Made by a program: the position numbers and the translations under genes | NCBI RefSeq assembly: GCF_001278705.1 | Contig: NZ_CP012600.1 | Location: 3,163,917-3,227,916 of the forward strand | Reading direction: 5' to 3' | Source of the DNA: Bacillus gobiensis | Lineage (GTDB): Bacteria > Bacillota > Bacilli > Bacillales > Bacillaceae | DNA length: 64,000 nucleotides | The notes under the pieces: model-generated | What the model was told of the DNA's origin: nothing | Databases searched by the model: none | What the model saw: only the letters and a program-made list of their open reading frames with translations | Shown: positions 1-64,000 of the stretch, piece by piece | How positions within the stretch are numbered: the stretch's first letter is position 1 | Layout: each line of letters opens with the position of its first letter

Positions 1-1
1 A

Positions 2-451
2 AGTGCATTTCTCCATGTGTTAGGAGATCTGTTCGGATCTGTCGGTGCAATAGCTGCTGCCCTGCTTATTATGTTCTTCGGATGGAGTTACGCGGATCCG
101 ATTGCTAGTGTCTTGGTTGCCCTTCTTATCGTGATCAGCGGTTATCGGGTCTTAAAGGATTCATTTCATATTCTTATGGAAGGGACGCCAATACAAATCG
201 ATGTGGAAAAAGTGAAAAATTCCTTGCTAGCCATGGATGGAGTAAAGAGTATTCACGATTTGCATATTTGGTCGATTTCTTCAGACTTCCCAGCACTTAG
301 CTGCCATATGGTCGTTGAAGAAAATTTCTCCCATCAGCTGCTATTAGAAAAAACTCAGGTCATGCTTTCACAGCAATTTCACCTGAAGCATACCACGATT
401 CAGCTTGATAAAGATGGCGGGTCATGCTGCGGTGAAGATCATTGTAACTAA
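2..451 (+). CDS. Cation diffusion facilitator (CDF/ZnT) transporter, 3' part only
   Basis: The open frame runs in from the window edge, so the first in-frame GTG (17) is not the real start. The readable 149 residues hold the last two membrane segments of a CDF metal/proton antiporter and its cytoplasmic C-terminal domain. The HVLGD stretch carries the His and Asp spaced like the membrane metal site (HxxxD). The C-terminal domain (ME.TP, HDLHIW) is typical of the family. The protein ends in a CCGEDHC tail that could bind metal. The family exports Zn2+, Cd2+ or Co2+ (CzcD-like). Substrate cannot be read from this piece. A terminator follows directly. Confidence 0.9.
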   Translation, partial: SAFLHVLGDLFGSVGAIAAALLIMFFGWSYADPIASVLVALLIVISGYRVLKDSFHILMEGTPIQIDVEKVKNSLLAMDGVKSIHDLHIWSISSDFPALSCHMVVEENFSHQLLLEKTQVMLSQQFHLKHTTIQLDKDGGSCCGEDHCN

Positions 452-453
452 GC

Positions 454-490
454 GGCTGCTTTTAGTCTTATGACAATAGCAGCCTTTTTC
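454..490 (+). terminator. Rho-independent terminator after the CDF gene
   Basis: Inverted repeat GGCTGCT/AGCAGCC (454-460 and 478-484) is followed by TTTTT, three bases after the CDF stop codon. Confidence 0.85.
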
Positions 491-588
491 TATTTAGAAA
501 TGAAAACATAACTTCTTGCAGTCTAGAGGCAAAGGAATACGGCTCCCTCTCCAGCTGTGTGCGTCTAACCGAAATAATCGCGAGAACA

Positions 589-2058
589 CTATGAGATCGG
601 AGGATGTGTCAAACAAAAAGCGGGATATAGCTTTTCATAAGTCTCAAACCCTTTATGATAGATCTGTTGATTCAGAGGACTGTATACATTGGTGCGATCT
701 GCCTTTATAAACCTGTCGGCAAATTCTTCATAATTCCTGACCCAGCCGAGGTAGCAAAATCCGTTTGAAGCCGCACCGACAGCCGGAAGATATTCACTAT
801 TTTCGGGAACATGAACCTCAGTCCCGAGCACGTCGGCTGTGATCTGGCACCACACTCTACTTCTAGCTCCGCCGCCAATTACTGTAATTGAGGCAGGACG
901 TCTGTCGTTCATTACGAGATTCATAATTTGGCGATAGGAATAGCAGAGACCTTCGACAATAGCTCGTGCAAAATCAGCTCTTTTGGTATGTATCGTCATC
1001 CCATAAAAGATCCCTTTTGCATCTGGATCATTAACCGGACACCTTTCTCCATTTAAATAAGGTAAAAAGAACAGACCGTTAGCTCCCGGTGGTGATTCAG
1101 CAATCAATTGTTCCAGTTCATCCATTCCATTTGCGAAGGTTTTCCCCGCCCATAGGTATACATTTCCGACATTTAATAGTGGGGCAATCGATATGTAGCA
1201 ATCGGGAAGTACATGTGACAGGGTAAACATAAAATCTCCTGATTCTCCAAATTCTTTTTGTACAGTCGCTGCCCACCCTGTTGTTCCAAGGTAAAGATAG
1301 CTGTCATTTTCTCTAACGGCTCCTGCTCCGATTGTCGTAGCACCAGCATCACCACTGCCTGAGAGGACGGGCGTCCCTTCCATAAATCCAGTAAGCTCAG
1401 CGGCCCGCTTTGTCACGTGACCGGCTAATTGATCAGGATAGCGGATATCCGGCATTTTGGCGATCGGGATTTCAAATTTGCCAAGCCACTCTTTTTGCCA
1501 TTCTTTTTTTCTGAGATTCATCATCCCGGTTGTCGCAGCTGTGACAGGATCTGTTACCAGCTGATTCGTCAGCTCATAAATGCAATAATCCTTACTGCTA
1601 AACAAAAAAGCTTCGCAGCTCTCGTAAATTTCCTGCTGATGAGACTGCATCCATAAGCATTTGGCAAATGGCGAAGACGCATCAATCGGATTGTTTGCAA
1701 TCTCGGTTAACTGGTGAATTTCAAGGTTAATCCTCTCCGCTTCGGATTTCGCTCGTGTATCAGAATAAAGAATTGCACGAGGAACTCGAAGCCGCGAAGC
1801 AAAAATCAAATCCTGCATCTGGCCGCTAAATGTAATAGCTTTAATGTCTTCAGGTTCAACCTTTACATTCTGCATCCAATAACGGCAGATCTCTATGATT
1901 CCGTCCCGCCATTCTTCCGGACTCTGTTCAATCTCTCCATTCACTCCATAATACGTTTGAAGAGGATATGTTTTTTCTCCCTTTATGCTTCCGTCCTTAC
2001 TTATTAAAATTCCTTTTACGGAAGTGGTCCCTATATCAAAGGCTGAAACCCACGACAT
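589..2058 (-). CDS. FGGY-family carbohydrate kinase
   Basis: A 489-residue protein of the usual length for FGGY kinases (xylulokinase, gluconokinase, B. subtilis YoaC type), which phosphorylate a sugar or polyol with ATP in the cytosol. Residues 6-16 (AFDIGTTSVKG) are the N-terminal phosphate-binding motif. SGQM at 78-81 and SDTRA at 99-103 line the sugar site. GSGDAGA at 234-240 holds the probable catalytic Asp237, and GGGARS near residue 410 is the second nucleotide-binding motif. The ATG is preceded by GAGGAGG at good spacing. It stands alone between a CDF gene and a divergent nitroreductase, so no transporter or isomerase hints at the substrate. Family assignment is firm, sugar specificity unknown. 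Confidence 0.9.
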   Translation of the reverse strand: MSWVSAFDIGTTSVKGILISKDGSIKGEKTYPLQTYYGVNGEIEQSPEEWRDGIIEICRYWMQNVKVEPEDIKAITFSGQMQDLIFASRLRVPRAILYSDTRAKSEAERINLEIHQLTEIANNPIDASSPFAKCLWMQSHQQEIYESCEAFLFSSKDYCIYELTNQLVTDPVTAATTGMMNLRKKEWQKEWLGKFEIPIAKMPDIRYPDQLAGHVTKRAAELTGFMEGTPVLSGSGDAGATTIGAGAVRENDSYLYLGTTGWAATVQKEFGESGDFMFTLSHVLPDCYISIAPLLNVGNVYLWAGKTFANGMDELEQLIAESPPGANGLFFLPYLNGERCPVNDPDAKGIFYGMTIHTKRADFARAIVEGLCYSYRQIMNLVMNDRRPASITVIGGGARSRVWCQITADVLGTEVHVPENSEYLPAVGAASNGFCYLGWVRNYEEFADRFIKADRTNVYSPLNQQIYHKGFETYEKLYPAFCLTHPPIS

Positions 2059-2201
2059 TCCCGTTCCTCCTCGCTTTCATTTTCATTCATTATAGCACTG
2101 GCTTTCCCATTCTTATGAATCATACTGGCTAACAATTTCTTTCTCAGGCGTTTTGATTTATGATAAGTATTGGGGATTGAAAAAGAAAAGAGGGTGACGA
2201 A

Positions 2202-2771
2202 ATGGAATTATATGAGGCAATTAAAAGCAGAAGAAGCATAGGAAAAGTAAAACAAGATGAAGTGCCTAAAGCGTTGATTGAAAAAATTCTGGATGCAGCT
2301 GTTTGGGCGCCGAATCATTTTCGCACAGAGCCATGGCGGTTTTTTGTCCTTCAAGGAGAAGGCAGGCTTCAGCTCGGTGATGTATTAGCGGATATAGTAA
2401 AGGATACGATGGACGATCCGGAAACCGAAGAAAACAAAGTCAGACTAGATAAAAACAGAAAAAACCCATTGCGCGCACCTGTTGTCATCGCAGTTGGCGT
2501 GGAACCTAGCGACAATCCAAAAGTCATCGTGCAAGAGGAATTCGCTGCTGTACACGCTGCTGTTCAAAACATGCTTTTGTCCGCACACGCAGAAGGTTTA
2601 GGTGCGGTTTGGAGAACTGGTGATATTTGCTACCACAAAAAAGTGGCGGAATTTTTCGGCCTTCCTGATAACGGCCAGGTTGTCGGATTTATCTACTTAG
2701 GCTACCCGGACATTGATCCAAAGGAACCGAAGAAAACGAGTTTTGAATCGTATACGAAATGGATTGGTTAA
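2202..2771 (+). CDS. Nitroreductase-family flavoprotein
   Basis: A 189-residue protein of the FMN-dependent nitroreductase superfamily, closest in size and layout to the small YdjA/YfhC-type members. The N-terminal AIKSRRSIGK segment is the FMN phosphate-binding region. AAVWAPNHFRTEPWRFFV (about 31-48) and GAVWRTGDICYHKKV (about 133-147) are family signatures, and IYLGYPD near the end closes the flavin pocket. Such enzymes reduce nitro compounds, quinones or other oxidants with NAD(P)H. The physiological substrate is not predictable. The start is supported by GAGGGTGA upstream. It is a single-gene transcript ending at a strong terminator shared with the convergent PfpI gene. Confidence 0.9.
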   Translation: MELYEAIKSRRSIGKVKQDEVPKALIEKILDAAVWAPNHFRTEPWRFFVLQGEGRLQLGDVLADIVKDTMDDPETEENKVRLDKNRKNPLRAPVVIAVGVEPSDNPKVIVQEEFAAVHAAVQNMLLSAHAEGLGAVWRTGDICYHKKVAEFFGLPDNGQVVGFIYLGYPDIDPKEPKKTSFESYTKWIG

Positions 2772-2782
2772 TCCGGCCAAAA

Positions 2783-2810
2783 GCTCAAGAACCCTCTTGA
2801 GCTTTTTTCA
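2783..2810. terminator. Bidirectional terminator between convergent genes
   Basis: Stem GCTCAAGA/TCTTGAGC (2783-2790, 2795-2802) has T-rich flanks on both strands and lies between the convergent nitroreductase and PfpI genes. Confidence 0.85.
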
Positions 2811-2817
2811 ATATCGT

Positions 2818-3411
2818 TCAAATCTCTATATCATATTCCATCCGTCTGGCAGTTTCCTTTGCTGTCTTTTCTCCTAACAGACGCTTCACAATGTGAAAGG
2901 ACATATTAATTCCGGCGGAAATCCCTCCTGACGTGATGATGTTTCCTTCGTCTACAAATTTTACATTTTGCTGGACGCTAACCTCCGGAAAATCCTTTTT
3001 CATTTGTTCAATGCTCGCCCAATGCGTTGTTGCTCTTTTTCCGTTCAGCAGCCCAGCTTTTGCTAAAAGGAACGCCCCTGTACAAACTGAGGCCATCAGC
3101 TTCACCTTTGCCATTTGATTAGATATCCATCCGATAACATGCTCATTATGTATTTCTGTTACTCTTGCTCCGTAGCCTCCCGGAATGATCAAGATATCTA
3201 TTTCCCGCATCTGATCCAAGCGATAATCAGGTTGAACCTTTAATCCATTCCTTGCTGATACCATATTTCCATTTTCAGAAATGGTTTTCACAGAAAAAGG
3301 CTTCGATCCGTCATCCAAAGCTGTGACAGAAAACACCTCGAACGGTCCGGCAAAATCTAAAACCTCTACCTCATCAAACAGAAAAATTCCAACGTTCCAT
3401 TGCTGTGCCAT
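2818..3411 (-). CDS. DJ-1/PfpI-family protein (class I glutamine amidotransferase-like)
   Basis: A 197-residue single-domain protein of the DJ-1/ThiJ/PfpI superfamily. The nucleophile-elbow motif SVCTGAF places the reactive Cys at residue 110, preceded by IIPGGYGA (about 75-82). It most resembles isonitrile-hydratase-like proteins and the ligand domain of GlxA-type AraC regulators, but no helix-turn-helix follows, so it is a stand-alone domain. The product is cytosolic. A GAGGGAAGG ribosome site precedes the ATG. Enzymatic activity (hydratase, amidase or chaperone) cannot be decided from sequence. Confidence 0.88.
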   Translation of the reverse strand: MAQQWNVGIFLFDEVEVLDFAGPFEVFSVTALDDGSKPFSVKTISENGNMVSARNGLKVQPDYRLDQMREIDILIIPGGYGARVTEIHNEHVIGWISNQMAKVKLMASVCTGAFLLAKAGLLNGKRATTHWASIEQMKKDFPEVSVQQNVKFVDEGNIITSGGISAGINMSFHIVKRLLGEKTAKETARRMEYDIEI

Positions 3412-3561
3412 ATCCTTCCCTCTCTTTCTGATGTTCTTTATTTAATAATTCTCAATCTATGTTTCAAACCCTTCTAAATTTATCAAATTCACCTTGAATG
3501 ACAGGAACACTTGTTCTATAATTGGTTTAATCAAACGATTGTTTAAGCTGGAGGTGTTTAT

Positions 3562-3960
3562 TTGCTGCACCATATCGAAATCTATGTTTCAGATTTAGAG
3601 AAAAGCATTGATTTTTGGAGCTGGCTCCTCGATGACCTTGATTATTCACTGTTTCAGAAATGGGACGAAGGTGCGAGTTGGAAATACAGGGATACATATC
3701 TCGTCTTTGTTCAGGCAAAGGAAAAATATCAGGATGTTCCGTACCACAGGTGCAGAGTCGGGCTTAACCACTTGGCCTTTCATGCAAGATCGATTGAACA
3801 CGTCGATCAAATGACTGCAAAATTAAAGGAAAAAGGAATCCCGATCTTATACGAGGACAAGCAACCATACGCGGGAGGTCCGCAGCATTATGCCGTCTAT
3901 TTCGAGGATCCCGACCGAATCAAAGTTGAGTTGGTTGCCCCTTGGTCAGAGATAGAATAG
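3562..3960 (+). CDS. VOC (glyoxalase/bleomycin-resistance fold) protein
   Basis: A 132-residue protein with the paired beta-alpha-beta-beta-beta modules of the vicinal oxygen chelate superfamily. Candidate metal ligands are the His in LHHIEIY at the N-terminus, the His pair in LNHLAFHA (about 73-80) and the Glu in KVELVAP near the C-terminus. The start is TTG, chosen because GGAGGTG lies seven to eight bases upstream and the VOC fold begins right there. Members include glyoxalases, dioxygenases and antibiotic-binding proteins. Nothing here fixes which. The gene is transcribed alone. Confidence 0.85.
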   Translation: MLHHIEIYVSDLEKSIDFWSWLLDDLDYSLFQKWDEGASWKYRDTYLVFVQAKEKYQDVPYHRCRVGLNHLAFHARSIEHVDQMTAKLKEKGIPILYEDKQPYAGGPQHYAVYFEDPDRIKVELVAPWSEIE

Positions 3961-3974
3961 CTTATGACCCCATC

Positions 3975-4022
3975 AAAAATATGTCAAATTCATTATGAAA
4001 AAAATATGTCAAATTCATTATG
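3975..4022. repeat. Tandem duplication of a 25-bp unit
   Basis: Two adjacent copies (3975-3997 and 4000-4022) share an A-run followed by TATGTCAAATTCATTATG with period 25. They lie in the promoter region of the small secreted-protein gene. No function is evident. The duplication places two identical AT-rich segments just upstream of the start. Confidence 0.8.
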
Positions 4023-4090
4023 AAATTAACACTCGAAGATAGGTATACTTTTCAATGAATTAAACATAAAAAAAGAAGGGGTTTGGGGAA

Positions 4091-4489
4091 TTGAAAAGAA
4101 TCCATATATTTTTTCTCGTTTTACTGTTTGCTTCCATCGTACCGTTATGGACAGCGACTGCTGCAGCAGGAGAATGGGATTTATTAGGCGGAGACAGATT
4201 TAGTGATGAGTCAGACATCTGGCCTTCTGGCGGCGGAGATTATAAAATTTGTCTCAGTTCTGAAAGCAAACCAGGTTATTATCAATTATTTGAAGAAGAT
4301 CCGTATAATCCAGACGATCAAGTAAAAACTGGCGTCTACTTTAAAACAGCAGGAAGTAATGATTTCGATTCAAACGGCTGTCATGTCTACAAAGATATCG
4401 GCGGGTTTGTTGATGGGACCGATGACCAAGCCGAATTTTATTTAAAAAAATACTCCAGTGGAGAATCATTCGCATGGTTCTATGATTGA
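4091..4489 (+). CDS. Small secreted protein of unknown function
   Basis: A 132-residue protein with a clear Sec signal peptide: MKRI, then a hydrophobic core to about residue 21, then TATAAAG, giving a likely AxA cleavage near residue 26. The mature part is acidic, rich in Asp, Gly, Tyr and Ser, and holds two Cys (KICLSS and NGCHVY) that could form a disulfide outside the cell. The start is TTG, preceded by a purine-rich run. I do not recognise a family. A terminator follows, so it is probably its own transcript. Confidence 0.75.
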   Translation: MKRIHIFFLVLLFASIVPLWTATAAAGEWDLLGGDRFSDESDIWPSGGGDYKICLSSESKPGYYQLFEEDPYNPDDQVKTGVYFKTAGSNDFDSNGCHVYKDIGGFVDGTDDQAEFYLKKYSSGESFAWFYD

Positions 4490-4501
4490 TTTGGGATGCC
4501 T

Positions 4502-4535
4502 AGGATGAAGAGAAATCTTCATCCTCTTAATTTTT
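4502..4535 (+). terminator. Terminator after the secreted-protein gene
   Basis: AGGATGAAG (4502-4510) pairs with CTTCATCCT (4517-4525), followed by a T-rich tail at 4531-4535. Confidence 0.8.
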
Positions 4536-4641
4536 GTCTGCTTTTTCATTCACTATGATTTCTCGCAAAAAGGCAATAGAAATCAAAGTTACCTATCACA
4601 GTGGCTCTTGTGGTTCAAGCCGGATTCAAACATACGAAAAT

Positions 4642-4668
4642 GTTCTTTTACTTTGCGTAAAAGAGCTT
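4642..4668 (-). terminator. Probable terminator after ada
   Basis: On the minus strand GCTCTTTTAC and GTAAAAGAAC form a hairpin followed by an ATTTT tail, just downstream of the ada stop codon. Confidence 0.6.
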
Positions 4669-4675
4669 GTCCTGG

Positions 4676-5740
4676 TTAGCGCGACTTTGATAACACTTTT
4701 TTTATCAGTTTTTCATGATTAATTAACCATCTTTTTCGGGATAGCCCGCCGCCATAGCCGCCCAATTCGCCATTTGCGTTGATCACACGGTGACAAGGAA
4801 TAATTATGGCAAGCTGATTTGCACCATTCGCCCGTGCCACAGCCCGGAAGGCAGAGGGATTGCCAATTGATTCAGCGATTCTTGAATAAGAAGCTGTTTG
4901 TCCGATTGGTATTTTTTTCAGTTCATGCCAGACACTCTTCTGAAAAGGCGATCCAAGTAACGCTAAAGGCGTTTTGAATTCTCTTAATTCACCATTGAAA
5001 TACTGAGTCAGCTCTTTTTCAATCAAGTTGATCGGCTGCGTGCGCCCTGGTATGATCGCTGATTTTGTCTTTTCTCTCAATCGTTCTACCTCACGTTCCA
5101 AACCTCTGCGATCAACAAATTCCAAAAGAAACAAAAATTCCTCGTCTGCGATTGCTATCATCGGGCCAAGCTTCGTATCCAGCCATGATGCTTTTAAGAC
5201 ACTGCTATTTTCCACCAAAGCCGGCGCCTCTCCCATAATACGGGAAAAAGCATCCCTAAACCCGCTGCTCGATTCATATCCGCTTGAAAGCTGGGCGTCC
5301 ATTACCGTTTCACCCACCCTGATTTGTTTCATCGCCAGACCCATACGGCGTGCCCTTGCATATTCAACGAAAGTCATTCCAAATCTCTTTTTGAATTGAC
5401 GTCTGGCGGTTGAAGCATCTACGGATAATTCCTGAAAATCTTTATCCTTCCACCGCTTCTCCGGGTTTTCCTCAACTGCTTCTACAAGCGTTCGCACAAG
5501 CTCTGAAACATGATTGGGATGAGAAAGCGGACGACAACGTTTACAAGGACGAAAAGAAGCAAGAAGGGCTTGCTGAGCCGTCTCGAAAAATTCACAATTC
5601 TCGAATTTTGGCTTACGCGCCGGACATGTCGGACGGCAGAAAACACCTGTCGTCTTGACCCCCACGTAAAAAATGCCCTCATATTCTGTTTTTTTATCAA
5701 GCAATGCTTCGTAAAATTCTTTTTTATCGGACGTTAGCAC
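4676..5740 (-). CDS. ada: Ada: methylated-DNA repair protein and transcriptional activator (three-domain form)
   Basis: A 354-residue protein with the full E. coli Ada layout. Residues 1-75 are the zinc methyl-phosphotriester domain with Cys35, Cys39, Cys66 and Cys69 (FCRPTC and CKRC). An AraC-type helix-turn-helix spans about 85-185. A C-terminal O6-methylguanine methyltransferase domain follows, whose PCHRV motif carries acceptor Cys316. In B. subtilis these functions are split over adaA and adaB; here they are fused. Methyl transfer to the N-terminal Cys normally turns the protein into an activator of its own gene. The start is GTG with AGGAGG about nine bases upstream. All key residues are present. 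Confidence 0.95.
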   Translation of the reverse strand: MLTSDKKEFYEALLDKKTEYEGIFYVGVKTTGVFCRPTCPARKPKFENCEFFETAQQALLASFRPCKRCRPLSHPNHVSELVRTLVEAVEENPEKRWKDKDFQELSVDASTARRQFKKRFGMTFVEYARARRMGLAMKQIRVGETVMDAQLSSGYESSSGFRDAFSRIMGEAPALVENSSVLKASWLDTKLGPMIAIADEEFLFLLEFVDRRGLEREVERLREKTKSAIIPGRTQPINLIEKELTQYFNGELREFKTPLALLGSPFQKSVWHELKKIPIGQTASYSRIAESIGNPSAFRAVARANGANQLAIIIPCHRVINANGELGGYGGGLSRKRWLINHEKLIKKVLSKSR

Positions 5741-6022
5741 GGGCTTTGCCTCCTCTTAACTAAGCTTACCCTTTGATTATAGCTCTTATAGAAAACAGCT
5801 GCCGCCGAAAATCAGGCATTGATTTTTTAAAGAATCCTGACAGCAGGAATAAATGATAAGGTTCACTTTATTCGATGATACTCCTATTTTTGTAAAAACT
5901 AAAAAGACGCATTATACAAAGCATACTGGGTCAAATCACCTTTCAGACGGTCTGAAAGCAGTATTATTTCTGCATGATGATAAGAGAGCGACAATTTATG
6001 CCTGTTAATGATACTTTTGAGA

Positions 6023-6790
6023 TTATACTCTTTTATAAACCCGTATTCCCACTACATAAGATAGAATGATTATCACTACCATCCAAACAATGGAAACCCA
6101 CAAGTCATTACCAACGACATTTGAATTCAATAGATTTCTGATTGTTTGAATTATCGGTGTCATTGGTTGATTTTCTGCGAAAATGCCCACGATCTTTGGC
6201 ATCCCGTCTACAGGAACGAATGCGGAGCTGACAAAAAGCATCCCCAATAAGATGTAAGAGAAAGAACTAGCCCCTTCAATACTTCCGGCAGCCAATCCAA
6301 AAGGTACCGAAAGCCATGTTACTGTGAGAGAAAACAGAACAAGTAATAATCCCACAAGAAGCCATTCAGAAAATGTTGCACTACTTCTAAATCCTATAAG
6401 AAATCCTACTAATAGAACGGCACTAATTGAAACTAACATAAAGATAACGGAAGCTATAACCTGACCTCCTAATACAGCTGATTTTGAGATAGGCATTGAT
6501 TTAAACCTGTCAAACATGCCTGAAGTTTTATCTAAGTTAATCCGTAAAGAGGTGTAGGCTGAACCGCTGGCAATCGTGATTAATAAGATTCCAGGAAGTA
6601 CGTAATTAATGTACTCATCTTGGGAAACTCCTTGAATTTGAATAGCTCCGCCAAATACATAAACCATTCCTAAAAGAATCATAACAGGCATGGCAATAAC
6701 TGTCAATAAAGTGTCAATACTCCGTATATTATGCCTCATAATTCGATTAGACAGTGCAAGAGTGTCTCCAATATATTGTTTCATATTCAT
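6023..6790 (-). CDS. ABC-2 type exporter permease (DrrB-like)
   Basis: A 255-residue protein with six predicted membrane segments (about 28-48, 63-83, 105-130, 135-160, 170-190, 230-250), the normal size for an ABC-2 permease of the daunorubicin-resistance type. Its start overlaps the stop of the ATPase gene by four bases, so the two are translationally coupled and form one exporter. It is the last gene of a PadR-controlled operon. Substrate is unknown. Related pairs export drugs, peptides or lipids. Confidence 0.88.
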   Translation of the reverse strand: MNMKQYIGDTLALSNRIMRHNIRSIDTLLTVIAMPVMILLGMVYVFGGAIQIQGVSQDEYINYVLPGILLITIASGSAYTSLRINLDKTSGMFDRFKSMPISKSAVLGGQVIASVIFMLVSISAVLLVGFLIGFRSSATFSEWLLVGLLLVLFSLTVTWLSVPFGLAAGSIEGASSFSYILLGMLFVSSAFVPVDGMPKIVGIFAENQPMTPIIQTIRNLLNSNVVGNDLWVSIVWMVVIIILSYVVGIRVYKRV

Positions 6791-7713
6791 GATTTTCTTC
6801 CTTTCGTAAGTGTCATAAAAACATCATCAAGAGTCGGGGTAATCATTTTGAAGCTCTTAATTACAATTTTTTCATTAGTTAGAATACTGAAAATATTCAA
6901 AGTGGTCTTTATTTCCTCTGTTAAATTAATGGAGAGTTCGCAGCTATTCGTTTGTTGAGGAGAGTATATTTGTAAAAGTTTTGATGATTTCTCGAGATCT
7001 AGGATATTATTAAATTCAATAAATAATTTGTTTTCTCCCACTATACGTTTCATTTCATCTGGACTTCCAGTCGCTATTATTTTGCCATCGTGCAAAAACA
7101 CAATTTTATCAGCCAAATAATCCGCTTCATCTAAATATTGCGTCGTTAGAAAGATTGTTTTCCCTTGTGACTTCAACTCTTTAATCTTATTCCAAAGATC
7201 GAGTCTACTGCTTGGATCTAGTCCAGTAGTAGGTTCGTCTAGAAAAACGATTTCCGGATCTCCAACTAAACTCATTGCTAAATCAAGCCGGCGTTGCATG
7301 CCTCCTGAATAATTTGAAACAGCTTTATCTTTTGCATCAATCAGCCTAAAGGTTTTCAACAAGTTTAAAGCGACATTTCTCGGATTAGGCTCATGTCTCA
7401 ATTTTGCGATTAAAACTAAGTTTTCATAACCAGTGAGTACACCGTCGACGGTTGTATTTTGTGAACTAAAACTAAATAACTTTTGTACAGCCGTTGGGTT
7501 TTCTGCAACATTTATATTATTAATTGTCACTCTTCCACTATCACTATTTAGAAGTCCAGTAATAATTTTTAAGAGTGTACTTTTCCCAGCGCCATTAGGT
7601 CCTAATAAGGCATAGATGGAACCTCTATTCACAGTGATATTTATTTCTTTCAATACTTCATTTCCTTTAAAACTCTTTTTTACATTTTTAATTTCCATCA
7701 CAGTTGAACTCAT
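6787..7713 (-). CDS. ABC transporter ATPase (DrrA-like)
   Basis: A 308-residue ATPase with Walker A GPNGAGKST (about 38-46), Q-loop at SSQN, signature YSGGMQRR, Walker B IVFLDEPT and an H-loop replaced by Gln (LTTQYLD), which is common in this DrrA-like group. The C-terminal 85 residues are the extension typical of drug exporters. It works with the permease encoded immediately downstream (ATGA overlap). It sits third in the padR operon and is predicted to be repressed by the PadR protein. Confidence 0.9.
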   Translation of the reverse strand: MSSTVMEIKNVKKSFKGNEVLKEINITVNRGSIYALLGPNGAGKSTLLKIITGLLNSDSGRVTINNINVAENPTAVQKLFSFSSQNTTVDGVLTGYENLVLIAKLRHEPNPRNVALNLLKTFRLIDAKDKAVSNYSGGMQRRLDLAMSLVGDPEIVFLDEPTTGLDPSSRLDLWNKIKELKSQGKTIFLTTQYLDEADYLADKIVFLHDGKIIATGSPDEMKRIVGENKLFIEFNNILDLEKSSKLLQIYSPQQTNSCELSINLTEEIKTTLNIFSILTNEKIVIKSFKMITPTLDDVFMTLTKGRKS

Positions 7714-7725
7714 CGTTTTACCCCC

Positions 7726-8040
7726 TTATTTAATCGAATTTCTCAATTTTTTCCTTTCCTTATCTATCCAAGTTTCTTCCGGGAACTCAGCTAAGAATGA
7801 ATCGGCAAATTCTGCTATATCATTCCCAACGATATCTCGTACACTTAAGCCCTCTTTTGCACTATCCTCAAACATCTCTAATATATTTTTTAAATATTCG
7901 AACATACCGCTTCCCTTAGCAAACATCCACATATATTTTTCAATCGCAATCATCGCCTTTTTATGTTCATCAGGCAGTTCATTTATTCTTTTTCTAAATT
8001 TACGATATTCCCGTTTTTCTTGAAGAAATTTTTTAAACAT
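7726..8040 (-). CDS. DUF1048-family small protein
   Basis: A 104-residue, highly charged, helical cytosolic protein matching the DUF1048 family, which recurs between padR and ABC-exporter genes in Firmicutes. Its start overlaps the padR stop by eight bases. No enzymatic motif is visible. An accessory or regulatory role for the exporter is inferred only from the conserved gene order. Confidence 0.75.
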   Translation of the reverse strand: MFKKFLQEKREYRKFRKRINELPDEHKKAMIAIEKYMWMFAKGSGMFEYLKNILEMFEDSAKEGLSVRDIVGNDIAEFADSFLAEFPEETWIDKERKKLRNSIK

Positions 8041-8362
8041 TTCTTTTCCCCTTTATTTCGTTCATTTTTTGTTCAATAAATGACCATCGTTGCCAAAAAT
8101 TTATGAGCTCCTGCTCTCCGTTAGCATTCAACGTGTAAAATTTTCTCATTGGCCCAAGTTCTGATTTCTTCTTCTCAATTTCCACGAGACCTTTTTTCTC
8201 TATTCGCAGAAGGATTGTATAAACCGTTCCTTCCACAATATCCTCAAAGCCTAAATCATTTAGGTACTTTGTAATTTCATATCCGTAGGTTTCTCCTTCC
8301 TGAATCTTTTGAAGTACAATACCTTGCAAAACACCTTTGAGCATTTCAGTTAATTCTTTCAT
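8033..8362 (-). CDS. PadR-family transcriptional regulator
   Basis: A 109-residue winged-helix protein of the PadR group. TYGYEITKYLND (about 25-36), VEGTVYTILLRIEKKGLVE (about 39-57) and GPMRKFYTLN (about 68-77) are the recognition helix and wing signatures. It is the first gene of an operon with DUF1048 and an ABC exporter, the usual context for a drug-responsive repressor that controls its own transcription. AGGAGG lies five bases before ATG. Palindromic half-sites in the leader are candidate operators. Confidence 0.92.
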   Translation of the reverse strand: MKELTEMLKGVLQGIVLQKIQEGETYGYEITKYLNDLGFEDIVEGTVYTILLRIEKKGLVEIEKKKSELGPMRKFYTLNANGEQELINFWQRWSFIEQKMNEIKGKRNV

Positions 8363-8388
8363 AACTCCTCCTTATTACCATCTCCATC

Positions 8389-8433
8389 AGTACTTAACAA
8401 CACTAAGTACTACTACATAATATTACTAAGTAG
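8389..8433. promoter_or_regulatory. Candidate PadR operator: three AAGTA half-sites
   Basis: AGTACTT (8389-8395) and AAGTACT (8405-8411) form a perfect inverted repeat. The octamer ACTAAGTA occurs at 8402-8409 and again at 8425-8432, 23 bp apart, about two helical turns. The cluster lies 25-70 bp upstream of the padR start, where an autoregulator would bind. Confidence 0.55.
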
Positions 8434-8531
8434 ATGGAGTGTCAAGGACATTTGTTAGGATTTTTATAAAAAAAATTTAACACTTACTCTGACTATGCAT
8501 TTGTCACTGCTATTTATGTGGTTACATAATG

Positions 8532-8568
8532 AAAAAACCGATTTCTCAACTTAAATACGGAAATCGGT
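8532..8568 (-). terminator. Terminator of the Bce-type operon
   Basis: ACCGATTTC (8537-8545) and GAAATCGGT (8560-8568) form a nine-base stem with a T-run on the minus strand, downstream of the permease stop. Confidence 0.85.
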
Positions 8569-8641
8569 CTTCTCTATATTGCTCGATATACTTATTCTAA
8601 GTATTTCGTTTTATTATACGGCACAACTCAATATCAAAACT

Positions 8642-10546
8642 TTATCTCAAAACTGTTCGCACATAGATATATCGCGTAACAGCGTAATAAGCAAGCTGAA
8701 AAGCGAAATAGATACCGAAAACAGTGAGTGATCCAACTAGAAGATTCGAGCCGAGCATGTTGCTTAACGACTTAAACGCAAATGTGGCATGAATCGCTCC
8801 ACCGATAAACGGAATAAAGAACAAAAAGCTAATTTGTCTGCTAAGGATTTTTTTCATTTCCTCTTTCGTGACACCCATGCGCCGTAAAGCAAGCATTTGG
8901 ATCTTTGTATCCTCCACCTCCGTAAACAAGCGCAAATACAGGAAGCTACCTTGAATTACAAAGAACAAGCAGCTGACAAACAATCCAAGAAACAAGGTTA
9001 ATGCAAGGGCTTTCTTAAATACTTGATATCCTGGTGCTCTAGCCAGAAAAGCGGTTTGATGATCATCCGCCACCATCTTCTCAAGTTTTTCAGATACCTC
9101 AACTGCTCCTTCCCAGTTTTCTAGCTCGTACCCCATTAAACGCACTTGCTCATGTTCGGGTATCTTTGCCAGAGTTTCTTTGAATTCGTTATCAGGAACA
9201 ATAAGCAGCGTACTTGCCCTTCCTTGCGGTACCAGAACTCCTTCATTGCTTTGCGGTTTTATCAAAAATGTCTCGTGTTCCTTGCCGATCTGTATCTCAG
9301 CTTTCTTACCGATCGGAAGAATTTCCATATTTACGTACGGGTAAGGAAAGTTAAAAAAGGCTTCCCCTTTCTTAAGTTTTACTTGTTCAAAACCCTTTTC
9401 CTTTGCCACCTTGTTGTAACTCGATTCCGCAATCATCATTCCTGTAGAATCAGAATCAAAAGTGATCGGTATGGCCAGCTCATTTACCTTGTAGGCGATT
9501 TTTTCACCAGCTTGCTCCAGCTCCTTCTCAACATCTTTTGGTTTCAGTGCCTGAAACGTATCAGCATGGTGCTCCACCCACCCTATCGCCTGAGGAGACG
9601 TTGTTTCAACTTGATTTTTCAAGTCTGTGTAAAACATGAAAATAACACCGGAGGCCGTCATAATAACTGCAGTAATAATAGTTGCCAAAAACAACATGAC
9701 CGCATGATCTTTTATCCGAAACAAATTGTTGGAACGAGTTATAATCGTTGTCCCTTTATAAAAACTTGCCTTTCTTTTTGTCAGCGCTCGAATGAAGGCC
9801 ACACTGCTTTGCGTAAAGAAGAAATAACTGCCGATTAGAACTAAGATTAGAATCGGAAACATTCGGATCAGCATCTTCATGATTCCCGCTGTATAGGCAA
9901 GATAGTAGCAGGATGCCAGGGATAAAACGGACAGAAACACAAGCCATTTCGAAAACTTCGGCATCGGCTTTGGCTTTTGTCTGGCTGAGAGCAGATCAAC
10001 GATTTGGGATTTTTTGATTTGAAAAAACGAAAAAAACGTCATGAACTGGAACAATACGAAAAAGCCAATCGCTGTTAACATCAATGCTTTTGGAACTAGT
10101 TGAAAGGATATCGGCACTTTCATGTCTAAAAAGGCACTCATGATTAAATAAAACAGCTTCGTAAACAACAATCCCACACCTATTCCCGCAATAATAGCAA
10201 CGAGTGAAATGGCCGTTTGTTCATAATAGACGAGCCGTCTCAGCTGACTTTTTGTCATTCCGAAAAGCGACAACATCCCAAATTCTTTTTTCCGAACCTG
10301 CAAGAAGCTCGAGTTAGAATAAGCAACAAAGAAAAGAGAGAAGACAACGATAATCACTAAGCAAGAAATAAGTCCGGGTACAACCAGGCCGGCTCCGTAT
10401 ATATTTTCGGGATTGACATCCGGATGAAAGATAAAGGATGAGAAAATAAAGAAAATCGTGACGGAAAATACGCAGCTTAAAAAATAAGCCAGGTAACGCT
10501 GCAGATTCCCAAGCACATTTTTACGGGCGATAACTCGCATGTTCAT
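8642..10546 (-). CDS. Bce-type (FtsX-family) antimicrobial-peptide transporter permease
   Basis: A roughly 634-residue membrane protein with ten predicted helices and a large extracellular domain (about 310-510) between helices 7 and 8, the hallmark of BceB-type permeases that sense and detoxify bacitracin- or lantibiotic-like peptides together with a BceS-type kinase. It lies last in a regulator-kinase-ATPase-permease operon, as in bceRSAB. I place the start at ATG 10546, because GGAGG is eight bases upstream; the in-frame GTG at 10555 overlaps that site. The start lies inside the reconstructed 3' end of the ATPase gene. Which peptide is recognised cannot be read from sequence. Confidence 0.92.
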   Translation of the reverse strand: MNMRVIARKNVLGNLQRYLAYFLSCVFSVTIFFIFSSFIFHPDVNPENIYGAGLVVPGLISCLVIIVVFSLFFVAYSNSSFLQVRKKEFGMLSLFGMTKSQLRRLVYYEQTAISLVAIIAGIGVGLLFTKLFYLIMSAFLDMKVPISFQLVPKALMLTAIGFFVLFQFMTFFSFFQIKKSQIVDLLSARQKPKPMPKFSKWLVFLSVLSLASCYYLAYTAGIMKMLIRMFPILILVLIGSYFFFTQSSVAFIRALTKRKASFYKGTTIITRSNNLFRIKDHAVMLFLATIITAVIMTASGVIFMFYTDLKNQVETTSPQAIGWVEHHADTFQALKPKDVEKELEQAGEKIAYKVNELAIPITFDSDSTGMMIAESSYNKVAKEKGFEQVKLKKGEAFFNFPYPYVNMEILPIGKKAEIQIGKEHETFLIKPQSNEGVLVPQGRASTLLIVPDNEFKETLAKIPEHEQVRLMGYELENWEGAVEVSEKLEKMVADDHQTAFLARAPGYQVFKKALALTLFLGLFVSCLFFVIQGSFLYLRLFTEVEDTKIQMLALRRMGVTKEEMKKILSRQISFLFFIPFIGGAIHATFAFKSLSNMLGSNLLVGSLTVFGIYFAFQLAYYAVTRYIYVRTVLR

Positions 10547-11302
10547 GAAAGTCACCTCCCAGTACGCTTAAGGTGTCCAATATACTTTGATAAAAGGTTT
10601 GCTGATTCGAACCTTTGTGAATTTCAGAAAACAACTTCCCATCTTTTATGAAGACATCCGATTACAAAAGCTGGCAGCTGTCGGATCATGGGTAACCATT
10701 AATATCGTTGTTTCTTTCGTTTGATTCAGTTTTGCCAGAGTATCCATGACCTGTTTGGCTGACTTTGAATCGAGGTTTCCAGTCGGCTCATCCGCCAAGA
10801 CAAGCGCGGGCTGGTGAATCACTGCTCTTGCACATGCAGCCCGCTGTTTTTGTCCTCCCGACACTTCATACGGACGATGCTCTAAAATATGGCTGATTTC
10901 AAGAATATCAGCAATTTCCTTGAGCCGCCGTTCCATCTCCTTTAAATTTGTTTTATCCAGAGCAAGCTGCAGCAGTATATTTTCCCTTATATTTAATGTC
11001 TCCAAGAGATTAAAATCTTGAAAAACAAAGCCAAGTTCTCTCCTTCGGAACAAAGCAAGCTTGGAATCCTTCAACTGCTTTGGATTCGTGCCGTTTATCG
11101 TCAATTCTCCGCCAGTTGGCTGATCGATTGTGGCCAGAAGATTTAATAGAGTCGTTTTTCCACTGCCGGACGGTCCCATTACCCCTGTGAATTCTCCTTT
11201 TTCAACGGATAATGTAACGTTGTCCAACGCCTGATAAGAAAGGTCGCCTTTTTTCGAATGATACGTTTTTGATAGTTTTTTCGTTTCTAGTACGGCTGTC
11301 AA
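10521..11302 (-). pseudogene. Bce-type transporter ATPase, interrupted by a one-base frameshift
   Basis: Walker A GPSGSGKTT, Q-loop VFQD, signature VSGGQKQR and Walker B ALVLADEPT identify a BceA-type ATPase. The intact frame stops early at 10646 after SFCNRM. In the next frame the family tail continues at once (VFIKDGKLFSEIHKG, then SILDTLSVLGGD) and ends at 10521, overlapping the permease start as in other bceAB pairs. A single missing base near 10655 explains this and would give about 260 residues. The start is TTG 11302, eight bases after GGAGG. Either the transporter is inactive or the base is an assembly error. Confidence 0.88.
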
Positions 11303-11387
11303 TTGCAATTCCTCCTTTTGATAGATTCATTATAAAAAGAAGGAGAGATTGCTCCCATCGATTTTTCTTTCAAAGTATCTGCTTTTC

Positions 11388-11401
11388 TTACAAAATTGTC
11401 A
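11388..11401 (-). promoter_or_regulatory. BceR-type operator upstream of the transporter genes
   Basis: TTACA-N4-TGTCA matches the TnACA-N4-TGTnA inverted repeat described for BceR-like regulators. It overlaps the last codons of the kinase gene, about 90 bp before the ATPase start, where the inducible bceAB promoter is expected. Confidence 0.6.
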
Positions 11402-12460
11402 CCTATGTAATGTAAGGCTTGTAAACTCGATCGTTAATGACGTAAAGCGCTTCTCTTCAGATTGAGCGGTTAAGTGGTGACCAAGCTGATCGCAGACCAT
11501 TTTTGCAATATAAAGTCCCATCCCTGTTGCTTCCTTTTGTGTTCTTCCGTTGCTTCCTGTATAAAATGGATCAAATATTCTCGGCAGGTCGTAATCGGGG
11601 ATGCCTTGTCCGAAATCGGTAATTGATAGACTTATTGTGTTTGGCCGCTCTTCCTTCCCCGTGATCCATATCTCCTTTCCCTCTCCTTGTACGGAGTACT
11701 TTAAAGCGTTTTGCAATATTTGAGTGATGACAACATCGAGCCACTTTTTATCGCTAAATACGATAAGCGTATCTGGTATGTTCAGCTTCGGAAAGATTCT
11801 TCTTTTAATAAATTGCCTTTTTTCCCGATTAATGATTTCTGTCAAAAAACTCTTCAGGTCCACTTTCTCCGATTTCATATCGGTGGAGAATGCCTCAAGT
11901 CTTGACAGTTGCAGCATTCTATCCAGCCCTGAGCTGAACGTTTCATTTTCCTCTTCGATGTCATTCAACAGCTGATACATAAAGTCAGGCCCTGGGTGCT
12001 GTTTCCCTTCCTGGATAAGCAGGGATATGACAGAGACGGGAGTTTTCATCTGATGAATCCATTGATTTGTAAAAGTTTGCTGCTGCTTTTCTTTGTCTGT
12101 CATCTGCTGCAGCGACTCTTCATACTTCTGATTCATCGCCAAGATCAAATCCACCCACCATTCCTGTTCCTTTGTACAGGGTTCTGCAGAAGCAAGGGCA
12201 TAACCGGATTGGAGCGGATCTGAATCGCTCTCCAGCTGTTTTTTTAATTGGATGCGAAAGCTTCTCTGTCTCACATAATCAATAGCAGTTCCGACTGCTA
12301 AAAAAAAGACACCTAACAAAAACACATAAAAAAGAGCTCCGTACGGAATAGAAAGCTCCTGTTCTATGAATATTAAAATTGCCGTTGCTGCCATTACTAC
12401 ATACGAAAAAACAAGCCCTAGCAGAATCATGCTTCTATCTCGAAGATAAGAAAACAACAT
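11399..12460 (-). CDS. BceS-type intramembrane-sensing histidine kinase
   Basis: A 353-residue kinase with two N-terminal membrane helices (about 11-31 and 41-61) joined by only some ten residues, so it has no external sensor domain. Phospho-acceptor His136 lies in WIHQMKTPV. N, D and G boxes follow (QNALKYS, DFGQGIPD, GMGLYIAK). Such kinases detect peptide antibiotics through the partner ABC transporter. It lies three bases after the regulator gene and upstream of the ATPase gene. Confidence 0.93.
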   Translation of the reverse strand: MLFSYLRDRSMILLGLVFSYVVMAATAILIFIEQELSIPYGALFYVFLLGVFFLAVGTAIDYVRQRSFRIQLKKQLESDSDPLQSGYALASAEPCTKEQEWWVDLILAMNQKYEESLQQMTDKEKQQQTFTNQWIHQMKTPVSVISLLIQEGKQHPGPDFMYQLLNDIEEENETFSSGLDRMLQLSRLEAFSTDMKSEKVDLKSFLTEIINREKRQFIKRRIFPKLNIPDTLIVFSDKKWLDVVITQILQNALKYSVQGEGKEIWITGKEERPNTISLSITDFGQGIPDYDLPRIFDPFYTGSNGRTQKEATGMGLYIAKMVCDQLGHHLTAQSEEKRFTSLTIEFTSLTLHR

Positions 12461-12463
12461 ATT

Positions 12464-13165
12464 CTACTCTCCTCCCCAATGAACAGAGAAACGATAGCCG
12501 TAGCCTCGTACAGTTTCAATAGACTGTGATAATCCAAGCTCGTCCAGTTTTTTTCGCAGTCTGTTAACATTGACGGTCAACGTGTTATCATCCACAAATG
12601 TTTGCTCGTCCCATATCTCCTCAAGAAGCTCATCTCTGGATATTGCCCGATGCTTTTCTTTGACAAACTTCATCAGCAGCAGAAATTCTTTATGAGAAAG
12701 GGAAAGCAGTTCGTCTTTCCAAAGGACTTGCATTTTATTTAAATCAATAATTAATCCGTTCACGTCTAGTTGCTCTTTCTCCTCTTGCCGAAACGCATAC
12801 TCGCCATATGCCCGGCGAATAGAGCTCTTAATTTTCGCTAACACGACATCTAAGTGAAACGGCTTCGCGATATAATCATCCCCGCCATGTTCAATTGCCA
12901 TGACTTGGTTTAAATCATCGGTACGGGCAGAAATAAACAAAATAGGCACATTTGAAATCGTTCGAATCCTTCGGCACCAATAAAATCCATCATAGAATGG
13001 CAGATTAATATCGAGCAGTACAAGATGCGGAGCATACTCTTCAAATTTCTTTATTATCTCGTCAAACCGTATGACAGCTTCTGCTTCGTATCCATACTTA
13101 CTTAAGTGATTTTTTAAAATTTCTGTAATTTTTTTATCATCTTCCACAATTAATACTCTGTACAC
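12464..13165 (-). CDS. BceR-type response regulator (OmpR family)
   Basis: A receiver domain (phospho-acceptor Asp52 in LLDINLP; acidic pair EDD at 8-10; Lys in AKPF) is followed by an OmpR winged helix (VNRLRKKL, RGYGYRF). The frame is open further upstream, but the family N-terminus begins at VYRVLIVEDD. The GTG at 13165 preceded by GAGGTG gives 233 residues, the normal length. It partners the adjacent kinase and should bind the TnACA-N4-TGTnA site before the transporter genes. Confidence 0.93.
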   Translation of the reverse strand: MYRVLIVEDDKKITEILKNHLSKYGYEAEAVIRFDEIIKKFEEYAPHLVLLDINLPFYDGFYWCRRIRTISNVPILFISARTDDLNQVMAIEHGGDDYIAKPFHLDVVLAKIKSSIRRAYGEYAFRQEEKEQLDVNGLIIDLNKMQVLWKDELLSLSHKEFLLLMKFVKEKHRAISRDELLEEIWDEQTFVDDNTLTVNVNRLRKKLDELGLSQSIETVRGYGYRFSVHWGGE

Positions 13166-13296
13166 GAACCAACACCTCACTATTAAAACATACCACTGGA
13201 TGAAAGGGTTGGAAAGAAGTAAGACAGGTACATCTGACCTGTATTCTATTCGAAATGGAGAAATCATCGCAAGAACATAGCCAGCCCTTTTTTCGA

Positions 13297-13768
13297 TTAC
13301 CCAATCTTTCCTTTCATCCGGATGACCCTGCCGTCTTTTTCTGTACCGATTTCCTTCATCCCGATTTTTTTATAGAATCTCATCGCTTGTTTGTTCGTCG
13401 GTGATACAGTTAAATGATATTCTTTTACTCTTTCTTTCTTAAAAAATTTAATCGCGTACTCATAAAGATATCGCCCCGCACCATGTCCTCTTTTTTTAGG
13501 AACCAAATAAAATAGATTGACGTAGCCTATTTGATATCCGTTGTATTCGCGAACTTGCATTTCTAGCAGCCCGATAGATTCACCGTTCTCTTCGACCATT
13601 ACGAATCCTTCAGGAAATTGTTTCGTTTTTAGCTGGAGCCACTTTACATAGTCTTCATCCTCTCCAAAATAAGAATCATCACCGAAACTTACAATATAAG
13701 AATCTCTGCGAAATTTTATAGCTGTATCACGATGAACGGTTACATCAACCCGAACGAAATTGTAGCAT
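13297..13768 (-). pseudogene. GNAT acetyltransferase with a one-base frameshift after the start codon
   Basis: The conserved acetyl-CoA motif region (YLVPKKRGHGAGRYLYEYA, then TVSPTNKQAMRFYKKIGM) lies in the frame ending at 13297. That frame continues upstream through DVTVHRDTAIKF without a good start. A perfect AGGAGGGAGAAAATG sits at 13768, one base out of phase, and removing the C after this ATG restores a full-length protein of about 156 residues. It is therefore a GNAT gene broken by a one-base insertion, or a sequencing error. Substrate unknown. Confidence 0.75.
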
Positions 13769-13850
13769 TTTCTCCCTCCTCATTTTCTGATTGAACTGTA
13801 ATAAAAATGGTGTAATAATAAAAGTTTCTAGAAAAGAGAGGATGAACGGG

Positions 13851-14348
13851 TTGACAGGAAAAACACACATCACGGGCGGTATTGCTGCTGGTGCAGCTTT
13901 ATCTGCAATGACACACTACGATCCAATACTTACAGCGGTTGCCGGGGCGGCAGGAGGATTATTGCCTGATATATGCCATAGCGGAAGCAAGATCGGCAGC
14001 CGTCTCCCGTTGCTTTCTAAGATCATAAGCGCGATCTTCGGACACCGCACGTTTACGCACAGCTTATTATTTTTGCTGATTGCTGCGGTATTTTTATCAC
14101 ATTACGTCTCAAATGATCCAATTCGATTGGGGATTCTTGCGGGGATGATCAGCCATTTGCTGTTGGATGCTGCCACTCGATCAGGAATTAAACTATTCTA
14201 TCCTTTTAAACTCACCATTCGTTTTCCGGTCACAACAAAAACAGGCAGTAAGGCTGAACATGCGATTCTGGCTATTTTAACGGTAGCTGCGATCTACTTT
14301 TTTAGCAAAGAAGCCGTCCAGCAATATACGAATGGGTTTCATTTTTAG
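13851..14348 (+). CDS. YdjM/YvsG-type membrane-bound metal-dependent hydrolase
   Basis: About 165 residues of the LexA-binding, inner-membrane putative hydrolase family. LTGKTHITGGIAAGA at the N-terminus, GLLPDICH and GHRTFTHS carry the conserved His and Asp residues of the presumed metal site, and ISHLLLDA supplies another pair. Three to four hydrophobic segments anchor it in the membrane. I choose the TTG at 13851, nine bases after GAGAGG and matching the family N-terminus; the ATG at 13842 is too close to the ribosome site. The biochemical activity of the family is unproven. Confidence 0.82.
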   Translation: MTGKTHITGGIAAGAALSAMTHYDPILTAVAGAAGGLLPDICHSGSKIGSRLPLLSKIISAIFGHRTFTHSLLFLLIAAVFLSHYVSNDPIRLGILAGMISHLLLDAATRSGIKLFYPFKLTIRFPVTTKTGSKAEHAILAILTVAAIYFFSKEAVQQYTNGFHF

Positions 14349-14354
14349 CTGATG

Positions 14355-14384
14355 AACCAGGGAGTCGTCCTCCCTGGTTTTATT
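14355..14384 (+). terminator. Terminator after the YdjM-type gene
   Basis: AACCAGGGA (14355-14363) pairs with TCCCTGGTT (14371-14379) and is followed by TTATT. Confidence 0.85.
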
Positions 14385-14422
14385 GTCGTAGATAACATTA
14401 GAAAATCGTAAAGAAACCTTGG

Positions 14423-14770
14423 TTAATTGCACGGTGACCGAGTTTAATTGGACGGTTCTCGTGGAGAATTGCACTTTTACTGGATTAATTGCGCCGTTCT
14501 CGGGGTTAATTGCACAGTTGCCCGATTATTTGCACCGGTCGCGAGATTAATTGCACCGTTCACGTGATTTTTTGCACCGTCACACGAATAATCGCACCAT
14601 TCTCGGGATTATTTGCCCGTCCCGCGACTTATTGCACCATTGTCCAATTATTTGCACTGGTCGCGAGATTAATTGCACCGTTCCACGATTATTTACGCCA
14701 TTCACGTGATTTTTTGCACCATCACACGAATAATTGCACCGTTCACAGAATTATTTACACCTTTGCCCGA
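14423..14770. repeat. Intergenic array of about 17 imperfect 19-22 bp repeats
   Basis: Contiguous units with consensus TTAATTGCACCGTTCNCG fill the gap between the convergent hydrolase and putR genes and stop four bases before the putR stop codon. Units vary by several substitutions and by one or two bases in length. A block of three units (14522-14587) recurs in similar form at about 14643-14734, so larger blocks were also duplicated. There are no spacers between units, which distinguishes it from CRISPR. Confidence 0.9.
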
Positions 14771-14774
14771 TTCC

Positions 14775-16001
14775 TTACTTACCGCTTTCATTTTTCATCA
14801 GCATTAAGTCAAGAAGCCACTGGCATTTTGACTTGAAATCCTTTACGTCCAGGGATGTATATTCCAGTATTTTTTTCATACGGTAATTCAATGTATTCGG
14901 GTGGATAAACAGCTGCTCAGAAGTAGGTTTAATTTTACAATCATTCAGCAGGTACACCTCTAGCGTTTTAAGAAACTCCTTTTTGCCATCTCGGTCTTTT
15001 TCCTTTAATAGCTGTAATTCTTTATTTACGTAATTGAGCTCTTTGTTTTTTGTCGCAATAAAATCGAGATAACGATAAATTCCCAATTTCTCAAACTCAT
15101 ATGGAATATTGGTTTGGCTTCCTAATAGGTCAGCGGCTTTAATAACTTCAAGCGCTTCTAAATAGCTCCTATGAAAAGACATCACATCTGAATATTCATT
15201 TCCAATTCCGATAAATATGGCTGAACGTTGATCCGCAGGGATATGGTCTAAAATCCCCGCAATGACATCTAAGGCTGTTGATTCGGTTGAATGACCTGAA
15301 GCAGATCCTCCTATTATTGATACGATTCTTGATTGCGCAATGAGTACGCGGTTCAAATCGTTTTTCAAATTGAGATAGGACTGGATATCTTTCTTCACAT
15401 CTTCAATATACTCACCAGGCGCCTGAAGCACCATCACTGAAAATGATACTGGTAATTTAACGCCCGCTTCCACAGCTTCTTCCCGAATTTTCAGCTCTGA
15501 CTCAAATTGATTCAGAATCGCTTTTTTATATAGCTCCTCTCCCTTTTTCGAGCTTTTTTGTTTATTATTGCTATGGATGATTTGCCCTACTTGGAAAGAC
15601 GTGTGATATAAAAATTCCAATTCTGAATCCGTCATAGGTGTTTCAATCTCCTGAATCCATATGTATCCCATGATATTATCCTTATGCTTAGCGCTGACGA
15701 CAACTCTTGGATTCAGCCCGATTTCCTCCATTCGATCCACACGAAACGGCGTATCAATCGTTTTCAGTTTATGAATAACCCCATATTCCATAAACTTTTC
15801 AAAAATAGGCAAAGGGCACTTTTTCGAAAAAATCGTTTGCTGATTCGCTAAATCATAATGGTTAATATAATATGAATTATAAGCTAACAAAAAGAAGTCA
15901 GCGCTTTCCACTATGACGGGTTTTTTTAACTCAAAGCTGATTAAATCAATTATTTTATCAATATCTAATATTGAGTAAACACGCTCTAGCAGCTCATTCA
16001 T
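14775..16001 (-). CDS. putR: PutR-like activator of proline catabolism (PucR/CdaR family)
   Basis: A 408-residue regulator with a long N-terminal sensory region and a C-terminal PucR-type helix-turn-helix (LFIHPNTLNYRMKKI, about 365-380). Size and position match B. subtilis PutR (412 residues), which activates putBCP when proline is present. It follows putP on the same strand but a terminator lies between them, so it probably has its own promoter. Assignment rests on family plus gene order. Confidence 0.88.
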   Translation of the reverse strand: MNELLERVYSILDIDKIIDLISFELKKPVIVESADFFLLAYNSYYINHYDLANQQTIFSKKCPLPIFEKFMEYGVIHKLKTIDTPFRVDRMEEIGLNPRVVVSAKHKDNIMGYIWIQEIETPMTDSELEFLYHTSFQVGQIIHSNNKQKSSKKGEELYKKAILNQFESELKIREEAVEAGVKLPVSFSVMVLQAPGEYIEDVKKDIQSYLNLKNDLNRVLIAQSRIVSIIGGSASGHSTESTALDVIAGILDHIPADQRSAIFIGIGNEYSDVMSFHRSYLEALEVIKAADLLGSQTNIPYEFEKLGIYRYLDFIATKNKELNYVNKELQLLKEKDRDGKKEFLKTLEVYLLNDCKIKPTSEQLFIHPNTLNYRMKKILEYTSLDVKDFKSKCQWLLDLMLMKNESGK

Positions 16002-16085
16002 CCAAGTAGCTCCCCATTGATTTTTCTTTAATCATACTAAAACCTTCTATTTATTGTATAGAAGAAAGGAACAAAATTTTCAAAC

Positions 16086-16112
16086 AAAAAAGGAGATAAA
16101 AAAGTTATCTCC
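16086..16112 (-). terminator. Terminator of the putBCP transcript
   Basis: GGAGATA and TATCTCC (16092-16098, 16106-16112) flank a short loop. On the minus strand the stem is followed by TTTTTT, between the putP stop and putR. Confidence 0.85.
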
Positions 16113-16125
16113 CCTTTTGTCTAAA

Positions 16126-17550
16126 TTATAAAGCACCTTTATACGTTTCAAAATCCTTCTCGACTTCAGCAGATGGATTGGATGTTAACAAACTAACGAT
16201 AAAGATAAAAAGTAAGCTGACGGCAAATCCGGGAATGATTTCGTAAAGCACGTCTGATAGACCCTTGTTTGCCCAAATGATCACTGTGAGTGCACCGGTT
16301 ACCATACCAGAAAGCGCCCCCCACGCGGTCATTCGTTTCCAGCACAGACTCAATATTATAACTGGACCGAAAGCAGCGCCGAAGCCTGCCCACGCATACC
16401 CGACCAAATCCAGAATGGTGCTGTTTTTTTCCCAAGCAAGCAGCATTGCAATCACTGAAATCAAGAGGACCGACAATCTGCCAAGGTAAATCAGCGTCTT
16501 TTCTGAAGGAGCTTTTCGGACGACTGTCTTATATAGATCCTCTGTTAATGAACTTGCCGTTACTAACAGCTGAGAAGAGATTGTACTCATTACCGCCGCT
16601 AAAATTGCAGAAATGATAAATCCGGTAATAAGCGGATGGAAAAGAATATTACCAAGCTGGATAAAAATAGTTTCGGGATCCTCTAGCTCCAGTCCATTTT
16701 GAGAATAGTAAGCAATTCCAATTAAGCCTGATAAAAAAGCACCCACTACTGAAAAAATCATCCAGCTCATGCCGATCCGTCTTGCGTTTTTTACTTCTTT
16801 CACAGAAGATATCGCCATAAAACGAACGATGATGTGCGGCTGGCCAAAATAACCAAGGCCCCAAGCCAACAACGAAATTATGCCAAGCACACTTGTCCCT
16901 CTAAAAATATCAAGGAGCTTAGGATCAATCGATTGAATTGTAGCGAACGCTGCACTTGGCCCGCCTGTATTCATGAAAACAACAATTGGCACTAGAACAA
17001 GGGCAACCACCATAATGACCCCCTGCACAAAATCTGTCCAACTCACTGCCAGGAATCCGCCGAACAGAGTATAGGCAACGACAACGCCAGTCACAATCCA
17101 AAGTCCTGTATGATAATCGAGTCCTAATATGCTATTAAACAATACTCCACCGGATACCATGCCGGAGGATACATAAAACGTAAAAAAAACTATGATGACT
17201 AAACTCGAAAAAATTCGAAGAAGTTTGCTTTTGTCAGAGAAGCGATTTTCTAAAAATGATGGGATGGTTATGGAGTTATTAGCAATTTCAGTGTAGGCAC
17301 GAAGTCTTGGAGCCGTATAAATCCAGTTAATATAAGCTCCTGTCGTTAATCCGATTGCAATCCACGAAGCACTTAAACCTGTTGAAAACATAGAGCCCGG
17401 CAGTCCCATTAAAAGCCAACCGCTCATATCTGCCGCTCCTGCACTTAACGCGGTGACAGCGGGACCCAGCGATCTTCCTCCAAGCATGTAATCGGAGTGA
17501 TTGGAAGTTCGCTTGTAAGCAAAGTAGCCTATAAGCAGCATACCTGCCAT
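16126..17550 (-). CDS. putP: PutP sodium/proline symporter
   Basis: A sodium:solute symporter with about 12-13 membrane helices and strong similarity to PutP/OpuE (GGRSLGPAVTALSAGAADMS, GYAWAGFGAAFGPVI). It imports proline with Na+ for the two dehydrogenases encoded upstream. The first ATG (17550) lacks a ribosome site and cuts into helix 1. The family sequence continues upstream (VNGQLITSICIY) to codon ATC at 17587-17589, which sits five bases after GGAGGAG. Translation may use this unusual ATC, or the start codon has mutated. Apart from the start everything is intact. Confidence 0.92.
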   Translation of the reverse strand: MAGMLLIGYFAYKRTSNHSDYMLGGRSLGPAVTALSAGAADMSGWLLMGLPGSMFSTGLSASWIAIGLTTGAYINWIYTAPRLRAYTEIANNSITIPSFLENRFSDKSKLLRIFSSLVIIVFFTFYVSSGMVSGGVLFNSILGLDYHTGLWIVTGVVVAYTLFGGFLAVSWTDFVQGVIMVVALVLVPIVVFMNTGGPSAAFATIQSIDPKLLDIFRGTSVLGIISLLAWGLGYFGQPHIIVRFMAISSVKEVKNARRIGMSWMIFSVVGAFLSGLIGIAYYSQNGLELEDPETIFIQLGNILFHPLITGFIISAILAAVMSTISSQLLVTASSLTEDLYKTVVRKAPSEKTLIYLGRLSVLLISVIAMLLAWEKNSTILDLVGYAWAGFGAAFGPVIILSLCWKRMTAWGALSGMVTGALTVIIWANKGLSDVLYEIIPGFAVSLLFIFIVSLLTSNPSAEVEKDFETYKGAL

Positions 17551-17670
17551 GTAAATACAAATTGATGTAATTAATTGACCATTTACGATGTTTTTCTCCT
17601 CCTTGAACTAAGTGAACTTATTTTAATAAGACGGATAGAAAGCTAAGGCTTCCTATCCGTAAAACTTGGA

Positions 17671-19218
17671 TTAATAGGTTTCACTAATCGTTTTAGCAAG
17701 CATATGAAGGATTAAATAATCAGGTCCCCCTGCTTTCGAATCAGTACCGGACATTTTAAACCCTCCAAACGGATGGTAGCCGACAATTGCGCCTGTACAA
17801 TTGCGGTTGAAGTAAAGATTCCCTACGTGGAACTTTTGCTTTGCCACCTCAATATGCTTGCGATTATTTGTGATGACAGCGCCAGTTAAGCCGTATTCTG
17901 TATTATTGGCAACCTCGATCGCTTCATCAAAGCTGCTGACTTTTGAGAAGGCTACTACGGGACCGAAAATCTCTTCCTGCATGATTCTAGCTTGCGGATC
18001 CAAATCGGCAAAAATGGTTGGCTCAATGAAGTACCCTTTGGAATCGTCCCCTTTGCCTCCGCTTACTAACCGTCCTTCTTCCTTGCCGATTTCGATATAC
18101 CCCATTATTTTATCAAAAGAGCCTTGATCAATAACCGGCCCCATATACGTTTCAGCTTTTTCAGGGTTTCCGGTAATTTGTGATTCCGTAATTTCAATCA
18201 CCCGCTGCAAGACTTGGTCATACACCTTTTCATGTACAACAGCTCGCGAGCCTGCCGAGCATTTTTGTCCGGCAAAACCGAACGCCGAGGTGAAAATGGA
18301 TTGGGCCGCCAATTCAATATCGCAGTCATCGTCTACTACGACAGTATCCTTTCCGCCCATTTCAGCAATTACACGCTTAAGGTGTGTCTGTCCCGGCTGA
18401 ACCTTTGCCGCGCGTTCAAAGATCCGGGTCCCGACCTCTCTTGATCCCGTAAAGGTAACGATGCTGGTTATCGGATGGTCCACCAGGTAATCTCCTACCT
18501 CTGAGCCGCTGCCAGGTACAAAGTTCACAACACCCTTCGGCAATCCTGCTTCCTCTAATACCTCCACAAACTTAGCCGCGATGATTGGCGAAGCGCTGGC
18601 AGGCTTCAGCACCACTGTATTTCCTGCCACGATCGGCGCTACTGTAATACCGGCCATAATCGCGAATAAGAAGTTCCAAGGCGGAATCGAAACCGTAACG
18701 CCAGAAGGAGTATAGACAAAGGAATTGCTTTCTCCTTCCCTGCTGTTTATCGGTTTTCCACCTGCAAGTTCAATCATTTGGCGCGCATAGTATTCCATGA
18801 AATCAATCGCCTCTGCCGTATCAGCGTCCGCTTCTTTCCAAGGCTTCCCGGCTTCTTTAACGAGTAGAGCTGTGAACTCAAATTTTTTGCGGCGCACATG
18901 GGCAGCAGCTCTGAACAAAATATTCGCGCGTTCTACAGGATCGGTATATCTCCATTCTTCAAAAGCTTCCGCCGCAGCCTGAATTGCTTTTTCAGCATGG
19001 TCTCTCGTCGCTTTTGAAACACTTCCAACGACTTCTTCTTTGTTCGCCGGATTAATGGAAACGATCTTTTCTTCTGTCACGAAGCGCTCCCCGCCAATGA
19101 CAAGCGGATAATCCTTTCCTAATTCTCCGCTTACTTTTTCTAATGCTGCTTCCATGGCCTCGCGGTTGCTTTGTATTGAAAAATCAGTAAATGGCTCATG
19201 TCTGTATGGTATTGTCAT
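17671..19218 (-). CDS. putC: 1-pyrroline-5-carboxylate dehydrogenase (RocA/PutC)
   Basis: A 515-residue aldehyde dehydrogenase of the P5C type, oxidising glutamate semialdehyde to glutamate with NAD+. Catalytic Cys320 lies in [13 protein letters not shown], and the general base Glu286 lies in VIAEMGGKD. The cofactor-binding motif FTGSREVG is at about 256-263. It follows the proline dehydrogenase gene by 21 bp, so the two steps of proline oxidation are co-expressed. A hairpin (17631-17660) separates it from putP and may tune expression. It could equally be named rocA; the put context favours putC. Confidence 0.95.
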
Positions 19219-19239
19219 CTTTTTTCGTCTCTCCTTTGC

Positions 19240-20151
19240 CTATTTTTTCGTCATTCCTTTAAAAGCAAATGCGATATTCGCCGGCCGTTCAGCTAGACGT
19301 CGCATAAAGTAGCCGTACCAGTCGTCCCCGTAAGGAACATACACTCTTACGTTATAACCGTCCTTCACCAGTGCTTGCTGTGTTGCGTTCCGCATGCCGT
19401 AAAGCATTTGAAATTCGAATTGGCTCGCGGGAATTTGATTGTCTTTGGCTAGCTGTTTCGCATACGCAATCATATGATCATCATGTGTTGCTATTGCTGT
19501 ATAATTTCCGCTGAGAAGCTGTTTCCTGATCAATGTTTTATAATTCTGATCAACATCGCTTTTATCAGGAAAAGCGACCTTAGGAGATTCCTTATACGCT
19601 CCTTTTACTAGCCGCAAAAATGGCCGGAGCGGATTCAACTCATCCAAATCGCTCTCGCTTCTGTAGAGATAGGCTTGAATGACAGTGCTGACGTTCGAGT
19701 AACGTAACCTGAATTCCTTAAAAATATCTAGGGTTTTCTGGCAGCGGGCTTCATCCTCCATATCAATCGTCACCATGATTTGATGCTTTTCTGCCGTCTC
19801 GAGGATCCTTGTCATGTTTTCCCGTACAAGCTTTTCATCAATATCAAGTCCAAGCGATGTCATTTTTAAGGAAACCTGGGCGTTCACATTTTCTCTGGCA
19901 ATCGTTTCAATGGTATGAATGACTTCTTCTGCCCGTTCCCTTGCTACCTCGCTGCTTCCCACAAACTCGCCTAGATGGTCAACTGTAGCGGTCATTCCTT
20001 GGTCATTGAGTTTCTTTATATATACTAAAGACTCATTGAAATTATTTCCGCCAATCATTTTCCCTCTGACAAATCCAATGCCCCAGTTTTTAGCCATTCG
20101 ATTCATCACATTGTTTTTCGACAAAAATAAGAAAAAATCTCTTGTCACCAA
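19240..20151 (-). CDS. putB: Proline dehydrogenase
   Basis: About 303 residues of the monofunctional FAD proline dehydrogenase family, converting proline to 1-pyrroline-5-carboxylate. Signatures include TVDHLGEFV, KMTSLGLDID, RLVKGAYKES, ATHDDHMI, FEFQMLYGMR and the substrate-binding YFMRRLAERP. The frame opens at GTG 20166, but that codon overlaps GGAGG. The homologous N-terminus (VTRDFFLFLSKN) suggests TTG 20151 or GTG 20148, though spacing is then long. It is the first gene of putBCP. The 320-bp leader carries TTGTG/CACAA half-sites. Confidence 0.94.
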   Translation of the reverse strand: MVTRDFFLFLSKNNVMNRMAKNWGIGFVRGKMIGGNNFNESLVYIKKLNDQGMTATVDHLGEFVGSSEVARERAEEVIHTIETIARENVNAQVSLKMTSLGLDIDEKLVRENMTRILETAEKHQIMVTIDMEDEARCQKTLDIFKEFRLRYSNVSTVIQAYLYRSESDLDELNPLRPFLRLVKGAYKESPKVAFPDKSDVDQNYKTLIRKQLLSGNYTAIATHDDHMIAYAKQLAKDNQIPASQFEFQMLYGMRNATQQALVKDGYNVRVYVPYGDDWYGYFMRRLAERPANIAFAFKGMTKK

Positions 20152-20270
20152 TTCGATATCAGACACCTCCCTATTTCTATAAAGCGAAAATATATTTTTC
20201 TATAGTTTGATTTTACAAAAGAGGCGGACAATATCTCAAGATTCCGAAAATACAAAAATTCTGATAATTT

Positions 20271-20299
20271 TTGTGGGTCTCACACAAACTTTTTTGTGT
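20271..20299. promoter_or_regulatory. Candidate activator site upstream of putB
   Basis: Three alternating half-sites, TTGTG (20271-20275), ACACAA (20282-20287) and TTGTGT (20294-20299), form overlapping inverted repeats about 120-150 bp before putB, a plausible position for the PutR activator. Confidence 0.4.
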
Positions 20300-20485
20300 T
20301 GCGTCAGATAATCTGTCGTGGTGTTTTCTTTCCACTAAAAAAGGGGATATATTATTATGCCGAAAAAAATACTCATCAATTATCTCTATACTTCCTCAAT
20401 AATTAAGGAATCATAGTAGTCAATTGTGAGTATGCAAAATTATGTTATATTTTGTGCCATAATCTAGTTATCTTTAACTTCTGCT

Positions 20486-21412
20486 TCAACAATCAGCTGC
20501 ACAACGAAACCCCATATGCCCAGTAGAGCTGTCTGGGGTGTTAGAGGTTCTAGCAGCGACACGATATCGATTGCAATAGGAATCGTGACAAAGATACGAG
20601 CCGCCTCGAATGACTTTCATTTCTTCCTGCCCAAAAGGTTGAAATTTTGAGCGGAAATTATCCGTGCACCATTCCCACACATTTCCCGAAAGATTATAAA
20701 GGCCATATCCATTTGGAGGAAACGATTTAGCTGGAGCCGTTCCTGCGAAACCATCATCTTTTGTATTGATATTTGGAAACTCACCCTGCCAAATATTACA
20801 GTAATGTTCTCCGTTTGGCTGTAATTCATCTCCCCATGGATATTTTTTTTGAACCAATCCCCCGCGAGCTGCATATTCCCATTCGGCTTCGGTAGGAAGG
20901 CGTTTTCCTGCCCACGCACAATAAGCAGCTGTATCGTTCCAAGAAACATGGACTACCGGATGATCCATTCGATCATGAATGCTGGAATCTTCCCCTTCTG
21001 GATGTTTCCAGCATGCCCCATCAATCTTTAACCACCAAGGGGTCTGACTCACCCGATCTGCACGTTGAGCAGCCTCATTAGAAACAAATTGATAGAAGAC
21101 GAAAGACCATCCATACCTTTCTGCATCAGTTACATATCCCGTACTGTTAATAAATTCCTGGAAATTTCCATTAGTTACAGTGCAAACATCTATATAAAAC
21201 GATTCGACTTCTACACTTCGAACAGGACCTTCTCCATCTAGTGGAAAACCTTCTTTATCGTTTGTTCCCATTAAAAAATCGCCGCCTTGAATCAGCACCA
21301 TTTCTTCTTTATTAACATTATCATTCCCGTCTGAATCTTGTATGAAGTCTGATTTATGCTTTATTTCACCTCTAGTAATCACGCAGCATGACGGTAATTT
21401 ATCACTCTTCAT
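20486..21412 (-). CDS. Formylglycine-generating enzyme (sulfatase-maturating, SUMF1/FGE type)
   Basis: A 308-residue protein of the FGE-sulfatase family that oxidises the active-site Cys of sulfatases to formylglycine using O2 and copper. MVLIQGGDFLMG opens the domain, and AGKRLPTEAEWEYAARGG, GNVWEWC and MGFRC are family signatures. RGGSYLCHDSYCNRYR carries both copper-binding cysteines (Cys275, Cys280) in the spacing of authentic FGEs, unlike the ergothioneine or kinase-linked relatives. There is no signal peptide, so it acts in the cytosol. It is divergent from a PTS transporter and sulfatase pair, its evident client. A good AAGGAG precedes the ATG. Confidence 0.93.
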   Translation of the reverse strand: MKSDKLPSCCVITRGEIKHKSDFIQDSDGNDNVNKEEMVLIQGGDFLMGTNDKEGFPLDGEGPVRSVEVESFYIDVCTVTNGNFQEFINSTGYVTDAERYGWSFVFYQFVSNEAAQRADRVSQTPWWLKIDGACWKHPEGEDSSIHDRMDHPVVHVSWNDTAAYCAWAGKRLPTEAEWEYAARGGLVQKKYPWGDELQPNGEHYCNIWQGEFPNINTKDDGFAGTAPAKSFPPNGYGLYNLSGNVWEWCTDNFRSKFQPFGQEEMKVIRGGSYLCHDSYCNRYRVAARTSNTPDSSTGHMGFRCAADC

Positions 21413-21514
21413 TTTTATTGCTCCTTCTCATTTTTTCTAAAAAATATAGTCATTTTTATTACATTTACTTGGAGAGTACTTTTTCAGACATTGGTAGATT
21501 GCTGAAAATCCCAC

Positions 21515-21543
21515 TTGACTGATAGGAATAATCAACTTATGAT
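21515..21543 (+). promoter_or_regulatory. Sigma-A promoter of the PTS-sulfatase operon
   Basis: TTGACT (21515-21520), a 17-bp spacer and TATGAT (21538-21543) give a near-consensus vegetative promoter about 50 bp before the EIICB start. Confidence 0.7.
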
Positions 21544-21567
21544 CTTTATCATACAAATCTTTTGTAT
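21539..21567. promoter_or_regulatory. Candidate repressor operator downstream of the -10 box
   Basis: Two adjacent inverted repeats, ATGAT-N4-ATCAT (21539-21552) and ATACAAA-N3-TTTGTAT (21551-21567), cover the -10 box and the expected transcription start, the usual place for a sugar-responsive repressor. No regulator gene is adjacent. Confidence 0.45.
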
Positions 21568-21595
21568 AAATTTAAAGCTGAGGAGCCATTATTTT

Positions 21596-23149
21596 ATGAA
21601 AATCTATTTTTCTTTTAATTTTGTCCAGCGAATCGGTAAGGCTATGATGACTGTAGTTTTAATCCTTCCGTTAGTCTCAATACTAATGGGCATTGGCGGT
21701 ATTCTTATTAATCCTAATATTCAGCAGATCTTTCCGTTTTTGTCTTCGAAAGGATTCCAAGCCGCTGGATTACTTTTACAAAGCTCTGGCCAGGCCGTCT
21801 TCGCAAACCTTTCTGTCCTTTTTGCTGTGGCAATTGCTGCAAGCTGGACAAATAAGGCGATGGCCGGATTATCAGCACTTATTTCATTTTTCATTATGCA
21901 TACGGTTATTAGCACGCTTCTTAAAATTAATGAACTGCAAGTATCTGAAAAGATGATTGGAACGGAATTAGGGATACAAACCCTCCAATTAGGCGTTTTC
22001 GGCGGAATTTTCATCGGCTTTTTAACTGCCTATCTCTATAATAAATTCCACAAAATTGAGCTTCCTGAAGCCATTTCTCTTTTTGGCGGAGAAAGATTTG
22101 TTCCTATCATCTCATCATTTGGAGCAATTATTTCTGCTGTTATTTTTTATTTCATATGGCCCTCCGTTCAACAAGCAATTGGATTGATGGGAGGATTTGT
22201 AGCTAATCATACGAATCCTTTCACAGTAGGTTTATACGGGGGAAGCGTAAAGCTGCTCATTCCCTTTGGGTTGCATCACATTTATAATGCTCCTCTTCTT
22301 TTTACTGATATCGGCGGAGTCTATCAAACAGCAGATGGGGCTAAAATTGCCGGGGACCAAAACATCTATATTGCACAAGTGATGGATGCCTTAAGAAATC
22401 CATCGGTCCCCATTACCGGCGGAGCCTACATTGGAGGAAAGTTTATCCCGGTTATGTTCGGCCTTCCCGGTGCAGCCCTAGCTATGTATCATTGTGCGAA
22501 AAACGACAAAAAGAAAAAGACAAAAGCTTTACTTATAGCAGCAACCATTCCTGTATTTTTAACTGGCATTACTGAACCACTAGAGTATACATTCCTCTTC
22601 GTGGCGCCTTTCTTGTATGTTGTTTATGCGATCTTAACCGGAACCGCATTCGCTTTAGCTAATGCCCTGGATATTCACGCAGGATATGCCGGCGGCTCCG
22701 GATTTATTGATTTTATCTTGTTTAATGCACTGCCTAACCTTAATCACAATTGGGTTACGATTCTAATTCTAGGAGTCATCTACTTTTTCATTTTCTATTT
22801 TGTGTTTAGATTTTTGATTCGAACATTCGATTATAAAACTCCCGGACGGGAACCAGATGTAGAAGAAACTCGCCTTTATACCAAAAAGGATCTAGAAACG
22901 AAAAAAAGTAAAAAGACGGCGGATCAAGCAATCGAAGTGTTGGCGGCACTTGGCGGCAAAGAGAATATCAGTAACTTGGATGCTTGTATTACTCGATTAA
23001 GGGTAGGTGTGAAAGACGTAAACAAAGTTGACGATTCACGCCTAAAAGAACTTGGAGCAGCTGGTGTTTTGAAAATAAACGATGGAGTACAAGCGGTTTT
23101 TGGCGCTAAAGCATCGACTTTAAAGTCTCAGATAGATGAAATCATGTAA
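21596..23149 (+). CDS. PTS EIIC-EIIB transporter, glucose/N-acetylglucosamine family
   Basis: A 517-residue fusion of a membrane EIIC domain (about 1-400, some ten helices; GLHHIYNAP and [11 protein letters not shown] near the substrate site) and an EIIB domain whose phospho-acceptor Cys464 lies in [11 protein letters not shown]. No EIIA is attached, so phosphate probably comes from a shared EIIA such as the glucose enzyme. The frame opens earlier (21515), but ATG 21596 has GAGGAG ten bases upstream and begins where the family does. Together with the downstream sulfatase it suggests uptake and phosphorylation of a sulfated hexose or amino sugar. Confidence 0.92.
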
Positions 23150-23176
23150 GGAATAAGAAAGGGAGGATGATGAAGA

Positions 23177-24505
23177 ATGTCTCAACCAAATATTATTGTA
23201 ATGATTTCTCATGATACAGGTAGATATCTGGGCTGTTATGGCCATCATGTACAAACACCCCATATTGATAGATTGGCTTTTAAAGGAATAAGGTTCGAGC
23301 AGTATTTTTGTCCCGCTCCTCAGTGCAGTCCCAGCAGAGGCAGTATCTTAACCGGACGGTATCCCCACAACAATGGTTTAATAGGCTTGGCTCATTTAGG
23401 GTTTCATATTAACGGAGAAATTACAACTATCCCGAAAGAATTCCAAAAAGCAGGATATGAAACATCTTTGATCGGCTTAAGTCATGAAACGATCGGAGAA
23501 TCTGCACCTATCGAAGAAAGGGTGTTCAGCTCCACTTACAAGCTTGGATACGATCGTTTCATTGAAGTGGAAGGGGATAGAGCTCCCAAAGTTGCTGATC
23601 AGGCGATTGATTTTTTACAAGAAAAATCAGCTGATTCCAACCAGCCTTTCTATTTAAATATAGGATTTTTTGAAACTCACCGAGAATTTGATGAATATGA
23701 GCCTTATGCTGATAAAACAACAGAAGTCAGCGTTTTGCCGTACCTTCCTGATACTCCAAATACCCGTAAGGATCTTTCACAAATGAATGGATCCGTCAAA
23801 GTATTGGACAAGGCGATCGGACGTATCCTCCATACGTTGAACGAAACAGGCCTGCAAGATAACACTATTGTAGTTTATACGACAGATCACGGCATTGCTT
23901 TTCCACGAGCAAAAGGAACATTTAAAGAAGCAGGATTGGAAACGGCTCTCATTATCTATCATCCTGAATACATCCAAGAAGGGAAAACGAACTCTGATCT
24001 TCTGTGTAATATCGATTTAATGCCGACCATTTTGGAACTTGCCGGAATCGCGATCCCTGAAGACTTGGACGGTAAAAGCTTTGCCAAAGTCTTTAGTGAA
24101 GACGATGCAAAGATTCGTGACGAGTTTTTCTGTGAACTAACGTGGCATGATCGCTATCATCCTATGAGGGGTATTCGAACCGATCGGTACAAATACGTAA
24201 AAAATTTCGAGAACGGGCCGAAAATTTATATGCCGCTGGATGCCCATAAAAGCTTATCCGGTCAAGAAGTCCGTGAAGAATATTATGTTCCTAATGAACT
24301 TGAAGAACTGTACGATCTAGAGCAGGATCCGTTAGAACAATCAAATCTTATTGCCGATGAAAAATATAAAGAAATTGCAATAGAGCTGCGCCAAAAGGTT
24401 CAAAGATGGATGGAAGAGACGAATGATCCGCTTTTGAACGGGCCTGTCCCGGGTACCGGCTCTAAAAGATGGGAGGAAGAAATAAAAGCGGGAAGAGCTC
24501 ATTAA
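23177..24505 (+). CDS. Cytosolic type I sulfatase resembling heparan N-sulfatase (sulfamidase)
   Basis: A 442-residue alkaline-phosphatase-superfamily sulfatase. The motif CSPSRGSILTGR (50-61) carries Cys50, to be converted to formylglycine. N-terminal Asp and His residues and YTTDHG (about 233-238) supply calcium ligands. CSPSRGS, HNNGLIGL and LPYLPDTPNTRKDL resemble human sulfamidase (SGSH), which cleaves N-sulfate from glucosamine. No signal peptide is present, unusual for sulfatases, so the substrate must be imported, presumably by the EIICB encoded 27 bp upstream. Ribosome site GGGAGG precedes ATG. N- versus O-sulfate specificity is inference. Confidence 0.9.
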   Translation: MSQPNIIVMISHDTGRYLGCYGHHVQTPHIDRLAFKGIRFEQYFCPAPQCSPSRGSILTGRYPHNNGLIGLAHLGFHINGEITTIPKEFQKAGYETSLIGLSHETIGESAPIEERVFSSTYKLGYDRFIEVEGDRAPKVADQAIDFLQEKSADSNQPFYLNIGFFETHREFDEYEPYADKTTEVSVLPYLPDTPNTRKDLSQMNGSVKVLDKAIGRILHTLNETGLQDNTIVVYTTDHGIAFPRAKGTFKEAGLETALIIYHPEYIQEGKTNSDLLCNIDLMPTILELAGIAIPEDLDGKSFAKVFSEDDAKIRDEFFCELTWHDRYHPMRGIRTDRYKYVKNFENGPKIYMPLDAHKSLSGQEVREEYYVPNELEELYDLEQDPLEQSNLIADEKYKEIAIELRQKVQRWMEETNDPLLNGPVPGTGSKRWEEEIKAGRAH

Positions 24506-24518
24506 AATATTATCTTTA

Positions 24519-24545
24519 AAAAACCGCCATATAGCGGTTTTTTAA
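24519..24545. terminator. Bidirectional terminator between sulfatase and DUF6884 genes
   Basis: AAACCGC (24521-24527) pairs with GCGGTTT (24534-24540), with A-run before and T-run after, serving both convergent genes. Confidence 0.85.
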
Positions 24546-25000
24546 TTATTTATTTCTTCTTCCCTCTCCACCGCTTCATTCAACGCCTTTAGCATATAGC
24601 CAATCCCTTTATATTTCGATAATGGATAACGAACCTTATGCGGCTCTTGAAAGACTTCATCGATAATCGGGCGAAACTTTCTGCCTCCCAAGACAACAAT
24701 CTCATCAAATTGATCCAGATGCTTTGTTTCATACTGCTGTTTAAGGTCGCCCATTCGAATGATTTCCGGTTGGTTTGTCCCAAACGTCACGTCGTAATTT
24801 TCGGGAACGCAGTCATCCGGTTTTAAGAAGCCATGTTTTCCGGAAAGGATAACCCAGTCGTGAAAAAATGTTTTGGCATATCTTTGACAGGCACGATGGA
24901 ACGGACTTAAATACGCATGTTCAGCTTGAATGCTGCCAGTATCGGGCTCCACGTCCCATATCTTCTTCGCTCCGCACGGTAGCACACATAATCGCTTCAA
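24542..25000 (-). CDS. DUF6884-type protein
   Basis: A 152-residue cytosolic protein. LCVLPCGAKKIW at the N-terminus, AHRACQRYAK-like helix, ILSGKHGFLKPDD (about 50-62) and EIVVLGGRKF (about 100-109) match the DUF6884 pattern of small nucleotide-binding-like proteins, often near phage or repair genes. Start is TTG with GGAGGAG upstream. Function is not known. I am moderately sure of the family. Confidence 0.6.
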   Translation of the reverse strand: MKRLCVLPCGAKKIWDVEPDTGSIQAEHAYLSPFHRACQRYAKTFFHDWVILSGKHGFLKPDDCVPENYDVTFGTNQPEIIRMGDLKQQYETKHLDQFDEIVVLGGRKFRPIIDEVFQEPHKVRYPLSKYKGIGYMLKALNEAVEREEEINN

Positions 25001-25020
25001 TTTATCTCCTCCAGTACTGC

Positions 25021-25287
25021 TACTTATTCACCGATTTTCTAAGTTATATTCTAATTGTAATAGGAGTTGTTTCTATCTGTACATTCTATCTATCAATAGA
25101 CTTATTTGCAGAGGTCGATTACGAGATATATGATTTAGAACACATTAATAAGGGATTATTTGGATTATTTCCTTTATAATAAACTTACGACATGTGATGC
25201 ATTTCATTTGCTAGGTTAATAAAGCATCAGAATGAAGTCGTAAATTTCCATCCGGCATTCGAAAACAATGAAAGGAGAAACTTAAAA
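25021..25287. other. Intergenic stretch with a nested hairpin before the first DUF805 gene
   Basis: TTACGAC (25185-25191) pairs with GTCGTAA (25237-25243), and inside it GATGC (25196-25200) pairs with GCATC (25224-25228). The left half (25040-25180) reads on the plus strand as a hydrophobic, then acidic protein end (LSYILIVIGVVSICTFYLS) with no credible start, probably a gene remnant. Confidence 0.5.
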
Positions 25288-25683
25288 ATGCAATGGTATG
25301 TAGGAGTGATAAAAAATTATGCGAATTTCAAAGGAAGAGCAAGACGTAAAGAATACTGGTTGTTTGCCCTCTTTAACTTCTTAATCATCGCTGCAATTCT
25401 TATTACATTCTCATCATTTTTAAATATAACATTATTTTATGTAGGATTAGTTTTAATTGTAAGCTATTATTTATTTACTGTGATACCAACTCTAGCTGTT
25501 ACAGCACGCAGATTACACGATATAGGAATAAGCGGATGGCTGCAATTAATCTTAATCGTCCCTTATATTGGAGGACTTGTCATAACTGTGTTAGCATGTT
25601 TCGATAGCCAAAAAGGCGACAATACATATGGATCAAATCCTAAACTTGAACAACCACTGACAAGTGATTCTGTAAACCTCTGA
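25288..25683 (+). CDS. DUF805 membrane protein (copy 1)
   Basis: A 131-residue inner-membrane protein of the DUF805 family. It starts MQWYVGVIKNYANFKGRARRKEYW, the conserved family N-terminus, then has three hydrophobic helices (about 26-48, 51-70, 87-110) with TARRLHDIGISGW between the second and third. The C-terminus is polar. GAAAGGAGAAAC precedes the ATG. A close paralogue lies at 28930-29325, flanking the repeat protein. Function of the family is unknown. Confidence 0.9.
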   Translation: MQWYVGVIKNYANFKGRARRKEYWLFALFNFLIIAAILITFSSFLNITLFYVGLVLIVSYYLFTVIPTLAVTARRLHDIGISGWLQLILIVPYIGGLVITVLACFDSQKGDNTYGSNPKLEQPLTSDSVNL

Positions 25684-25842
25684 TCAAAAACTGATTACAC
25701 CAACCGAAGTGAAGACATTAAGTGATTTCATTTCATCAAGCTGAAACTTCGGGGTATCAGGTGGAGGATCTACTCCACCTGATAAGTAAATCTATAACAA
25801 AAGGGGATAACATCTATTCTTAAATATTTGAACAACTAACTT

Positions 25843-26334
25843 TTACTCCTCTTCCTTTTTTCGAGGTATACCAAGCGCTTTCCACATCATAACAAAGATT
25901 GCTGCGATAATCCCCATCCTTACCCAACTAAGATTGACCCATAATTTTGCCCGGTCGGCAAGTTCCGGGGAAAAAGAACCATCAGGAGAAGTTTATGTAA
26001 ACGATTGTAATTCTGGAATGAAATAAGGAAATGTTGGAACACGCAAAACAACATAGCCAAGAATTGCTGTAAGAATAAGGTCCCTGCGATGTGGTTCCTT
26101 CCAACATAACAACAAGGCCAACAAAATGACAACCTGGGAAATCAAATGCAAAGGCATCCAGAAATGGTGCAAAGGGAGACCATTTTCCGCTTGAAGCAAA
26201 GCAAAAGATTGTGTCGGGGATGAACTCCAGACTGAAGCAACCACAATTTCTTCATAAATGCCGCCTCCTAATTCCAATCCTATGAGCGTAATTAACAAGA
26301 CCAAAACGTAAGTACATGCTTTTTGTCTCATCAC
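25843..26334 (-). pseudogene. Small membrane protein interrupted by an in-frame stop
   Basis: Four hydrophobic segments encoded in one frame: MRQKACTYVLVLLITLIGLE at the start, then LISQVVILLALLLCW and LILTAILGYVVL, and after TAA at 25993-25995 the same frame continues as SPDGSFSPELADRAKLWVNL and WVRMGIIAAIFVMMW, ending KKEEE at 25843. The layout resembles DUF1772-like proteins of about 160 residues. A single base change creating TAA would explain the break. Nothing indicates stop-codon readthrough. Confidence 0.6.
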
Positions 26335-27181
26335 CTTACCTCCTTATTTTTCTTTTTAAGGATAAGAAAGATAATTAGAATACGAAACCAACCGAGATAG
26401 TAACTTACTTTACTATCTGGGGTCTCATGAAGAGTAGTTGATTGACCTTGTTATGAAAAAAAGCCCTTTGACCTAAAGGATTCTCAAATCATAATAGGAG
26501 TAGGAAACACAAACGATTTTCCAGAAATCCGCCTATAGGTTTCACGTTTGTTTAAAAACGTAGACTTGAATGTGATTAATTCAAATAATATAGGAGATAC
26601 CTTTAGATTCCTCTCTCAACAAGTTTTTAATATGTTAATAGCCGTTACACTCTACTCTTGAAGGTCATACATTGAAATAAATGTTAAGAAAGAGGGAACT
26701 ATGGCATTTCTGGATGGACGAACGTCTCAGAATGCTAGTTATGCTATTATTTCCCCCAGTAATGCTCGGACAAGTTGGAATGGATGGTAACTCAGCAACT
26801 TCAACTATTCGTGTTCAATTAGATGAATTTATCACTTTTGTTTATTTTTTGATCTGCACGTCCTATTTGTTCAATTCGAAACATTTCGCGCACATTTTTT
26901 GATGATCATTATAAAAAGACTTTCATAAACGAACTTTACTACCTCAATATTTATACTTCATTCTTTCCTCATGAACTCAAGTTTTAACAGGTTCTATGAT
27001 AGTCTATCCCATTTTATTCTCAAAAATTAACCGTCAATCAAACTAGCAATAACCTTAATTTTCACCTTTTAGGCTTTATCTCCATTCTTTTAGGAGAAGC
27101 CTGACAAAATTTCAATGCTCTTATAATGAAAAAACTCATATCAAGTTTTTTATAAATCTCATAGAAAGGACTGAAATTAAT
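26335..27181. other. Long intergenic region without a convincing gene
   Basis: AT-rich DNA with only short open frames. Two overlapping frames at 26681-26902 code for protein-like but unrelated stretches and lack family signatures. Part may be decayed coding sequence. The last 100 bases must hold the promoter of the HAEG-repeat gene. Confidence 0.5.
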
Positions 27182-28588
27182 ATGTCCAATGGATGTAACC
27201 AAAATCCAATCGGTGATTGTTCGGAGGCGGAAGGTTTGAATACAACCGCCAACGGAACAGCTTCTCATGCTGAAGGATATCAAACGACCGCAAATGGGGA
27301 GGCTTCCCATACTGAAGGAAACACAACTACTGCAGGGGGGAGTGCTTCCCACACAGAAGGTTATCTTACCCAATCGACAGCGGCAGCTGACACCGCACAT
27401 GCAGAGGGTACCTCTACCACAGCTAGTGGAGTCGCTTCCCACGCAGAAGGATATCTCACAACCGCCAGCGGACTCACCTCTCATGCCCAAGGGGGAGGGA
27501 CTCTAGCTGGAGGATCATACTCTCATGCGGAAGGAAGAGACACACAAGCCACTGGAGATGTTTCTCATGCCGAGGGGTTTATGACGATAGCAAGTGGAAC
27601 TGTCTCTCATGCCGAAGGCGCCTTTACAGATGCCAGTGGAAGCGTTGGTTCACATGCAGAAGGCGTTGATACAACTTCGAGTGCATTTGCTTCTCATGCA
27701 GAAGGATTAAGCACAACCGCTAGTGGGAACGCTTCCCATGCAGAAGGGGAGGGTTCAACTGCCAGCGGGTCGCGTTCCCACGCGGAAGGGCACAGCACAA
27801 CCGCTAGTGGAGAAGCCTCCCATGCGGAAGGAAACGGTACGATTGCAGATGGAAACTTTGCTCATACAGAAGGACTTAACACAACAGCTAACGGTTTTGA
27901 TGGGGTTCATGTGATGGGCCAAGGTGGAGGTCCAGATCCTATGAATCCTGATGATTTGGATTTTTCCTGGTATCTCGTTAACGGTGCACTTGGCGGGGTT
28001 GTTGCCAAAATTTTAAATGATGGTTCTGCTTGTTTTGAAGGTGATGTATCTGCAAATATTGTGGCTCCAGTGGCCTGTGACTTTGCTGAAATGTTTGAAT
28101 CATCAAATGGCCAATTGATTGGAGTTGGTTACTTTGTTGCATTTGACGGGGAAACAGAGAAAATCCGAAAAGCTAACTCCAGGGATGACTATATAGTGGG
28201 CATAACCAGTTCTAATCCTGCTGTCTTGGCAGATATTCAAGATCCTGAATGCAGTAAATATATGCTTGATAAATGGAACAGGCCAATTTACGAAGAAGTC
28301 ATCATTCCTCCTGAAAAAGATAATAAGGGAAACATTTTACGGGAAGAACGTAAAATTAATAGAAAAAAAATAAATCCAAACTGGTCGAAAAATTGCAGTT
28401 CACGTCTCGATAAGCAGGAATGGATGGCTGTTGGTCTTGTTGGAAAGCTACTGGTTCGGGATGACGGTACTTGTCAACCAGGTAGTTATTGCAAACCGAA
28501 TGATGAGGGAATAGCGACGAAAGCCAGGAAAGGGTATCGTGTAATGAAACGTACAGGTTCTAATCAAATATTGGTATTGGTTAAATAG
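27182..28588 (+). CDS. HAEG-repeat (YadA-head-like) surface protein with C-terminal autoproteolytic peptidase G2 domain
   Basis: A 468-residue protein. Residues about 14-238 are some 16 tandem repeats of 14 residues, consensus SHAEGxxTTASGxA, like the left-handed parallel beta-roll head of trimeric adhesins and phage tail fibres. Residues about 255-468 resemble the intramolecular-chaperone autocleavage domain (peptidase G2) of phage appendages, with CDFAEMFES and WMAVGLVGKLLVRDDG as family-like stretches. The domain would trimerise the fibre and then cut itself off. No signal peptide or anchor is visible, and no other phage gene is nearby, so export and host role are unclear. Several Cys lie near the N-terminus and in the tail. 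Confidence 0.82.
   Translation: MSNGCNQNPIGDCSEAEGLNTTANGTASHAEGYQTTANGEASHTEGNTTTAGGSASHTEGYLTQSTAAADTAHAEGTSTTASGVASHAEGYLTTASGLTSHAQGGGTLAGGSYSHAEGRDTQATGDVSHAEGFMTIASGTVSHAEGAFTDASGSVGSHAEGVDTTSSAFASHAEGLSTTASGNASHAEGEGSTASGSRSHAEGHSTTASGEASHAEGNGTIADGNFAHTEGLNTTANGFDGVHVMGQGGGPDPMNPDDLDFSWYLVNGALGGVVAKILNDGSACFEGDVSANIVAPVACDFAEMFESSNGQLIGVGYFVAFDGETEKIRKANSRDDYIVGITSSNPAVLADIQDPECSKYMLDKWNRPIYEEVIIPPEKDNKGNILREERKINRKKINPNWSKNCSSRLDKQEWMAVGLVGKLLVRDDGTCQPGSYCKPNDEGIATKARKGYRVMKRTGSNQILVLVK
27230..27900 (+). repeat. 42-bp coding tandem repeats of the HAEG protein
   Basis: About 16 imperfect 42-bp units, each coding 14 residues around TCTCATGCAGAAGG (SHAEG) and ACAACCGC(T)AGTGG (TTASG). 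Two units are extended (near 27360-27400 and 27630-27660). The units are diverged, pointing to selection on protein structure and not recent expansion. Confidence 0.9.
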
Positions 28589-28620
28589 CACTTGGTATGC
28601 ATGATTCAATCTCACTCTGG

Positions 28621-28656
28621 GGCAGACTTCACCTTTTTGGTGATCTGCCTTTTTTG
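28621..28656 (+). terminator. Terminator after the HAEG-repeat gene
   Basis: GGCAGA..TCACC pairs with GGTGA..TCTGCC (28621-28633, 28638-28649) and is followed by six T. Confidence 0.85.
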
Positions 28657-28929
28657 ATATACATACTTTTTTAAGTAAAAATCGCTAAAACATTGTCATT
28701 TAGGAAATGGTTCACACTAAAGTAGAGACTATATATCTTCATACCCATACTTCTCCCTTTTTAAATAAGTCATATTATTCAGAACACATTTTTTAGGGAT
28801 TTTTTGGTTACATTTCTTTATAATATAAACAAAGGATAGGAAAGCAAATAGAAAACAAAGGTTTCGTAGACGGCCGGGATTTACCTAAAGTATATGAAAG
28901 AATGACTGTCATAAAGGGGAATTAAATAA

Positions 28930-29325
28930 ATGGAATGGTATTCAAAAGTGTTAAAGAATTACGCAAATTTCTATGGAAGAGCAAGACGTAAGGAATTATG
29001 GATTTATAATCTATTTAATGCCATAATATTCATAGTGCTTTTTATTTTACAAGCATTAATAACTAATCCGGCAGTAGCCATAATTATAGGTCTTTTAACA
29101 GGAATCTATGCTTTAGGCGTTCTGGTACCAAGTTTAGCTGTTACAGCACGTAGATTGCATGATATTGGAATGAGTGGATGGCTGCTGTTAATCTACCTTG
29201 TTCCTTTTCTCGGTGGTCTTGCCATATTTGTATTGGCTTGTTTAGATAGCCAAGCAGGCGATAATGAGCATGGACCAAATCCTAAATATGGAGACTCCTC
29301 TAAAAGTGATACTGTAAGCATCTGA
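28930..29325 (+). CDS. DUF805 membrane protein (copy 2)
   Basis: A 131-residue paralogue of the protein at 25288, sharing the N-terminus (KNYANF.GRARRKE), the TARRLHDIG.SGW motif and the DSQ.GDN..GPNPK tail. Three membrane helices are predicted. The two copies bracket the HAEG-repeat gene, which suggests an old duplication or a functional link. AAAGGGG precedes the ATG and a TATAAT-like box lies at about 28820. Confidence 0.9.
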   Translation: MEWYSKVLKNYANFYGRARRKELWIYNLFNAIIFIVLFILQALITNPAVAIIIGLLTGIYALGVLVPSLAVTARRLHDIGMSGWLLLIYLVPFLGGLAIFVLACLDSQAGDNEHGPNPKYGDSSKSDTVSI

Positions 29326-29423
29326 TCTATCTGCTATTTCGGCTACAACTAACTGAGCCGCATTAAAGACACTTGCTTAAAGTCACCTATCCTTTGCAAG
29401 CCGTCTAATTAAAGAAACTAAGC

Positions 29424-29475
29424 GGTGCATCCTGCAGCTGTAAAACAGCTAGCTGGATGCACCTTTATTTTTTGG
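29424..29475 (+). terminator. Terminator downstream of DUF805 copy 2
   Basis: GGTGCATCC (29424-29432) pairs with GGATGCACC (29455-29463), followed by TTTATTTTTT. Confidence 0.8.
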
Positions 29476-29594
29476 CTACAGTGTTAAATATTAAAGATGT
29501 TAGAATGGTGAAAAATGATCATATAGTGATTAAGGATCCAGGTCAATCTAAAAAGAATGTGTACAAAAAGATACTCTTTTAGGAGGTGAGTAAA

Positions 29595-29900
29595 TTGCCA
29601 CGAATTATTCGTGTTCTTGTTTTCCTTGTGATGATACCTATATTTTCGTTTTCCCTCTTTTTCACGTCTTGGACGGGATCTTATCTTATGATTTCAGAAG
29701 ATTGGAAAGATCATGTTGTTTTCACTCCCAAAACGGTCACGGATCCAGAAAACATTTATGAAATTGATAAATTTTTATACGCCTATCAAATTCAGCCGAT
29801 AATGAGCTTAGCCTGCCTTCTCTCGTTCTTTATTCTAAGCGGAATTCTTATTTATTGGCTACTAAAGATATTTCAACGTCGCAAAACCATATCATTATAG
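29595..29900 (+). CDS. Small two-helix membrane protein (DUF4306/YjdJ-like)
   Basis: About 101 residues with one hydrophobic helix at each end (IIRVLVFLVMIPIFSFSLFF and IMSLACLLSFFILSGILIYW) and a polar, probably external middle containing WTGSYLMISEDWKDHVVF. This layout resembles B. subtilis YjdJ (DUF4306). The start is TTG 29595, eight bases after AGGAGG; the in-frame GTG at 29586 lies inside that site. Function unknown. Confidence 0.65.
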   Translation: MPRIIRVLVFLVMIPIFSFSLFFTSWTGSYLMISEDWKDHVVFTPKTVTDPENIYEIDKFLYAYQIQPIMSLACLLSFFILSGILIYWLLKIFQRRKTISL

Positions 29901-30030
29901 AAAATAGTTTAATAGCTATTGTCCGACGTAAGTATGGTATCCCCTATCGAAAAGAATTTCTTTTTTTCTAAGAACCTTTGGATCCCTTCTCCAGCGAATT
30001 CAATTCACAACGACAAAACCAAAACGTACC

Positions 30031-30040
30031 ACTGTACAGT
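30031..30040. promoter_or_regulatory. Palindrome ACTGTACAGT upstream of merR gene
   Basis: A perfect 10-bp palindrome about 70 bp before the MerR gene, a possible part of its operator. No spacing-distorted promoter could be fixed around it. Confidence 0.3.
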
Positions 30041-30108
30041 TTTTTGAAAACGTGCTATTTTAATAGTAGGTTTTTGTATCGTCAGGAGGGGATGTCTTTG
30101 GGAAGTCC

Positions 30109-30501
30109 TTGCTTCGCATAGGTCAAGTTGCAAAATTAAGCGGTCTATCGCCGCGGACAATAGATTATTATACACAACGTGGATTGCTCGATTTCGAGCG
30201 TTCACCATCGAATTACCGGCTTTATCCGGAAAGTGTTCTTCATACATTGGATCGAATTAAACTGCTGAAAAGCCAGCGAATGTCACTCGGAGAAATTACG
30301 GAGGCTCTTCAGGATCCAAGCAGCAATAAAAAAGTCGAACCGATTTTGTGTGAAGTTCAAGATGATATAAATAGCCTGCAGCAAAAGCTAACGGCTCTGG
30401 AGGAAGCACTTAAAGATGCTCCTCAAAAAGAAAAACAGCTCGTGCATAAAGAGCTGACAAATAGACTTGCAATTGTTATGCAATTGCTGACATTACTTTA
30501 A
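30109..30501 (+). CDS. MerR-family regulator (YhdQ-like)
   Basis: A 130-residue MerR protein. The helix-turn-helix LRIGQVAKLSGLSPRTIDYYTQRGLL opens it, the wing is SPSNYRLYP, and a coiled coil follows (about 80-115). No metal-binding Cys cluster is present at the C-terminus. It lies 42 bp before a CNNM/CorC transporter gene, like the B. subtilis yhdQ-yhdP neighbourhood, so it may control that gene. The TTG start has no well-placed ribosome site. AGGAGGGG lies 18 bases upstream before an out-of-frame ATG (30092), so a lost base near the start is possible. Confidence 0.8.
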   Translation: MLRIGQVAKLSGLSPRTIDYYTQRGLLDFERSPSNYRLYPESVLHTLDRIKLLKSQRMSLGEITEALQDPSSNKKVEPILCEVQDDINSLQQKLTALEEALKDAPQKEKQLVHKELTNRLAIVMQLLTLL

Positions 30502-30542
30502 AACCACCCGGAGGTGAATCCCTCAGGCTAAGAGGGAATTAA

Positions 30543-31847
30543 TTGGACAGTATATTAGTAATAAATTTGGCGCTAGTCGCCTTTCTTATCGTGCTGACGG
30601 CTTTTTTTGTTGGATCAGAGTTTGCAGTAATAAAAGTTCGGATGTCTCGAATTGACCAGCTCATTTCTGAAGGCAACAAAAAAGCGGTGATTGTCAAAAA
30701 ATTGGTCAATGACTTGGATTATTATTTATCCGCGTGTCAGCTTGGGATTACAGTGACTGCGCTTGGGCTTGGATGGTTAGGGGAACCGACAGTTGAAAAG
30801 ATTCTGCATCCTTTATTTCACCAATTTGGTATACCGGATGCGGTCTCCACGGTTATTTCTATCGCCATTGCTTTCGCCCTTGTTACATTTCTACATGTCG
30901 TCATAGGTGAGCTTGCGCCTAAGACACTGGCAATTCAATATGCAGAAGAAATGACTATGGTGTTCGCCCGTCCGCTTTATTGGTTCGGAAAGATTATGGC
31001 TCCTTTGATTTGGACATTGAACGGTTCTGCTCGTGTGATGCTTCGTATTTTCGGTGTTCAACCTGCCACTCATGAACAAGCACACTCTGAGGAAGAGCTA
31101 AAAATCATCATGTCGCAAAGCTATCAAAGCGGAGAAATCAATCAGACGGAGCTATCCTATATGCAAAACATTTTTGATTTTGATGAGCGCGTGGCGAAGG
31201 ACATCATGGTGCCCCGCATGCAAGTGGTTACACTTACGCAGGCCATGAGCCGCGACGAGGTGATTGCATTTGTGGATGAACACCAGTATACTCGTTATCC
31301 TGTGACAGCGGATGGCGATAAGGATCATATCATTGGATTTGTAAACGTGAAGGAAATGCTCACGAGCTATGCTGCTGGCCGGGAACGTAAACTGGTTGAT
31401 TTTGTCCATGAGATGCCGATGATCCATGAGGTAACTCCGCTGCAAGACGTATTGCTGAAAATGAAACAGGATAGAGTTCATATCGCTGTCGTTATTGATG
31501 AGTACGGAGGTACAGCAGGAGTCATCACAATGGAGGATATTTTGGAGGAAATCGTTGGCGAAATTCGTGATGAATTCGATGATGATGAAGTTCCGGATAT
31601 TCAACAACAGAGTGACAGCATTTATCATATTAACGGTCGCGTTCTGCTTTCAGATCTTGAGAAGCAATTCGGTTTGACATTCGAAGAAAGTGAAGAAGTG
31701 GATACGATAGGCGGTTGGATACAAGTTCAAAACAATGAAATAGCGGAGAGCGATTTTATTGACCATGGAGAGCATCGTTGGGTCGTAATTGAGATGGATA
31801 ATCATCAAATCAAACAAGTGGCTCTCGAGCTTCGGACCGCCGCTTAA
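30543..31847 (+). CDS. CNNM/CorC-type (HlyC/CorC family) transporter, MpfA/YhdP-like
   Basis: A 434-residue membrane protein: DUF21/CNNM domain (residues 1-200, four helices, including SACQLGITVTALGLGWLGEP), two CBS domains (about 215-335, starting VAKDIMVPRMQV) and a CorC_HlyC domain (about 350-430). In B. subtilis the relative MpfA exports Mg2+. A role in Mg2+ efflux or ion homeostasis is inferred. The start is TTG preceded by AGAGGGA. MerR gene upstream, terminator downstream. Confidence 0.92.
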   Translation: MDSILVINLALVAFLIVLTAFFVGSEFAVIKVRMSRIDQLISEGNKKAVIVKKLVNDLDYYLSACQLGITVTALGLGWLGEPTVEKILHPLFHQFGIPDAVSTVISIAIAFALVTFLHVVIGELAPKTLAIQYAEEMTMVFARPLYWFGKIMAPLIWTLNGSARVMLRIFGVQPATHEQAHSEEELKIIMSQSYQSGEINQTELSYMQNIFDFDERVAKDIMVPRMQVVTLTQAMSRDEVIAFVDEHQYTRYPVTADGDKDHIIGFVNVKEMLTSYAAGRERKLVDFVHEMPMIHEVTPLQDVLLKMKQDRVHIAVVIDEYGGTAGVITMEDILEEIVGEIRDEFDDDEVPDIQQQSDSIYHINGRVLLSDLEKQFGLTFEESEEVDTIGGWIQVQNNEIAESDFIDHGEHRWVVIEMDNHQIKQVALELRTAA

Positions 31848-31852
31848 GTAAG

Positions 31853-31878
31853 AACCTGTTTATTACAGGTTCCTTTTT
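31853..31878 (+). terminator. Terminator after the CNNM gene
   Basis: AACCTGT (31853-31859) pairs with ACAGGTT (31865-31871), followed by a T-run. Confidence 0.85.
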
Positions 31879-31928
31879 TAATACCAAGAATTTCTATCTG
31901 AATTTTTGAAATTATTTAAGATCAATTA

Positions 31929-31956
31929 TTGACTTTCTTATTTTGCATGGTATTAT
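31929..31956 (+). promoter_or_regulatory. Sigma-A promoter of metNPQ
   Basis: TTGACT (31929-31934), 16-bp spacer, TATTAT (31951-31956), about 40 bp before the riboswitch aptamer. Confidence 0.6.
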
Positions 31957-31991
31957 TTATAAGTATTCATCCACAATTTTATAATATGATA

Positions 31992-32144
31992 ACTTATCCA
32001 GAGTGACTGAGGGATCAGGCCCAATGAAGTCCGGCAACCGCCATGCAAATGGAAAGGTGCTACTTCCTGCAGAATGTAATGATTCTGAAAGATAAGCCAT
32101 CAATAAACACGATGCCTCTTTCAGTTTTGGAAAGAGGCTTTTTT
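31992..32144 (+). ncRNA. SAM-I (S-box) riboswitch with intrinsic terminator
   Basis: The leader contains the conserved S-box core: CTTATCCAGAGTGACTGAGG, then GGGATCAGGCCCAATGAAG, then CCGGCAACC and the pairing GATAAG about 32091-32096 that closes P1. A terminator follows (GCCTCTTTC 32114-32122 with GAAAGAGGC 32130-32138, then T-run). When S-adenosylmethionine is bound, transcription of metNPQ should stop here, so the transporter is made in methionine starvation. Confidence 0.95.
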
Positions 32145-32178
32145 AATGCCTACAAATGCAACAAGAGGTGACAAAAGT

Positions 32179-33189
32179 ATGATAGAAGTCAAAGACCTTG
32201 TAAAGGTGTATGAGACAAAAAAGAAGAAAGTTACAGGCGTTGATCATGTAAACCTATCAATCAAAACCGGAGAAATTTTCGGAATCGTCGGATACAGCGG
32301 AGCAGGAAAAAGCTCCTTGATCAGATGCATGAATTTGCTGGAAAGACCAACATCCGGTCAGATTATCATAGATGAGGTTGATTTAACGAAGCTTTCTCCA
32401 AGTAAATTACGTCTGGCTCGCTTGAAAATCGGTATGATTTTTCAGCACTTTTACTTACTGAATGCCAAGACAGTGTTTGAAAATGTGTCCTTTGCCTTGC
32501 GTGCGGCCAATTATCCGAAAGCCAAGATAAAGAAAAGGGTAAATGAATTATTAGAAATGGTCGGGCTGGCGGAAAAGCATGACGCATATCCCGCGCAACT
32601 CAGCGGCGGACAAAAGCAGCGGGTAGGCATTGCGAGAGCACTTGCCAATGATCCATCCGTGCTTCTATGTGATGAGGCCACATCAGCTCTTGATCCAAGC
32701 ACAACAAAATCCATTTTGAACCTGTTAAAAAGGATCAATCAGGAGCTTGGCATTACAATTGTGATCATCACTCATGAAATGGAAGTCGTAAAAGAAATTT
32801 GTGATCGTATGGCAGTTATGCAGGATGGGAAAGTAGTAGAAGAAGGTCCGGTTTATGACTTATTCTCCAATCCATCACAACCGTTAACCCGGGATTTCAT
32901 CGACACGGTGATGCAATTCGAGCTTCCTTCTCAGATTCTGGAACATAGTAAAGGGAAAATTGTGAAAATTCAATTCAAAGGCTCGATTGCGGAAGAAGCC
33001 ATTCTCTCCGATGTATTTCAACGCTTCAGTGTAAAAGGGAATTTTCTGCATGGAAAAATTGAGTACATTAAAGAAAAACCGCTTGGCATCTTTATTATGG
33101 AGCTGGTAGGCGACGTGGCAGACGTAGAAAATGCCACCCGGTACATCTCAGAAAAAACACAGAGCTTGGAGGTGATTTCGGGTGCTTGA
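32179..33189 (+). CDS. metN: Methionine ABC transporter ATPase
   Basis: About 336 residues. Walker A GYSGAGKSS, signature LSGGQKQR, Walker B VLLCDEATSAL and H-loop VIITHEM form the nucleotide-binding domain. The C-terminal 90 residues are the NIL regulatory domain that senses intracellular methionine. ATG 32179 is chosen because AGAGGTGAC precedes it; the longer frame starts inside the riboswitch terminator. It is the first gene behind the S-box riboswitch, overlapping the permease gene by eight bases. Confidence 0.96.
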   Translation: MIEVKDLVKVYETKKKKVTGVDHVNLSIKTGEIFGIVGYSGAGKSSLIRCMNLLERPTSGQIIIDEVDLTKLSPSKLRLARLKIGMIFQHFYLLNAKTVFENVSFALRAANYPKAKIKKRVNELLEMVGLAEKHDAYPAQLSGGQKQRVGIARALANDPSVLLCDEATSALDPSTTKSILNLLKRINQELGITIVIITHEMEVVKEICDRMAVMQDGKVVEEGPVYDLFSNPSQPLTRDFIDTVMQFELPSQILEHSKGKIVKIQFKGSIAEEAILSDVFQRFSVKGNFLHGKIEYIKEKPLGIFIMELVGDVADVENATRYISEKTQSLEVISGA

Positions 33190-33844
33190 TTCTTTGATTC
33201 AACTATTGCCTGAACTAAACACCGCTTTTTTCCAAACCCTTTATATGGTTGTGATCGCACTTATAGTCGCTATTTTGCTCGGTCTTCCGTTAGGTATCAT
33301 TTTATTTGTAACAGATAAAGGATTGTTTTTAGAGAATCGTCCCATTAAATCAATCATTGGTTTTATCATCAATATGACCCGGTCGATTCCTTACATCATT
33401 TTGCTGGTGCTCTTGCTCCCTTTTACCGATCTGTTAGTTGGAAATACAACGGGGCCTACTGCTGCCTCTGTATCTCTGTCGGTTGCTGCGATTCCGTTTT
33501 TCGCTCGAATCGTTGAGACAACCTTTCGTGAAATCGACAAAGGCATGATTGAGGCTTCGATTGCAGCAGGAGCAACCCCGTGGATGATTATTAAGGATGT
33601 TCTCTTGTCAGAAGCACGTCCCGGCTTAATTCAAGGCGTTACCATTACATTAATTAACTTAATTGCCTTCTCCGCTATGGCGGGAATTATTGGAGGCGGC
33701 GGAGTCGGAGATTTAGCGATCCGCTATGGATATTACCGCTATGACAATACAGTTATGTTCACAACCGTCATCATCCTTATATGTTTAGTACAATTCGTAC
33801 AATTTTTGGGTGATTTCACTTCTAAAAAAATTGACAAGCGTTAA
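33182..33844 (+). CDS. metP: Methionine ABC transporter permease
   Basis: A 220-residue permease with five membrane helices and the EAA loop EASIAAGATPWMIIKDVL (about 120-137) that contacts the ATPase. It corresponds to MetP of B. subtilis (MetI in E. coli). The start is GTG overlapping the metN stop, giving tight coupling. Confidence 0.95.
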   Translation: MLDSLIQLLPELNTAFFQTLYMVVIALIVAILLGLPLGIILFVTDKGLFLENRPIKSIIGFIINMTRSIPYIILLVLLLPFTDLLVGNTTGPTAASVSLSVAAIPFFARIVETTFREIDKGMIEASIAAGATPWMIIKDVLLSEARPGLIQGVTITLINLIAFSAMAGIIGGGGVGDLAIRYGYYRYDNTVMFTTVIILICLVQFVQFLGDFTSKKIDKR

Positions 33845-33862
33845 TCAGGAGGAAAAAACAAC

Positions 33863-34684
33863 ATGAAAAAGCTTTTATTCATTGTTACATTATTACTATC
33901 AATCGGGCTGCTTGCGGCTTGCGGACAAGATAACGGGAACGCTGATAGTGACAAGGAAATTAACATCGGCGCTACAGCCGGCCCATACAGTGATATGGTA
34001 ACGAAAGCAATTAAACCAATTTTAGAAAAAGAAGGCTACAAAGTAAAAGTAACTGAGTTTACAGATTATGTTCAGCCAAACAAACAGCTCGGCAACGGAT
34101 CCATCGATGCAAACCTTTTTCAACACAAAATTTTCATGGAAAGCTTTGCAAAAGAAAACAATTTAGAGCTATCTGAAGTTGTTATTGTTCCAACTGCCCC
34201 AATGGGTCTTTATTCAAACACATACAAGTCATTGGATGAAGTAAAGGATGGAAGCTCCATCGCCATCCCGAATGATCCGCCGAACCTGGCAAGAACACTT
34301 TTGGTCCTTCAGGATGCAGGATTTATTAAGCTTGATCCGAAAACAAATCCGCTAACTGTATCTGAAAAAGATGTAGTAGAAAATAAGAAAAACCTTAAAT
34401 TTGTACCTGTTGAGGCTGCAGGCCTTCCACGCCAAGTTGACAGTGCTGATTTGGCTGCTGTTCCTGGGAACTATGCCTTAGCTGCTAAGATGAATCTGCA
34501 AGATGCATTAAAATTGGAAAGCATGCCGGATGATTACAGAAACCGTGTAGTTGTCAATACGAAGGATGTTGACAGCCAGTTTGCGAAAGATCTTAAAGCT
34601 GCTGTCGAATCAGAAGAATTTGAAAAAGTGATTGATGAAGAATTCAAAGGTTTTGGCAAACCAGAGTGGATGGAAAAGCGCTAA
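33863..34684 (+). CDS. metQ: Methionine-binding lipoprotein
   Basis: A 273-residue substrate-binding lipoprotein (NlpA/MetQ family). The lipobox LAAC puts the lipid-anchored Cys at residue 20 after a short hydrophobic signal. The mature protein is a two-lobed binding protein (VTEFTDYVQPNKQL, NLFQHKIFM, VPTAPMGLYS). AGGAGG precedes ATG. Last gene of metNPQ. Confidence 0.96.
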   Translation: MKKLLFIVTLLLSIGLLAACGQDNGNADSDKEINIGATAGPYSDMVTKAIKPILEKEGYKVKVTEFTDYVQPNKQLGNGSIDANLFQHKIFMESFAKENNLELSEVVIVPTAPMGLYSNTYKSLDEVKDGSSIAIPNDPPNLARTLLVLQDAGFIKLDPKTNPLTVSEKDVVENKKNLKFVPVEAAGLPRQVDSADLAAVPGNYALAAKMNLQDALKLESMPDDYRNRVVVNTKDVDSQFAKDLKAAVESEEFEKVIDEEFKGFGKPEWMEKR

Positions 34685-34703
34685 GCAAAAAAACAAATAG
34701 AAA

Positions 34704-34733
34704 AGCAGTACCGGTCCCGGTATTGCTTTTTCT
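34704..34733 (+). terminator. Terminator after metQ
   Basis: GCAGTACCG pairs with CGGTATTGC (34705-34725, one G-T pair), followed by TTTTTCT. Confidence 0.75.
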
Positions 34734-34752
34734 GCTAGAAAGGATGAGATGA

Positions 34753-35859
34753 ATGTCCGATCAGTTGATTGTCAGGGGAGCTCCCCAAACCTATGAATGC
34801 AAAGAAGGAATTCTTAAAGAGCTTGAAGATATGTTAACGGAAAGAACGGTTACGAAATGCCTGATTATTCACGGGGAAAAATCTCTTCATGCCGCAAAAC
34901 CCTTTCTCCCTTCTTTTGAATCGGTTCGCGTCCACTATGAGAAATACCGGGGAGAATGCTCCTTATCTGAAATCAGCCGCCTGCGGGAAATCATCCAAAA
35001 AGAAGAGTATGAAGCCGTTATCGGCATTGGCGGCGGAAAAATCTTAGACTTAACAAAAGCCGTCGGTACCGAAACAAAGGCTCCCGTTATTTTAGTCCCT
35101 ACTCTTGCATCGTCCTGTGCCGCGTGGACTCCGTTAAGTGTGTACTATACAGACGAAGGACAGTTCATTTATTACCGGTATCATACGGAGAGTGCCAATA
35201 TTGTCCTGGTTGAACCACAGATCATCCTTGAATCGCCAGTCGAATATTTTATAGCAGGAATCGGCGATACGCTGGCCAAATGGTATGAAGCAGACGTGCT
35301 CATCCGCGGCCTGAATGAACGTCCGCTTGCAGTTGACATTGCCTATTATTCTGCGAAAACGTGCGAGCAAGTACTGTTTGACCTCAGCAGCCAAGCGGTT
35401 GAAGATCAAAACAAGAGTGTACTCTCTTCCGCCTTTATTAAAGTGGTTGAAACGATCATCATTGCAGGCGGAATGGTAGGAGGATTCGGAGACAACTTTG
35501 GACGAATTGCAGGCGCACACTCCATTCATAACGGGTTAACACAAATAGAAGAAACTCACCATCTATTACATGGTGAAAAAGTCTCCTATGGAATTCTTGT
35601 TCAACTTGTCCTCGAAAAAAAGTGGGAAGACGTTTCGAAGTTGATCACCCTTTACCAGGAGTTAAACCTGCCTTACTCTCTTTCTGACTTACGATTGAAT
35701 GTGGAGGAGCGAGAGAAGATCGCAATTGTGGCGGAAGCTGCTGCCACCCCCGCGGAATCGATTCATTTGATGGATCAGAAAATCACCGCTGAAAGCGTGA
35801 TTGAAGCGATTATGTCATTGGAGGAATACGTGGCGGAGACGATTATTCGCAATTATTAA
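34753..35859 (+). CDS. Iron-containing alcohol dehydrogenase family, HcxA/YbdH-like 2-oxoacid reductase
   Basis: A 368-residue protein of the glycerol-dehydrogenase-like branch. GIGGGKILDLTKAVG (about 95-109) is the NAD(P)-binding loop. Metal-ligand candidates are Asp in GIGDTLAKWYE (about 172-182) and His in AGAHSIHNGL (about 256-265) and HLLHGEKVSYG (about 274-284). It most resembles E. coli HcxA (YbdH), which reduces 2-oxoacids such as 2-oxobutanoate. Position right after the S-box metNPQ suggests a methionine-derived keto acid, but a terminator lies between, so co-regulation is uncertain. Confidence 0.8.
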   Translation: MSDQLIVRGAPQTYECKEGILKELEDMLTERTVTKCLIIHGEKSLHAAKPFLPSFESVRVHYEKYRGECSLSEISRLREIIQKEEYEAVIGIGGGKILDLTKAVGTETKAPVILVPTLASSCAAWTPLSVYYTDEGQFIYYRYHTESANIVLVEPQIILESPVEYFIAGIGDTLAKWYEADVLIRGLNERPLAVDIAYYSAKTCEQVLFDLSSQAVEDQNKSVLSSAFIKVVETIIIAGGMVGGFGDNFGRIAGAHSIHNGLTQIEETHHLLHGEKVSYGILVQLVLEKKWEDVSKLITLYQELNLPYSLSDLRLNVEEREKIAIVAEAAATPAESIHLMDQKITAESVIEAIMSLEEYVAETIIRNY

Positions 35860-35867
35860 TAGAATGG

Positions 35868-35896
35868 TAGACTGCAGCGCGATCTGCAGTCTTTTG
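35868..35896 (+). terminator. Terminator after the dehydrogenase gene
   Basis: AGACTGCAG (35869-35877) pairs with CTGCAGTCT (35884-35892), followed by a short T-run. Confidence 0.75.
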
Positions 35897-35959
35897 AATT
35901 TTCCGGTATTCGGCGATCTTCAATTCGAAAGTCCCTTAAACAAACGTTGATTAACCCTA

Positions 35960-36961
35960 TTAATACCCATTCCTAGAAAGGATCTGTTCAATCTCACTTT
36001 CTTCCTCTTCTAGAAAAGTCAGATTCTCCAAGCTTTTGAGATTCTCTTCGATTTGGGATATTCTGCTTGCTCCAATTATGACCGAGGTCATTTCTTTCCT
36101 TCTTAGCACCCAGGACAGTGCCATTTGGGCAAGGGTTTGACCTCTTTTTTCTGCAATTGCATTTAAATTTATCAGCATTGTCAATATTCCATCATTAATA
36201 GCGGACAATGTTAAAAAGCCGCTTCCTTTGGAAATCCTGGAATCATCGGGAATTCCATTTAAGTATCTGTCAGTTAAAAGACCTTGTGCCAACGGAGAAA
36301 AAGCGATCGCGCCTATTTTTTCTTCATCTAAAACGTCAAGCAGCCCTTTTTCTACATCCCTTTTCAGCATTGAATAAATCGGCTGATGGATTAAGCAAGG
36401 TGTTCCAAGCTCTTTCAAGATCTTTGCAGCTGCTCTCGTTTCCTCAGGGCTGTAAGAAGAGATTCCCACATATAATGCTTTACCCTGCCGCACAATATGA
36501 TCCAGCGCCTGCATGGACTCTTCTAACGGAGTTTCTGGATCTGGCCGGTGATGATAAAATATATCGACGTATTCGAGTCCCATTCGTTTTAAGCTCTGAT
36601 CAAGGCTGGCTATTAAATATTTTCTTGATCCATTATTTCCGTAAGGCCCCGGCCACATCTCATAGCCTGCTTTAGATGAAATAACGAGTTCGTCCCGGTA
36701 CGGCAGCAAATCTTTTTTTAATATTTCTCCAAAGGTTTCTTCGGCAGAACCAGGAGGCGGTCCATAATTATTAGCTAAATCAAAATGTGTGATCCCTGCG
36801 TCAAATGCATATCTGACCATGCTTCTGCTGTTTTCGAAGGAGTCCTTCCCGCCAAAATTATGCCACAAACCCAACGATAGAGCAGGCAGCATCAATCCGC
36901 TATTGCCACATCTGTTATAAATCATCGTTTCATAACGACGACCAGAAGCCTGATAACTCAT
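35960..36961 (-). CDS. Aldo/keto reductase, YghZ (L-glyceraldehyde-3-phosphate reductase)-like
   Basis: A 333-residue (alpha/beta)8 aldo/keto reductase. Catalytic residues are Asp and Tyr in FDLANNYGPPPGSAEE (about 56-71), Lys in ISSKAGY (about 94-100) and His in FYHHRPDP (about 139-146). The NADPH site is the C-terminal VIIGASRISQIEEN. The PPPGSAEE insertion and GYEMWPGPYG are typical of the YghZ/Kv-beta-like AKR14 branch. It reduces aldehydes, possibly L-glyceraldehyde 3-phosphate or methylglyoxal. GGCGGA precedes the ATG. Single gene. Confidence 0.92.
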   Translation of the reverse strand: MSYQASGRRYETMIYNRCGNSGLMLPALSLGLWHNFGGKDSFENSRSMVRYAFDAGITHFDLANNYGPPPGSAEETFGEILKKDLLPYRDELVISSKAGYEMWPGPYGNNGSRKYLIASLDQSLKRMGLEYVDIFYHHRPDPETPLEESMQALDHIVRQGKALYVGISSYSPEETRAAAKILKELGTPCLIHQPIYSMLKRDVEKGLLDVLDEEKIGAIAFSPLAQGLLTDRYLNGIPDDSRISKGSGFLTLSAINDGILTMLINLNAIAEKRGQTLAQMALSWVLRRKEMTSVIIGASRISQIEENLKSLENLTFLEEEESEIEQILSRNGY

Positions 36962-37106
36962 CTTTTATTCCGCCTTCCTTATGTGAAATCGCTATCATAA
37001 TCTAGTATAAATGATTTTTGATAGAGAAGGCGACTATACTGAAATAAAGCGTCACTTTTTTTGGCAAGGACTAAGGTAATCCACACTCATTGTAAAATGA
37101 ATAAAG

Positions 37107-37376
37107 TTACCACGGAACTACTCCGTTTTCATCGAAGAAACCACCATTAGGTCCATCTTCCGGGAGAGTTGCAAGGTGAACGACAATTGTGGCTGCCTGT
37201 TCAACCGTGCGAGTGCCTTGAAATTGATTTAAATCTGTCGCCGTAAAACCTGGACAAGCAGAGTTTATTTTAATAGGTGTATCCTTTAACTCATATGCAA
37301 AATGGACAGTAAGCTGATTAACTGCTGCTTTAGACGAATTGTACGCAAGAATTTTTGCTTGATAAAATTCAAAGTC
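37107..37376 (-). pseudogene. 3' fragment of a short-chain dehydrogenase/reductase gene
   Basis: Reading the minus strand gives the last 90 residues of an SDR: catalytic YNSSKAAVNQL, then INSACPGFTATDLN and GGFFDENGVVPW, then TAA at 37107. The Rossmann N-terminal two-thirds is missing. Homology stops abruptly near 37376, where an AdaA-like fragment on the other strand begins. The gene was cut by a deletion or rearrangement. Confidence 0.85.
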
Positions 37377-37379
37377 AGG

Positions 37380-37778
37380 GTCACTTTATGTAAAAGATGT
37401 CGCCCGGATCTGTTTTCAAACCTCAATCCAAGAGAACAAATAATTAAAAAAACTACTGACTTTTTAATAAATAACTATTCCTGCGAGCTGTCACTTGAAG
37501 ACATAGCGAAACGTGTCTACGCAAGCCCGTTTTATTTACAACGGATTTTTAAAGAAGAAATGAAGATGCCACCTGCTCAATTTCTAACAACTAAACGGAT
37601 GGAAGCAACAAAAGAGTTAATTATGCATACGAGCCTAAGCATTACGGCGATCGCCTACGAAGTCGGATTTAAAAGCTCTTCGCATTTCTCTACGCTTTTT
37701 CGTAAATCCGTCGGCCTCTCCCCGTCTGACTATCGACTCGAACAAAAACAACAAAGCAGTTCGGTTGTTCAGTATTAA
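37380..37778 (+). pseudogene. AdaA-like AraC regulator fragment, 5' truncated
   Basis: Homology starts at VTLCKRCRPD, the second Cys pair of an Ada zinc domain, and continues through a complete AraC helix-turn-helix pair (LSLEDIAKRVYASPFYLQRI and ITAIAYEVGFKSSSHFSTLF). The methyl-accepting first Cys pair is gone. The open frame extends to 37302 only by reading through antisense SDR sequence, giving a chimeric start. Probably a dead remnant, although the DNA-binding half is intact and could be expressed. Confidence 0.75.
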
Positions 37779-37820
37779 TCAGACAAAAAAAGATAGCATC
37801 TAAAGACGCTATCTCTAACT

Positions 37821-38273
37821 TTAAAACCCTAACTCCAAAACCTTCCCGGTCTCGGCGTATGTTTTGATATTGCTTAGAATCATCGGCCAATGCTGCTCTG
37901 TGCTCTCATAAGAAGGATGGCCCTCTGTCCACTGGTCATCAACTAAGGTTAATTTTGTGCATTGTCCCACTTGTTCAAGGGTAATTGTCACTCTCGATTC
38001 AAGCTCAGCATGGTTTGAACGATAGCTTGGTCCGGGATGCTCAGTGAAGCTGAACACTTTATTCGGTTCAAATGCCAACAGTTTGCCATATACATGAACC
38101 GTTTCTTCTCCGTCATTGCCCGGCCCAACATATTCCAGTGAGTCTCCCACTTTAAAGGTGGATCGGATCACTGTACCAGCAAACGTTTTTTTCGTCCCCT
38201 CAGGCGAGATCAATGCATTCCACAATTCTTCGGGACGAGCCCCGATATAAAACACAAATTTAAGATCCTTCAC
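37821..38273 (-). CDS. SRPBCC/AHSA1-family protein
   Basis: About 150 residues of the START-like SRPBCC fold in its AHSA1 form. VFYIGARPEELWNALISPEGTKK opens the domain, FEPNKVFSFTEHPG lies mid-domain and HWPMILSNIKTYAETG is the closing helix. The real start is GTG 38273 with GGAGTG upstream; longer frames lack a site. Small-molecule or lipid binding is inferred from the fold. It is divergent from an AraC-type regulator that may control it. Confidence 0.85.
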   Translation of the reverse strand: MKDLKFVFYIGARPEELWNALISPEGTKKTFAGTVIRSTFKVGDSLEYVGPGNDGEETVHVYGKLLAFEPNKVFSFTEHPGPSYRSNHAELESRVTITLEQVGQCTKLTLVDDQWTEGHPSYESTEQHWPMILSNIKTYAETGKVLELGF

Positions 38274-38420
38274 AATTATCACTCCTTCAGCAAAATAGGC
38301 ACCATTATCCTTATTGCCACCATTCATTCTTGTTGTTACTATAGAAAATAATACCATTAAGAAATTACGGATGATTGTAAAAATGCGACATGGTTAAAAA
38401 TTTGTCCAGGGGTGGAAGCT

Positions 38421-39218
38421 GTGGAGACAAATCAAGCGCATCCAAACAAAGGAATATTAAATAAGAAAACAGGCGATCTGAAGTACACACTTTTGCGGCA
38501 CACTCCCTCAGAGGATCTTCATTTTTTTATTCAGCGCTATTGGACAGTCAAGTGGGACTTAAGAGGACAGGCTCCTTATCGCCAAAAGATTCTTTCTCAT
38601 CCTTGTGTGAACATGGTGTTTGAGAAAGGAAATTCGAGAATATATGGAATCTCAAAGGAAACGTCGTCACATCTTCTAAAGGATGAAGGACAGGTGTTTG
38701 GGATCAAGTTCAAGCCCGGCGCTTTTCACTCTTTTATCAATTCCCCGGTTTCTCAGCTAACGAATCGCAGCATCCCCATTGAAGAAGTGTTCGGAACGAA
38801 TGTTAAGAAAGTAGAGGATGAATTGTTTACACTTGAAGATGAAGACATGAGGATTCAGCTTGTCGAAAATTTCTTTCGCGAACATCTTCCAGAGAAAAAT
38901 AAAAATGCTGAACTAACGACTCAAATCGCAGAACATATAGCTGCAAATCGGGAGATAACGAAAGTTGAACAATTAGCTCACATGTTTAAGATAAACAAAA
39001 GAACGCTGCAACGGATGTTCAATCAGTTTGTCGGCGTAAGTCCGAAATGGGTCATCAAACGAGCCCGTCTCCATGAGGCAGCCGAACTTGCCGAAAAAGG
39101 GAAAAGACCGAATTGGTCGCAGCTAGCTTTGGAACTTGGGTATTACGATCAATCCCACTTTATCAAAGATTTCAAGAGGGTTATCGGCAAGTCTCCGAAA
39201 GAGTACGGTAAGATTTAA
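38421..39218 (+). CDS. AraC-family transcriptional regulator
   Basis: About 265 residues with an N-terminal DUF6597-like cupin/ligand region (HFFIQRYWTVKWDL, HPCVNMVFEKG, GIKFKPGAFHSF) and a C-terminal AraC helix-turn-helix pair (VEQLAHMFKINKRTLQRMF and WSQLALELGYYDQSHFIKDF). The GTG at 38421 with AGGGGTGG upstream is a better start than GTG 38412. It is transcribed divergently from the SRPBCC gene, a frequent pairing in Bacillus, suggesting local control. Confidence 0.88.
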   Translation: METNQAHPNKGILNKKTGDLKYTLLRHTPSEDLHFFIQRYWTVKWDLRGQAPYRQKILSHPCVNMVFEKGNSRIYGISKETSSHLLKDEGQVFGIKFKPGAFHSFINSPVSQLTNRSIPIEEVFGTNVKKVEDELFTLEDEDMRIQLVENFFREHLPEKNKNAELTTQIAEHIAANREITKVEQLAHMFKINKRTLQRMFNQFVGVSPKWVIKRARLHEAAELAEKGKRPNWSQLALELGYYDQSHFIKDFKRVIGKSPKEYGKI

Positions 39219-39395
39219 CTTAATCTGTATTTTAATAAGCAGCAAGAAATGAAACCACAGAGGAAACCCTGTGGTTTTTAACTGCTTAAATAACTTATTT
39301 CAAAATAAAGATAAAAATCGAGTTTACAACAACACACTGTAAGAGTATGATAATAAAGGTGTTTCCCCATATTTTATGAAAAGGAGTTGATTTTT

Positions 39396-39524
39396 TTGAG
39401 TAGTCGAAGTTGCAGCGAACCCGAACCCAGCTCGAATATTGAGGAAGTCATAAATGTACCAATACTCAGAAGATTGATTACGAAGAAAAACATCAACTCT
39501 TTTGTGTGGCTGGAACATTTTTGA
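39396..39524 (+). CDS. Possible 42-residue small protein or leader peptide before corA
   Basis: A TTG start (39396) preceded by AAAGGAG opens a 42-residue frame (MSSRSCSEPEPSSNIEEV, then a basic RRLITKKN stretch) ending 29 bp before the corA ATG. No family is recognised. The position suggests either a co-expressed small protein or a leader. Evidence is the ribosome site and the compact spacing only. Confidence 0.35.
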   Translation: MSSRSCSEPEPSSNIEEVINVPILRRLITKKNINSFVWLEHF

Positions 39525-39552
39525 CTCCTCACGAAGAAGAGGAGGCTAAATC

Positions 39553-40491
39553 ATGTTAGACATTTATTTGAGCAACGAATCAGGAAAACTTCAAAAAACA
39601 AATGAAATTACCAAGGGTTGCTGGATTAATATGATCAACCCGAATACAGATGAAATCAATTATATTTGCAATAATTTAGATATTCCAACAGATTTTATTA
39701 AAGATGCACTTGATGATGAAGAAAGATCCCGAATTGAAAAAGAAGACGATAATATCTTAATTATCGTTGATTTTCCATACATTACCCACGATGATGCAGG
39801 TTTTCCCATTTATGAAACAATTCCTATCGGTATGGCAATAGCAAAAAATTGTTTCATTACTGTGTCTTTAAAGGATACCCCTATTCTCAACGACTTTAGC
39901 AATCAAAAAATCCGTGACTTTTATACCTATAAACGAACAAGATTTGCGTTGCAGATTCTTTATGTGATCTCTACCTATTATTTAAGATATTTAAAGCAAA
40001 TCAATAAAAAAACAAATGAAATTGAAAACGAATTGCATCAATCAATGAAAAATAAAGAATTATACGCCTTTCTTGCTCTTGAGAAAAGCTTGGTATATTT
40101 CACTACATCATTGAAGGCGAACAAAATCGTTTTAGAAAAATTAATGAGATTAAATCATTTAAAGATGTACGATGAAGACAAGGATTTATTAGACGATGTA
40201 ATTATCGAAAATACACAAGCCATTGAAATGGCCGATACGTACAGCAGTATTTTAAGCGGAATGATGGATGCTTTCGCTTCAGTTATCTCTAACAATTTGA
40301 ATATCGTGATGAAGTTTCTGACTTCCATTACCATCGTTTTATCGCTTCCTACTATGGTCGCCAGCTTCTACGGCATGAACGTTGATTTGCCTTTTCAAAA
40401 AAATCCGCATGCTTTTTGGTTAACGATATTATTTGCCGTCATTTTATCAAGCGGTACAGCAATTATCTTTTGGAAAAAGAGATTTTTCTAA
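39553..40491 (+). CDS. corA: CorA-family divalent cation transporter
   Basis: A 312-residue protein with a large cytosolic N-terminal domain, a long helix (about 130-250) and two C-terminal membrane helices. The first helix ends in the pore signature YGMNVDLP (about 272-279, GMN). The family passively imports Mg2+ and sometimes Co2+ or Ni2+ as a pentamer. AGGAGG lies before ATG. Confidence 0.93.
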   Translation: MLDIYLSNESGKLQKTNEITKGCWINMINPNTDEINYICNNLDIPTDFIKDALDDEERSRIEKEDDNILIIVDFPYITHDDAGFPIYETIPIGMAIAKNCFITVSLKDTPILNDFSNQKIRDFYTYKRTRFALQILYVISTYYLRYLKQINKKTNEIENELHQSMKNKELYAFLALEKSLVYFTTSLKANKIVLEKLMRLNHLKMYDEDKDLLDDVIIENTQAIEMADTYSSILSGMMDAFASVISNNLNIVMKFLTSITIVLSLPTMVASFYGMNVDLPFQKNPHAFWLTILFAVILSSGTAIIFWKKRFF

Positions 40492-40501
40492 AAACTTGCA
40501 A

Positions 40502-40540
40502 AGCCGATGCTTCTCTGTACGAGAACATCGGCTTTTTTTA
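40502..40540 (+). terminator. Terminator after corA
   Basis: AGCCGATG (40502-40509) pairs with CATCGGCT (40526-40533), followed by TTTTTT. Confidence 0.85.
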
Positions 40541-40543
40541 CGC

Positions 40544-40977
40544 TTACTTCCATACATCATTCGCAATGTGAACCACGTGTTTCAGTTTCTCCCATTGTTG
40601 TTCTTCCGTCAGTAAATTCCCTTCCTCTGTTGAAGCAAAGCCGCATTGTGGGCTGAGCGAAAGCTGGCTTAAGTCAACATATTTGGCTGCTTTTTCGATT
40701 CTGCGTTTGATGTCATCAGGGTTTTCCAGTTCTCCGAATTTTGACGTGACAAGACCGAGAACGATCTGCAAATCAGGTCGTTTTACATAACGGAGAGGTT
40801 CAAAACCACCTGAACGCTCGTCATCAAATTCAAGGAAAAGCCCGTCCACGTTTAACCCATCGAAAATCGTTTCGGCAGCTGCATCATACCCGCCCTCGGC
40901 TGTCCAAGTCGATTGGAAGTTTCCGCGGCAAATGTGCATCGACTGTTAAATCCTCAGGACGATCATTTCACAATATC
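40544..40977 (-). pseudogene. 3' fragment of a YxjG/MetE-C-like methionine synthase gene
   Basis: The frame codes MHICRGNFQSTW, DGLNVDGLFLEFDDERSG and LSLSPQCGFASTEEGN, the zinc- and folate-site C-terminal third of cobalamin-independent methionine-synthase-like proteins (YxjG/YxjH, about 375 residues). The Cys of CRGN and SPQCGF are kept. Upstream, NDRPEDLTV lies in another frame, so there is also a frameshift at about 40947. Homology ends at 40977 next to a stop. The 5' two-thirds has been deleted. Confidence 0.85.
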
Positions 40978-41003
40978 AAGTGATTATCACTCATACGTTG
41001 GCA

Positions 41004-41729
41004 CTAAATCGCTTTTTTCTTCATATACATCAGCCCGCCTGCCAAAAAGACAATCAAGCTCCCTCCGATCACCAGAGAAAGTTTGGCCAGCGGCACGTAA
41101 AACACTTCCCCTTCGTTAACCGGCATCATCATTAAAAACGGCTGTGTCCACGGATAGATTGGACCATATGTTTCTGAATTGGCAACCATTATAGACGGCA
41201 ATGTAAAAATCACATTTAATGCAAAGGGAGCAGCAAAGCTCGTCCAGGCAATCCCTACCCACAGCAATAGAGCGGCAATAGGAAAGACAGCGATAAGGCT
41301 GCCAATCATGCTTTTGGCTATCGTTCCAATCGGAAAGGGTTCTCCGTATCCCGCCATAGTCCCGGCTATCCTAAAAACAACGAACACCATGAGCTGAAGA
41401 AAAGAAACGATCAATAAAATGAGCACGTATTTTGACCAAAAGACGGTTGATCTTGTTACGGGGAGTGTCAGCATCTGCTTCCAGCTATTATTCTGGTGCT
41501 CGTACCTGCATATGCTTCCCGCAAGAATACCGATAAACAACGGAAGGAAGAGAAGACCGTACACCATACTAATATACATTAATGCCTCATGCCATGGACT
41601 TGTCCCCATCTCATTCGATCCTGATAATCCCACCATGAGAGCAATCATCGGCCCCAGCCAAATGAGCAATAGTATTTTCGATTTTCTTACCTTATACCAT
41701 TCCAGCTGCAAGCTTTTAAAAAAAATCAT
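41004..41729 (-). CDS. ABC-2 permease of a LanFEG-like exporter (second permease)
   Basis: A 241-residue protein with six membrane helices, of the MutG/EpiG/SpaG-like ABC-2 permease type. It begins three bases after the first permease gene and ends the operon. Pairs of roughly 240-residue permeases behind a BcrA-type ATPase are characteristic of lantibiotic self-protection or resistance exporters, which expel peptides from the membrane. Confidence 0.85.
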   Translation of the reverse strand: MIFFKSLQLEWYKVRKSKILLLIWLGPMIALMVGLSGSNEMGTSPWHEALMYISMVYGLLFLPLFIGILAGSICRYEHQNNSWKQMLTLPVTRSTVFWSKYVLILLIVSFLQLMVFVVFRIAGTMAGYGEPFPIGTIAKSMIGSLIAVFPIAALLLWVGIAWTSFAAPFALNVIFTLPSIMVANSETYGPIYPWTQPFLMMMPVNEGEVFYVPLAKLSLVIGGSLIVFLAGGLMYMKKKAI

Positions 41730-41732
41730 CGT

Positions 41733-42449
41733 TTATTTCCGCTCCCTTCTTGAAAAATCGAGCGCACCGCCTGCGTAGAGTGCTATTCCCAGCGCTATTC
41801 CAAGCCATACAAACTGAAGAGATTCTGCTTCCCACGGATAGGCATTCGCCCACGTCCATATGACCCAATCAGCCACTAGATTGCCTCCACCGAACATGGC
41901 AACGATCATTCCTAAAATCCCTACGGTCAGGCTGATTCCCTGATTGTCAAACGTCATGGACAGCCATAGCTGGAGCGCTAAAATCGGCATGGCAGCAAGC
42001 ATAGGAAAAAAACTATTTTTAGCTGCCGCCACCCATGGCACATCCGGACCGAAGCCAAGAGCCAACCCGAGCAATGCCGTCCCTATCCAAACGAGAAAAC
42101 TGGCGGTCAGGATCATCATAAAAAGAACAAAATATTTGGCAAAGTATACGTCTCTTTTCTTAACCGGCAATGCAAAAATTTGTTTCCAGGCATTGGTCTG
42201 GTGTTCAATACCCGCCATCATGGAAGCGACAATGCATGATCCAAGCAGTACAGCTGAGGGCAAAAACATATTCACATTTTGAAAGACGCCTGCCCATTGA
42301 TTGTCATACTGGGTAATTAAATAATCGTACCGCACGCCGTAGTTCACTGCTTGAAGAGAAATGACCCCGAAAGCACCGAGAAAGACAAGAAACCATAATC
42401 CCTTTCTTTTGACTTTTAACAATTCTATTTTTATAAGCGATCCAATCAT
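41733..42449 (-). CDS. ABC-2 permease of a LanFEG-like exporter (first permease)
   Basis: A 238-residue, six-helix ABC-2 permease. Like its downstream partner it has the HQ.NAWKQIFALPV stretch (about 74-88) typical of MutE/EpiE-family immunity permeases. Its start overlaps the ATPase stop by four bases. Confidence 0.85.
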   Translation of the reverse strand: MIGSLIKIELLKVKRKGLWFLVFLGAFGVISLQAVNYGVRYDYLITQYDNQWAGVFQNVNMFLPSAVLLGSCIVASMMAGIEHQTNAWKQIFALPVKKRDVYFAKYFVLFMMILTASFLVWIGTALLGLALGFGPDVPWVAAAKNSFFPMLAAMPILALQLWLSMTFDNQGISLTVGILGMIVAMFGGGNLVADWVIWTWANAYPWEAESLQFVWLGIALGIALYAGGALDFSRRERK

Positions 42450-43366
42450 GCACTTTTCTCCTCTTTGGTCATATTCAAGAAGATGTCTTCAAGTGACCGT
42501 TTTTCCTCCTCGACCCGATAAATTGATACGTCATGTTTCGAGAGAAGCTTAACGATCTTCGCAATTTTTTCATCCGGTGATTCAGGCAAACGGAGCACCC
42601 CTTGTTGCACACTGGCTTCAATTCCGTGAGAGAGCAGGATGTTCGCCGCATTTTTCGGATCACTAACTCTAAGCTGAACCATTTGTCCGGCTTGTTTTCG
42701 CAGGACAGCGATCGAATCCTGAAAAATAAGCTCGCCTTTCGAAATGACGCCTACCGATGTTGCCATTTGGTCGATTTCCGACAGCAAATGGCTGGAGATA
42801 ATGACTGTCATATTTTGCTCTTTCGGCAAGCGCTTGATCAGTTCTCTAATTTCAATAATCCCTTGAGGGTCTAATCCGTTTGTCGGTTCATCTAAAATTA
42901 ACAGCTCCGGTTCCCGAAGCAGAGCTGCAGCAAGACCTAACCGCTGTTTCATGCCTAGCGAAAAGCCCTTTACTTTTTTCTTGCCTGTATTGCTCAGTCC
43001 TACGATCGCCAAAACTTCCTGAATGCGCCGTTTCGGTTGATTCAGGACTTTTCTGAGCGTTTCCAGATTTTCTTCTGCTGTTAAGTGCCCATAGTAGGAT
43101 GGCGACTCCACTAATGAACCTACCTTGCCTAGGATTGTCAGTTTGTTTTTTTGAATATCCTGGCCAAACACTTCAACCGATCCATGAGTCGGATTCAAGA
43201 GCCCGAGCAGCATTCGAATCGTTGTTGTTTTACCGGCGCCATTCGCTCCAAGAAAACCATAGATCTCTCCTTTTTTTACGGATAAATCGATCCCTTTTAC
43301 AGCCAGCTCCTGGCCAAAGCGTTTTGTTAGATTTTTTGTTTGTACAATCATTTCCATTACGATCAC
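42446..43366 (-). CDS. ABC transporter ATPase, BcrA/LanF-like
   Basis: A 306-residue ATPase: Walker A GANGAGKTT, Q-loop at GKVGSLVESP where Glu replaces the usual Gln (the E-loop typical of lantibiotic LanF ATPases), signature FSLGMKQR, Walker B LLILDEPT and H-loop ISSHLL. The C-terminal 90 residues match BcrA-like exporters. It powers the two permeases downstream. A two-component system lies upstream beyond a 430-bp repeat-bearing gap. Confidence 0.92.
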   Translation of the reverse strand: MIVMEMIVQTKNLTKRFGQELAVKGIDLSVKKGEIYGFLGANGAGKTTTIRMLLGLLNPTHGSVEVFGQDIQKNKLTILGKVGSLVESPSYYGHLTAEENLETLRKVLNQPKRRIQEVLAIVGLSNTGKKKVKGFSLGMKQRLGLAAALLREPELLILDEPTNGLDPQGIIEIRELIKRLPKEQNMTVIISSHLLSEIDQMATSVGVISKGELIFQDSIAVLRKQAGQMVQLRVSDPKNAANILLSHGIEASVQQGVLRLPESPDEKIAKIVKLLSKHDVSIYRVEEEKRSLEDIFLNMTKEEKSA

Positions 43367-43428
43367 CTCGACATTTATTGTAGATGCCCGAAGTTAAAGA
43401 GGAGACCAGGGGTGTTTAAGTTTTGTTT

Positions 43429-43731
43429 AAAAAAACGTCTAGTTTCGTTCATTCTACGGCAAGGGTATGCTGATTCAATAGCAGCGCATCCGATTATCCC
43501 AGGTTATTGTGACCTCTTCGAAAATGATTGCGACCGGTTTTTAATTTTTTGTGACCACTTCGCCATTTATTACGACCAGTTTCAATTTTTTTTGGCCCAC
43601 TTGCTAAAAAATACATCCCCCTCATACCTGCCACTTCACGATCGTGCCCGAAAAAAACAGGTCACTCTTCGTCCATTCTGTGGCAGTGACATGTGATTCT
43701 ATGGCAGCACATCCGCTTATCCCGGGTTTTT
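43429..43731. repeat. Second intergenic repeat block: diverged 75-bp direct repeats around a 21-bp repeat array
   Basis: Segments 43429-43507 and about 43651-43731 are diverged direct repeats (for example CATTCTACGGCA against CATTCTGTGGCA, and GCGCATCCGATTATCCC against GCACATCCGCTTATCCC). Between them, 43504-43608 holds about five imperfect 21-bp units with consensus TTATTGCGACCASTTCG, resembling in length and TTATTG-ACC core the array at 14423-14770. It separates the LanFEG genes from their kinase gene. Confidence 0.75.
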
Positions 43732-43799
43732 CGGCCCACGTGCGTCGTGCGGTTTTCAACATAAAAAAACGAAGCCTTGGATAAGGCCCCGGTGTTCAA

Positions 43800-45140
43800 T
43801 TAATGAGGATAATAGATACATATTTTTGCTCCGGTTTCCGATGAAGCAATCTTCCAGTCCATATTCATATCTTTGATCATCTTAGAAACAATCGTTAAAC
43901 CGATCCCAGCTCCTGCTTCTTTAGAAATTCCCGCAAACCCGGGTCCGCGATCCTCGATAATCAACCCATCTGCCGAATCCCTTTGCAAGGTATGAATGCG
44001 AATATAGCCGCCCTGCTTGGCGTGACGTACAACGTTTTGAAATAAGTTGTCGACAATCCGCTCCATCCAATGAATATCCACGTGCCATTTGGGATGAATT
44101 AAAGGATGTAAATCAACGTCAACTTCAATTCCTTCATTCTCGAAAACCGGATACCATGATGCCACCTGCGAACGCAAGAATCGATTGATGTCCAGCTCCT
44201 GAATATCCATATGATACTTCCCTGCTGTTAATAAAGTATAAGAGAGCAAATTATCAATCAACCGGTCCAAAAGGGTTATTTTCTGATCGAGAATCTGTAC
44301 GGACTCCCGGCCAGTATCGCTTAACCGTTCTCTTGATAATGAATAGGTATGTGCCTGAAGGGTCGTTAACGGTGTCCTGAGATCATGAGAAAGATTCGAA
44401 ATGAGCTGGCGGCGCAGGGATTCCTCTTCCTGTTCCCTTTTCCGGCTCTTTTCTAGTTCAACGACCATTTTGTTGAATGCGTTTTGCAGCTGGCCGATCT
44501 CATCCATCTTCCCGATTTTCACCTGACTGGGAAGCGCTCCATTTTCAGAATGATCCATCGTTTGCTGCAGATGCCGGATTCGATTTCGGAGACGGATAAT
44601 AAACCAAAGAGACGCAGCAATGAAAATCAAAAGCAATAAAAGCAGCCCCAGCCCGATGAAAAGCGGATTGATTTGAATCGGCGGATGCAGAACAGATCTT
44701 GGAATTTGAATTACAGCAAGCCCATTTTTCTGGTCATTTCCGATAAAGGCGATGACTGTATATGGATCATTCCCATATCGCTTTTTAATAAATTCAGCCG
44801 TCGTTCCTGACGTCCATTCTTGCTGCACGTCCAAATTCTCAGGCAGCTTCTCTGAGGTACGTCCATTTTTATTTACAATGAAGAAGGAAGCCTCCGGATA
44901 CCTTTCCTTCCACTGCTTCATACGATCTTGACGTTCTGCAGGAAATAGTTCCAACCAGGTACTTACTTCATCGTGCCAATCCCTTTCGATTTTCTCTTCG
45001 CTGTATGGCTGGCTGTTATGCTGCATATCATATGGTGTGTAAACAAGAATGGATACAATCGGGATCCCCATTGGAAGCAAGATTAAAGCAAAAAATACCA
45101 CGAGTAAATAACGTGTAAGGATCGAATGTCTCCACTTCAT
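43800..45140 (-). CDS. Sensor histidine kinase
   Basis: A 446-residue membrane kinase: helix 1 (about 9-33), an external domain of about 120 residues, helix 2 (about 159-183), HAMP (about 184-236), HisKA with phospho-acceptor His252 in SNLSHDLRTPLT, and ATPase boxes (QNVVRHAK, EDRGPGF, GAGIGLTIV). Its start overlaps the regulator stop. It probably senses cell-envelope stress or a peptide antibiotic and controls the LanFEG-like exporter downstream, but this is inferred from position. Confidence 0.93.
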   Translation of the reverse strand: MKWRHSILTRYLLVVFFALILLPMGIPIVSILVYTPYDMQHNSQPYSEEKIERDWHDEVSTWLELFPAERQDRMKQWKERYPEASFFIVNKNGRTSEKLPENLDVQQEWTSGTTAEFIKKRYGNDPYTVIAFIGNDQKNGLAVIQIPRSVLHPPIQINPLFIGLGLLLLLLIFIAASLWFIIRLRNRIRHLQQTMDHSENGALPSQVKIGKMDEIGQLQNAFNKMVVELEKSRKREQEEESLRRQLISNLSHDLRTPLTTLQAHTYSLSRERLSDTGRESVQILDQKITLLDRLIDNLLSYTLLTAGKYHMDIQELDINRFLRSQVASWYPVFENEGIEVDVDLHPLIHPKWHVDIHWMERIVDNLFQNVVRHAKQGGYIRIHTLQRDSADGLIIEDRGPGFAGISKEAGAGIGLTIVSKMIKDMNMDWKIASSETGAKICIYYPH

Positions 45141-45805
45141 GATTTGACCCTGTAGCCGACCCCGCGGATCGTTTCAACAATTTTTGGTGACGAAGGATCC
45201 TTTTCAATTTTTTCGCGAAGATAGCGGATATGAACCATCGGCGTTTTATCCCCTTCAATGTAAGGCTCTCCCCAAACTGATTCATAGATTTGCTCTTTTG
45301 TCAGAATTTGATTTTGGTGCTTTAAGAAAAACTGAAAAATTTGATATTGCTTCCCTGATAAAATGATGTCTTCTCCCGTTTCACGATTTGTAATCGTGCC
45401 ATCAGGCAGAACGATTTCCAAATGATGCAGGATCATCTTTTCCTGCCCTCGATCGAAGCGCCTGAGCAATGATTTAATGCGGGCCGCCAGCTCCTCCGGA
45501 TGAAACGGTTTGGTTAGATAGTCATCGGCAAAGGTAAGTCCTTCTACTTTATCCTCAATCGCCGTACGGGCGGTTAACATTAAGACGGGCACCTCATGTT
45601 TTTCCTTTTTTATGCGGCGGCCCAGCGAAAAACCGTCCAGCCCGGGAAGCATAATATCTAAAATGACGAGATCAGCCTCCGGCAAATAAACCGAAATGTC
45701 TTTCCCTTCTTTAAGCCACGTAATCTTGTATTCTTGTTTTTCCAACTCTCGAGTTACCCACTTGCCAATCTCTTCTTCATCTTCAATGTATAAAATATGA
45801 TTCAT
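45137..45805 (-). CDS. OmpR-family response regulator
   Basis: A 222-residue regulator with a receiver domain (acidic residues EDE at 8-10, phospho-acceptor Asp50 in VILDIMLPG, Lys in TKPF) and an OmpR winged helix (HIRYLREKIE, RGVGYRV). The stretch EGLTFADDYLTKP lacks one or two residues of the usual GLxxGADDY motif but keeps the DDY. Overlaps with the upstream esterase and downstream kinase genes imply one transcript. Confidence 0.93.
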   Translation of the reverse strand: MNHILYIEDEEEIGKWVTRELEKQEYKITWLKEGKDISVYLPEADLVILDIMLPGLDGFSLGRRIKKEKHEVPVLMLTARTAIEDKVEGLTFADDYLTKPFHPEELAARIKSLLRRFDRGQEKMILHHLEIVLPDGTITNRETGEDIILSGKQYQIFQFFLKHQNQILTKEQIYESVWGEPYIEGDKTPMVHIRYLREKIEKDPSSPKIVETIRGVGYRVKS

Positions 45806-46791
45806 TTTTTCTCCTTTAACGTTCGATCAAGCCATTCCAAACAAAGTCCCATCCAGGTTGCAACATGAGTGTCCGGAACGGGCTTTCCCATCTGATTCTC
45901 TTTTTTATGATAAAAGTCTTCCCATGACGTTACTTCTCCCAATTCACGATCGTTGTGTACTCCATTTTTTAATTTTTCTAATACCGCATGCTTCAACGGC
46001 GCGAGCAAAGGTGATGTGCTGTCATGCTTTCGATTCGCCCATTGTTCATCAGCAGTGGATATTCCGTGCCTGCCTTGCGGGTAGATATGCAGTTCAAACG
46101 GTCTTTGCCGGGCACTTAAGTTTGTTGCGAATAACAGGCTGTTTTCTACAGCAACTCTGGCGTCATCTGCCGTATGCCAAAGAAAGACAGGTGGAGTGCT
46201 GTCGCTGATATGATTCTCCAGTGACATAAACTCCAACATCTCTTCCGTTGGCTTATCACCTAATAAATTTACAACAGATCCGCTATGTCTCCGTTCACCT
46301 GTTGTTATGACCGGGTACGATAATATGACTGCATTCGGTATGTGAGACACCTCTCCTTCCCTTTTTAATTCCTGCAAAAACGGCTGCTGCCAATGAACCG
46401 CCAGGCTCGCCGCAAGATGTCCGCCTGCCGAAAAACCGCAAACGGCCAGTCTGTCTTTATCAATTGACCAATGATCGGCATTTTCTCGAATCGTAATCAC
46501 AGCCTTTGCCAAATCCCGCAATGCCTGTAATTTAACCGGCTTTTGATCACCGAGCGCATTTACCGTATATGTAAGTATGAAAGCATGATAGCCTGCCTGG
46601 AGAAACTTTTCTGCGACCAGCTCTCCCTCAGCCGGACTAATAAAACCATAGCCCCCGCCCGGTACAATCACAACTGCCCCGCGTAAAGAATCGCCCTCCT
46701 GCACATAGGCGGTTAACGTCGGAATAAACCCCGCGCGGCTTTCTTTCTCATATTCATTTTCCTCCCACAGCTGGATCGTTTGATGAATCAT
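45802..46791 (-). CDS. Alpha/beta hydrolase (BD-FAE/HSL-like esterase)
   Basis: A 329-residue cytosolic alpha/beta hydrolase. Oxyanion-hole segment PGGGYGF (about 44-50), nucleophile Ser in CGFSAGGHLA (about 118-127), acid Asp in HTADDAR and His in GRHGIS complete the triad. Similar proteins deacetylate sugars or hydrolyse short acyl esters. It overlaps the response regulator by four bases and heads that operon, so it may be a self-protection or cell-wall-modifying enzyme, but this is inference. Confidence 0.87.
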   Translation of the reverse strand: MIHQTIQLWEENEYEKESRAGFIPTLTAYVQEGDSLRGAVVIVPGGGYGFISPAEGELVAEKFLQAGYHAFILTYTVNALGDQKPVKLQALRDLAKAVITIRENADHWSIDKDRLAVCGFSAGGHLAASLAVHWQQPFLQELKREGEVSHIPNAVILSYPVITTGERRHSGSVVNLLGDKPTEEMLEFMSLENHISDSTPPVFLWHTADDARVAVENSLLFATNLSARQRPFELHIYPQGRHGISTADEQWANRKHDSTSPLLAPLKHAVLEKLKNGVHNDRELGEVTSWEDFYHKKENQMGKPVPDTHVATWMGLCLEWLDRTLKEKK

Positions 46792-46944
46792 AATATCCCT
46801 CTTCCCCTTTGCTTATTTTCTAACAAATTCTCACAGTAAAATTCTATCAAAAAAAGCAAATCAAAATAAATTTTTTGTGTAGAACTTTGATATGATAGAA
46901 TTATCAGACTTTTAAAATAAGGTATGTAAAGGAGAATAGAAAGA

Positions 46945-47529
46945 ATGCATATGGATTCTGCCGCTTCTTTAGAAAAAGAAATCGATTCGTTGGAACAAGA
47001 GCTTATGAAAAAGAAAAAAGATTTAGCCAATTTACGAACAAGCCTCCCGAATCTGGAAGTCGAGAATTATATTTTCAAAGACGAAAACGGAAAAGATGTA
47101 TCTCTTTTAAGCTTATTTCAAGAAAAAGACGAGCTTATTCTTATTCATAACATGGGAAAATCCTGCTCTTATTGCACGATGTGGGCAGATGGGTTTAACG
47201 GTGTTTTACCTCATCTGAACAACAAGGCTTCCTTTGTCGTTGCCTCGCCAAACGATTACGAGACTCAATCTCAATTTGCAAAAGAAAGGGGCTGGACCTT
47301 TAAAATGGTCTCCACAAAGGATTCAACCTTTACAAAAGACATGGGGTTTCAATCAGAGGACGGATCATTCTATCCAGGAGTTTCAGTCTTTGTAAAGAAT
47401 CACAACGGACAAATCTCCCGCCATGCTAAAGCACCCTTTGGTCCAGGGGACGACTATTGCATCGTCTGGCCTTTATTCGATTTGCTCCCATCCGGAAGCG
47501 AGGACTGGCATCCAAAAAAAGCATATTGA
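46945..47529 (+). CDS. DUF899 thioredoxin-like protein
   Basis: A 194-residue protein: an N-terminal coiled coil (residues 6-32, Lys/Glu rich) followed by a thioredoxin-fold domain with CSYC at 74-77, then TMWADGFNG, the DUF899 signature. A redox or peroxide-related role is plausible from the CxxC. AGGAG precedes ATG. It is divergent from the esterase operon and followed by a broken SRPBCC gene. Confidence 0.82.
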   Translation: MHMDSAASLEKEIDSLEQELMKKKKDLANLRTSLPNLEVENYIFKDENGKDVSLLSLFQEKDELILIHNMGKSCSYCTMWADGFNGVLPHLNNKASFVVASPNDYETQSQFAKERGWTFKMVSTKDSTFTKDMGFQSEDGSFYPGVSVFVKNHNGQISRHAKAPFGPGDDYCIVWPLFDLLPSGSEDWHPKKAY

Positions 47530-47553
47530 AATGAATGAGCGGAGGTATGAAGG

Positions 47554-47949
47554 ATGGGAACTGCAGAAGGTAAAAGCACTGTTTGGATTGACGCGAAGAA
47601 AGAAACCGTTTGGAATGCTATTACTGATGAAGCCCAGCTTTTACAATGGTATGCACCAGGCTCGCCTTGGGATATTCCCAGCCTATAGATTGGGGGGAAA
47701 ATCACTTTTACGTTAATGCCCAGCGCTCATAATCATCTAACTGAAAAACTTCCTATGACCTTAACCATTCAAAAAGTTCATTTATATCAGGAATTTTCCT
47801 TTTCCTTGGACTCACAACAAACACTTATATCAATCGTATTAGAAGAGGAGAGAAACGGAACAAGAGTTACAATGAATATAAAAGGTTTCGATCCATCTTT
47901 AGAAAATTTGAAAGCGCTATTAGAAGGAAATGAAATACCTAAAGTTTAA
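47554..47949 (+). pseudogene. SRPBCC/AHSA1 gene with an internal amber codon
   Basis: A single frame of 131 codons codes an AHSA1-like protein: KSTVWIDAKKETVWNAITDE, WYAPGSPWDIPSL, then TAG at 47686-47688, then IGGKITFTLMPS and a normal C-terminal half to 47949. One base change (for example GAG to TAG) explains the break. GGAGG precedes the ATG. It follows the DUF899 gene by 24 bp. Confidence 0.82.
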
Positions 47950-47954
47950 TAGAG

Positions 47955-47982
47955 AAAAAGGACCGCAAATGGGTCCTTTTTC
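47955..47982. terminator. Bidirectional terminator
   Basis: AAAAAGGACC (47955-47964) pairs with GGTCCTTTTT (47972-47981), between the SRPBCC pseudogene and the convergent SDR gene. Confidence 0.85.
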
Positions 47983-48019
47983 AATGATTCATTTTACGAC
48001 AAAACAACCCGCAACCCGA

Positions 48020-48763
48020 TTAAATAAACCCGCCATTTACCCGAATCGTTTGACCAGTGATCCATTGAGATTGTGAGCTGACTAAGAATTCAATCACATT
48101 TGCAATATCTTCTGGCTCGCCGATTCGCTGAAAAGCATTCATCTTCTTGATGCCTTCTATTTGCTGCTCCGTTTTGCCTTCAGTAAAAAGCTCTGTGTTC
48201 ACCGGACCCGGTGCAACAGCATTAATCGTAATCCGTTTAGGGCCAAATTCTTTGGCAAGCTGTCTTGTAAATTGTTCAACAGCTCCTTTTGTTCCTGCAT
48301 ATACACTGTAAGCCGGAAACATTTGTCCATTAACAGAAGTGGATATATTCACAATCCGCCCTCCATTTTCCATATGCTTCATTCCTAATTGGCACGCGAA
48401 GAAGGTCCCTTTTGCATTGATCGCAAAATGCTTATCAAATTCTTCTTCAGTTACTTCCAAGAGAGGGTTATTCACCATTAAACCGGCATTATTCACAAGA
48501 ATATCTATTTTTCCGAAAGCATTGATCGTTTCGGTGAATAAATTTTCGAGATCGCTCAGTTGGCTAATATCCGCTTGTAAAGCGATCGCTTCGCCGCCTT
48601 TCTCTTGAATCAGCTTTACCGCTTCGTCAGCATTTTCAGGACTGCTGGAATAATTAATGACTACTTTTGCCCCTAAATCTGCTAATTGTTCAGCTATCGC
48701 ATTCCCTATTCCTCTCGAAGCCCCTGTCACGATCGCAACTTTTCCGTTTAATTTTGTAGTCAT
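48020..48763 (-). CDS. Short-chain dehydrogenase/reductase (FabG-like)
   Basis: A 247-residue classical SDR: cofactor motif TGASRGIG (about 14-21), NNAG (about 90-93), catalytic Ser in NISTSV, Tyr and Lys in YSVYAGTKGA, and the C-terminal NGGFI. It resembles FabG and glucose-dehydrogenase-like oxidoreductases that use NADP(H). Substrate unknown. ATG 48763 with GAAGGAAGAG upstream is preferred to longer frames. It lies 20 bp after a tetR gene and is probably co-transcribed and regulated by it. Confidence 0.92.
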   Translation of the reverse strand: MTTKLNGKVAIVTGASRGIGNAIAEQLADLGAKVVINYSSSPENADEAVKLIQEKGGEAIALQADISQLSDLENLFTETINAFGKIDILVNNAGLMVNNPLLEVTEEEFDKHFAINAKGTFFACQLGMKHMENGGRIVNISTSVNGQMFPAYSVYAGTKGAVEQFTRQLAKEFGPKRITINAVAPGPVNTELFTEGKTEQQIEGIKKMNAFQRIGEPEDIANVIEFLVSSQSQWITGQTIRVNGGFI

Positions 48764-48782
48764 ATCTCTTCCTTCTTTCGCT

Positions 48783-49418
48783 TTATTTATTTTCGGCCTG
48801 CTTCTTATGTTCCGCTTTTGAAACGACAAAACCCTCTTTTATTAGCGCCCAAACCAGATCAAGTTCTTCATCAATCGTTTCGCTTTTCCATTCGTATGCA
48901 TGCGATGGATGATGAAATCTTGTCGTCGCGTAAAAAATAGAACGAGATAAAGCATTGTTATGATTTATATCTTTTATGATTTTTGCATGAATCCCTTTTT
49001 CAATAATTAGACTTAACATTTCAATAATGCAATTGACATGGTTTTCAACGATCTCTGTAGATTCGACTGTCACTTCTGCATACATTTTAAACATTTCTTC
49101 ATCATTTTCCGCATGGCTTCTCTTAAGTGAGCAAAGTGCGAAAATAAATTCTTTCAGCAAATGAGCTGAAGCAGACTCTTCTGAATGAGTGAATCGCTTC
49201 AAAGGAGCAATAATTTCCTCCTCCAGCCACCTTTCTGTTACAGCTTCCTTTAAAGCAGCTTTATTCGGAAAGTGTCTATAAATTGTTCCGTGACTGATAT
49301 TTAATTCTTTCGCCACATCTGTCACTGATGTTTTATTCGGTCCAAAACGGCGCAATGTTTTTTCAGCTGCATCTAAAATATCTTTCTTACTTAAAATACT
49401 GTTTTTCTTATCCATCAT
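48783..49418 (-). CDS. TetR-family transcriptional regulator
   Basis: A 211-residue regulator with an N-terminal TetR helix-turn-helix (AAEKTLRRFGPNKTSVTDVA, about 17-36, then ISHGTIYRHFPNKAALKEAV) and a YbiH/TetR_C-like helical ligand domain. It precedes the SDR gene and may repress this pair. The upstream region contains a strong 12-bp inverted repeat at 49541-49572. Confidence 0.92.
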   Translation of the reverse strand: MMDKKNSILSKKDILDAAEKTLRRFGPNKTSVTDVAKELNISHGTIYRHFPNKAALKEAVTERWLEEEIIAPLKRFTHSEESASAHLLKEFIFALCSLKRSHAENDEEMFKMYAEVTVESTEIVENHVNCIIEMLSLIIEKGIHAKIIKDINHNNALSRSIFYATTRFHHPSHAYEWKSETIDEELDLVWALIKEGFVVSKAEHKKQAENK

Positions 49419-49540
49419 CTAAACCAATGCACTCTCCTTTTCTTTTATATAAGAGGATTCTGACCTTAGCAGCACCTCCATAATCAATAGTTGCAAATTC
49501 AATGTTCTATATTTATATTTTGAGATTAACACACCAAGTA

Positions 49541-49572
49541 ACAAATGACAAATATTAATTTTTGTCATTTGT
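49541..49572. promoter_or_regulatory. Perfect 12-bp inverted repeat upstream of tetR
   Basis: ACAAATGACAAA (49541-49552) and TTTGTCATTTGT (49561-49572) are perfectly complementary around an 8-bp centre. No plus-strand gene lies upstream, so it is unlikely to be only a terminator despite the following T-run. An operator or RNA hairpin is possible. Confidence 0.5.
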
Positions 49573-49591
49573 TTTTTAATTCAAAAAAAAT

Positions 49592-49618
49592 GAAGGTGCA
49601 GCTCGCGCTACCCTTCAC
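49592..49618 (-). terminator. Terminator of the 90-residue hypothetical gene
   Basis: On the minus strand GAAGG..GTAGC pairs with GCTGC..CCTTC, followed by a run of eight T, 17 bp after the stop at 49635. Confidence 0.7.
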
Positions 49619-49634
49619 AGGTGAATAATTACTA

Positions 49635-49907
49635 TTACAAATAAAATACTTCATTAACTTCCCATGATTCGACTATTCGATGTGCTGTTCTCGGATCATA
49701 TCCTTTACCCATCAGATAGGCGATAGCTGCAACTTCCGTCATAGCATGGGGGACAGATGTGAATTGAGCTTCATTTAAACCATAATGAACCCATGGTTGA
49801 ACTTGGCATAAGGTTTCTCTTTTGAGATCGTATGGTACAGCGCAAGATGGATACACAATGTTACACCCTTTCAAAATATGGTTAAATATCCATCCCATTT
49901 TATTCAC
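49635..49907 (-). CDS. Hypothetical 90-residue protein
   Basis: A compact protein (MNKMGWIFNHILKG..., WVHYGLNEAQF, AAIAYLMGKGYDPRTAHRIVE) with three Cys and an own terminator. The second half looks like a small helical domain. I do not recognise the family. Neighbouring small genes (50201-50482) have the flavour of Bacillus spore or surface proteins, but no direct evidence supports this. Confidence 0.6.
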   Translation of the reverse strand: MNKMGWIFNHILKGCNIVYPSCAVPYDLKRETLCQVQPWVHYGLNEAQFTSVPHAMTEVAAIAYLMGKGYDPRTAHRIVESWEVNEVFYL

Positions 49908-49952
49908 GATAAATCACCTTGTGTAGGCATATAACTAGCATTGATCTATAAC

Positions 49953-50215
49953 TTATCTCCACAGAGCATGCAGCATGCCGAGCAGCATAAATGAGATCAT
50001 GTGTTCACCCATTGCAATTGCATAAATTTTCGTCGTCGTTAAACAGAAGACAGTGTTTTTCAAAAAAACGAATGCTGCCAAAAGCCCAATCATCAATCCA
50101 AACCCAAGACCTGATAATAAAGTGTCGTCCCCCGCTATTTGTACAAGCAGCCACGAAATCTTTTGTCGGTAATATTTGGTGACAGTTTTAGCTTTTGCTT
50201 TTAGTAAAGAGTAGG
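49953..50215 (-). pseudogene. Membrane-protein remnant without a start codon
   Basis: One minus-strand frame reads KTVTKYYRQKISWLLVQIAG, DDTLLSGLGFGLMIGLLAAF and GEHMISFMLLGMLHALWR, giving two membrane helices and a stop at 49953. No ATG, GTG or TTG lies at its N-terminal end and the frame runs into the 3' end of the neighbouring gene. Probably the end of a lost gene. Confidence 0.4.
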
Positions 50216-50482
50216 GATTGGAGGACAGGCAACAGCATCAATAAATCTTGGATCAATACCATAAAACGTCCAGAAGACACCGTTCCATCTATATCCAGAA
50301 ACTTCATCATACTCGACGCGAGTTGGGTAAAACCAAAAGCCTTCTCCATTTATTAGCCAAACAAAAGTGTTTTGGTATAAACAGTCAATTATATAGGATA
50401 CAGAAGGCTTAGGTGGAATGAATGGCGGGGGAGGCGATTGTGGTTGCTGTCTGGTTAGACCTTGTGGTGGCAAAAATACCAT
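50201..50482 (-). CDS. Pro-rich small protein of an uncharacterised Bacillus family
   Basis: A 93-residue protein with a Pro-rich N-terminus (QSPPPPFIPPKP) followed by an aromatic-rich domain (IDCLYQNTFVWLINGEGFWF, YRWNGVFWTFYGIDPRFI) with Cys near both ends. The pattern matches small Bacillus proteins often mislabelled as transporters; no membrane helix is present. AAAAGGAG precedes ATG. Function unknown. A surface or spore location is speculation. Confidence 0.65.
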   Translation of the reverse strand: MVFLPPQGLTRQQPQSPPPPFIPPKPSVSYIIDCLYQNTFVWLINGEGFWFYPTRVEYDEVSGYRWNGVFWTFYGIDPRFIDAVACPPIPTLY

Positions 50483-50752
50483 ATGATTTCGCTCCTTTTC
50501 AGATAGGTACCCAACATAATATGCTGAAAGAAACAGAAGAGATTAAGAATTAGGCAAATAAGTAAACTTTTGTTTTTGTTCATTACGTTGGTCAGCTAAA
50601 GGGTGCTTACTTAAACTAAAGTATGCCCCTCGGTTTTTTCACTATAAGAAAAGTGAAAGCAGCGATAAAAAATTTGGGGGCAGGTTTGGAAACTTTTTCA
50701 GGCACAATAACTGGCTACAGCTGTATTTGGCCATAGCCTGTTTACTTCTTCA

Positions 50753-51177
50753 TCAGCCTTTAATCAAACCTTCTGAAATGAAATAGTCCTTAATAATCTT
50801 AGGATTTACTTGGAGTTCCTTAGCAATGTCTCTATAGCTGTAATCATTGAATATCTTTTCATAGAACCTCTGGGAACATAATGTAAACGATGCGGTAAAA
50901 TAAGAAAGAGAAGAAAAACCGCAGGTGAGTGCAATCTCCGTTACCGTCATCCCGGGCTCGTAAATCAGAAAATGCCCGCTTTCTCCATTCGTATTCTTTT
51001 TACATAATCTGAAGGGGTTTCGCCGATCAGCCCGGTAAATATTCTGTGAAAATGAAATTGAGAGTAGGACGATACTTTGGCCAACTGCTCCAAAGACAGT
51101 TTCTGATCCAAGTTTTGTTCAATATATTTCATTACCTTTCCGATATGTATACGCTGCTGCTGGTCGAAATCAATCAT
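50753..51177 (-). pseudogene. AraC regulator gene, frameshifted and with a foreign 3' end
   Basis: MIDFDQQQRIHIGKVMKYIE and LSLEQLAKVSSYSQFHFHRI are a standard AraC first helix-turn-helix. After RIRMEKAGIF the frame breaks (one base missing near 50968) and continues as IYEPGMTVTEIALTCGFSSLSYF, the second helix-turn-helix. From about 50890 the sequence is no longer AraC-like and reads FNDYSYRDIAKELQVNPKII, a different helix-turn-helix-like tail. The gene is both frameshifted and fused to other sequence. Confidence 0.75.
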
Positions 51178-51490
51178 GATTTTTACTCCTTGCTTGGTTT
51201 TTAATAGAGGCTAGCTTTTACTATTATAATAAATTTTCCCCTCCGGCTTGTTCTATTGATCGGTATTTTTACGCGATTATTTACTTTCAAAATATAAAAA
51301 AACTGCCGAAGGTTTCTTCGACAACCTTATAGTTTAACTATATTTAAGTAAGTAGTTTTCTGCCATTTCCGCAGTCTGATTAGCCCACTTTAATCGAATG
51401 TTTAAAAAGTTTATCCGCCTTTCGCCAATGGAGTTTAAGGAGCAATATTACAACAGCCTGACTACGACTAAAGATTTGTGAGAAAAAAAG
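51178..51490. other. Intergenic region without recognised gene
   Basis: AT-rich region with a small hairpin near 51303-51326 (CGAAGG..CTTCG) and no open frame with a ribosome site or family signature. It contains the promoter side of the decayed AraC gene. Confidence 0.4.
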
Positions 51491-51520
51491 AAAAAACGTG
51501 TCTAAATCAACACGTTTTTC
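51491..51520 (-). terminator. Terminator after rlmN
   Basis: AAAACGTGT..ACACGTTTT stem at about 51493-51519, with T-rich minus-strand tail, 16 bp beyond the rlmN stop. Confidence 0.8.
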
Positions 51521-51535
51521 CCAAAATGATCACGT

Positions 51536-52600
51536 TCAAGCTTTGGTCTTTTTTATTTGTTTGCTTCGTAATTGTCCGCATGCGGCATCAATATCGGTTC
51601 CGTGCTCCTGGCGGACGACACAATTTATGCCTTTCTTTTTAAGCGTGTCATAAAACGCCAATATCGCTTCTTTATCACTTCTTTGATATTGGTCATGCTC
51701 GTATACAGGATTGTATGGAATTAAGTTTACGTACGCAAGATGGCGTTTGTCGCCGAGAAGTGAAGCAAGCTGTAAGGCTTCTTCCTTATGATCATTGACA
51801 TCCTTAAGCAGAATATATTCAAATGTAATTCTTCGGTTTGTTTTTTCTAAATAGTAATCGATTGCCGGCATTAATTTTTCGAGCGGATAAGCACGGTTGA
51901 TTTTCATAATCCGTGTGCGCAGCTCGTTGTTCGGTGCATGCAGCGAAATCGCAAGGTTCACTTGAATATTCAAATCAGCAAATTCATAAATCTTATTGGC
52001 AAGGCCGCTCGTAGACACTGTAATATGGCGGGCGCCAATGCCCAACCCTTTTTGGGAATTAATGATATGCAAAAAGTCGACCATGTTCTCAAAGTTATCA
52101 AATGGCTCGCCAATCCCCATCACTACAACGTGACTAACTCTTTCCCCTTGTCCCGCTTCGTCTAAATGGTGCTGAACATTCATAATCTGCTCCACGATTT
52201 CCCCGCCGGATAAATCACGGCTTTTTTTCAACAAACCGCTTGCACAAAACGTACAGCCAATGTTACACCCTACTTGTGTGGTCACACAAACCGACAAGCC
52301 GTATTTATGCCTCATTAATACCGTTTCAATCAGGTTGCCATCCGTCAAGTTAAATAAAAATTTCACAGTTCCGTCAGCTGATGATTGTTTAACTTCTTGC
52401 TTTAATGTGTGCAATACAAAATGCTCTTCTAATAACTGAATACAGTCTTTATTCACATTTATCATTTCCGAAAATTCCGTAACCCGTTTTACATATAGCC
52501 AATCCCAAACCTGCTGTGCACGGAATTTTTTCTGTCCATGCTCCACAAGCCAAGAAGTCAATTGATCTAATGTCAATCCGTAAATAGATGTTTTACTCAT
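51536..52600 (-). CDS. rlmN: RlmN-type radical-SAM rRNA/tRNA adenine-C2 methyltransferase
   Basis: A 354-residue enzyme methylating C2 of A2503 in 23S rRNA and A37 in some tRNAs. Cys112, Cys116 and Cys119 (CNIGCTFC) bind the 4Fe-4S cluster. Cys341 in DAACGQLRS and the Cys in the central domain are the methylation pair. VMGIGEP is the SAM-binding GxP region. The N-terminal accessory domain starts [10 protein letters not shown]. In B. subtilis rlmN lies in the rsmB-prpC-prkC cluster, whereas here it stands alone, so this may be a second copy of the RlmN/Cfr family. Confidence 0.92.
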
Positions 52601-52798
52601 TAGTAACCCTCTTTTTAAATATTTTCACACGATAATTACAGCCTACTGATAGTATAACAATTTGACAACTCATTTTAAAATTTGGAAAACATTTATAATA
52701 TCACGCACGTTTATGCAGAATATAAATTAAAACACAGCTTGTACCATCATAGAACAGAAGACTGAACGATGCAATCTTTTGGATCGTGAAAAAAGAAA

Positions 52799-52832
52799 TA
52801 AAACCAGCCTATTCTTATGATGGCCGGTTTTA
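52799..52832 (-). terminator. Terminator after the 49-residue gene
   Basis: AAACCGGCC and GGCTGGTTT form a stem on the minus strand, followed by TATTTCTTTTTT. Confidence 0.75.
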
Positions 52833-52853
52833 CATATTGACATTCGGAGCGAA

Positions 52854-53003
52854 TTAAAGCCAATTCAGGAAAGGCCCTTTAGGTTCGTCGGATGGTAACG
52901 ATTCTTCTTCAACCTCATTTACTTCTTCTTGTTCAACGGAAATATCTTCCGTTGAAGCTGGATACCAAACGTGAGAAGCGCCGTTTTCAAAGTCAGGTTT
53001 CAT
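52854..53003 (-). CDS. Acidic 49-residue small protein
   Basis: A short gene with a textbook GGAGGTGAT site and ATG (53003) coding MKPDFENGASHVWYPASTED, then a run rich in Glu (VEQEEVNEVEEE) and ending PKGPFLNWL. About a third of the residues are Asp or Glu. It has its own terminator. No family recognised. The ribosome site and terminator make it a credible gene. Confidence 0.65.
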   Translation of the reverse strand: MKPDFENGASHVWYPASTEDISVEQEEVNEVEEESLPSDEPKGPFLNWL

Positions 53004-53134
53004 CGTATCACCTCCATAATGTTTCATATGATGAAAAAAACTATGGAGTGTTTATAAATAACCAGCGGGCTAACAAAAAACTTACTCAGCTCTTTATTAC
53101 GAAAAATAGACTATTTTGAAAACGTCTCATAAGG

Positions 53135-53163
53135 TTGATTTTTGAAATTTCCCAAGTTAAAAT
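53135..53163 (+). promoter_or_regulatory. Promoter of the riboswitch-nupG transcript
   Basis: TTGATT (53135-53140), 17-bp spacer, TAAAAT (53158-53163), about 27 bp before the aptamer. Confidence 0.55.
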
Positions 53164-53187
53164 ACACCTGTTTCATAAAATTAATAT

Positions 53188-53262
53188 TGTTTCTGTATAT
53201 GATCGGTAATATGGACTGATCGTTTCTACCTAGTAACCGTAAATGACTAGACTACAGAAAAG
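53188..53262 (+). ncRNA. Purine riboswitch, guanine class
   Basis: P1 arms TTTCTGTA (53190-53197) and TACAGAAA (53253-53260) close an aptamer with the conserved segments GGTAATATGG, GTTTCTACC, AACCGTAAAT and GACTAC. The pyrimidine that pairs with the ligand (in GACTA) is C, as in guanine/hypoxanthine sensors; adenine sensors have U. It precedes a purine-nucleoside transporter gene, matching the guanine riboswitch known on B. subtilis nupG (yxjA). The expression platform in 53265-53400 was not resolved. Confidence 0.9.
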
Positions 53263-53405
53263 TTTGGATAAATGAACAATAAAAGGAATGTATTGTCCTA
53301 TTCGTTTCTTGTTGCTCTTATTTTTCACGCTTTCTGTTTTTTGTTAGGATCCGTGGAAGATAAGAGTTTTTTTGTTTGTCAAAAATATAGCTGGGAGTTG
53401 CTTTT

Positions 53406-54599
53406 ATGTACTTTTTATTGAATATTTTAGGACTAATTGTTGTCACGGCAGTGGTTTACTTATTTTCTCCTTACAAGAAGAAAGTAAAGTGGAGACCAAT
53501 CTTATCGTTAATTGTTCTCGAATTGCTTATCACATGGTTTATGTTAGGAACAAAGATCGGCAGCTGGGTCATTAATCAGATTGGTTCATTCTTCACTTGG
53601 CTGGTAGAATGTGCAAGCGAAGGAATTTCTTTTGCCTTCCCATCGGCCATGGCTAACCCAACCGTTGACTTTTTCTTTAGCGCATTGCTTCCGATCATTT
53701 TTGTAGTCACATTCTTTGATATTTTATCTTATTTCGGTATTTTACCATGGATTATTGACAAAATAGGCTGGGTGATTTCAAAAGCTTCTCGATTACCGAA
53801 GTTAGAGAGTTTTTTCTCGATTCAAATGATGTTTCTTGGGAATACAGAAGCACTAGCTGTTATTCGCCAACAACTATCAGCAGTCAATGACAGACGTTTG
53901 CTTACGTTTGGACTGATGAGTATGAGCAGCATCAGCGGATCAATTATTGGTTCTTATTTAGCCATGGTACCTGCCACATATGTGTTTACTGCCATACCAT
54001 TAAATTGCTTAAATGCGCTTATCATAGCGAATATCTTAAATCCGGTTGACGTGACAAAAGAAGAAGACATCGTTTATGTACCACCGAAAGAAGAGAAAAA
54101 AGATTTCTTCTCGACCATTTCCAACAGCATGTTAGTTGGAATGAACATGGTAATTGTCATCCTGGCTATGGTAATCGGTTACGTGGCATTAACTGCAGCG
54201 CTTAATGGAATTTTAGGTTTATTTATACAAGGGCTAACTATACAGAGCATCTTCTCCTATATATTCAGCCCATTTGCCGTATTACTTGGACTAACAGGTC
54301 ATGATGCCATGTATGTTGCACAGCTAATGGGAATCAAACTCGCCACAAATGAATTTATTGCCATGAGCGATTTAAAAACGCAGCTGGATTCACTCCCGCC
54401 TCATACAATCGCAGTAGCTACTACATTCTTAACATCATTTGCGAACTTCAGCACTGTCGGTATGATTTACGGAACGTATAACTCCGTATTGAGCGGAGAA
54501 AAATCGGCTATCATCGGCAAAAATGTGTGGAAGCTTTTTGTCAGCGGAATTGCCGTATCCTTATTAAGTGCAGCAATGGTCGGATTGTTTGTCTGGTAA
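53406..54599 (+). CDS. nupG: Purine nucleoside transporter (CNT family, NupG-like)
   Basis: A 397-residue concentrative nucleoside transporter with about ten helices. Gate-domain stretches FLGNTEALAVIRQQL (about 139-153) and ATTFLTSFANFSTVG (about 338-352) are family signatures for nucleoside and cation binding. Length equals B. subtilis NupG, and the guanine riboswitch upstream implies purine nucleoside (guanosine/inosine) import shut off by guanine. Starts at ATG 53406. A terminator follows. Confidence 0.93.
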   Translation: MYFLLNILGLIVVTAVVYLFSPYKKKVKWRPILSLIVLELLITWFMLGTKIGSWVINQIGSFFTWLVECASEGISFAFPSAMANPTVDFFFSALLPIIFVVTFFDILSYFGILPWIIDKIGWVISKASRLPKLESFFSIQMMFLGNTEALAVIRQQLSAVNDRRLLTFGLMSMSSISGSIIGSYLAMVPATYVFTAIPLNCLNALIIANILNPVDVTKEEDIVYVPPKEEKKDFFSTISNSMLVGMNMVIVILAMVIGYVALTAALNGILGLFIQGLTIQSIFSYIFSPFAVLLGLTGHDAMYVAQLMGIKLATNEFIAMSDLKTQLDSLPPHTIAVATTFLTSFANFSTVGMIYGTYNSVLSGEKSAIIGKNVWKLFVSGIAVSLLSAAMVGLFVW

Positions 54600-54612
54600 T
54601 ATTATCAAAAAG

Positions 54613-54645
54613 GACACATCGTCGTATAAGGCGGTGTGTCTTTTG
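54613..54645 (+). terminator. Terminator after nupG
   Basis: GACACATCG pairs with CGGTGTGTC around a short loop, followed by TTTTG. Confidence 0.8.
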
Positions 54646-54716
54646 TTCGCTATGTTTAATAAAGATAATCGCGGGAATATTATCTAAAAACCAGAACCAA
54701 AAAAGGAGAGATCGTG

Positions 54717-54995
54717 ATGAAACAGAAAACGCTAATTTCAACCGTTGCCGTATCAACAATTGGTGCTGGAGTTGTCACATCCTATTGGTTAAAAGATAAA
54801 ACGAACCGCCAAAAAGTAAAAGGTTTGATCGGAAGAATGAAATCTGAAATCTCAAAAATCACAAATAAGAAACAATTAGACTCGTTCCCAGTAGACAAAG
54901 CAGGAAACCCTGATTCCAAAGATATTGAAGATAACAAAATGGTTTCTGAAGGCTCCATGTATCCTGTCCAATATTATGATAAAAAGAAGAAATAA
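54717..54995 (+). CDS. Small membrane-anchored protein, YtxH-like layout
   Basis: A 92-residue protein with one N-terminal hydrophobic helix (about 5-25, ISTVAVSTIGAGVVTSYW) followed by a basic then polar tail (KTNRQKVKGLIGRMKSEI). The layout recalls YtxH-like general-stress proteins but no family signature is certain. ATG 54717 is preferred over GTG 54714 because AAGGAGAG is then well spaced. Confidence 0.65.
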   Translation: MKQKTLISTVAVSTIGAGVVTSYWLKDKTNRQKVKGLIGRMKSEISKITNKKQLDSFPVDKAGNPDSKDIEDNKMVSEGSMYPVQYYDKKKK

Positions 54996-55010
54996 TAGAA
55001 TGAAGTGACT

Positions 55011-55045
55011 CGGTGACCGCTTAGCCGGTTGCGGGTCGTTTTTTT
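55011..55045 (+). terminator. Terminator after the small membrane protein
   Basis: GACCGC pairs with GCGGGTC around TTAGCCGGTT, followed by seven T. Confidence 0.65.
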
Positions 55046-55069
55046 TGAGCTCTTTTGTGCAATAGTTTT

Positions 55070-55235
55070 ACTCAATAAAACGATATCTCCTCATAGCCAA
55101 TATCATAGATCAAGCGTCCAAAAGCCGCGATGCGCTCATCTTTCAGCTACCGCATAAACCCAATATAATGCGCTTCACTCGCTCTTTGCTTCAGCACCGT
55201 CATCAACAATGTCCGGGAAACCCCGAATTCCCTAT
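55070..55235 (-). pseudogene. Decayed coding fragment of unknown family
   Basis: A minus-strand frame reads MTVLKQRASEAHYIGFMR, an amber stop, then LKDERIAAFGRLIYDIGYEE. It looks like protein-coding sequence broken by the stop, with no start. The family was not recognised. Confidence 0.35.
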
Positions 55236-55258
55236 TTTATAAAATGGAATGTGAATAT

Positions 55259-55294
55259 AAAGGCGTCTTATCCTATTTGGATAAAGTGCCTTCA
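55259..55294 (-). terminator. Terminator after the Met-rich gene
   Basis: GGCACTTTATCC and GGATAAGACGCC form a hairpin on the minus strand, followed by TTTAT. Confidence 0.6.
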
Positions 55295-55311
55295 TATGTG
55301 CTATAACGCTT

Positions 55312-55515
55312 TCATTTCATGCTAACCATCATGTCCATCATAGATGTCATCATTTCATCGCACTCTTTCATTTTAGGCATCATTTGATCAATGTCCATAT
55401 TCATTTCCATGTTCATGTCACCCATCTGATCCATCATCATCTTCATACAATTCATTTCACACATCATCCTTTCCATACATGTCATCATCGTCATTTCCAT
55501 ACACATTTTTTCCAT
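55312..55515 (-). CDS. Methionine-rich small protein
   Basis: A 67-residue protein with 29 Met and 5 Cys (MCMEMTMMTCMERMMCEMNC at residues 4-23, then DMNMEMNMDIDQMM), plus many Asp and Glu and almost no hydrophobic residues other than Met. A perfect GGAGG lies eight bases before the ATG and a hairpin follows the stop, so translation is likely. MxM and MxxM patterns with Cys resemble soft-metal (Cu+, Ag+) ligands or an oxidant-scavenging Met store. No family is recognised, and neighbours give no hint. The His-rich frame on the opposite strand is only the complement of the ATG codons. Confidence 0.65.
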   Translation of the reverse strand: MEKMCMEMTMMTCMERMMCEMNCMKMMMDQMGDMNMEMNMDIDQMMPKMKECDEMMTSMMDMMVSMK

Positions 55516-56107
55516 TTCACATTCCTCCAGATAGGTAAATTTGTTTTAAAAAGGCACGTAAAAAGTTCCTCAAAAGTACTTGGTAATTGACTTCAAGAAG
55601 AAACATCGGAATACCGGATCATCAGTTTAGCTTTAACACTAATTATACGGTGGTGCTATTTCAATGTAATTTTACTCATCATCTTATCTCCTCTCTCAAA
55701 TTTTTCTAGTAGATCCCACATTTATGATTATGATTCAATTAATTGTGTTCGCCAACTCATGTGTAACATCTTTTGACAGAAAATTTATAATTTTTGAAAA
55801 ATATAGTTGCTCATATTGCTCATAACGCAGGTCCTTGCTGTCCGATGCAGAACCTAACCAAGCAGTAGTAGTTACATCTAAATCCCCCTTTGGAGCAGTT
55901 CCTCATTTGATTTCATATATTCATTAGATATCAGCCAATCAAAAGAACTGAGTAAATAAAAACAAAATAAAGCGCTTAATTTTTGATTTATATTTAAGAA
56001 CATAGCTTTATTTACAAATTTGAAGTAATACGATAAATTCAAATTAGAATATTTTCGTGGAAAAATGTTGATGGTGCGATTAGGTGAAATGAAATCTGGA
56101 TAGGAGA
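55516..56107. other. Long intergenic region with a coding remnant
   Basis: At 55735-55900 a minus-strand frame reads DLDVTTTAWLGSASDSKDLR, then YEQYEQLYFSKIINFLSKDV, ending THELANTIN at the stop. It is protein-like but has a stop instead of a start upstream. The rest is AT-rich and contains the promoter of the HAD-like gene. Confidence 0.35.
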
Positions 56108-56113
56108 ATGATA

Positions 56114-56737
56114 ATGTCTAAAGTTATACTTTTTAATTTCAACGGAACTATTGTAAATACCAGATCTCTAGCAATTACTATTTATAATGAAATTGCTGAA
56201 AAGAAGGGTTACAAAAAAATTAACGAAGAGGAAGTTGCATATTTAAGTACATTATCAATAACTGACAGATTTAAAAGACTCAACATCCCCATGCACAAGT
56301 TGCTAAGTCTTGGGATAACCATTAAACAAAGGTATCAAAAATACATCCCTAATTTGAACTCTGTTGACGGCATAAATGAGGTGATTCATGAACTAAAACA
56401 AAGGGGGTACCGTTTAGGATTTTTGACAACCAACTCCCGTGATGTAACGACTCAGTTTTTAACAAGTAATTCAATTAACATGTTTGATTACACTCATTAT
56501 TCGTTTAATCCTTTTTCTAAATCAAAAGACATTTCCACTTTTTTAAAAAGAAATAAGTTAAACAAAAAAGACGTTATTTATATCGGTGATGAGCTACGGG
56601 ATATTAAAGCTGCTAAAAAGAATCAACTTTGCTGTGCTGCAGTAACTTGGGGGTACGATTCAATTAAACTTTTAAATAGTGCAGACTATGTTGCACAACA
56701 CCCCACAGATATTTTAAAGATTGTTTCGGAGTTATGA
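56114..56737 (+). CDS. HAD-superfamily protein lacking the catalytic aspartates
   Basis: About 207 residues with a haloacid-dehalogenase layout: motif I at residues 6-12, helical cap (about 15-80), motif II FLTTNSR (about 102-108) and motif IV IGDELRDI (about 156-163). Motif I reads FNFNGT instead of FDxDGT, so both the nucleophile Asp (position 8) and the acid/base Asp (position 10) are Asn. Phosphatase chemistry should therefore be lost unless deamidated. AGGAG precedes ATG 56114. A PpaX/Gph-like origin is likely. Present function is unknown. Confidence 0.82.
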   Translation: MSKVILFNFNGTIVNTRSLAITIYNEIAEKKGYKKINEEEVAYLSTLSITDRFKRLNIPMHKLLSLGITIKQRYQKYIPNLNSVDGINEVIHELKQRGYRLGFLTTNSRDVTTQFLTSNSINMFDYTHYSFNPFSKSKDISTFLKRNKLNKKDVIYIGDELRDIKAAKKNQLCCAAVTWGYDSIKLLNSADYVAQHPTDILKIVSEL

Positions 56738-56878
56738 CATATATTATTCATTTGTACTCTGTTGTTAGCGATCATTTTATTTTTTACTTAACCTAGAGAA
56801 AATGAAGCAAATTGTTGGATGGTTACATTCTGTGTATCTGCTGCAATCGCAAATGATATTATTCCGGAGTTGAAAAAA

Positions 56879-57097
56879 CTAGAATTCGAACCTCCTAGGC
56901 TGCGCCCTCAACCTGCTGGCGTTCTCTCCTTGTATAGTAGGAATATGGGATTTCAGCTCTCGCATCCAGTTACGAACAACAACAGATGATTCTCCAATAT
57001 ATTGAACAGCTTCTTTAATCGTTAGTGACATTTCCTCAATGTTTTCATCCATATTGTCAACACGTTTGTTTTCAGTTTCATTCAACTTTGCACACAC
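56879..57097 (-). pseudogene. Fragment of a MerR/RacA-like DNA-binding protein
   Basis: A 72-residue frame with a helix-turn-helix-like segment SLTIKEAVQYIGESSVVVRN, then WMRELKSHIPTIQGEN, after which the sequence turns into an unrelated RLRAQPRRFEF. The wing and downstream domain expected of RacA-like or anti-repressor proteins are missing, so the gene is probably truncated. Confidence 0.5.
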
Positions 57098-57203
57098 CCT
57101 TTCAACATAGGTTTAAACATTAGTGTTTGACAAAAAAGGCTATGAAAATTTGCAGATCAAAGTTTTGTGAAGACTTTCGCTCAAGTCAAGACACAAGTTT
57201 TTA

Positions 57204-57499
57204 TCATATATTTACAGTTCTGCGTTCTACTAAAGCCCAAGTAACCCCTGTTTCCTTAAAACCTGTCATTTCATCTATAACGTCAGCCGCTTTATGTCCC
57301 CACTTAACTTAGCACAAGCTTCACCAGCTTTTTGAGCCCATTTATATGGAATTTTTTTAATAAAGTTTACTAGGGTAGGACCACCATAACGAAGTGCTTT
57401 AACTAATATTTGTTTAACATAAGGAATACCTTCTGTACGCATTTCAGATTTTAAAGGTACAGGAGCCTGGGTTTTATTTGACTTCACTGCAACAACCAT
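57204..57499 (-). pseudogene. Small unknown gene with a one-base frameshift
   Basis: The frame from 57499 codes IPYVKQILVKALRYGGPTLV and IKKIPYKWAQKAGEACAKLS, then shifts. One base later the sequence continues GHKAADVIDEMTGFKETGVT to a stop at 57204. A lost base near 57296 restores about 98 residues. Upstream coding also continues in frame past the ATG without a ribosome site, so the 5' end is damaged too. Family unknown. Confidence 0.5.
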
Positions 57500-57584
57500 C
57501 TTACTTTCAGCAGCACTGTGATCTTTATTTTTATCGTGTACCCAATTTGAGTTTTTTTTGATTTATAGAAACTAAGATTCTGTT

Positions 57585-58904
57585 TTAGACATTCCACTTC
57601 TCAAACAAGTCATCCACCCGTTTCACAATACTTTGCTCCGATACGCTCTGCAGCGCGCCGTTTTCTACAATGGTTTTTCCATTCACGACGACATCCTTAA
57701 TTGCATTCGGCTGCATGGAGTAAACGATGTTGGCAAATAGCTCTGTTTTCGGGGAAAGGGACAGGTCATTCAAATCAACCGAGACGAAATCCGCTTTCAA
57801 ACCTTCTTTTAGTTCTCCGACCGGAAGCCTCAAGAGCTCAGCACCTGTCTTTGTTCCCATATCGTATACTTGCTTTGCAGTAATGCACGTTCCATCCAGC
57901 TTTGTTACTTTTTGAAGCAAGGAGCACATTCTCATTTCTTCAAACACGCTGATTCGATTGTTGCTGCATGCACCGTCTGAACCTAGCGTAATTCGCACTC
58001 CGGATTGGAGAAGCTCCGGAATGTTAGTTACTCCGTCTGATAGGTACATATTGCTGGATGGGCAATAAGCAAGAGAAGCGTTTTTGTTTCCAAGAAGTTG
58101 AATCTCCGAGTCCTCAAGCCAAACCAGATGGATAGCAAGCATCCGTTCATCGACGACTCCTAGTGAATCCAAATAGTGGACAGGTCTCAAGCCGTATTTT
58201 TCTAACGTTTCCTCGACCTCGAACATTTCTTCTGCGACATGAATATGAAAGGGCGTATCGAGCTCTTTTGCCAACCTGTGGCCAGCTTTGATCATTTCCG
58301 GTGATGCTCCGTGCGGACTGTGGGGAGCCGGATGGATGTGAACCATTTCGCTGCCCTGGTATTTTTTTGCTAACGCTCTAGTCCGCTCCACCGCTTTTTC
58401 TACCGTTTCCAGATAGCTCGTCGGCGCTCCGTCCCAATCATACATCGTTCGCGCCAGCACAAGTCGTATACCTATATCCCTTGCCGCTTGAATGACCGCC
58501 TCGTCTGTCGCCGTTCCGCCATTATGCACATAGAAAAAGTCACTGACTGTGGTAGCGCCATATTTCAGCATTTCGCCAAAAGCAAATAAGGCTCCTGTAT
58601 AAATTGCTTCTTCGTCCAGTAAAGGAGTATATCGATAAAGCGCTTCGTCACGCCATTCGAGAAACGGCCGGTCGGCAGCAATCCCCCTTAGAAGACTTTG
58701 AAAGGAGTGATTGTGCGCATTAATCGTACCCGGCAGAATGGCTTTGTGGCTCCAGTCGACCGTTTGTACTCCTTTATACTTTTCAAGCATGCTTTTTTTA
58801 GGACCTATTTCTTTGATTTCTTCATCCTCAACATAAATCGCTTGATCGTTTTGAAACGTATCGTTCGTGTAAACCCTGGCTGCGCAAAATAATGTCGCCA
58901 TCAT
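57585..58904 (-). CDS. AtzA/HutF-like amidohydrolase, last gene of the hut operon
   Basis: A 439-residue metal-dependent amidohydrolase of the cytosine-deaminase-like/AtzA subgroup. NAHNHSFQSLLRG (about 59-71) holds the first metal ligands, HIHVAEE (about 206-212) and the later His supply further ligands, and LGSDGACSNN (about 287-296) holds the catalytic Asp. Relatives include MtaD, guanine deaminase and formiminoglutamate deiminase (HutF). Position at the end of a hut operon makes formiminoglutamate deamination plausible, but this is inferred. The start overlaps the M20 gene stop; AGGAGG lies three to six bases before the ATG pair. Confidence 0.82.
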   Translation of the reverse strand: MMATLFCAARVYTNDTFQNDQAIYVEDEEIKEIGPKKSMLEKYKGVQTVDWSHKAILPGTINAHNHSFQSLLRGIAADRPFLEWRDEALYRYTPLLDEEAIYTGALFAFGEMLKYGATTVSDFFYVHNGGTATDEAVIQAARDIGIRLVLARTMYDWDGAPTSYLETVEKAVERTRALAKKYQGSEMVHIHPAPHSPHGASPEMIKAGHRLAKELDTPFHIHVAEEMFEVEETLEKYGLRPVHYLDSLGVVDERMLAIHLVWLEDSEIQLLGNKNASLAYCPSSNMYLSDGVTNIPELLQSGVRITLGSDGACSNNRISVFEEMRMCSLLQKVTKLDGTCITAKQVYDMGTKTGAELLRLPVGELKEGLKADFVSVDLNDLSLSPKTELFANIVYSMQPNAIKDVVVNGKTIVENGALQSVSEQSIVKRVDDLFEKWNV

Positions 58905-60172
58905 AAACCTCCTAATCTAGTTTTTTTATCTAACGCTAGAATGGTCTGAAGCAATACATTGCCCACTTTTTCAGTATCCTCATGCTTACTTTCTTCTTCA
59001 GGACAATGGCTTTTCCCGTCAATACTCGGTACAAATAGCATGCTGCTTTTCGTAATGGATGCCATATGAGTCGCGTCATGGCCCGCCATGCTTCCTAGAG
59101 TAGAATAAGGCAATGCTAATGAGTCAGCTTGCTCTTTCATCACTTGGATAATCTCTTCACTCATGGGTGATGGAGGTTGATCGAGGAGAACCTTTTGCTC
59201 AATTCGAACGCTGCGTTTCGATTTTATTTCTTCCAATTGACTCTGCCATTTCGATCGCACCTCTTCAATTTGCTCTTTTGTTTCGCCGCGAATTTCCAGC
59301 GTCAGCCTTGCTTCCCTGGGGATAATGTTGGCGGCATTCGGCTGTACAGCGATTGTTCCGATAGTCCCGACGACTTCGTTTTTCGGATGGTTTTTACAAG
59401 TGGCTTCAAGCGCTAAAATGAGCTCCGCAGCTGCTGCCAAGGCATCCTTACGATCATTCATAAGCGTCGTACCGGCATGATTCGCTTCACCGAAAACAAC
59501 GATTTCTTCCCGGTAGATTCCAGTGATTGCTGTGACGATACCGACCGGAATGCCTTCATTGATCAGCCTTTTTCCTTGTTCAATATGAACCTCGAGAAAT
59601 GCGGTTAGCTCCTTTGGATCGCGGGCTGCTTCTTCAAAAAGTTCAGGATCGCCGCCGGCGCGTTTGAGCGCGGAAGTCAAAAGCTCTCCATCCGTATTTT
59701 TAACTCCTTCAATGTCTTTTTTCGTTAATTTTTTCGTAATCGCCCTGCTGCCGAATGTCGATAAGCCAAAGGGGTTTGGTTCCTCAGCGCTAAAGGAAAC
59801 CAATTCTAACGGATGGCGAGTAGTTAGATGATTTTCCTGCAAAACTTTCATTACTTCCAACGCAAGCAAAACACCGAGTGCACCATCATACTTCCCGCCA
59901 TTTGGAACGGTATCAATATGGGAGCCGAACGCAATCGCTGGCAGTCCGCTTTCACGTCCAGGACGCTTTCCCCAAATGTTTGCCGCCTGGTCAACGACGA
60001 CATCAAGGCCGAGCGACTGAAGCTCTTGTTTTAACCAATCTCTCGCTTCCAATTCCGCAGGCGTAAATGTGGTTCGATCTAGTCCTCCCTGCTCATTTCT
60101 CCCAAACGATGCTAGCTTCTCGATACTTTTCTGTAAACGGTCTGGCTGTATACGAAGTTTAGTAGATTCCAT
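58901..60172 (-). CDS. M20-family amidase (N-carbamoyl/allantoate amidohydrolase-like)
   Basis: About 423 residues of the AllC/HyuC/beta-ureidopropionase group. Metal ligands lie in GSHIDTVPNGGKYDGALG, FSAEEPNPFG and LEVHIEQG, and a further ligand in AGHDATHMA. A dimerisation domain sits in the middle (GEANHAGTT). Such enzymes hydrolyse N-carbamoyl, N-formyl or related amino acids. Within the hut operon the substrate could be N-formylglutamate, formed if the neighbouring amidohydrolase acts as HutF. ATG 60172 is chosen because AGGTGAT is six bases upstream. Confidence 0.85.
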   Translation of the reverse strand: MESTKLRIQPDRLQKSIEKLASFGRNEQGGLDRTTFTPAELEARDWLKQELQSLGLDVVVDQAANIWGKRPGRESGLPAIAFGSHIDTVPNGGKYDGALGVLLALEVMKVLQENHLTTRHPLELVSFSAEEPNPFGLSTFGSRAITKKLTKKDIEGVKNTDGELLTSALKRAGGDPELFEEAARDPKELTAFLEVHIEQGKRLINEGIPVGIVTAITGIYREEIVVFGEANHAGTTLMNDRKDALAAAAELILALEATCKNHPKNEVVGTIGTIAVQPNAANIIPREARLTLEIRGETKEQIEEVRSKWQSQLEEIKSKRSVRIEQKVLLDQPPSPMSEEIIQVMKEQADSLALPYSTLGSMAGHDATHMASITKSSMLFVPSIDGKSHCPEEESKHEDTEKVGNVLLQTILALDKKTRLGGL

Positions 60173-60199
60173 TATAATGATCACCTGCTGTTTGGATTT

Positions 60200-61530
60200 T
60201 TAGAAAAAAAGATAGGCTATCGGTGTTACAATAAGAAGGGTTAACACCGTTCTTTCAAACCAAATGAATAGTAAATCCCGGATTTTGAATGGAATATCTG
60301 TTGCCAACATACATGGAATCGAGGCAGAGAAAAACAATATCGCTGATACAGAAACGACACCGTGACAAATTTTGTAATGATCGGAGCGTCGACAACAATC
60401 AAAGCTGGCAAAAACATTTCTGCTATTTCTACTGAAGCTGCTTTCGCTGCCAAAAATGGCTCCGGTAATTGCAGGATCCAAGTAAACGGCAAGAACAGAA
60501 GCCCTAGCCAATCAAAAAACGGGGTGAACTCAGCTAATATCAGACCTAACAGCCCGATGGACATTATCGATGGAAGAATACTCATTGTCATAAGAAAACC
60601 GTCTTTTAAATTCGACCAGATCAGATTCCATAAAGAAGGTGCTTGCTGAGCGGTTGTCATTGCACTTTTCCACGCATGCTGAAAAATTTGTTTTCGAACG
60701 ATCATTTCCGGATCGCCTTCTCCTTGATAATAATCATCACTCATTTTATTCAACGGCCAAATACGAACAGTGATTGCAGTAACAATAAATGTTACAGCTA
60801 AGGAAATCCAGAAATATAAATTCCAATACTCCATTAGTCCAAGTGTTTTTGCGATTACCACCATGAAGGTAACAGACACGGTAGAAAAACCGGTAGCAAT
60901 AATGGCAGCTTCTTTAATGGTATATTTTCCTTCTTTAAAAAGACGATTTGTAATAAGCAGTCCGATTGAATAGCTGCCCACAAACGATGCGACGGCGTCA
61001 ATTGCTGACCGGCCAGGTGTTTTCCATACTGGTCTCATCACTCGTTGAAGCAGTACTCCAATAAACTCCAACAATCCATATCCGACCAAAACGGCTAAAC
61101 AAACCGACCCTACCGGGACAAGCAAGCTTACGGGGATGACAAGCTTTTCAAAAAGAAATGGACCGATATCAGGCTGCATAAGCCAAGCCGGTCCTAAATG
61201 AAAGACCATCATGAATGTTGGTAAAACACCCAAAATTTTTAATATTGAAAAAATAATACTGATACGATCTTTATTCCAGCTTTTATTCAGGAATGGATGC
61301 GCTGCACCTGCTACCACGACAAGGAGGGCATAGTATGGAACTGCTCCGGAAAATGAAGTTCTTATCCAGGTTACAATATGATCTAAAAGGATTGATGAAG
61401 TGCCCCCAATCGTAATCGGGACAAAGAAAATAAAGATCCCGATCAGGCTGTAGCCGACAAATCGTAAAACAGAAGAGACAAGGGCATTGGTTAGTTGTGA
61501 TTTTTCTTTTACCAGGTTCAGGTCATCCAT
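60200..61530 (-). pseudogene. YjiH-type gate-domain permease, frameshifted near its 3' end
   Basis: A membrane protein of the YjiH/nucleoside-recognition gate family with about ten helices. The frame is intact to IVDAPIITKFV, then shifts into junk (SFLYQRYCFS). One base away the family tail continues (GVVSVSAILFFSASIPCMLA, then ERTVLTLLIVTPIAYLFF) to a stop at 60200. A single missing base near 60362 would restore about 443 residues. As the only transporter in this hut operon it may import histidine or urocanate. Either the last helices are altered or the base is an assembly error. Confidence 0.85.
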
Positions 61531-61546
61531 TTTTCATTTCTCCTTT

Positions 61547-62821
61547 CTACACTAATCTTCCTTGATGAACCACTGTTCTCCCTTTTTTAATCACGCGCTT
61601 CACATGATTCACTCCATATTGGTATTGGAGCCTCTTGTAATTTGGCAAATCAAAGATAACTACGTCCGCTTGTTTGCCTTCCTCGAGACTGCCGACCAGA
61701 TGCCCCCGCTTAATCGCATGCGCCGCATTAATCGTTGCCGCTGCCAGCACCTCTGCAGGTGTCATCCCCATTTTGACACAGCCCAGATTCATTATGAGCT
61801 GCTGGGAAAGCGTCGGGGAAGAACCTGGATTGCAATCCGTCGATAAAGCAACAGGGACCCCTGTATCAATCATTTTTCTGCCATTCGCTGATTCAGCCAT
61901 CAAGAAAAAAGCGGTGCCCGGCAAAAGCGTCGCGATGACTCCTTTTTCCGCCATCCTTTTGATTCCTTTATCTGACGCTTTCAGAAGATGGTCAGCTGAG
62001 ACAGCTCCGACCTCTGCTGCTAATTCTGCACCTTCATAAGGTTCAATTTCGTCCGCGTGGATTTTAGGATGGAGTCCATGATCCAGTCCTGCTTCCAAAA
62101 TTCGCTTTGACTGAGCAGGAGTAAACACGCCATGTTCACAAAACACATCATTAAATTCGGCAAGACCCAGCTCGGCTACTTTCGGAATCATCTCATGAAT
62201 GATAAGGTCGACAAATGCATCCGGATTTTCTTTGTACTCACGGGGGATGGCATGCGCCCCCATAAAGGTGCTGACGAGATCGACGGCATGCTCGTTTTGG
62301 AGCCTTTGTGCGACGCGAAGCTGTTTTAATTCGGTTTCAAGATTCAATCCATATCCGCTTTTTGCTTCCACCGTCGTTACGCCCTGAAGAAGAAACTGGT
62401 CCAACCTAGCTGCGCTTTCTTTGTACAGCAGTTCTTCTGAAGCTTCCTGGGTCGCCTTTGTCGTTGCGTAAATTCCCCCGCCACTATTCATAATTTCCAT
62501 ATAGGTTGCCCCATTTAAACGCATATCAAATTCATCTTCCCGAGTGCCGGCAAACACCAAATGGGTATGCGGGTCTACAAGTCCAGGTGTGACAAGGCAG
62601 CCATCCGCATCGATGAGTTCTGCGTTTTGAAGCTGGGATCTGTGCTTTGCAGCGAGTTCTTCATCCGCTCCGACAGAAATAATGACTCCGTCTTCAATCC
62701 ATAGTGACCCGCCTTCGACGATCCGCAAATCCTTCATTTGATCTCCGGCAAGCGGTTTTTGCGAAGACCCTTTTAAAGTGGCAAGCTGGCTTGCGCGGCG
62801 AATAAAGAGTGGCTTTGTCAT
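61547..62821 (-). CDS. hutI: Imidazolonepropionase
   Basis: A 424-residue amidohydrolase opening the imidazolone ring to formiminoglutamate, third step of histidine degradation. VDPHTHLVFAGTREDEF (about 81-97) carries the first His metal ligands, KSGYGL the substrate Tyr, KIHADEIE (about 250-257) more ligands, and LSTDCNPGSSPT (about 327-338) the catalytic Asp. Length matches B. subtilis HutI (421). It follows hutU by 12 bp with AGGAGG before ATG. Confidence 0.96.
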   Translation of the reverse strand: MTKPLFIRRASQLATLKGSSQKPLAGDQMKDLRIVEGGSLWIEDGVIISVGADEELAAKHRSQLQNAELIDADGCLVTPGLVDPHTHLVFAGTREDEFDMRLNGATYMEIMNSGGGIYATTKATQEASEELLYKESAARLDQFLLQGVTTVEAKSGYGLNLETELKQLRVAQRLQNEHAVDLVSTFMGAHAIPREYKENPDAFVDLIIHEMIPKVAELGLAEFNDVFCEHGVFTPAQSKRILEAGLDHGLHPKIHADEIEPYEGAELAAEVGAVSADHLLKASDKGIKRMAEKGVIATLLPGTAFFLMAESANGRKMIDTGVPVALSTDCNPGSSPTLSQQLIMNLGCVKMGMTPAEVLAAATINAAHAIKRGHLVGSLEEGKQADVVIFDLPNYKRLQYQYGVNHVKRVIKKGRTVVHQGRLV

Positions 62822-62833
62822 ATTAGCAGCCTC

Positions 62834-64000
62834 CTATTTCGTAATCATCGGGATATGGATTCCGTGTTCTTTTGCTGATTGAACGGCTGTTTCGTAGCCG
62901 GCATCGGCATGGCGGACGATCCCCATTCCCGGATCTGTTGTAAGCACACGTTCGATCCGCTTCGCTGCAGCTTCCGTTCCATCTGCTACAATGACCATGC
63001 CCGCATGAAGCGAATAACCCATGCCGACACCCCCGCCGTGATGGACTGACACCCAGCTTGCTCCCCCGACACTATTGATTAACGCATTTAATATCGGCCA
63101 ATCGGAAACGGCGTCACTTCCGTCCTTCATCGCTTCAGTTTCCCGGTTTGGCGAAGCGACGGAACCGGAATCCAAGTGATCACGGCCAATGACGATTGGT
63201 GCTGACAGTTCACCAGAAGCAACCATCTCATTAATGATTTTTCCAAATTTCGCTCGTTCTCCGTAACCAAGCCAGCAAATTCGGGAAGGAAGTCCCTGAA
63301 ATTCGATTCTTTCCCTCGCCATTTTAATCCAGTTGCACAAATGAGTGTTCTCAGCGAACTCTTTTAAAATAACCTCATCCGTTTTATAAATATCTTCAGG
63401 GTCCCCTGATAAAGCTGCCCATCTGAAAGGCCCTTTTCCCTCGCAGAATTGCGGCCTGATGTATGCAGGCACAAACCCGGGAAAATCAAAGGCATTTTCG
63501 ACTCCTTCATCCTTTGCCACCTGGCGGATGTTGTTTCCGTAGTCAAATGTAACGGCTCCCTGTTCCTTCATTTTCAGCATTGCAAGAACGTGCTCCTTAA
63601 TGCTTTGCTTCGCCTTAGAAATGTAGGTTTTTCCGTCCGTTTTTCGCAAGTTCTCCGCCTCCTCTAATGAATAACCGATAGGAATATATCCATTTAAAGG
63701 ATCATGAGCAGAGGTTTGGTCTGTTAAAATATCAGGAGTAAATCCAAGCTCTGTCATTTCATTTAAAACTTCCGCCGCGTTTCCAAGCAAGCCGATGGAG
63801 ATCGCTTTTCCTGATTGCTTTGCTTCAAGTGCCATGTTGATAGCTTCCTGCAGGTCTTCAGTCATCGTGTTTAAATATTTGGTATCGAGACGCCGTTTAA
63901 TTCTGGAACGATCGACTTCAATGCAGATCGATACACCGCCAGCTAACGAAATGGCAAGCGGCTGCGCACCGCTCATCCCTCCGAGTCCTGCTGTTACCGT
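62834..64000 (-). CDS. hutU: Urocanate hydratase, 5' end beyond the window
   Basis: About 389 residues, the C-terminal 70 percent of urocanase (normally about 550). It converts urocanate to imidazolonepropionate with tightly bound NAD+. [14 protein letters not shown] at the window edge is the family's NAD-binding stretch, and [29 protein letters not shown] and [11 protein letters not shown] are urocanase signatures. The frame is open at 64000; the ATG at 63976 is internal. It is followed immediately by hutI. Confidence 0.97.

Follow-up and report, generated by a model that had tools for sequence, protein, structure and literature searches.

Which sugar would a Bacillus take up through a phosphotransferase system (PTS) and desulfate in its cytosol? 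The question is raised by a small group of genes in Bacillus gobiensis (contig NZ_CP012600.1), found in a window of 64,000 nt, the whole stretch of DNA that we have analyzed. A gene for a formylglycine-generating enzyme (FGE; 20486–21412, minus strand, 308 aa, no signal peptide seen by eye) is separated by a divergent regulatory region of 183 bp (21413–21595) from two genes on the plus strand. The first codes for a PTS EIICB of the glucose/GlcNAc/maltose family (21596–23149, 517 aa counted from its ATG). The second, which begins after a gap of 27 nt, codes for a presumably cytosolic S1_8-like sulfatase (23177–24505, 442 aa, with C50 in a CSPSR motif, H168, K246 and K250). Its 3' side has a hairpin whose sequence resembles an intrinsic terminator (24516–24545, plus strand).

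The FGE contains the PF03781 domain (E 6.7e-86 in a domain search), and its top solved match is the FGE 6s07 (E 9.2e-111). C275 and C280, in a SYLCHDSYC segment, align with the active-site cysteine pair of 6s07: With both the domain and the cysteines present, we identify it as a true FGE. No other gene in the whole genome has PF03781. The genome contains four PF00884 matches: Besides the operon sulfatase, there are three in frames of 648–680 aa, which we take to be LtaS-like proteins.

The open reading frame listed for the EIICB begins at TTG 21515, within the promoter, and ATG 21596 is a likelier start. The protein has PTS_EIIC and PTS_EIIB domains, with the DAC and GITEP motifs of EIIB, and a domain search found no EIIA domain in it. 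The top NCBIfam model is GlcB (TIGR02002), with 518.3 bits against a cut-off of 591.8, so we do not call the transporter glucose-specific. The GlcNAc model gives 403.3 bits (cut-off 553.2).

In the sulfatase, PF00884 and PF16347 (SGSH_C) are both above cut-off; the latter scores 88.4 bits (cut-off 29.3), but it is a broad domain which is not specific for SGSH. The CSPSR formylglycine motif occupies residues 50–54, and no signal peptide is seen by eye. H168 aligns with the ETHR histidine, the catalytic acid of S1_8A, which by hand count is H202 in the available part of PMC12549532. S1_8A is the best solved relative, both when the PDB is searched with the single sequence (E 2.3e-44) and when a profile of 21 sequences is used (E 1.1e-59). 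The same part of PMC12549532 describes S1_8A as a galactose-2-sulfate 2-O-sulfatase specific for monosaccharides, and the S1_8 enzymes as acting at C2, GlcNS included. SGSH also belongs to S1_8, which contains O- and N-sulfatases. It is among the better solved matches (4mhx, E 2.6e-50 by profile) but not the closest characterized enzyme, as S1_8A and some C6 sulfatases score higher: 7lha and 7p24 outrank it in both PDB searches, 5g2v in the single-sequence one. These three enzymes, described as C6 sulfatases, all score above S1_8B and S1_8C. The S1_8A alignment is one stretch of nearly full length, those of the C6 enzymes are broken into two or three.

We should also note that the position of 5g2v, 7lha and 7p24, between S1_8A and SGSH or S1_8B/C, speaks against a clean S1_8 placement. 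Two other identities were set aside: choline-sulfatase (128.2 bits, cut-off 433.45) and the PRK13759 arylsulfatase (163.4 bits, cut-off 481).

These results agree with much of an earlier note on this DNA, which had described a true FGE with both cysteines, divergent from an EIICB of the glucose/GlcNAc family and from a sulfatase that has CSPSR and lacks a signal. Its grouping of a PTS gene, an intracellular sulfatase and a dedicated FGE also stands, the FGE gene being the only one in the genome, as does the kinship with heparan N-sulfatase (SGSH), an S1_8 enzyme whose SGSH_C domain is present here. The substrate is another matter, as we shall see below.

The neighborhoods of related sulfatases are informative. 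We have found 48 relatives with at least 50% identity and mapped 47 loci (L019 was left out), the annotation covering cluster representatives and selected neighbors. A trehalose-type EIIBC is present in eight of the 47 loci: In six it adjoins the sulfatase, and in two a phosphotrehalase lies between them. TIGR01992 (trehalose) is the best model for all seven EIIBCs scanned (seven of the eight, without that of L018), over its cut-off in two, and NF008236 (trehalose) is above cut-off in six of the seven. For example, in Clostridioides (L016) the sulfatase is abutted by a phosphotrehalase, with TreR nearby, both over cut-off. A glucose-type EIICB adjoins the sulfatase in six of the 47 loci. A GH65-cluster gene is found within 7 kb in 17 of them. 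The closest solved enzymes to these GH65 proteins are kojibiose and maltose phosphorylases, so the sugar might be a different alpha-glucoside, not trehalose. In ten Paenibacillaceae loci, which carry LacI- and ABC-cluster genes, a GH65-cluster gene is lacking. One locus (L029) has both a trehalose-type EIIBC and a GH65-cluster gene.

Among 34 more distant loci, the trehalose synthase TreT lies within 10 kb of the sulfatase in four, all of them haloarchaeal; the query came from one of these four. No TreT was found near the other 30, some of which are short and not all of which come from haloarchaea. Within the genus, no relative of the sulfatase at E 1e-20 was found in 43 other genomes searched. 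The cassette of another locus, L030, gave no megablast match in E. coli.

A tree of the sulfatases was built with 31 of 61 rows: all PTS-linked ones except L091 (identical to L015), plus 12 or 13 others. The window and Niallia sulfatases group with six trehalose-PTS rows (support 97/91). Transporter types interleave on the tree, and sulfatases with a glucose-type EIICB occupy two separate parts of it. A single clade is rejected both for the eight trehalose-PTS rows (AU p 0.005) and for the nine glucose-PTS rows (AU p 0.015), although the interleaving was already visible in the 61-row tree before these tests were made. Position 250 is Lys in 17 of 17 PTS-linked rows, which include the identical pairs L007 = L014 and L015 = L091, and in only 2 of 28 ABC-linked ones (L040 and L046), with L006 left out. 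K250 would mark the recognition of a phosphorylated substrate. As a marker of PTS linkage it is weakened by L040 and L046, by the common ancestry of the PTS clade and by the identical rows. In L054, an EIIBC whose best model is sucrose lies two genes away from the sulfatase, which has Met at position 250.

The regulatory region contains a promoter (21514–21543, plus strand) with a conserved element, CTTGACTGATAGGAATAAT, and a TATGAT -10 box. The element recurs before sulfur genes, and in Niallia. A search seeded with the operon's own site gave 11 other matches in the genome. Four precede the ssu, metY, cysJI and ssuD operons, which all carry genes over NCBIfam cut-offs; another four precede non-sulfur or unclear genes, and three are unlike promoters. 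The operon site scores 33.6 and the next best in the window 16.4, a comparison in which the training sites were traced via the operon site and are not independent of it. The element is missing at the sat locus of this genome and at three further ssuA loci. Beyond this genome, a stricter form is found only in Niallia (119 loci), where the operon adjoins ssu-like genes. Directly after the -10 box there is a palindrome, ATACAAA-TCT-TTTGTAT (21551–21567). We did not find it in Niallia, where another palindrome occupies a similar place, so we keep it as a candidate operator. No Rfam regulatory RNA reaches the gathering score in 20170–25400. Judged by its sequence, the promoter element points to a role of the operon in sulfur supply. 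Transcription is possibly controlled via CymR, and Rrf2-family genes are present in this genome. Relatives with TreR would be regulated by sugar, not by sulfur.

We propose that the operon serves to scavenge sulfur from a sugar whose glucosyl unit bears a sulfate ester at C2; the likeliest candidate is trehalose-2-sulfate (2-sulfotrehalose). We give this reading an even chance. The available parts of PMC1224877 and PMC3403918 describe 2-sulfotrehalose as an osmolyte of haloalkaliphilic archaea, a major one according to PMC1224877, which also mentions sulfotrehalose as a component of mycobacterial sulfatides. The EIICB would bring in the 2-sulfated sugar and phosphorylate its C6; we infer that this step precedes desulfation. 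The sulfatase, matured by its dedicated FGE, would then take off the C2 sulfate in the cytosol, and the freed sulfate would enter assimilation through Sat and CysJI. In the case of sulfotrehalose, the leftover trehalose-6-phosphate would be split by TreA, encoded elsewhere in the genome. Sulfur limitation would raise transcription from a promoter that has its counterparts before ssu, metY and cysJI genes. TreA and Sat are found in this genome over cut-off, CysJ and CysI are also present, and treP and treR are recognized by eye. On the other hand, the operon lacks trehalose genes and encodes a transporter of the glucose type; the relatives with glucose-type transporters could import glucose-2-sulfate or GlcNS instead.

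An unlikely alternative is that glucose-2-sulfate, or a close 2-sulfohexose, is taken up by the glucose-type EIICB, with glucose-6-phosphate and sulfate as the products, the disaccharide version being left to the trehalose-linked relatives. The type of the transporter agrees with this, as do the two separate tree positions of the sulfatases with such an EIICB and the monosaccharide specificity described for S1_8A (PMC12549532, available part). Nevertheless, the window and Niallia sulfatases cluster with those linked to a trehalose PTS. Furthermore, free glucose-2-sulfate is not known to have a clear natural source.

It is improbable that the substrate is some other sulfated sugar, or an aryl or alkyl sulfate, to which the trehalose link of the relatives could not be transferred. 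The GlcNAc-6-sulfatase 5g2v, the exo-L-galactose-6-sulfatase 7lha and the mucin-desulfating 7p24, which rank right after S1_8A or above SGSH, would suggest 6-sulfated GlcNAc, for example. But a 6-sulfate would block the carbon which the PTS uses for phosphorylation, and S1_8A ranks first, in a single alignment.

Quite improbable is the route of the earlier note, in which N-sulfoglucosamine is taken up by the EIICB, arrives in the cell as the 6-phosphate and is turned into glucosamine-6-phosphate by a cytosolic sulfamidase: The SGSH_C domain, the SGSH match and the score of the EIICB against the GlcNAc model agree with it, and GlcNS may be a substrate since its sulfate is also on C2, but as the specific one it is not supported, as the 2-O-sulfatase S1_8A outscores SGSH, the relatives occur together with trehalose-type PTS, TreR, phosphotrehalase, GH65 or TreT genes instead, trehalose- and glucose-type transporters are mixed within the sulfatase clade, a PF07940 search of the genome found no heparinase II/III gene, and the promoter points to sulfur supply.

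The scavenging of a C2-sulfated glucosyl sugar may be compared with known systems. The S1_8 sulfatases (Pseudoalteromonas S1_8A, B and C, human SGSH and Pedobacter Nsulf) are similar in their SGSH_C domain, and S1_8A in its Cys-type active site and ETHR segment; here, the enzyme has no signal peptide and belongs to an operon with a PTS gene, not to a polysaccharide locus, and its match to members other than S1_8A is not better than that to some C6 sulfatases. Related sulfatases are encoded within or beside genes of the treP-treA-treR trehalose PTS operon type; the window operon differs in its GlcB-like EIICB and itself includes neither TreA nor TreR. The ssu system for sulfonates (SsuD with a sugar-type ABC transporter) has the promoter element in common in this genome, but it cleaves C-S bonds oxidatively, unlike the hydrolysis of a sulfate ester by a formylglycine sulfatase. 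Streptococci import unsaturated GAG disaccharides by a PTS, which requires lyases and a glucuronyl hydrolase. This system also processes a polar sugar within the cell, but its PTS is of another family and has no trehalose link.

More tentatively, and with somewhat less than an even chance, the operon may belong to a pathway dedicated to scavenging sulfotrehalose, which gene transfer would have distributed among Bacilli, Clostridia, an Enterobacter and an actinobacterium. The 2-sulfated sugar would enter in phosphorylated form by a trehalose- or glucose-type PTS, its phosphate being read by K250, or in halophiles by an ABC transporter with a GH65 phosphorylase in place of the PTS. An intracellular S1_8-like sulfatase, with its own FGE or anSME, would desulfate it; in this Bacillus, the pathway would belong to the sulfur-starvation response. 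Among the matches listed in the open-access literature, no description of sulfotrehalose breakdown or of such a pathway was found. If true, this would provide a candidate for the missing sulfotrehalose-degrading enzyme with a clear gene signature, account for cytosolic sulfatases with an own FGE or anSME adjoining trehalose genes, and add sulfated sugars to the known sulfur sources of Bacillus. Several relatives of the sulfatase are labeled "N-sulfoglucosamine sulfohydrolase" in one source, a label that calls for caution in such proteins. In L054, an EIIBC whose best model is sucrose lies two genes away from the sulfatase, which has Met at position 250.

The three genes of the operon are real and are arranged as the earlier note stated, with the FGE gene divergent from the EIICB and sulfatase genes. 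FGE is found at 20486–21412 on the minus strand, EIICB at 21596–23149 and the sulfatase at 23177–24505, both on the plus strand; the divergent region between FGE and EIICB has 183 bp, and a terminator-like hairpin lies 3' of the sulfatase. The EIICB ORF as listed opens at a TTG within the promoter; its start is likely the ATG at 21596, with GAGGAG just upstream. In the 4.6-Mb genome PF03781 is found in the FGE gene only. PF00884 has four matches including the sulfatase; the remaining three are in frames of 648–680 aa, and we take these proteins to be LtaS-type enzymes.

The closest solved relative of the sulfatase, in both a single-sequence and a profile search, is S1_8A, a galactose-2-sulfate sulfatase from a Pseudoalteromonas. 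The C6 sulfatases 7lha and 7p24 outrank the heparan N-sulfatase SGSH in both searches, and 5g2v does so in the single-sequence one. All three also outrank S1_8B and S1_8C, the C6 sulfatases aligning in two or three stretches as against one for S1_8A. Given these ranks, the S1_8 placement does not appear to be clean. The enzyme had been read as a cytosolic N-sulfatase for N-sulfoglucosamine imported by the PTS. A connection with heparan N-sulfatase is reasonable at the subfamily level, but what it predicts is a C2 sulfate, which may be O- or N-linked.

A scan of bacterial and archaeal genomes gave 393 confirmed stretches, the best 80 of which were kept as loci. Among these best 80, 48 are at least 50% identical to the sulfatase, and ORFs within 7 kb were clustered to map the context of 47 of them (all except L019). 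A glc-type EIICB adjoins the sulfatase in six mapped loci (L010–L015), and a trehalose-type EIIBC is found in eight (L016, L017, L018, L020, L025, L029, L030, and L031). The latter abuts the sulfatase in six of the eight; a phosphotrehalase intervenes in L016 and L018. In the seven trehalose-type EIIBCs scanned (all except that of L018), TIGR01992 is always the best model, over its cut-off in two, and NF008236 is over its cut-off in six. In L016, the phosphotrehalase abutting the sulfatase scores 847.6 bits (cut-off 799) and TreR 281.9 (cut-off 212). The TreR of L030 (242.8) also passes the cut-off; that of L031 (195.2) falls short of it.

Other contexts are also found. A GH65-cluster gene is present in 17 mapped loci, mainly from halophilic or alkaliphilic Bacilli (L029, L036, and L049 were scanned as representatives), in L029 together with the trehalose PTS; eight loci have a beta-phosphoglucomutase-cluster gene (one scanned). 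Kojibiose and maltose phosphorylases are the nearest solved relatives of the GH65 enzymes, which leaves trehalose unproven in this branch. Ten Paenibacillaceae loci (L021–L024, L026–L028, L032–L034) contain genes of the LacI and ABC clusters but none of the GH65 cluster. FGE-cluster genes are found in 23 mapped loci and anSME-cluster genes in six; the only anSME scanned, from L020, is over the cut-off. Such a pattern is consistent with sulfatase maturation both with and without oxygen. Both types are near one sulfatase in L020, L031, and L040, where anSME is an apparent oxygen-independent backup for formylglycine formation. L020 carries a SulP permease as well.

In a careful tree of 31 sulfatase rows, the 17 PTS-linked rows form a single clade (100/100), with L054 outside. 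Six trehalose-PTS rows group with the window and Niallia (L010) sulfatases (97/91), and the remaining two group with seven glc-PTS rows (95/91); the pairing of window and Niallia is weak (80/28). A single clade is rejected both for the eight trehalose-PTS rows (AU p 0.005) and for the nine glc-PTS rows (AU p 0.015), the constrained groups being defined by gene context, but after an earlier quick tree had been seen. It follows that the transporter type switched around a conserved sulfatase. The simplest account of such switching would be an unchanged sulfated cargo, or an unchanged sulfated unit within it. Residue 250, four residues past the invariant K246, is Lys in 17 of 17 PTS-linked and 2 of 28 ABC-linked rows of the alignment; our guess is that it contacts the phosphate. 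We infer that the PTS imports a 2-sulfated glucosyl sugar, most likely trehalose-2-sulfate, as a sulfur source.

Such a compound is known in archaea: 2-sulfotrehalose is reported as the major solute in several Natronococcus and Natronobacterium species and has been detected in Natrialba magadii (PMC1224877, PMC3403918). Distant relatives of the sulfatase are common in haloarchaea (40–49% identity in the loci kept). One neighbour in Natronosalvus and one in Halopiger, each annotated as a glycosyltransferase, are identified as TreT by their Pfam matches; for the Natronosalvus protein the best solved match agrees. Of 34 distant loci, some of them non-haloarchaeal and some short, a tblastn search with this TreT detected it in 4: L065, L070, L108, and L109, the last being the source of the query. 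Natrialba magadii has a sulfatase relative, and TreT was not found in its 7-kb flanks. Among the open-access papers listed that name sulfotrehalose or trehalose-2-sulfate, none mentions breakdown in its title or abstract opening, which is not proof of absence in print; the phrases "trehalose sulfatase" and "sulfotrehalose degradation" were not found in the open-access literature searched.

The PTS would phosphorylate the sulfated sugar at C6 during import, and the sulfatase, matured by FGE, would remove the C2 sulfate in the cytosol. The sulfate would enter assimilation and the sugar phosphate would go to TreA or glycolysis. Sat is present in the genome, so released sulfate could be assimilated. 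TreA (878.6 bits, cut-off 799) is encoded elsewhere in the genome; next to it are a treP-like EIIBC gene and one of the GntR type that by eye is treR.

The promoter also suggests a relationship with sulfur metabolism. Most of the stretch CTTGACTGATAGGAATAAT is conserved in Niallia, whose operon adjoins SsuA-, SsuC-, and SsuD-like genes (the SsuA family passes its cut-off; the models for SsuC and SsuD do not). With up to two mismatches, CTTGANTNATAGGAATNAT is found at 12 genomic places including that of the window; the reversed-pattern control gave 3. Four of the 11 other places are directly upstream of sulfur operons: an ssu-like operon (SsuA over the cut-off), metY (839.6, cut-off 726), cysJ-cysI (both over the cut-off), and L145 (contig positions about 3097400–3101500), where ssuD, over the cut-off, is followed by a sugar-type ABC transporter identified by eye. 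L145 looks like a sulfoquinovose-type monooxygenase operon. Another four are upstream of an SDR gene, an aminotransferase, an opp-like ABC operon, and an amidohydrolase-like gene with a sugar-type ABC transporter, all identified by eye except the aminotransferase. The last of these, L120 (genome position about 4030275), is a zero-mismatch match and a candidate for a further sulfo-sugar operon. The other three places are unlike promoters: they have no plausible gene start close downstream, and one is inside an opposite-strand ORF.

A matrix built from the window, Niallia, and amidohydrolase sites gave 31.6, 25.3, 18.4, and 17.5 for the four sulfur promoters and 23.0 for the aminotransferase. 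The highest score among the sat locus and three other SsuA loci is 7.9, so the element is not on all sulfur genes. A second matrix, built on the four sulfur promoters, gives the window site 33.6; the runner-up in the window has 16.4, and none of ten random controls exceeds 19.3. This matrix is not independent, its sites having been found via the window site. CymR, described as the cysteine repressor of Bacillus (PMC3828012), would be a natural candidate for the regulator. In Niallia, a perfect 16-bp palindrome (ATTAATTG/CAATTAAT, L010 8030–8045) follows the -10, in a place similar to that of the ATACAAA/TTTGTAT palindrome of the window and with a different sequence.

In 80 genomes of the family, relatives with 65% identity were found in two besides that of the window, together with two weak matches (30–31%). 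No relatives were found in the 43 other genomes of the genus among those searched, and 8 of 397 genomes of the order, including that of the window, have a match at 1e-80. This patchy occurrence among the genomes searched indicates that the operon is patchily spread and was probably acquired. In Enterobacter sp. kpr-6 (L030, 8379–12108), the trehalose-type EIIBC, sulfatase, and TreR adjoin copA, an apparent cassette transfer into a gammaproteobacterium; a megablast search of the E. coli genome collection gave no match to this cassette.

Near the operon, by eye, a 468-aa ORF at 27182–28588 has many SHAEG-type repeats, like a trimeric-adhesin head or a tail-fibre-like protein. Close to each other, at 25288–25683 and 28930–29325, are genes for two membrane proteins of 131 aa that resemble one another and, by eye, DUF805.
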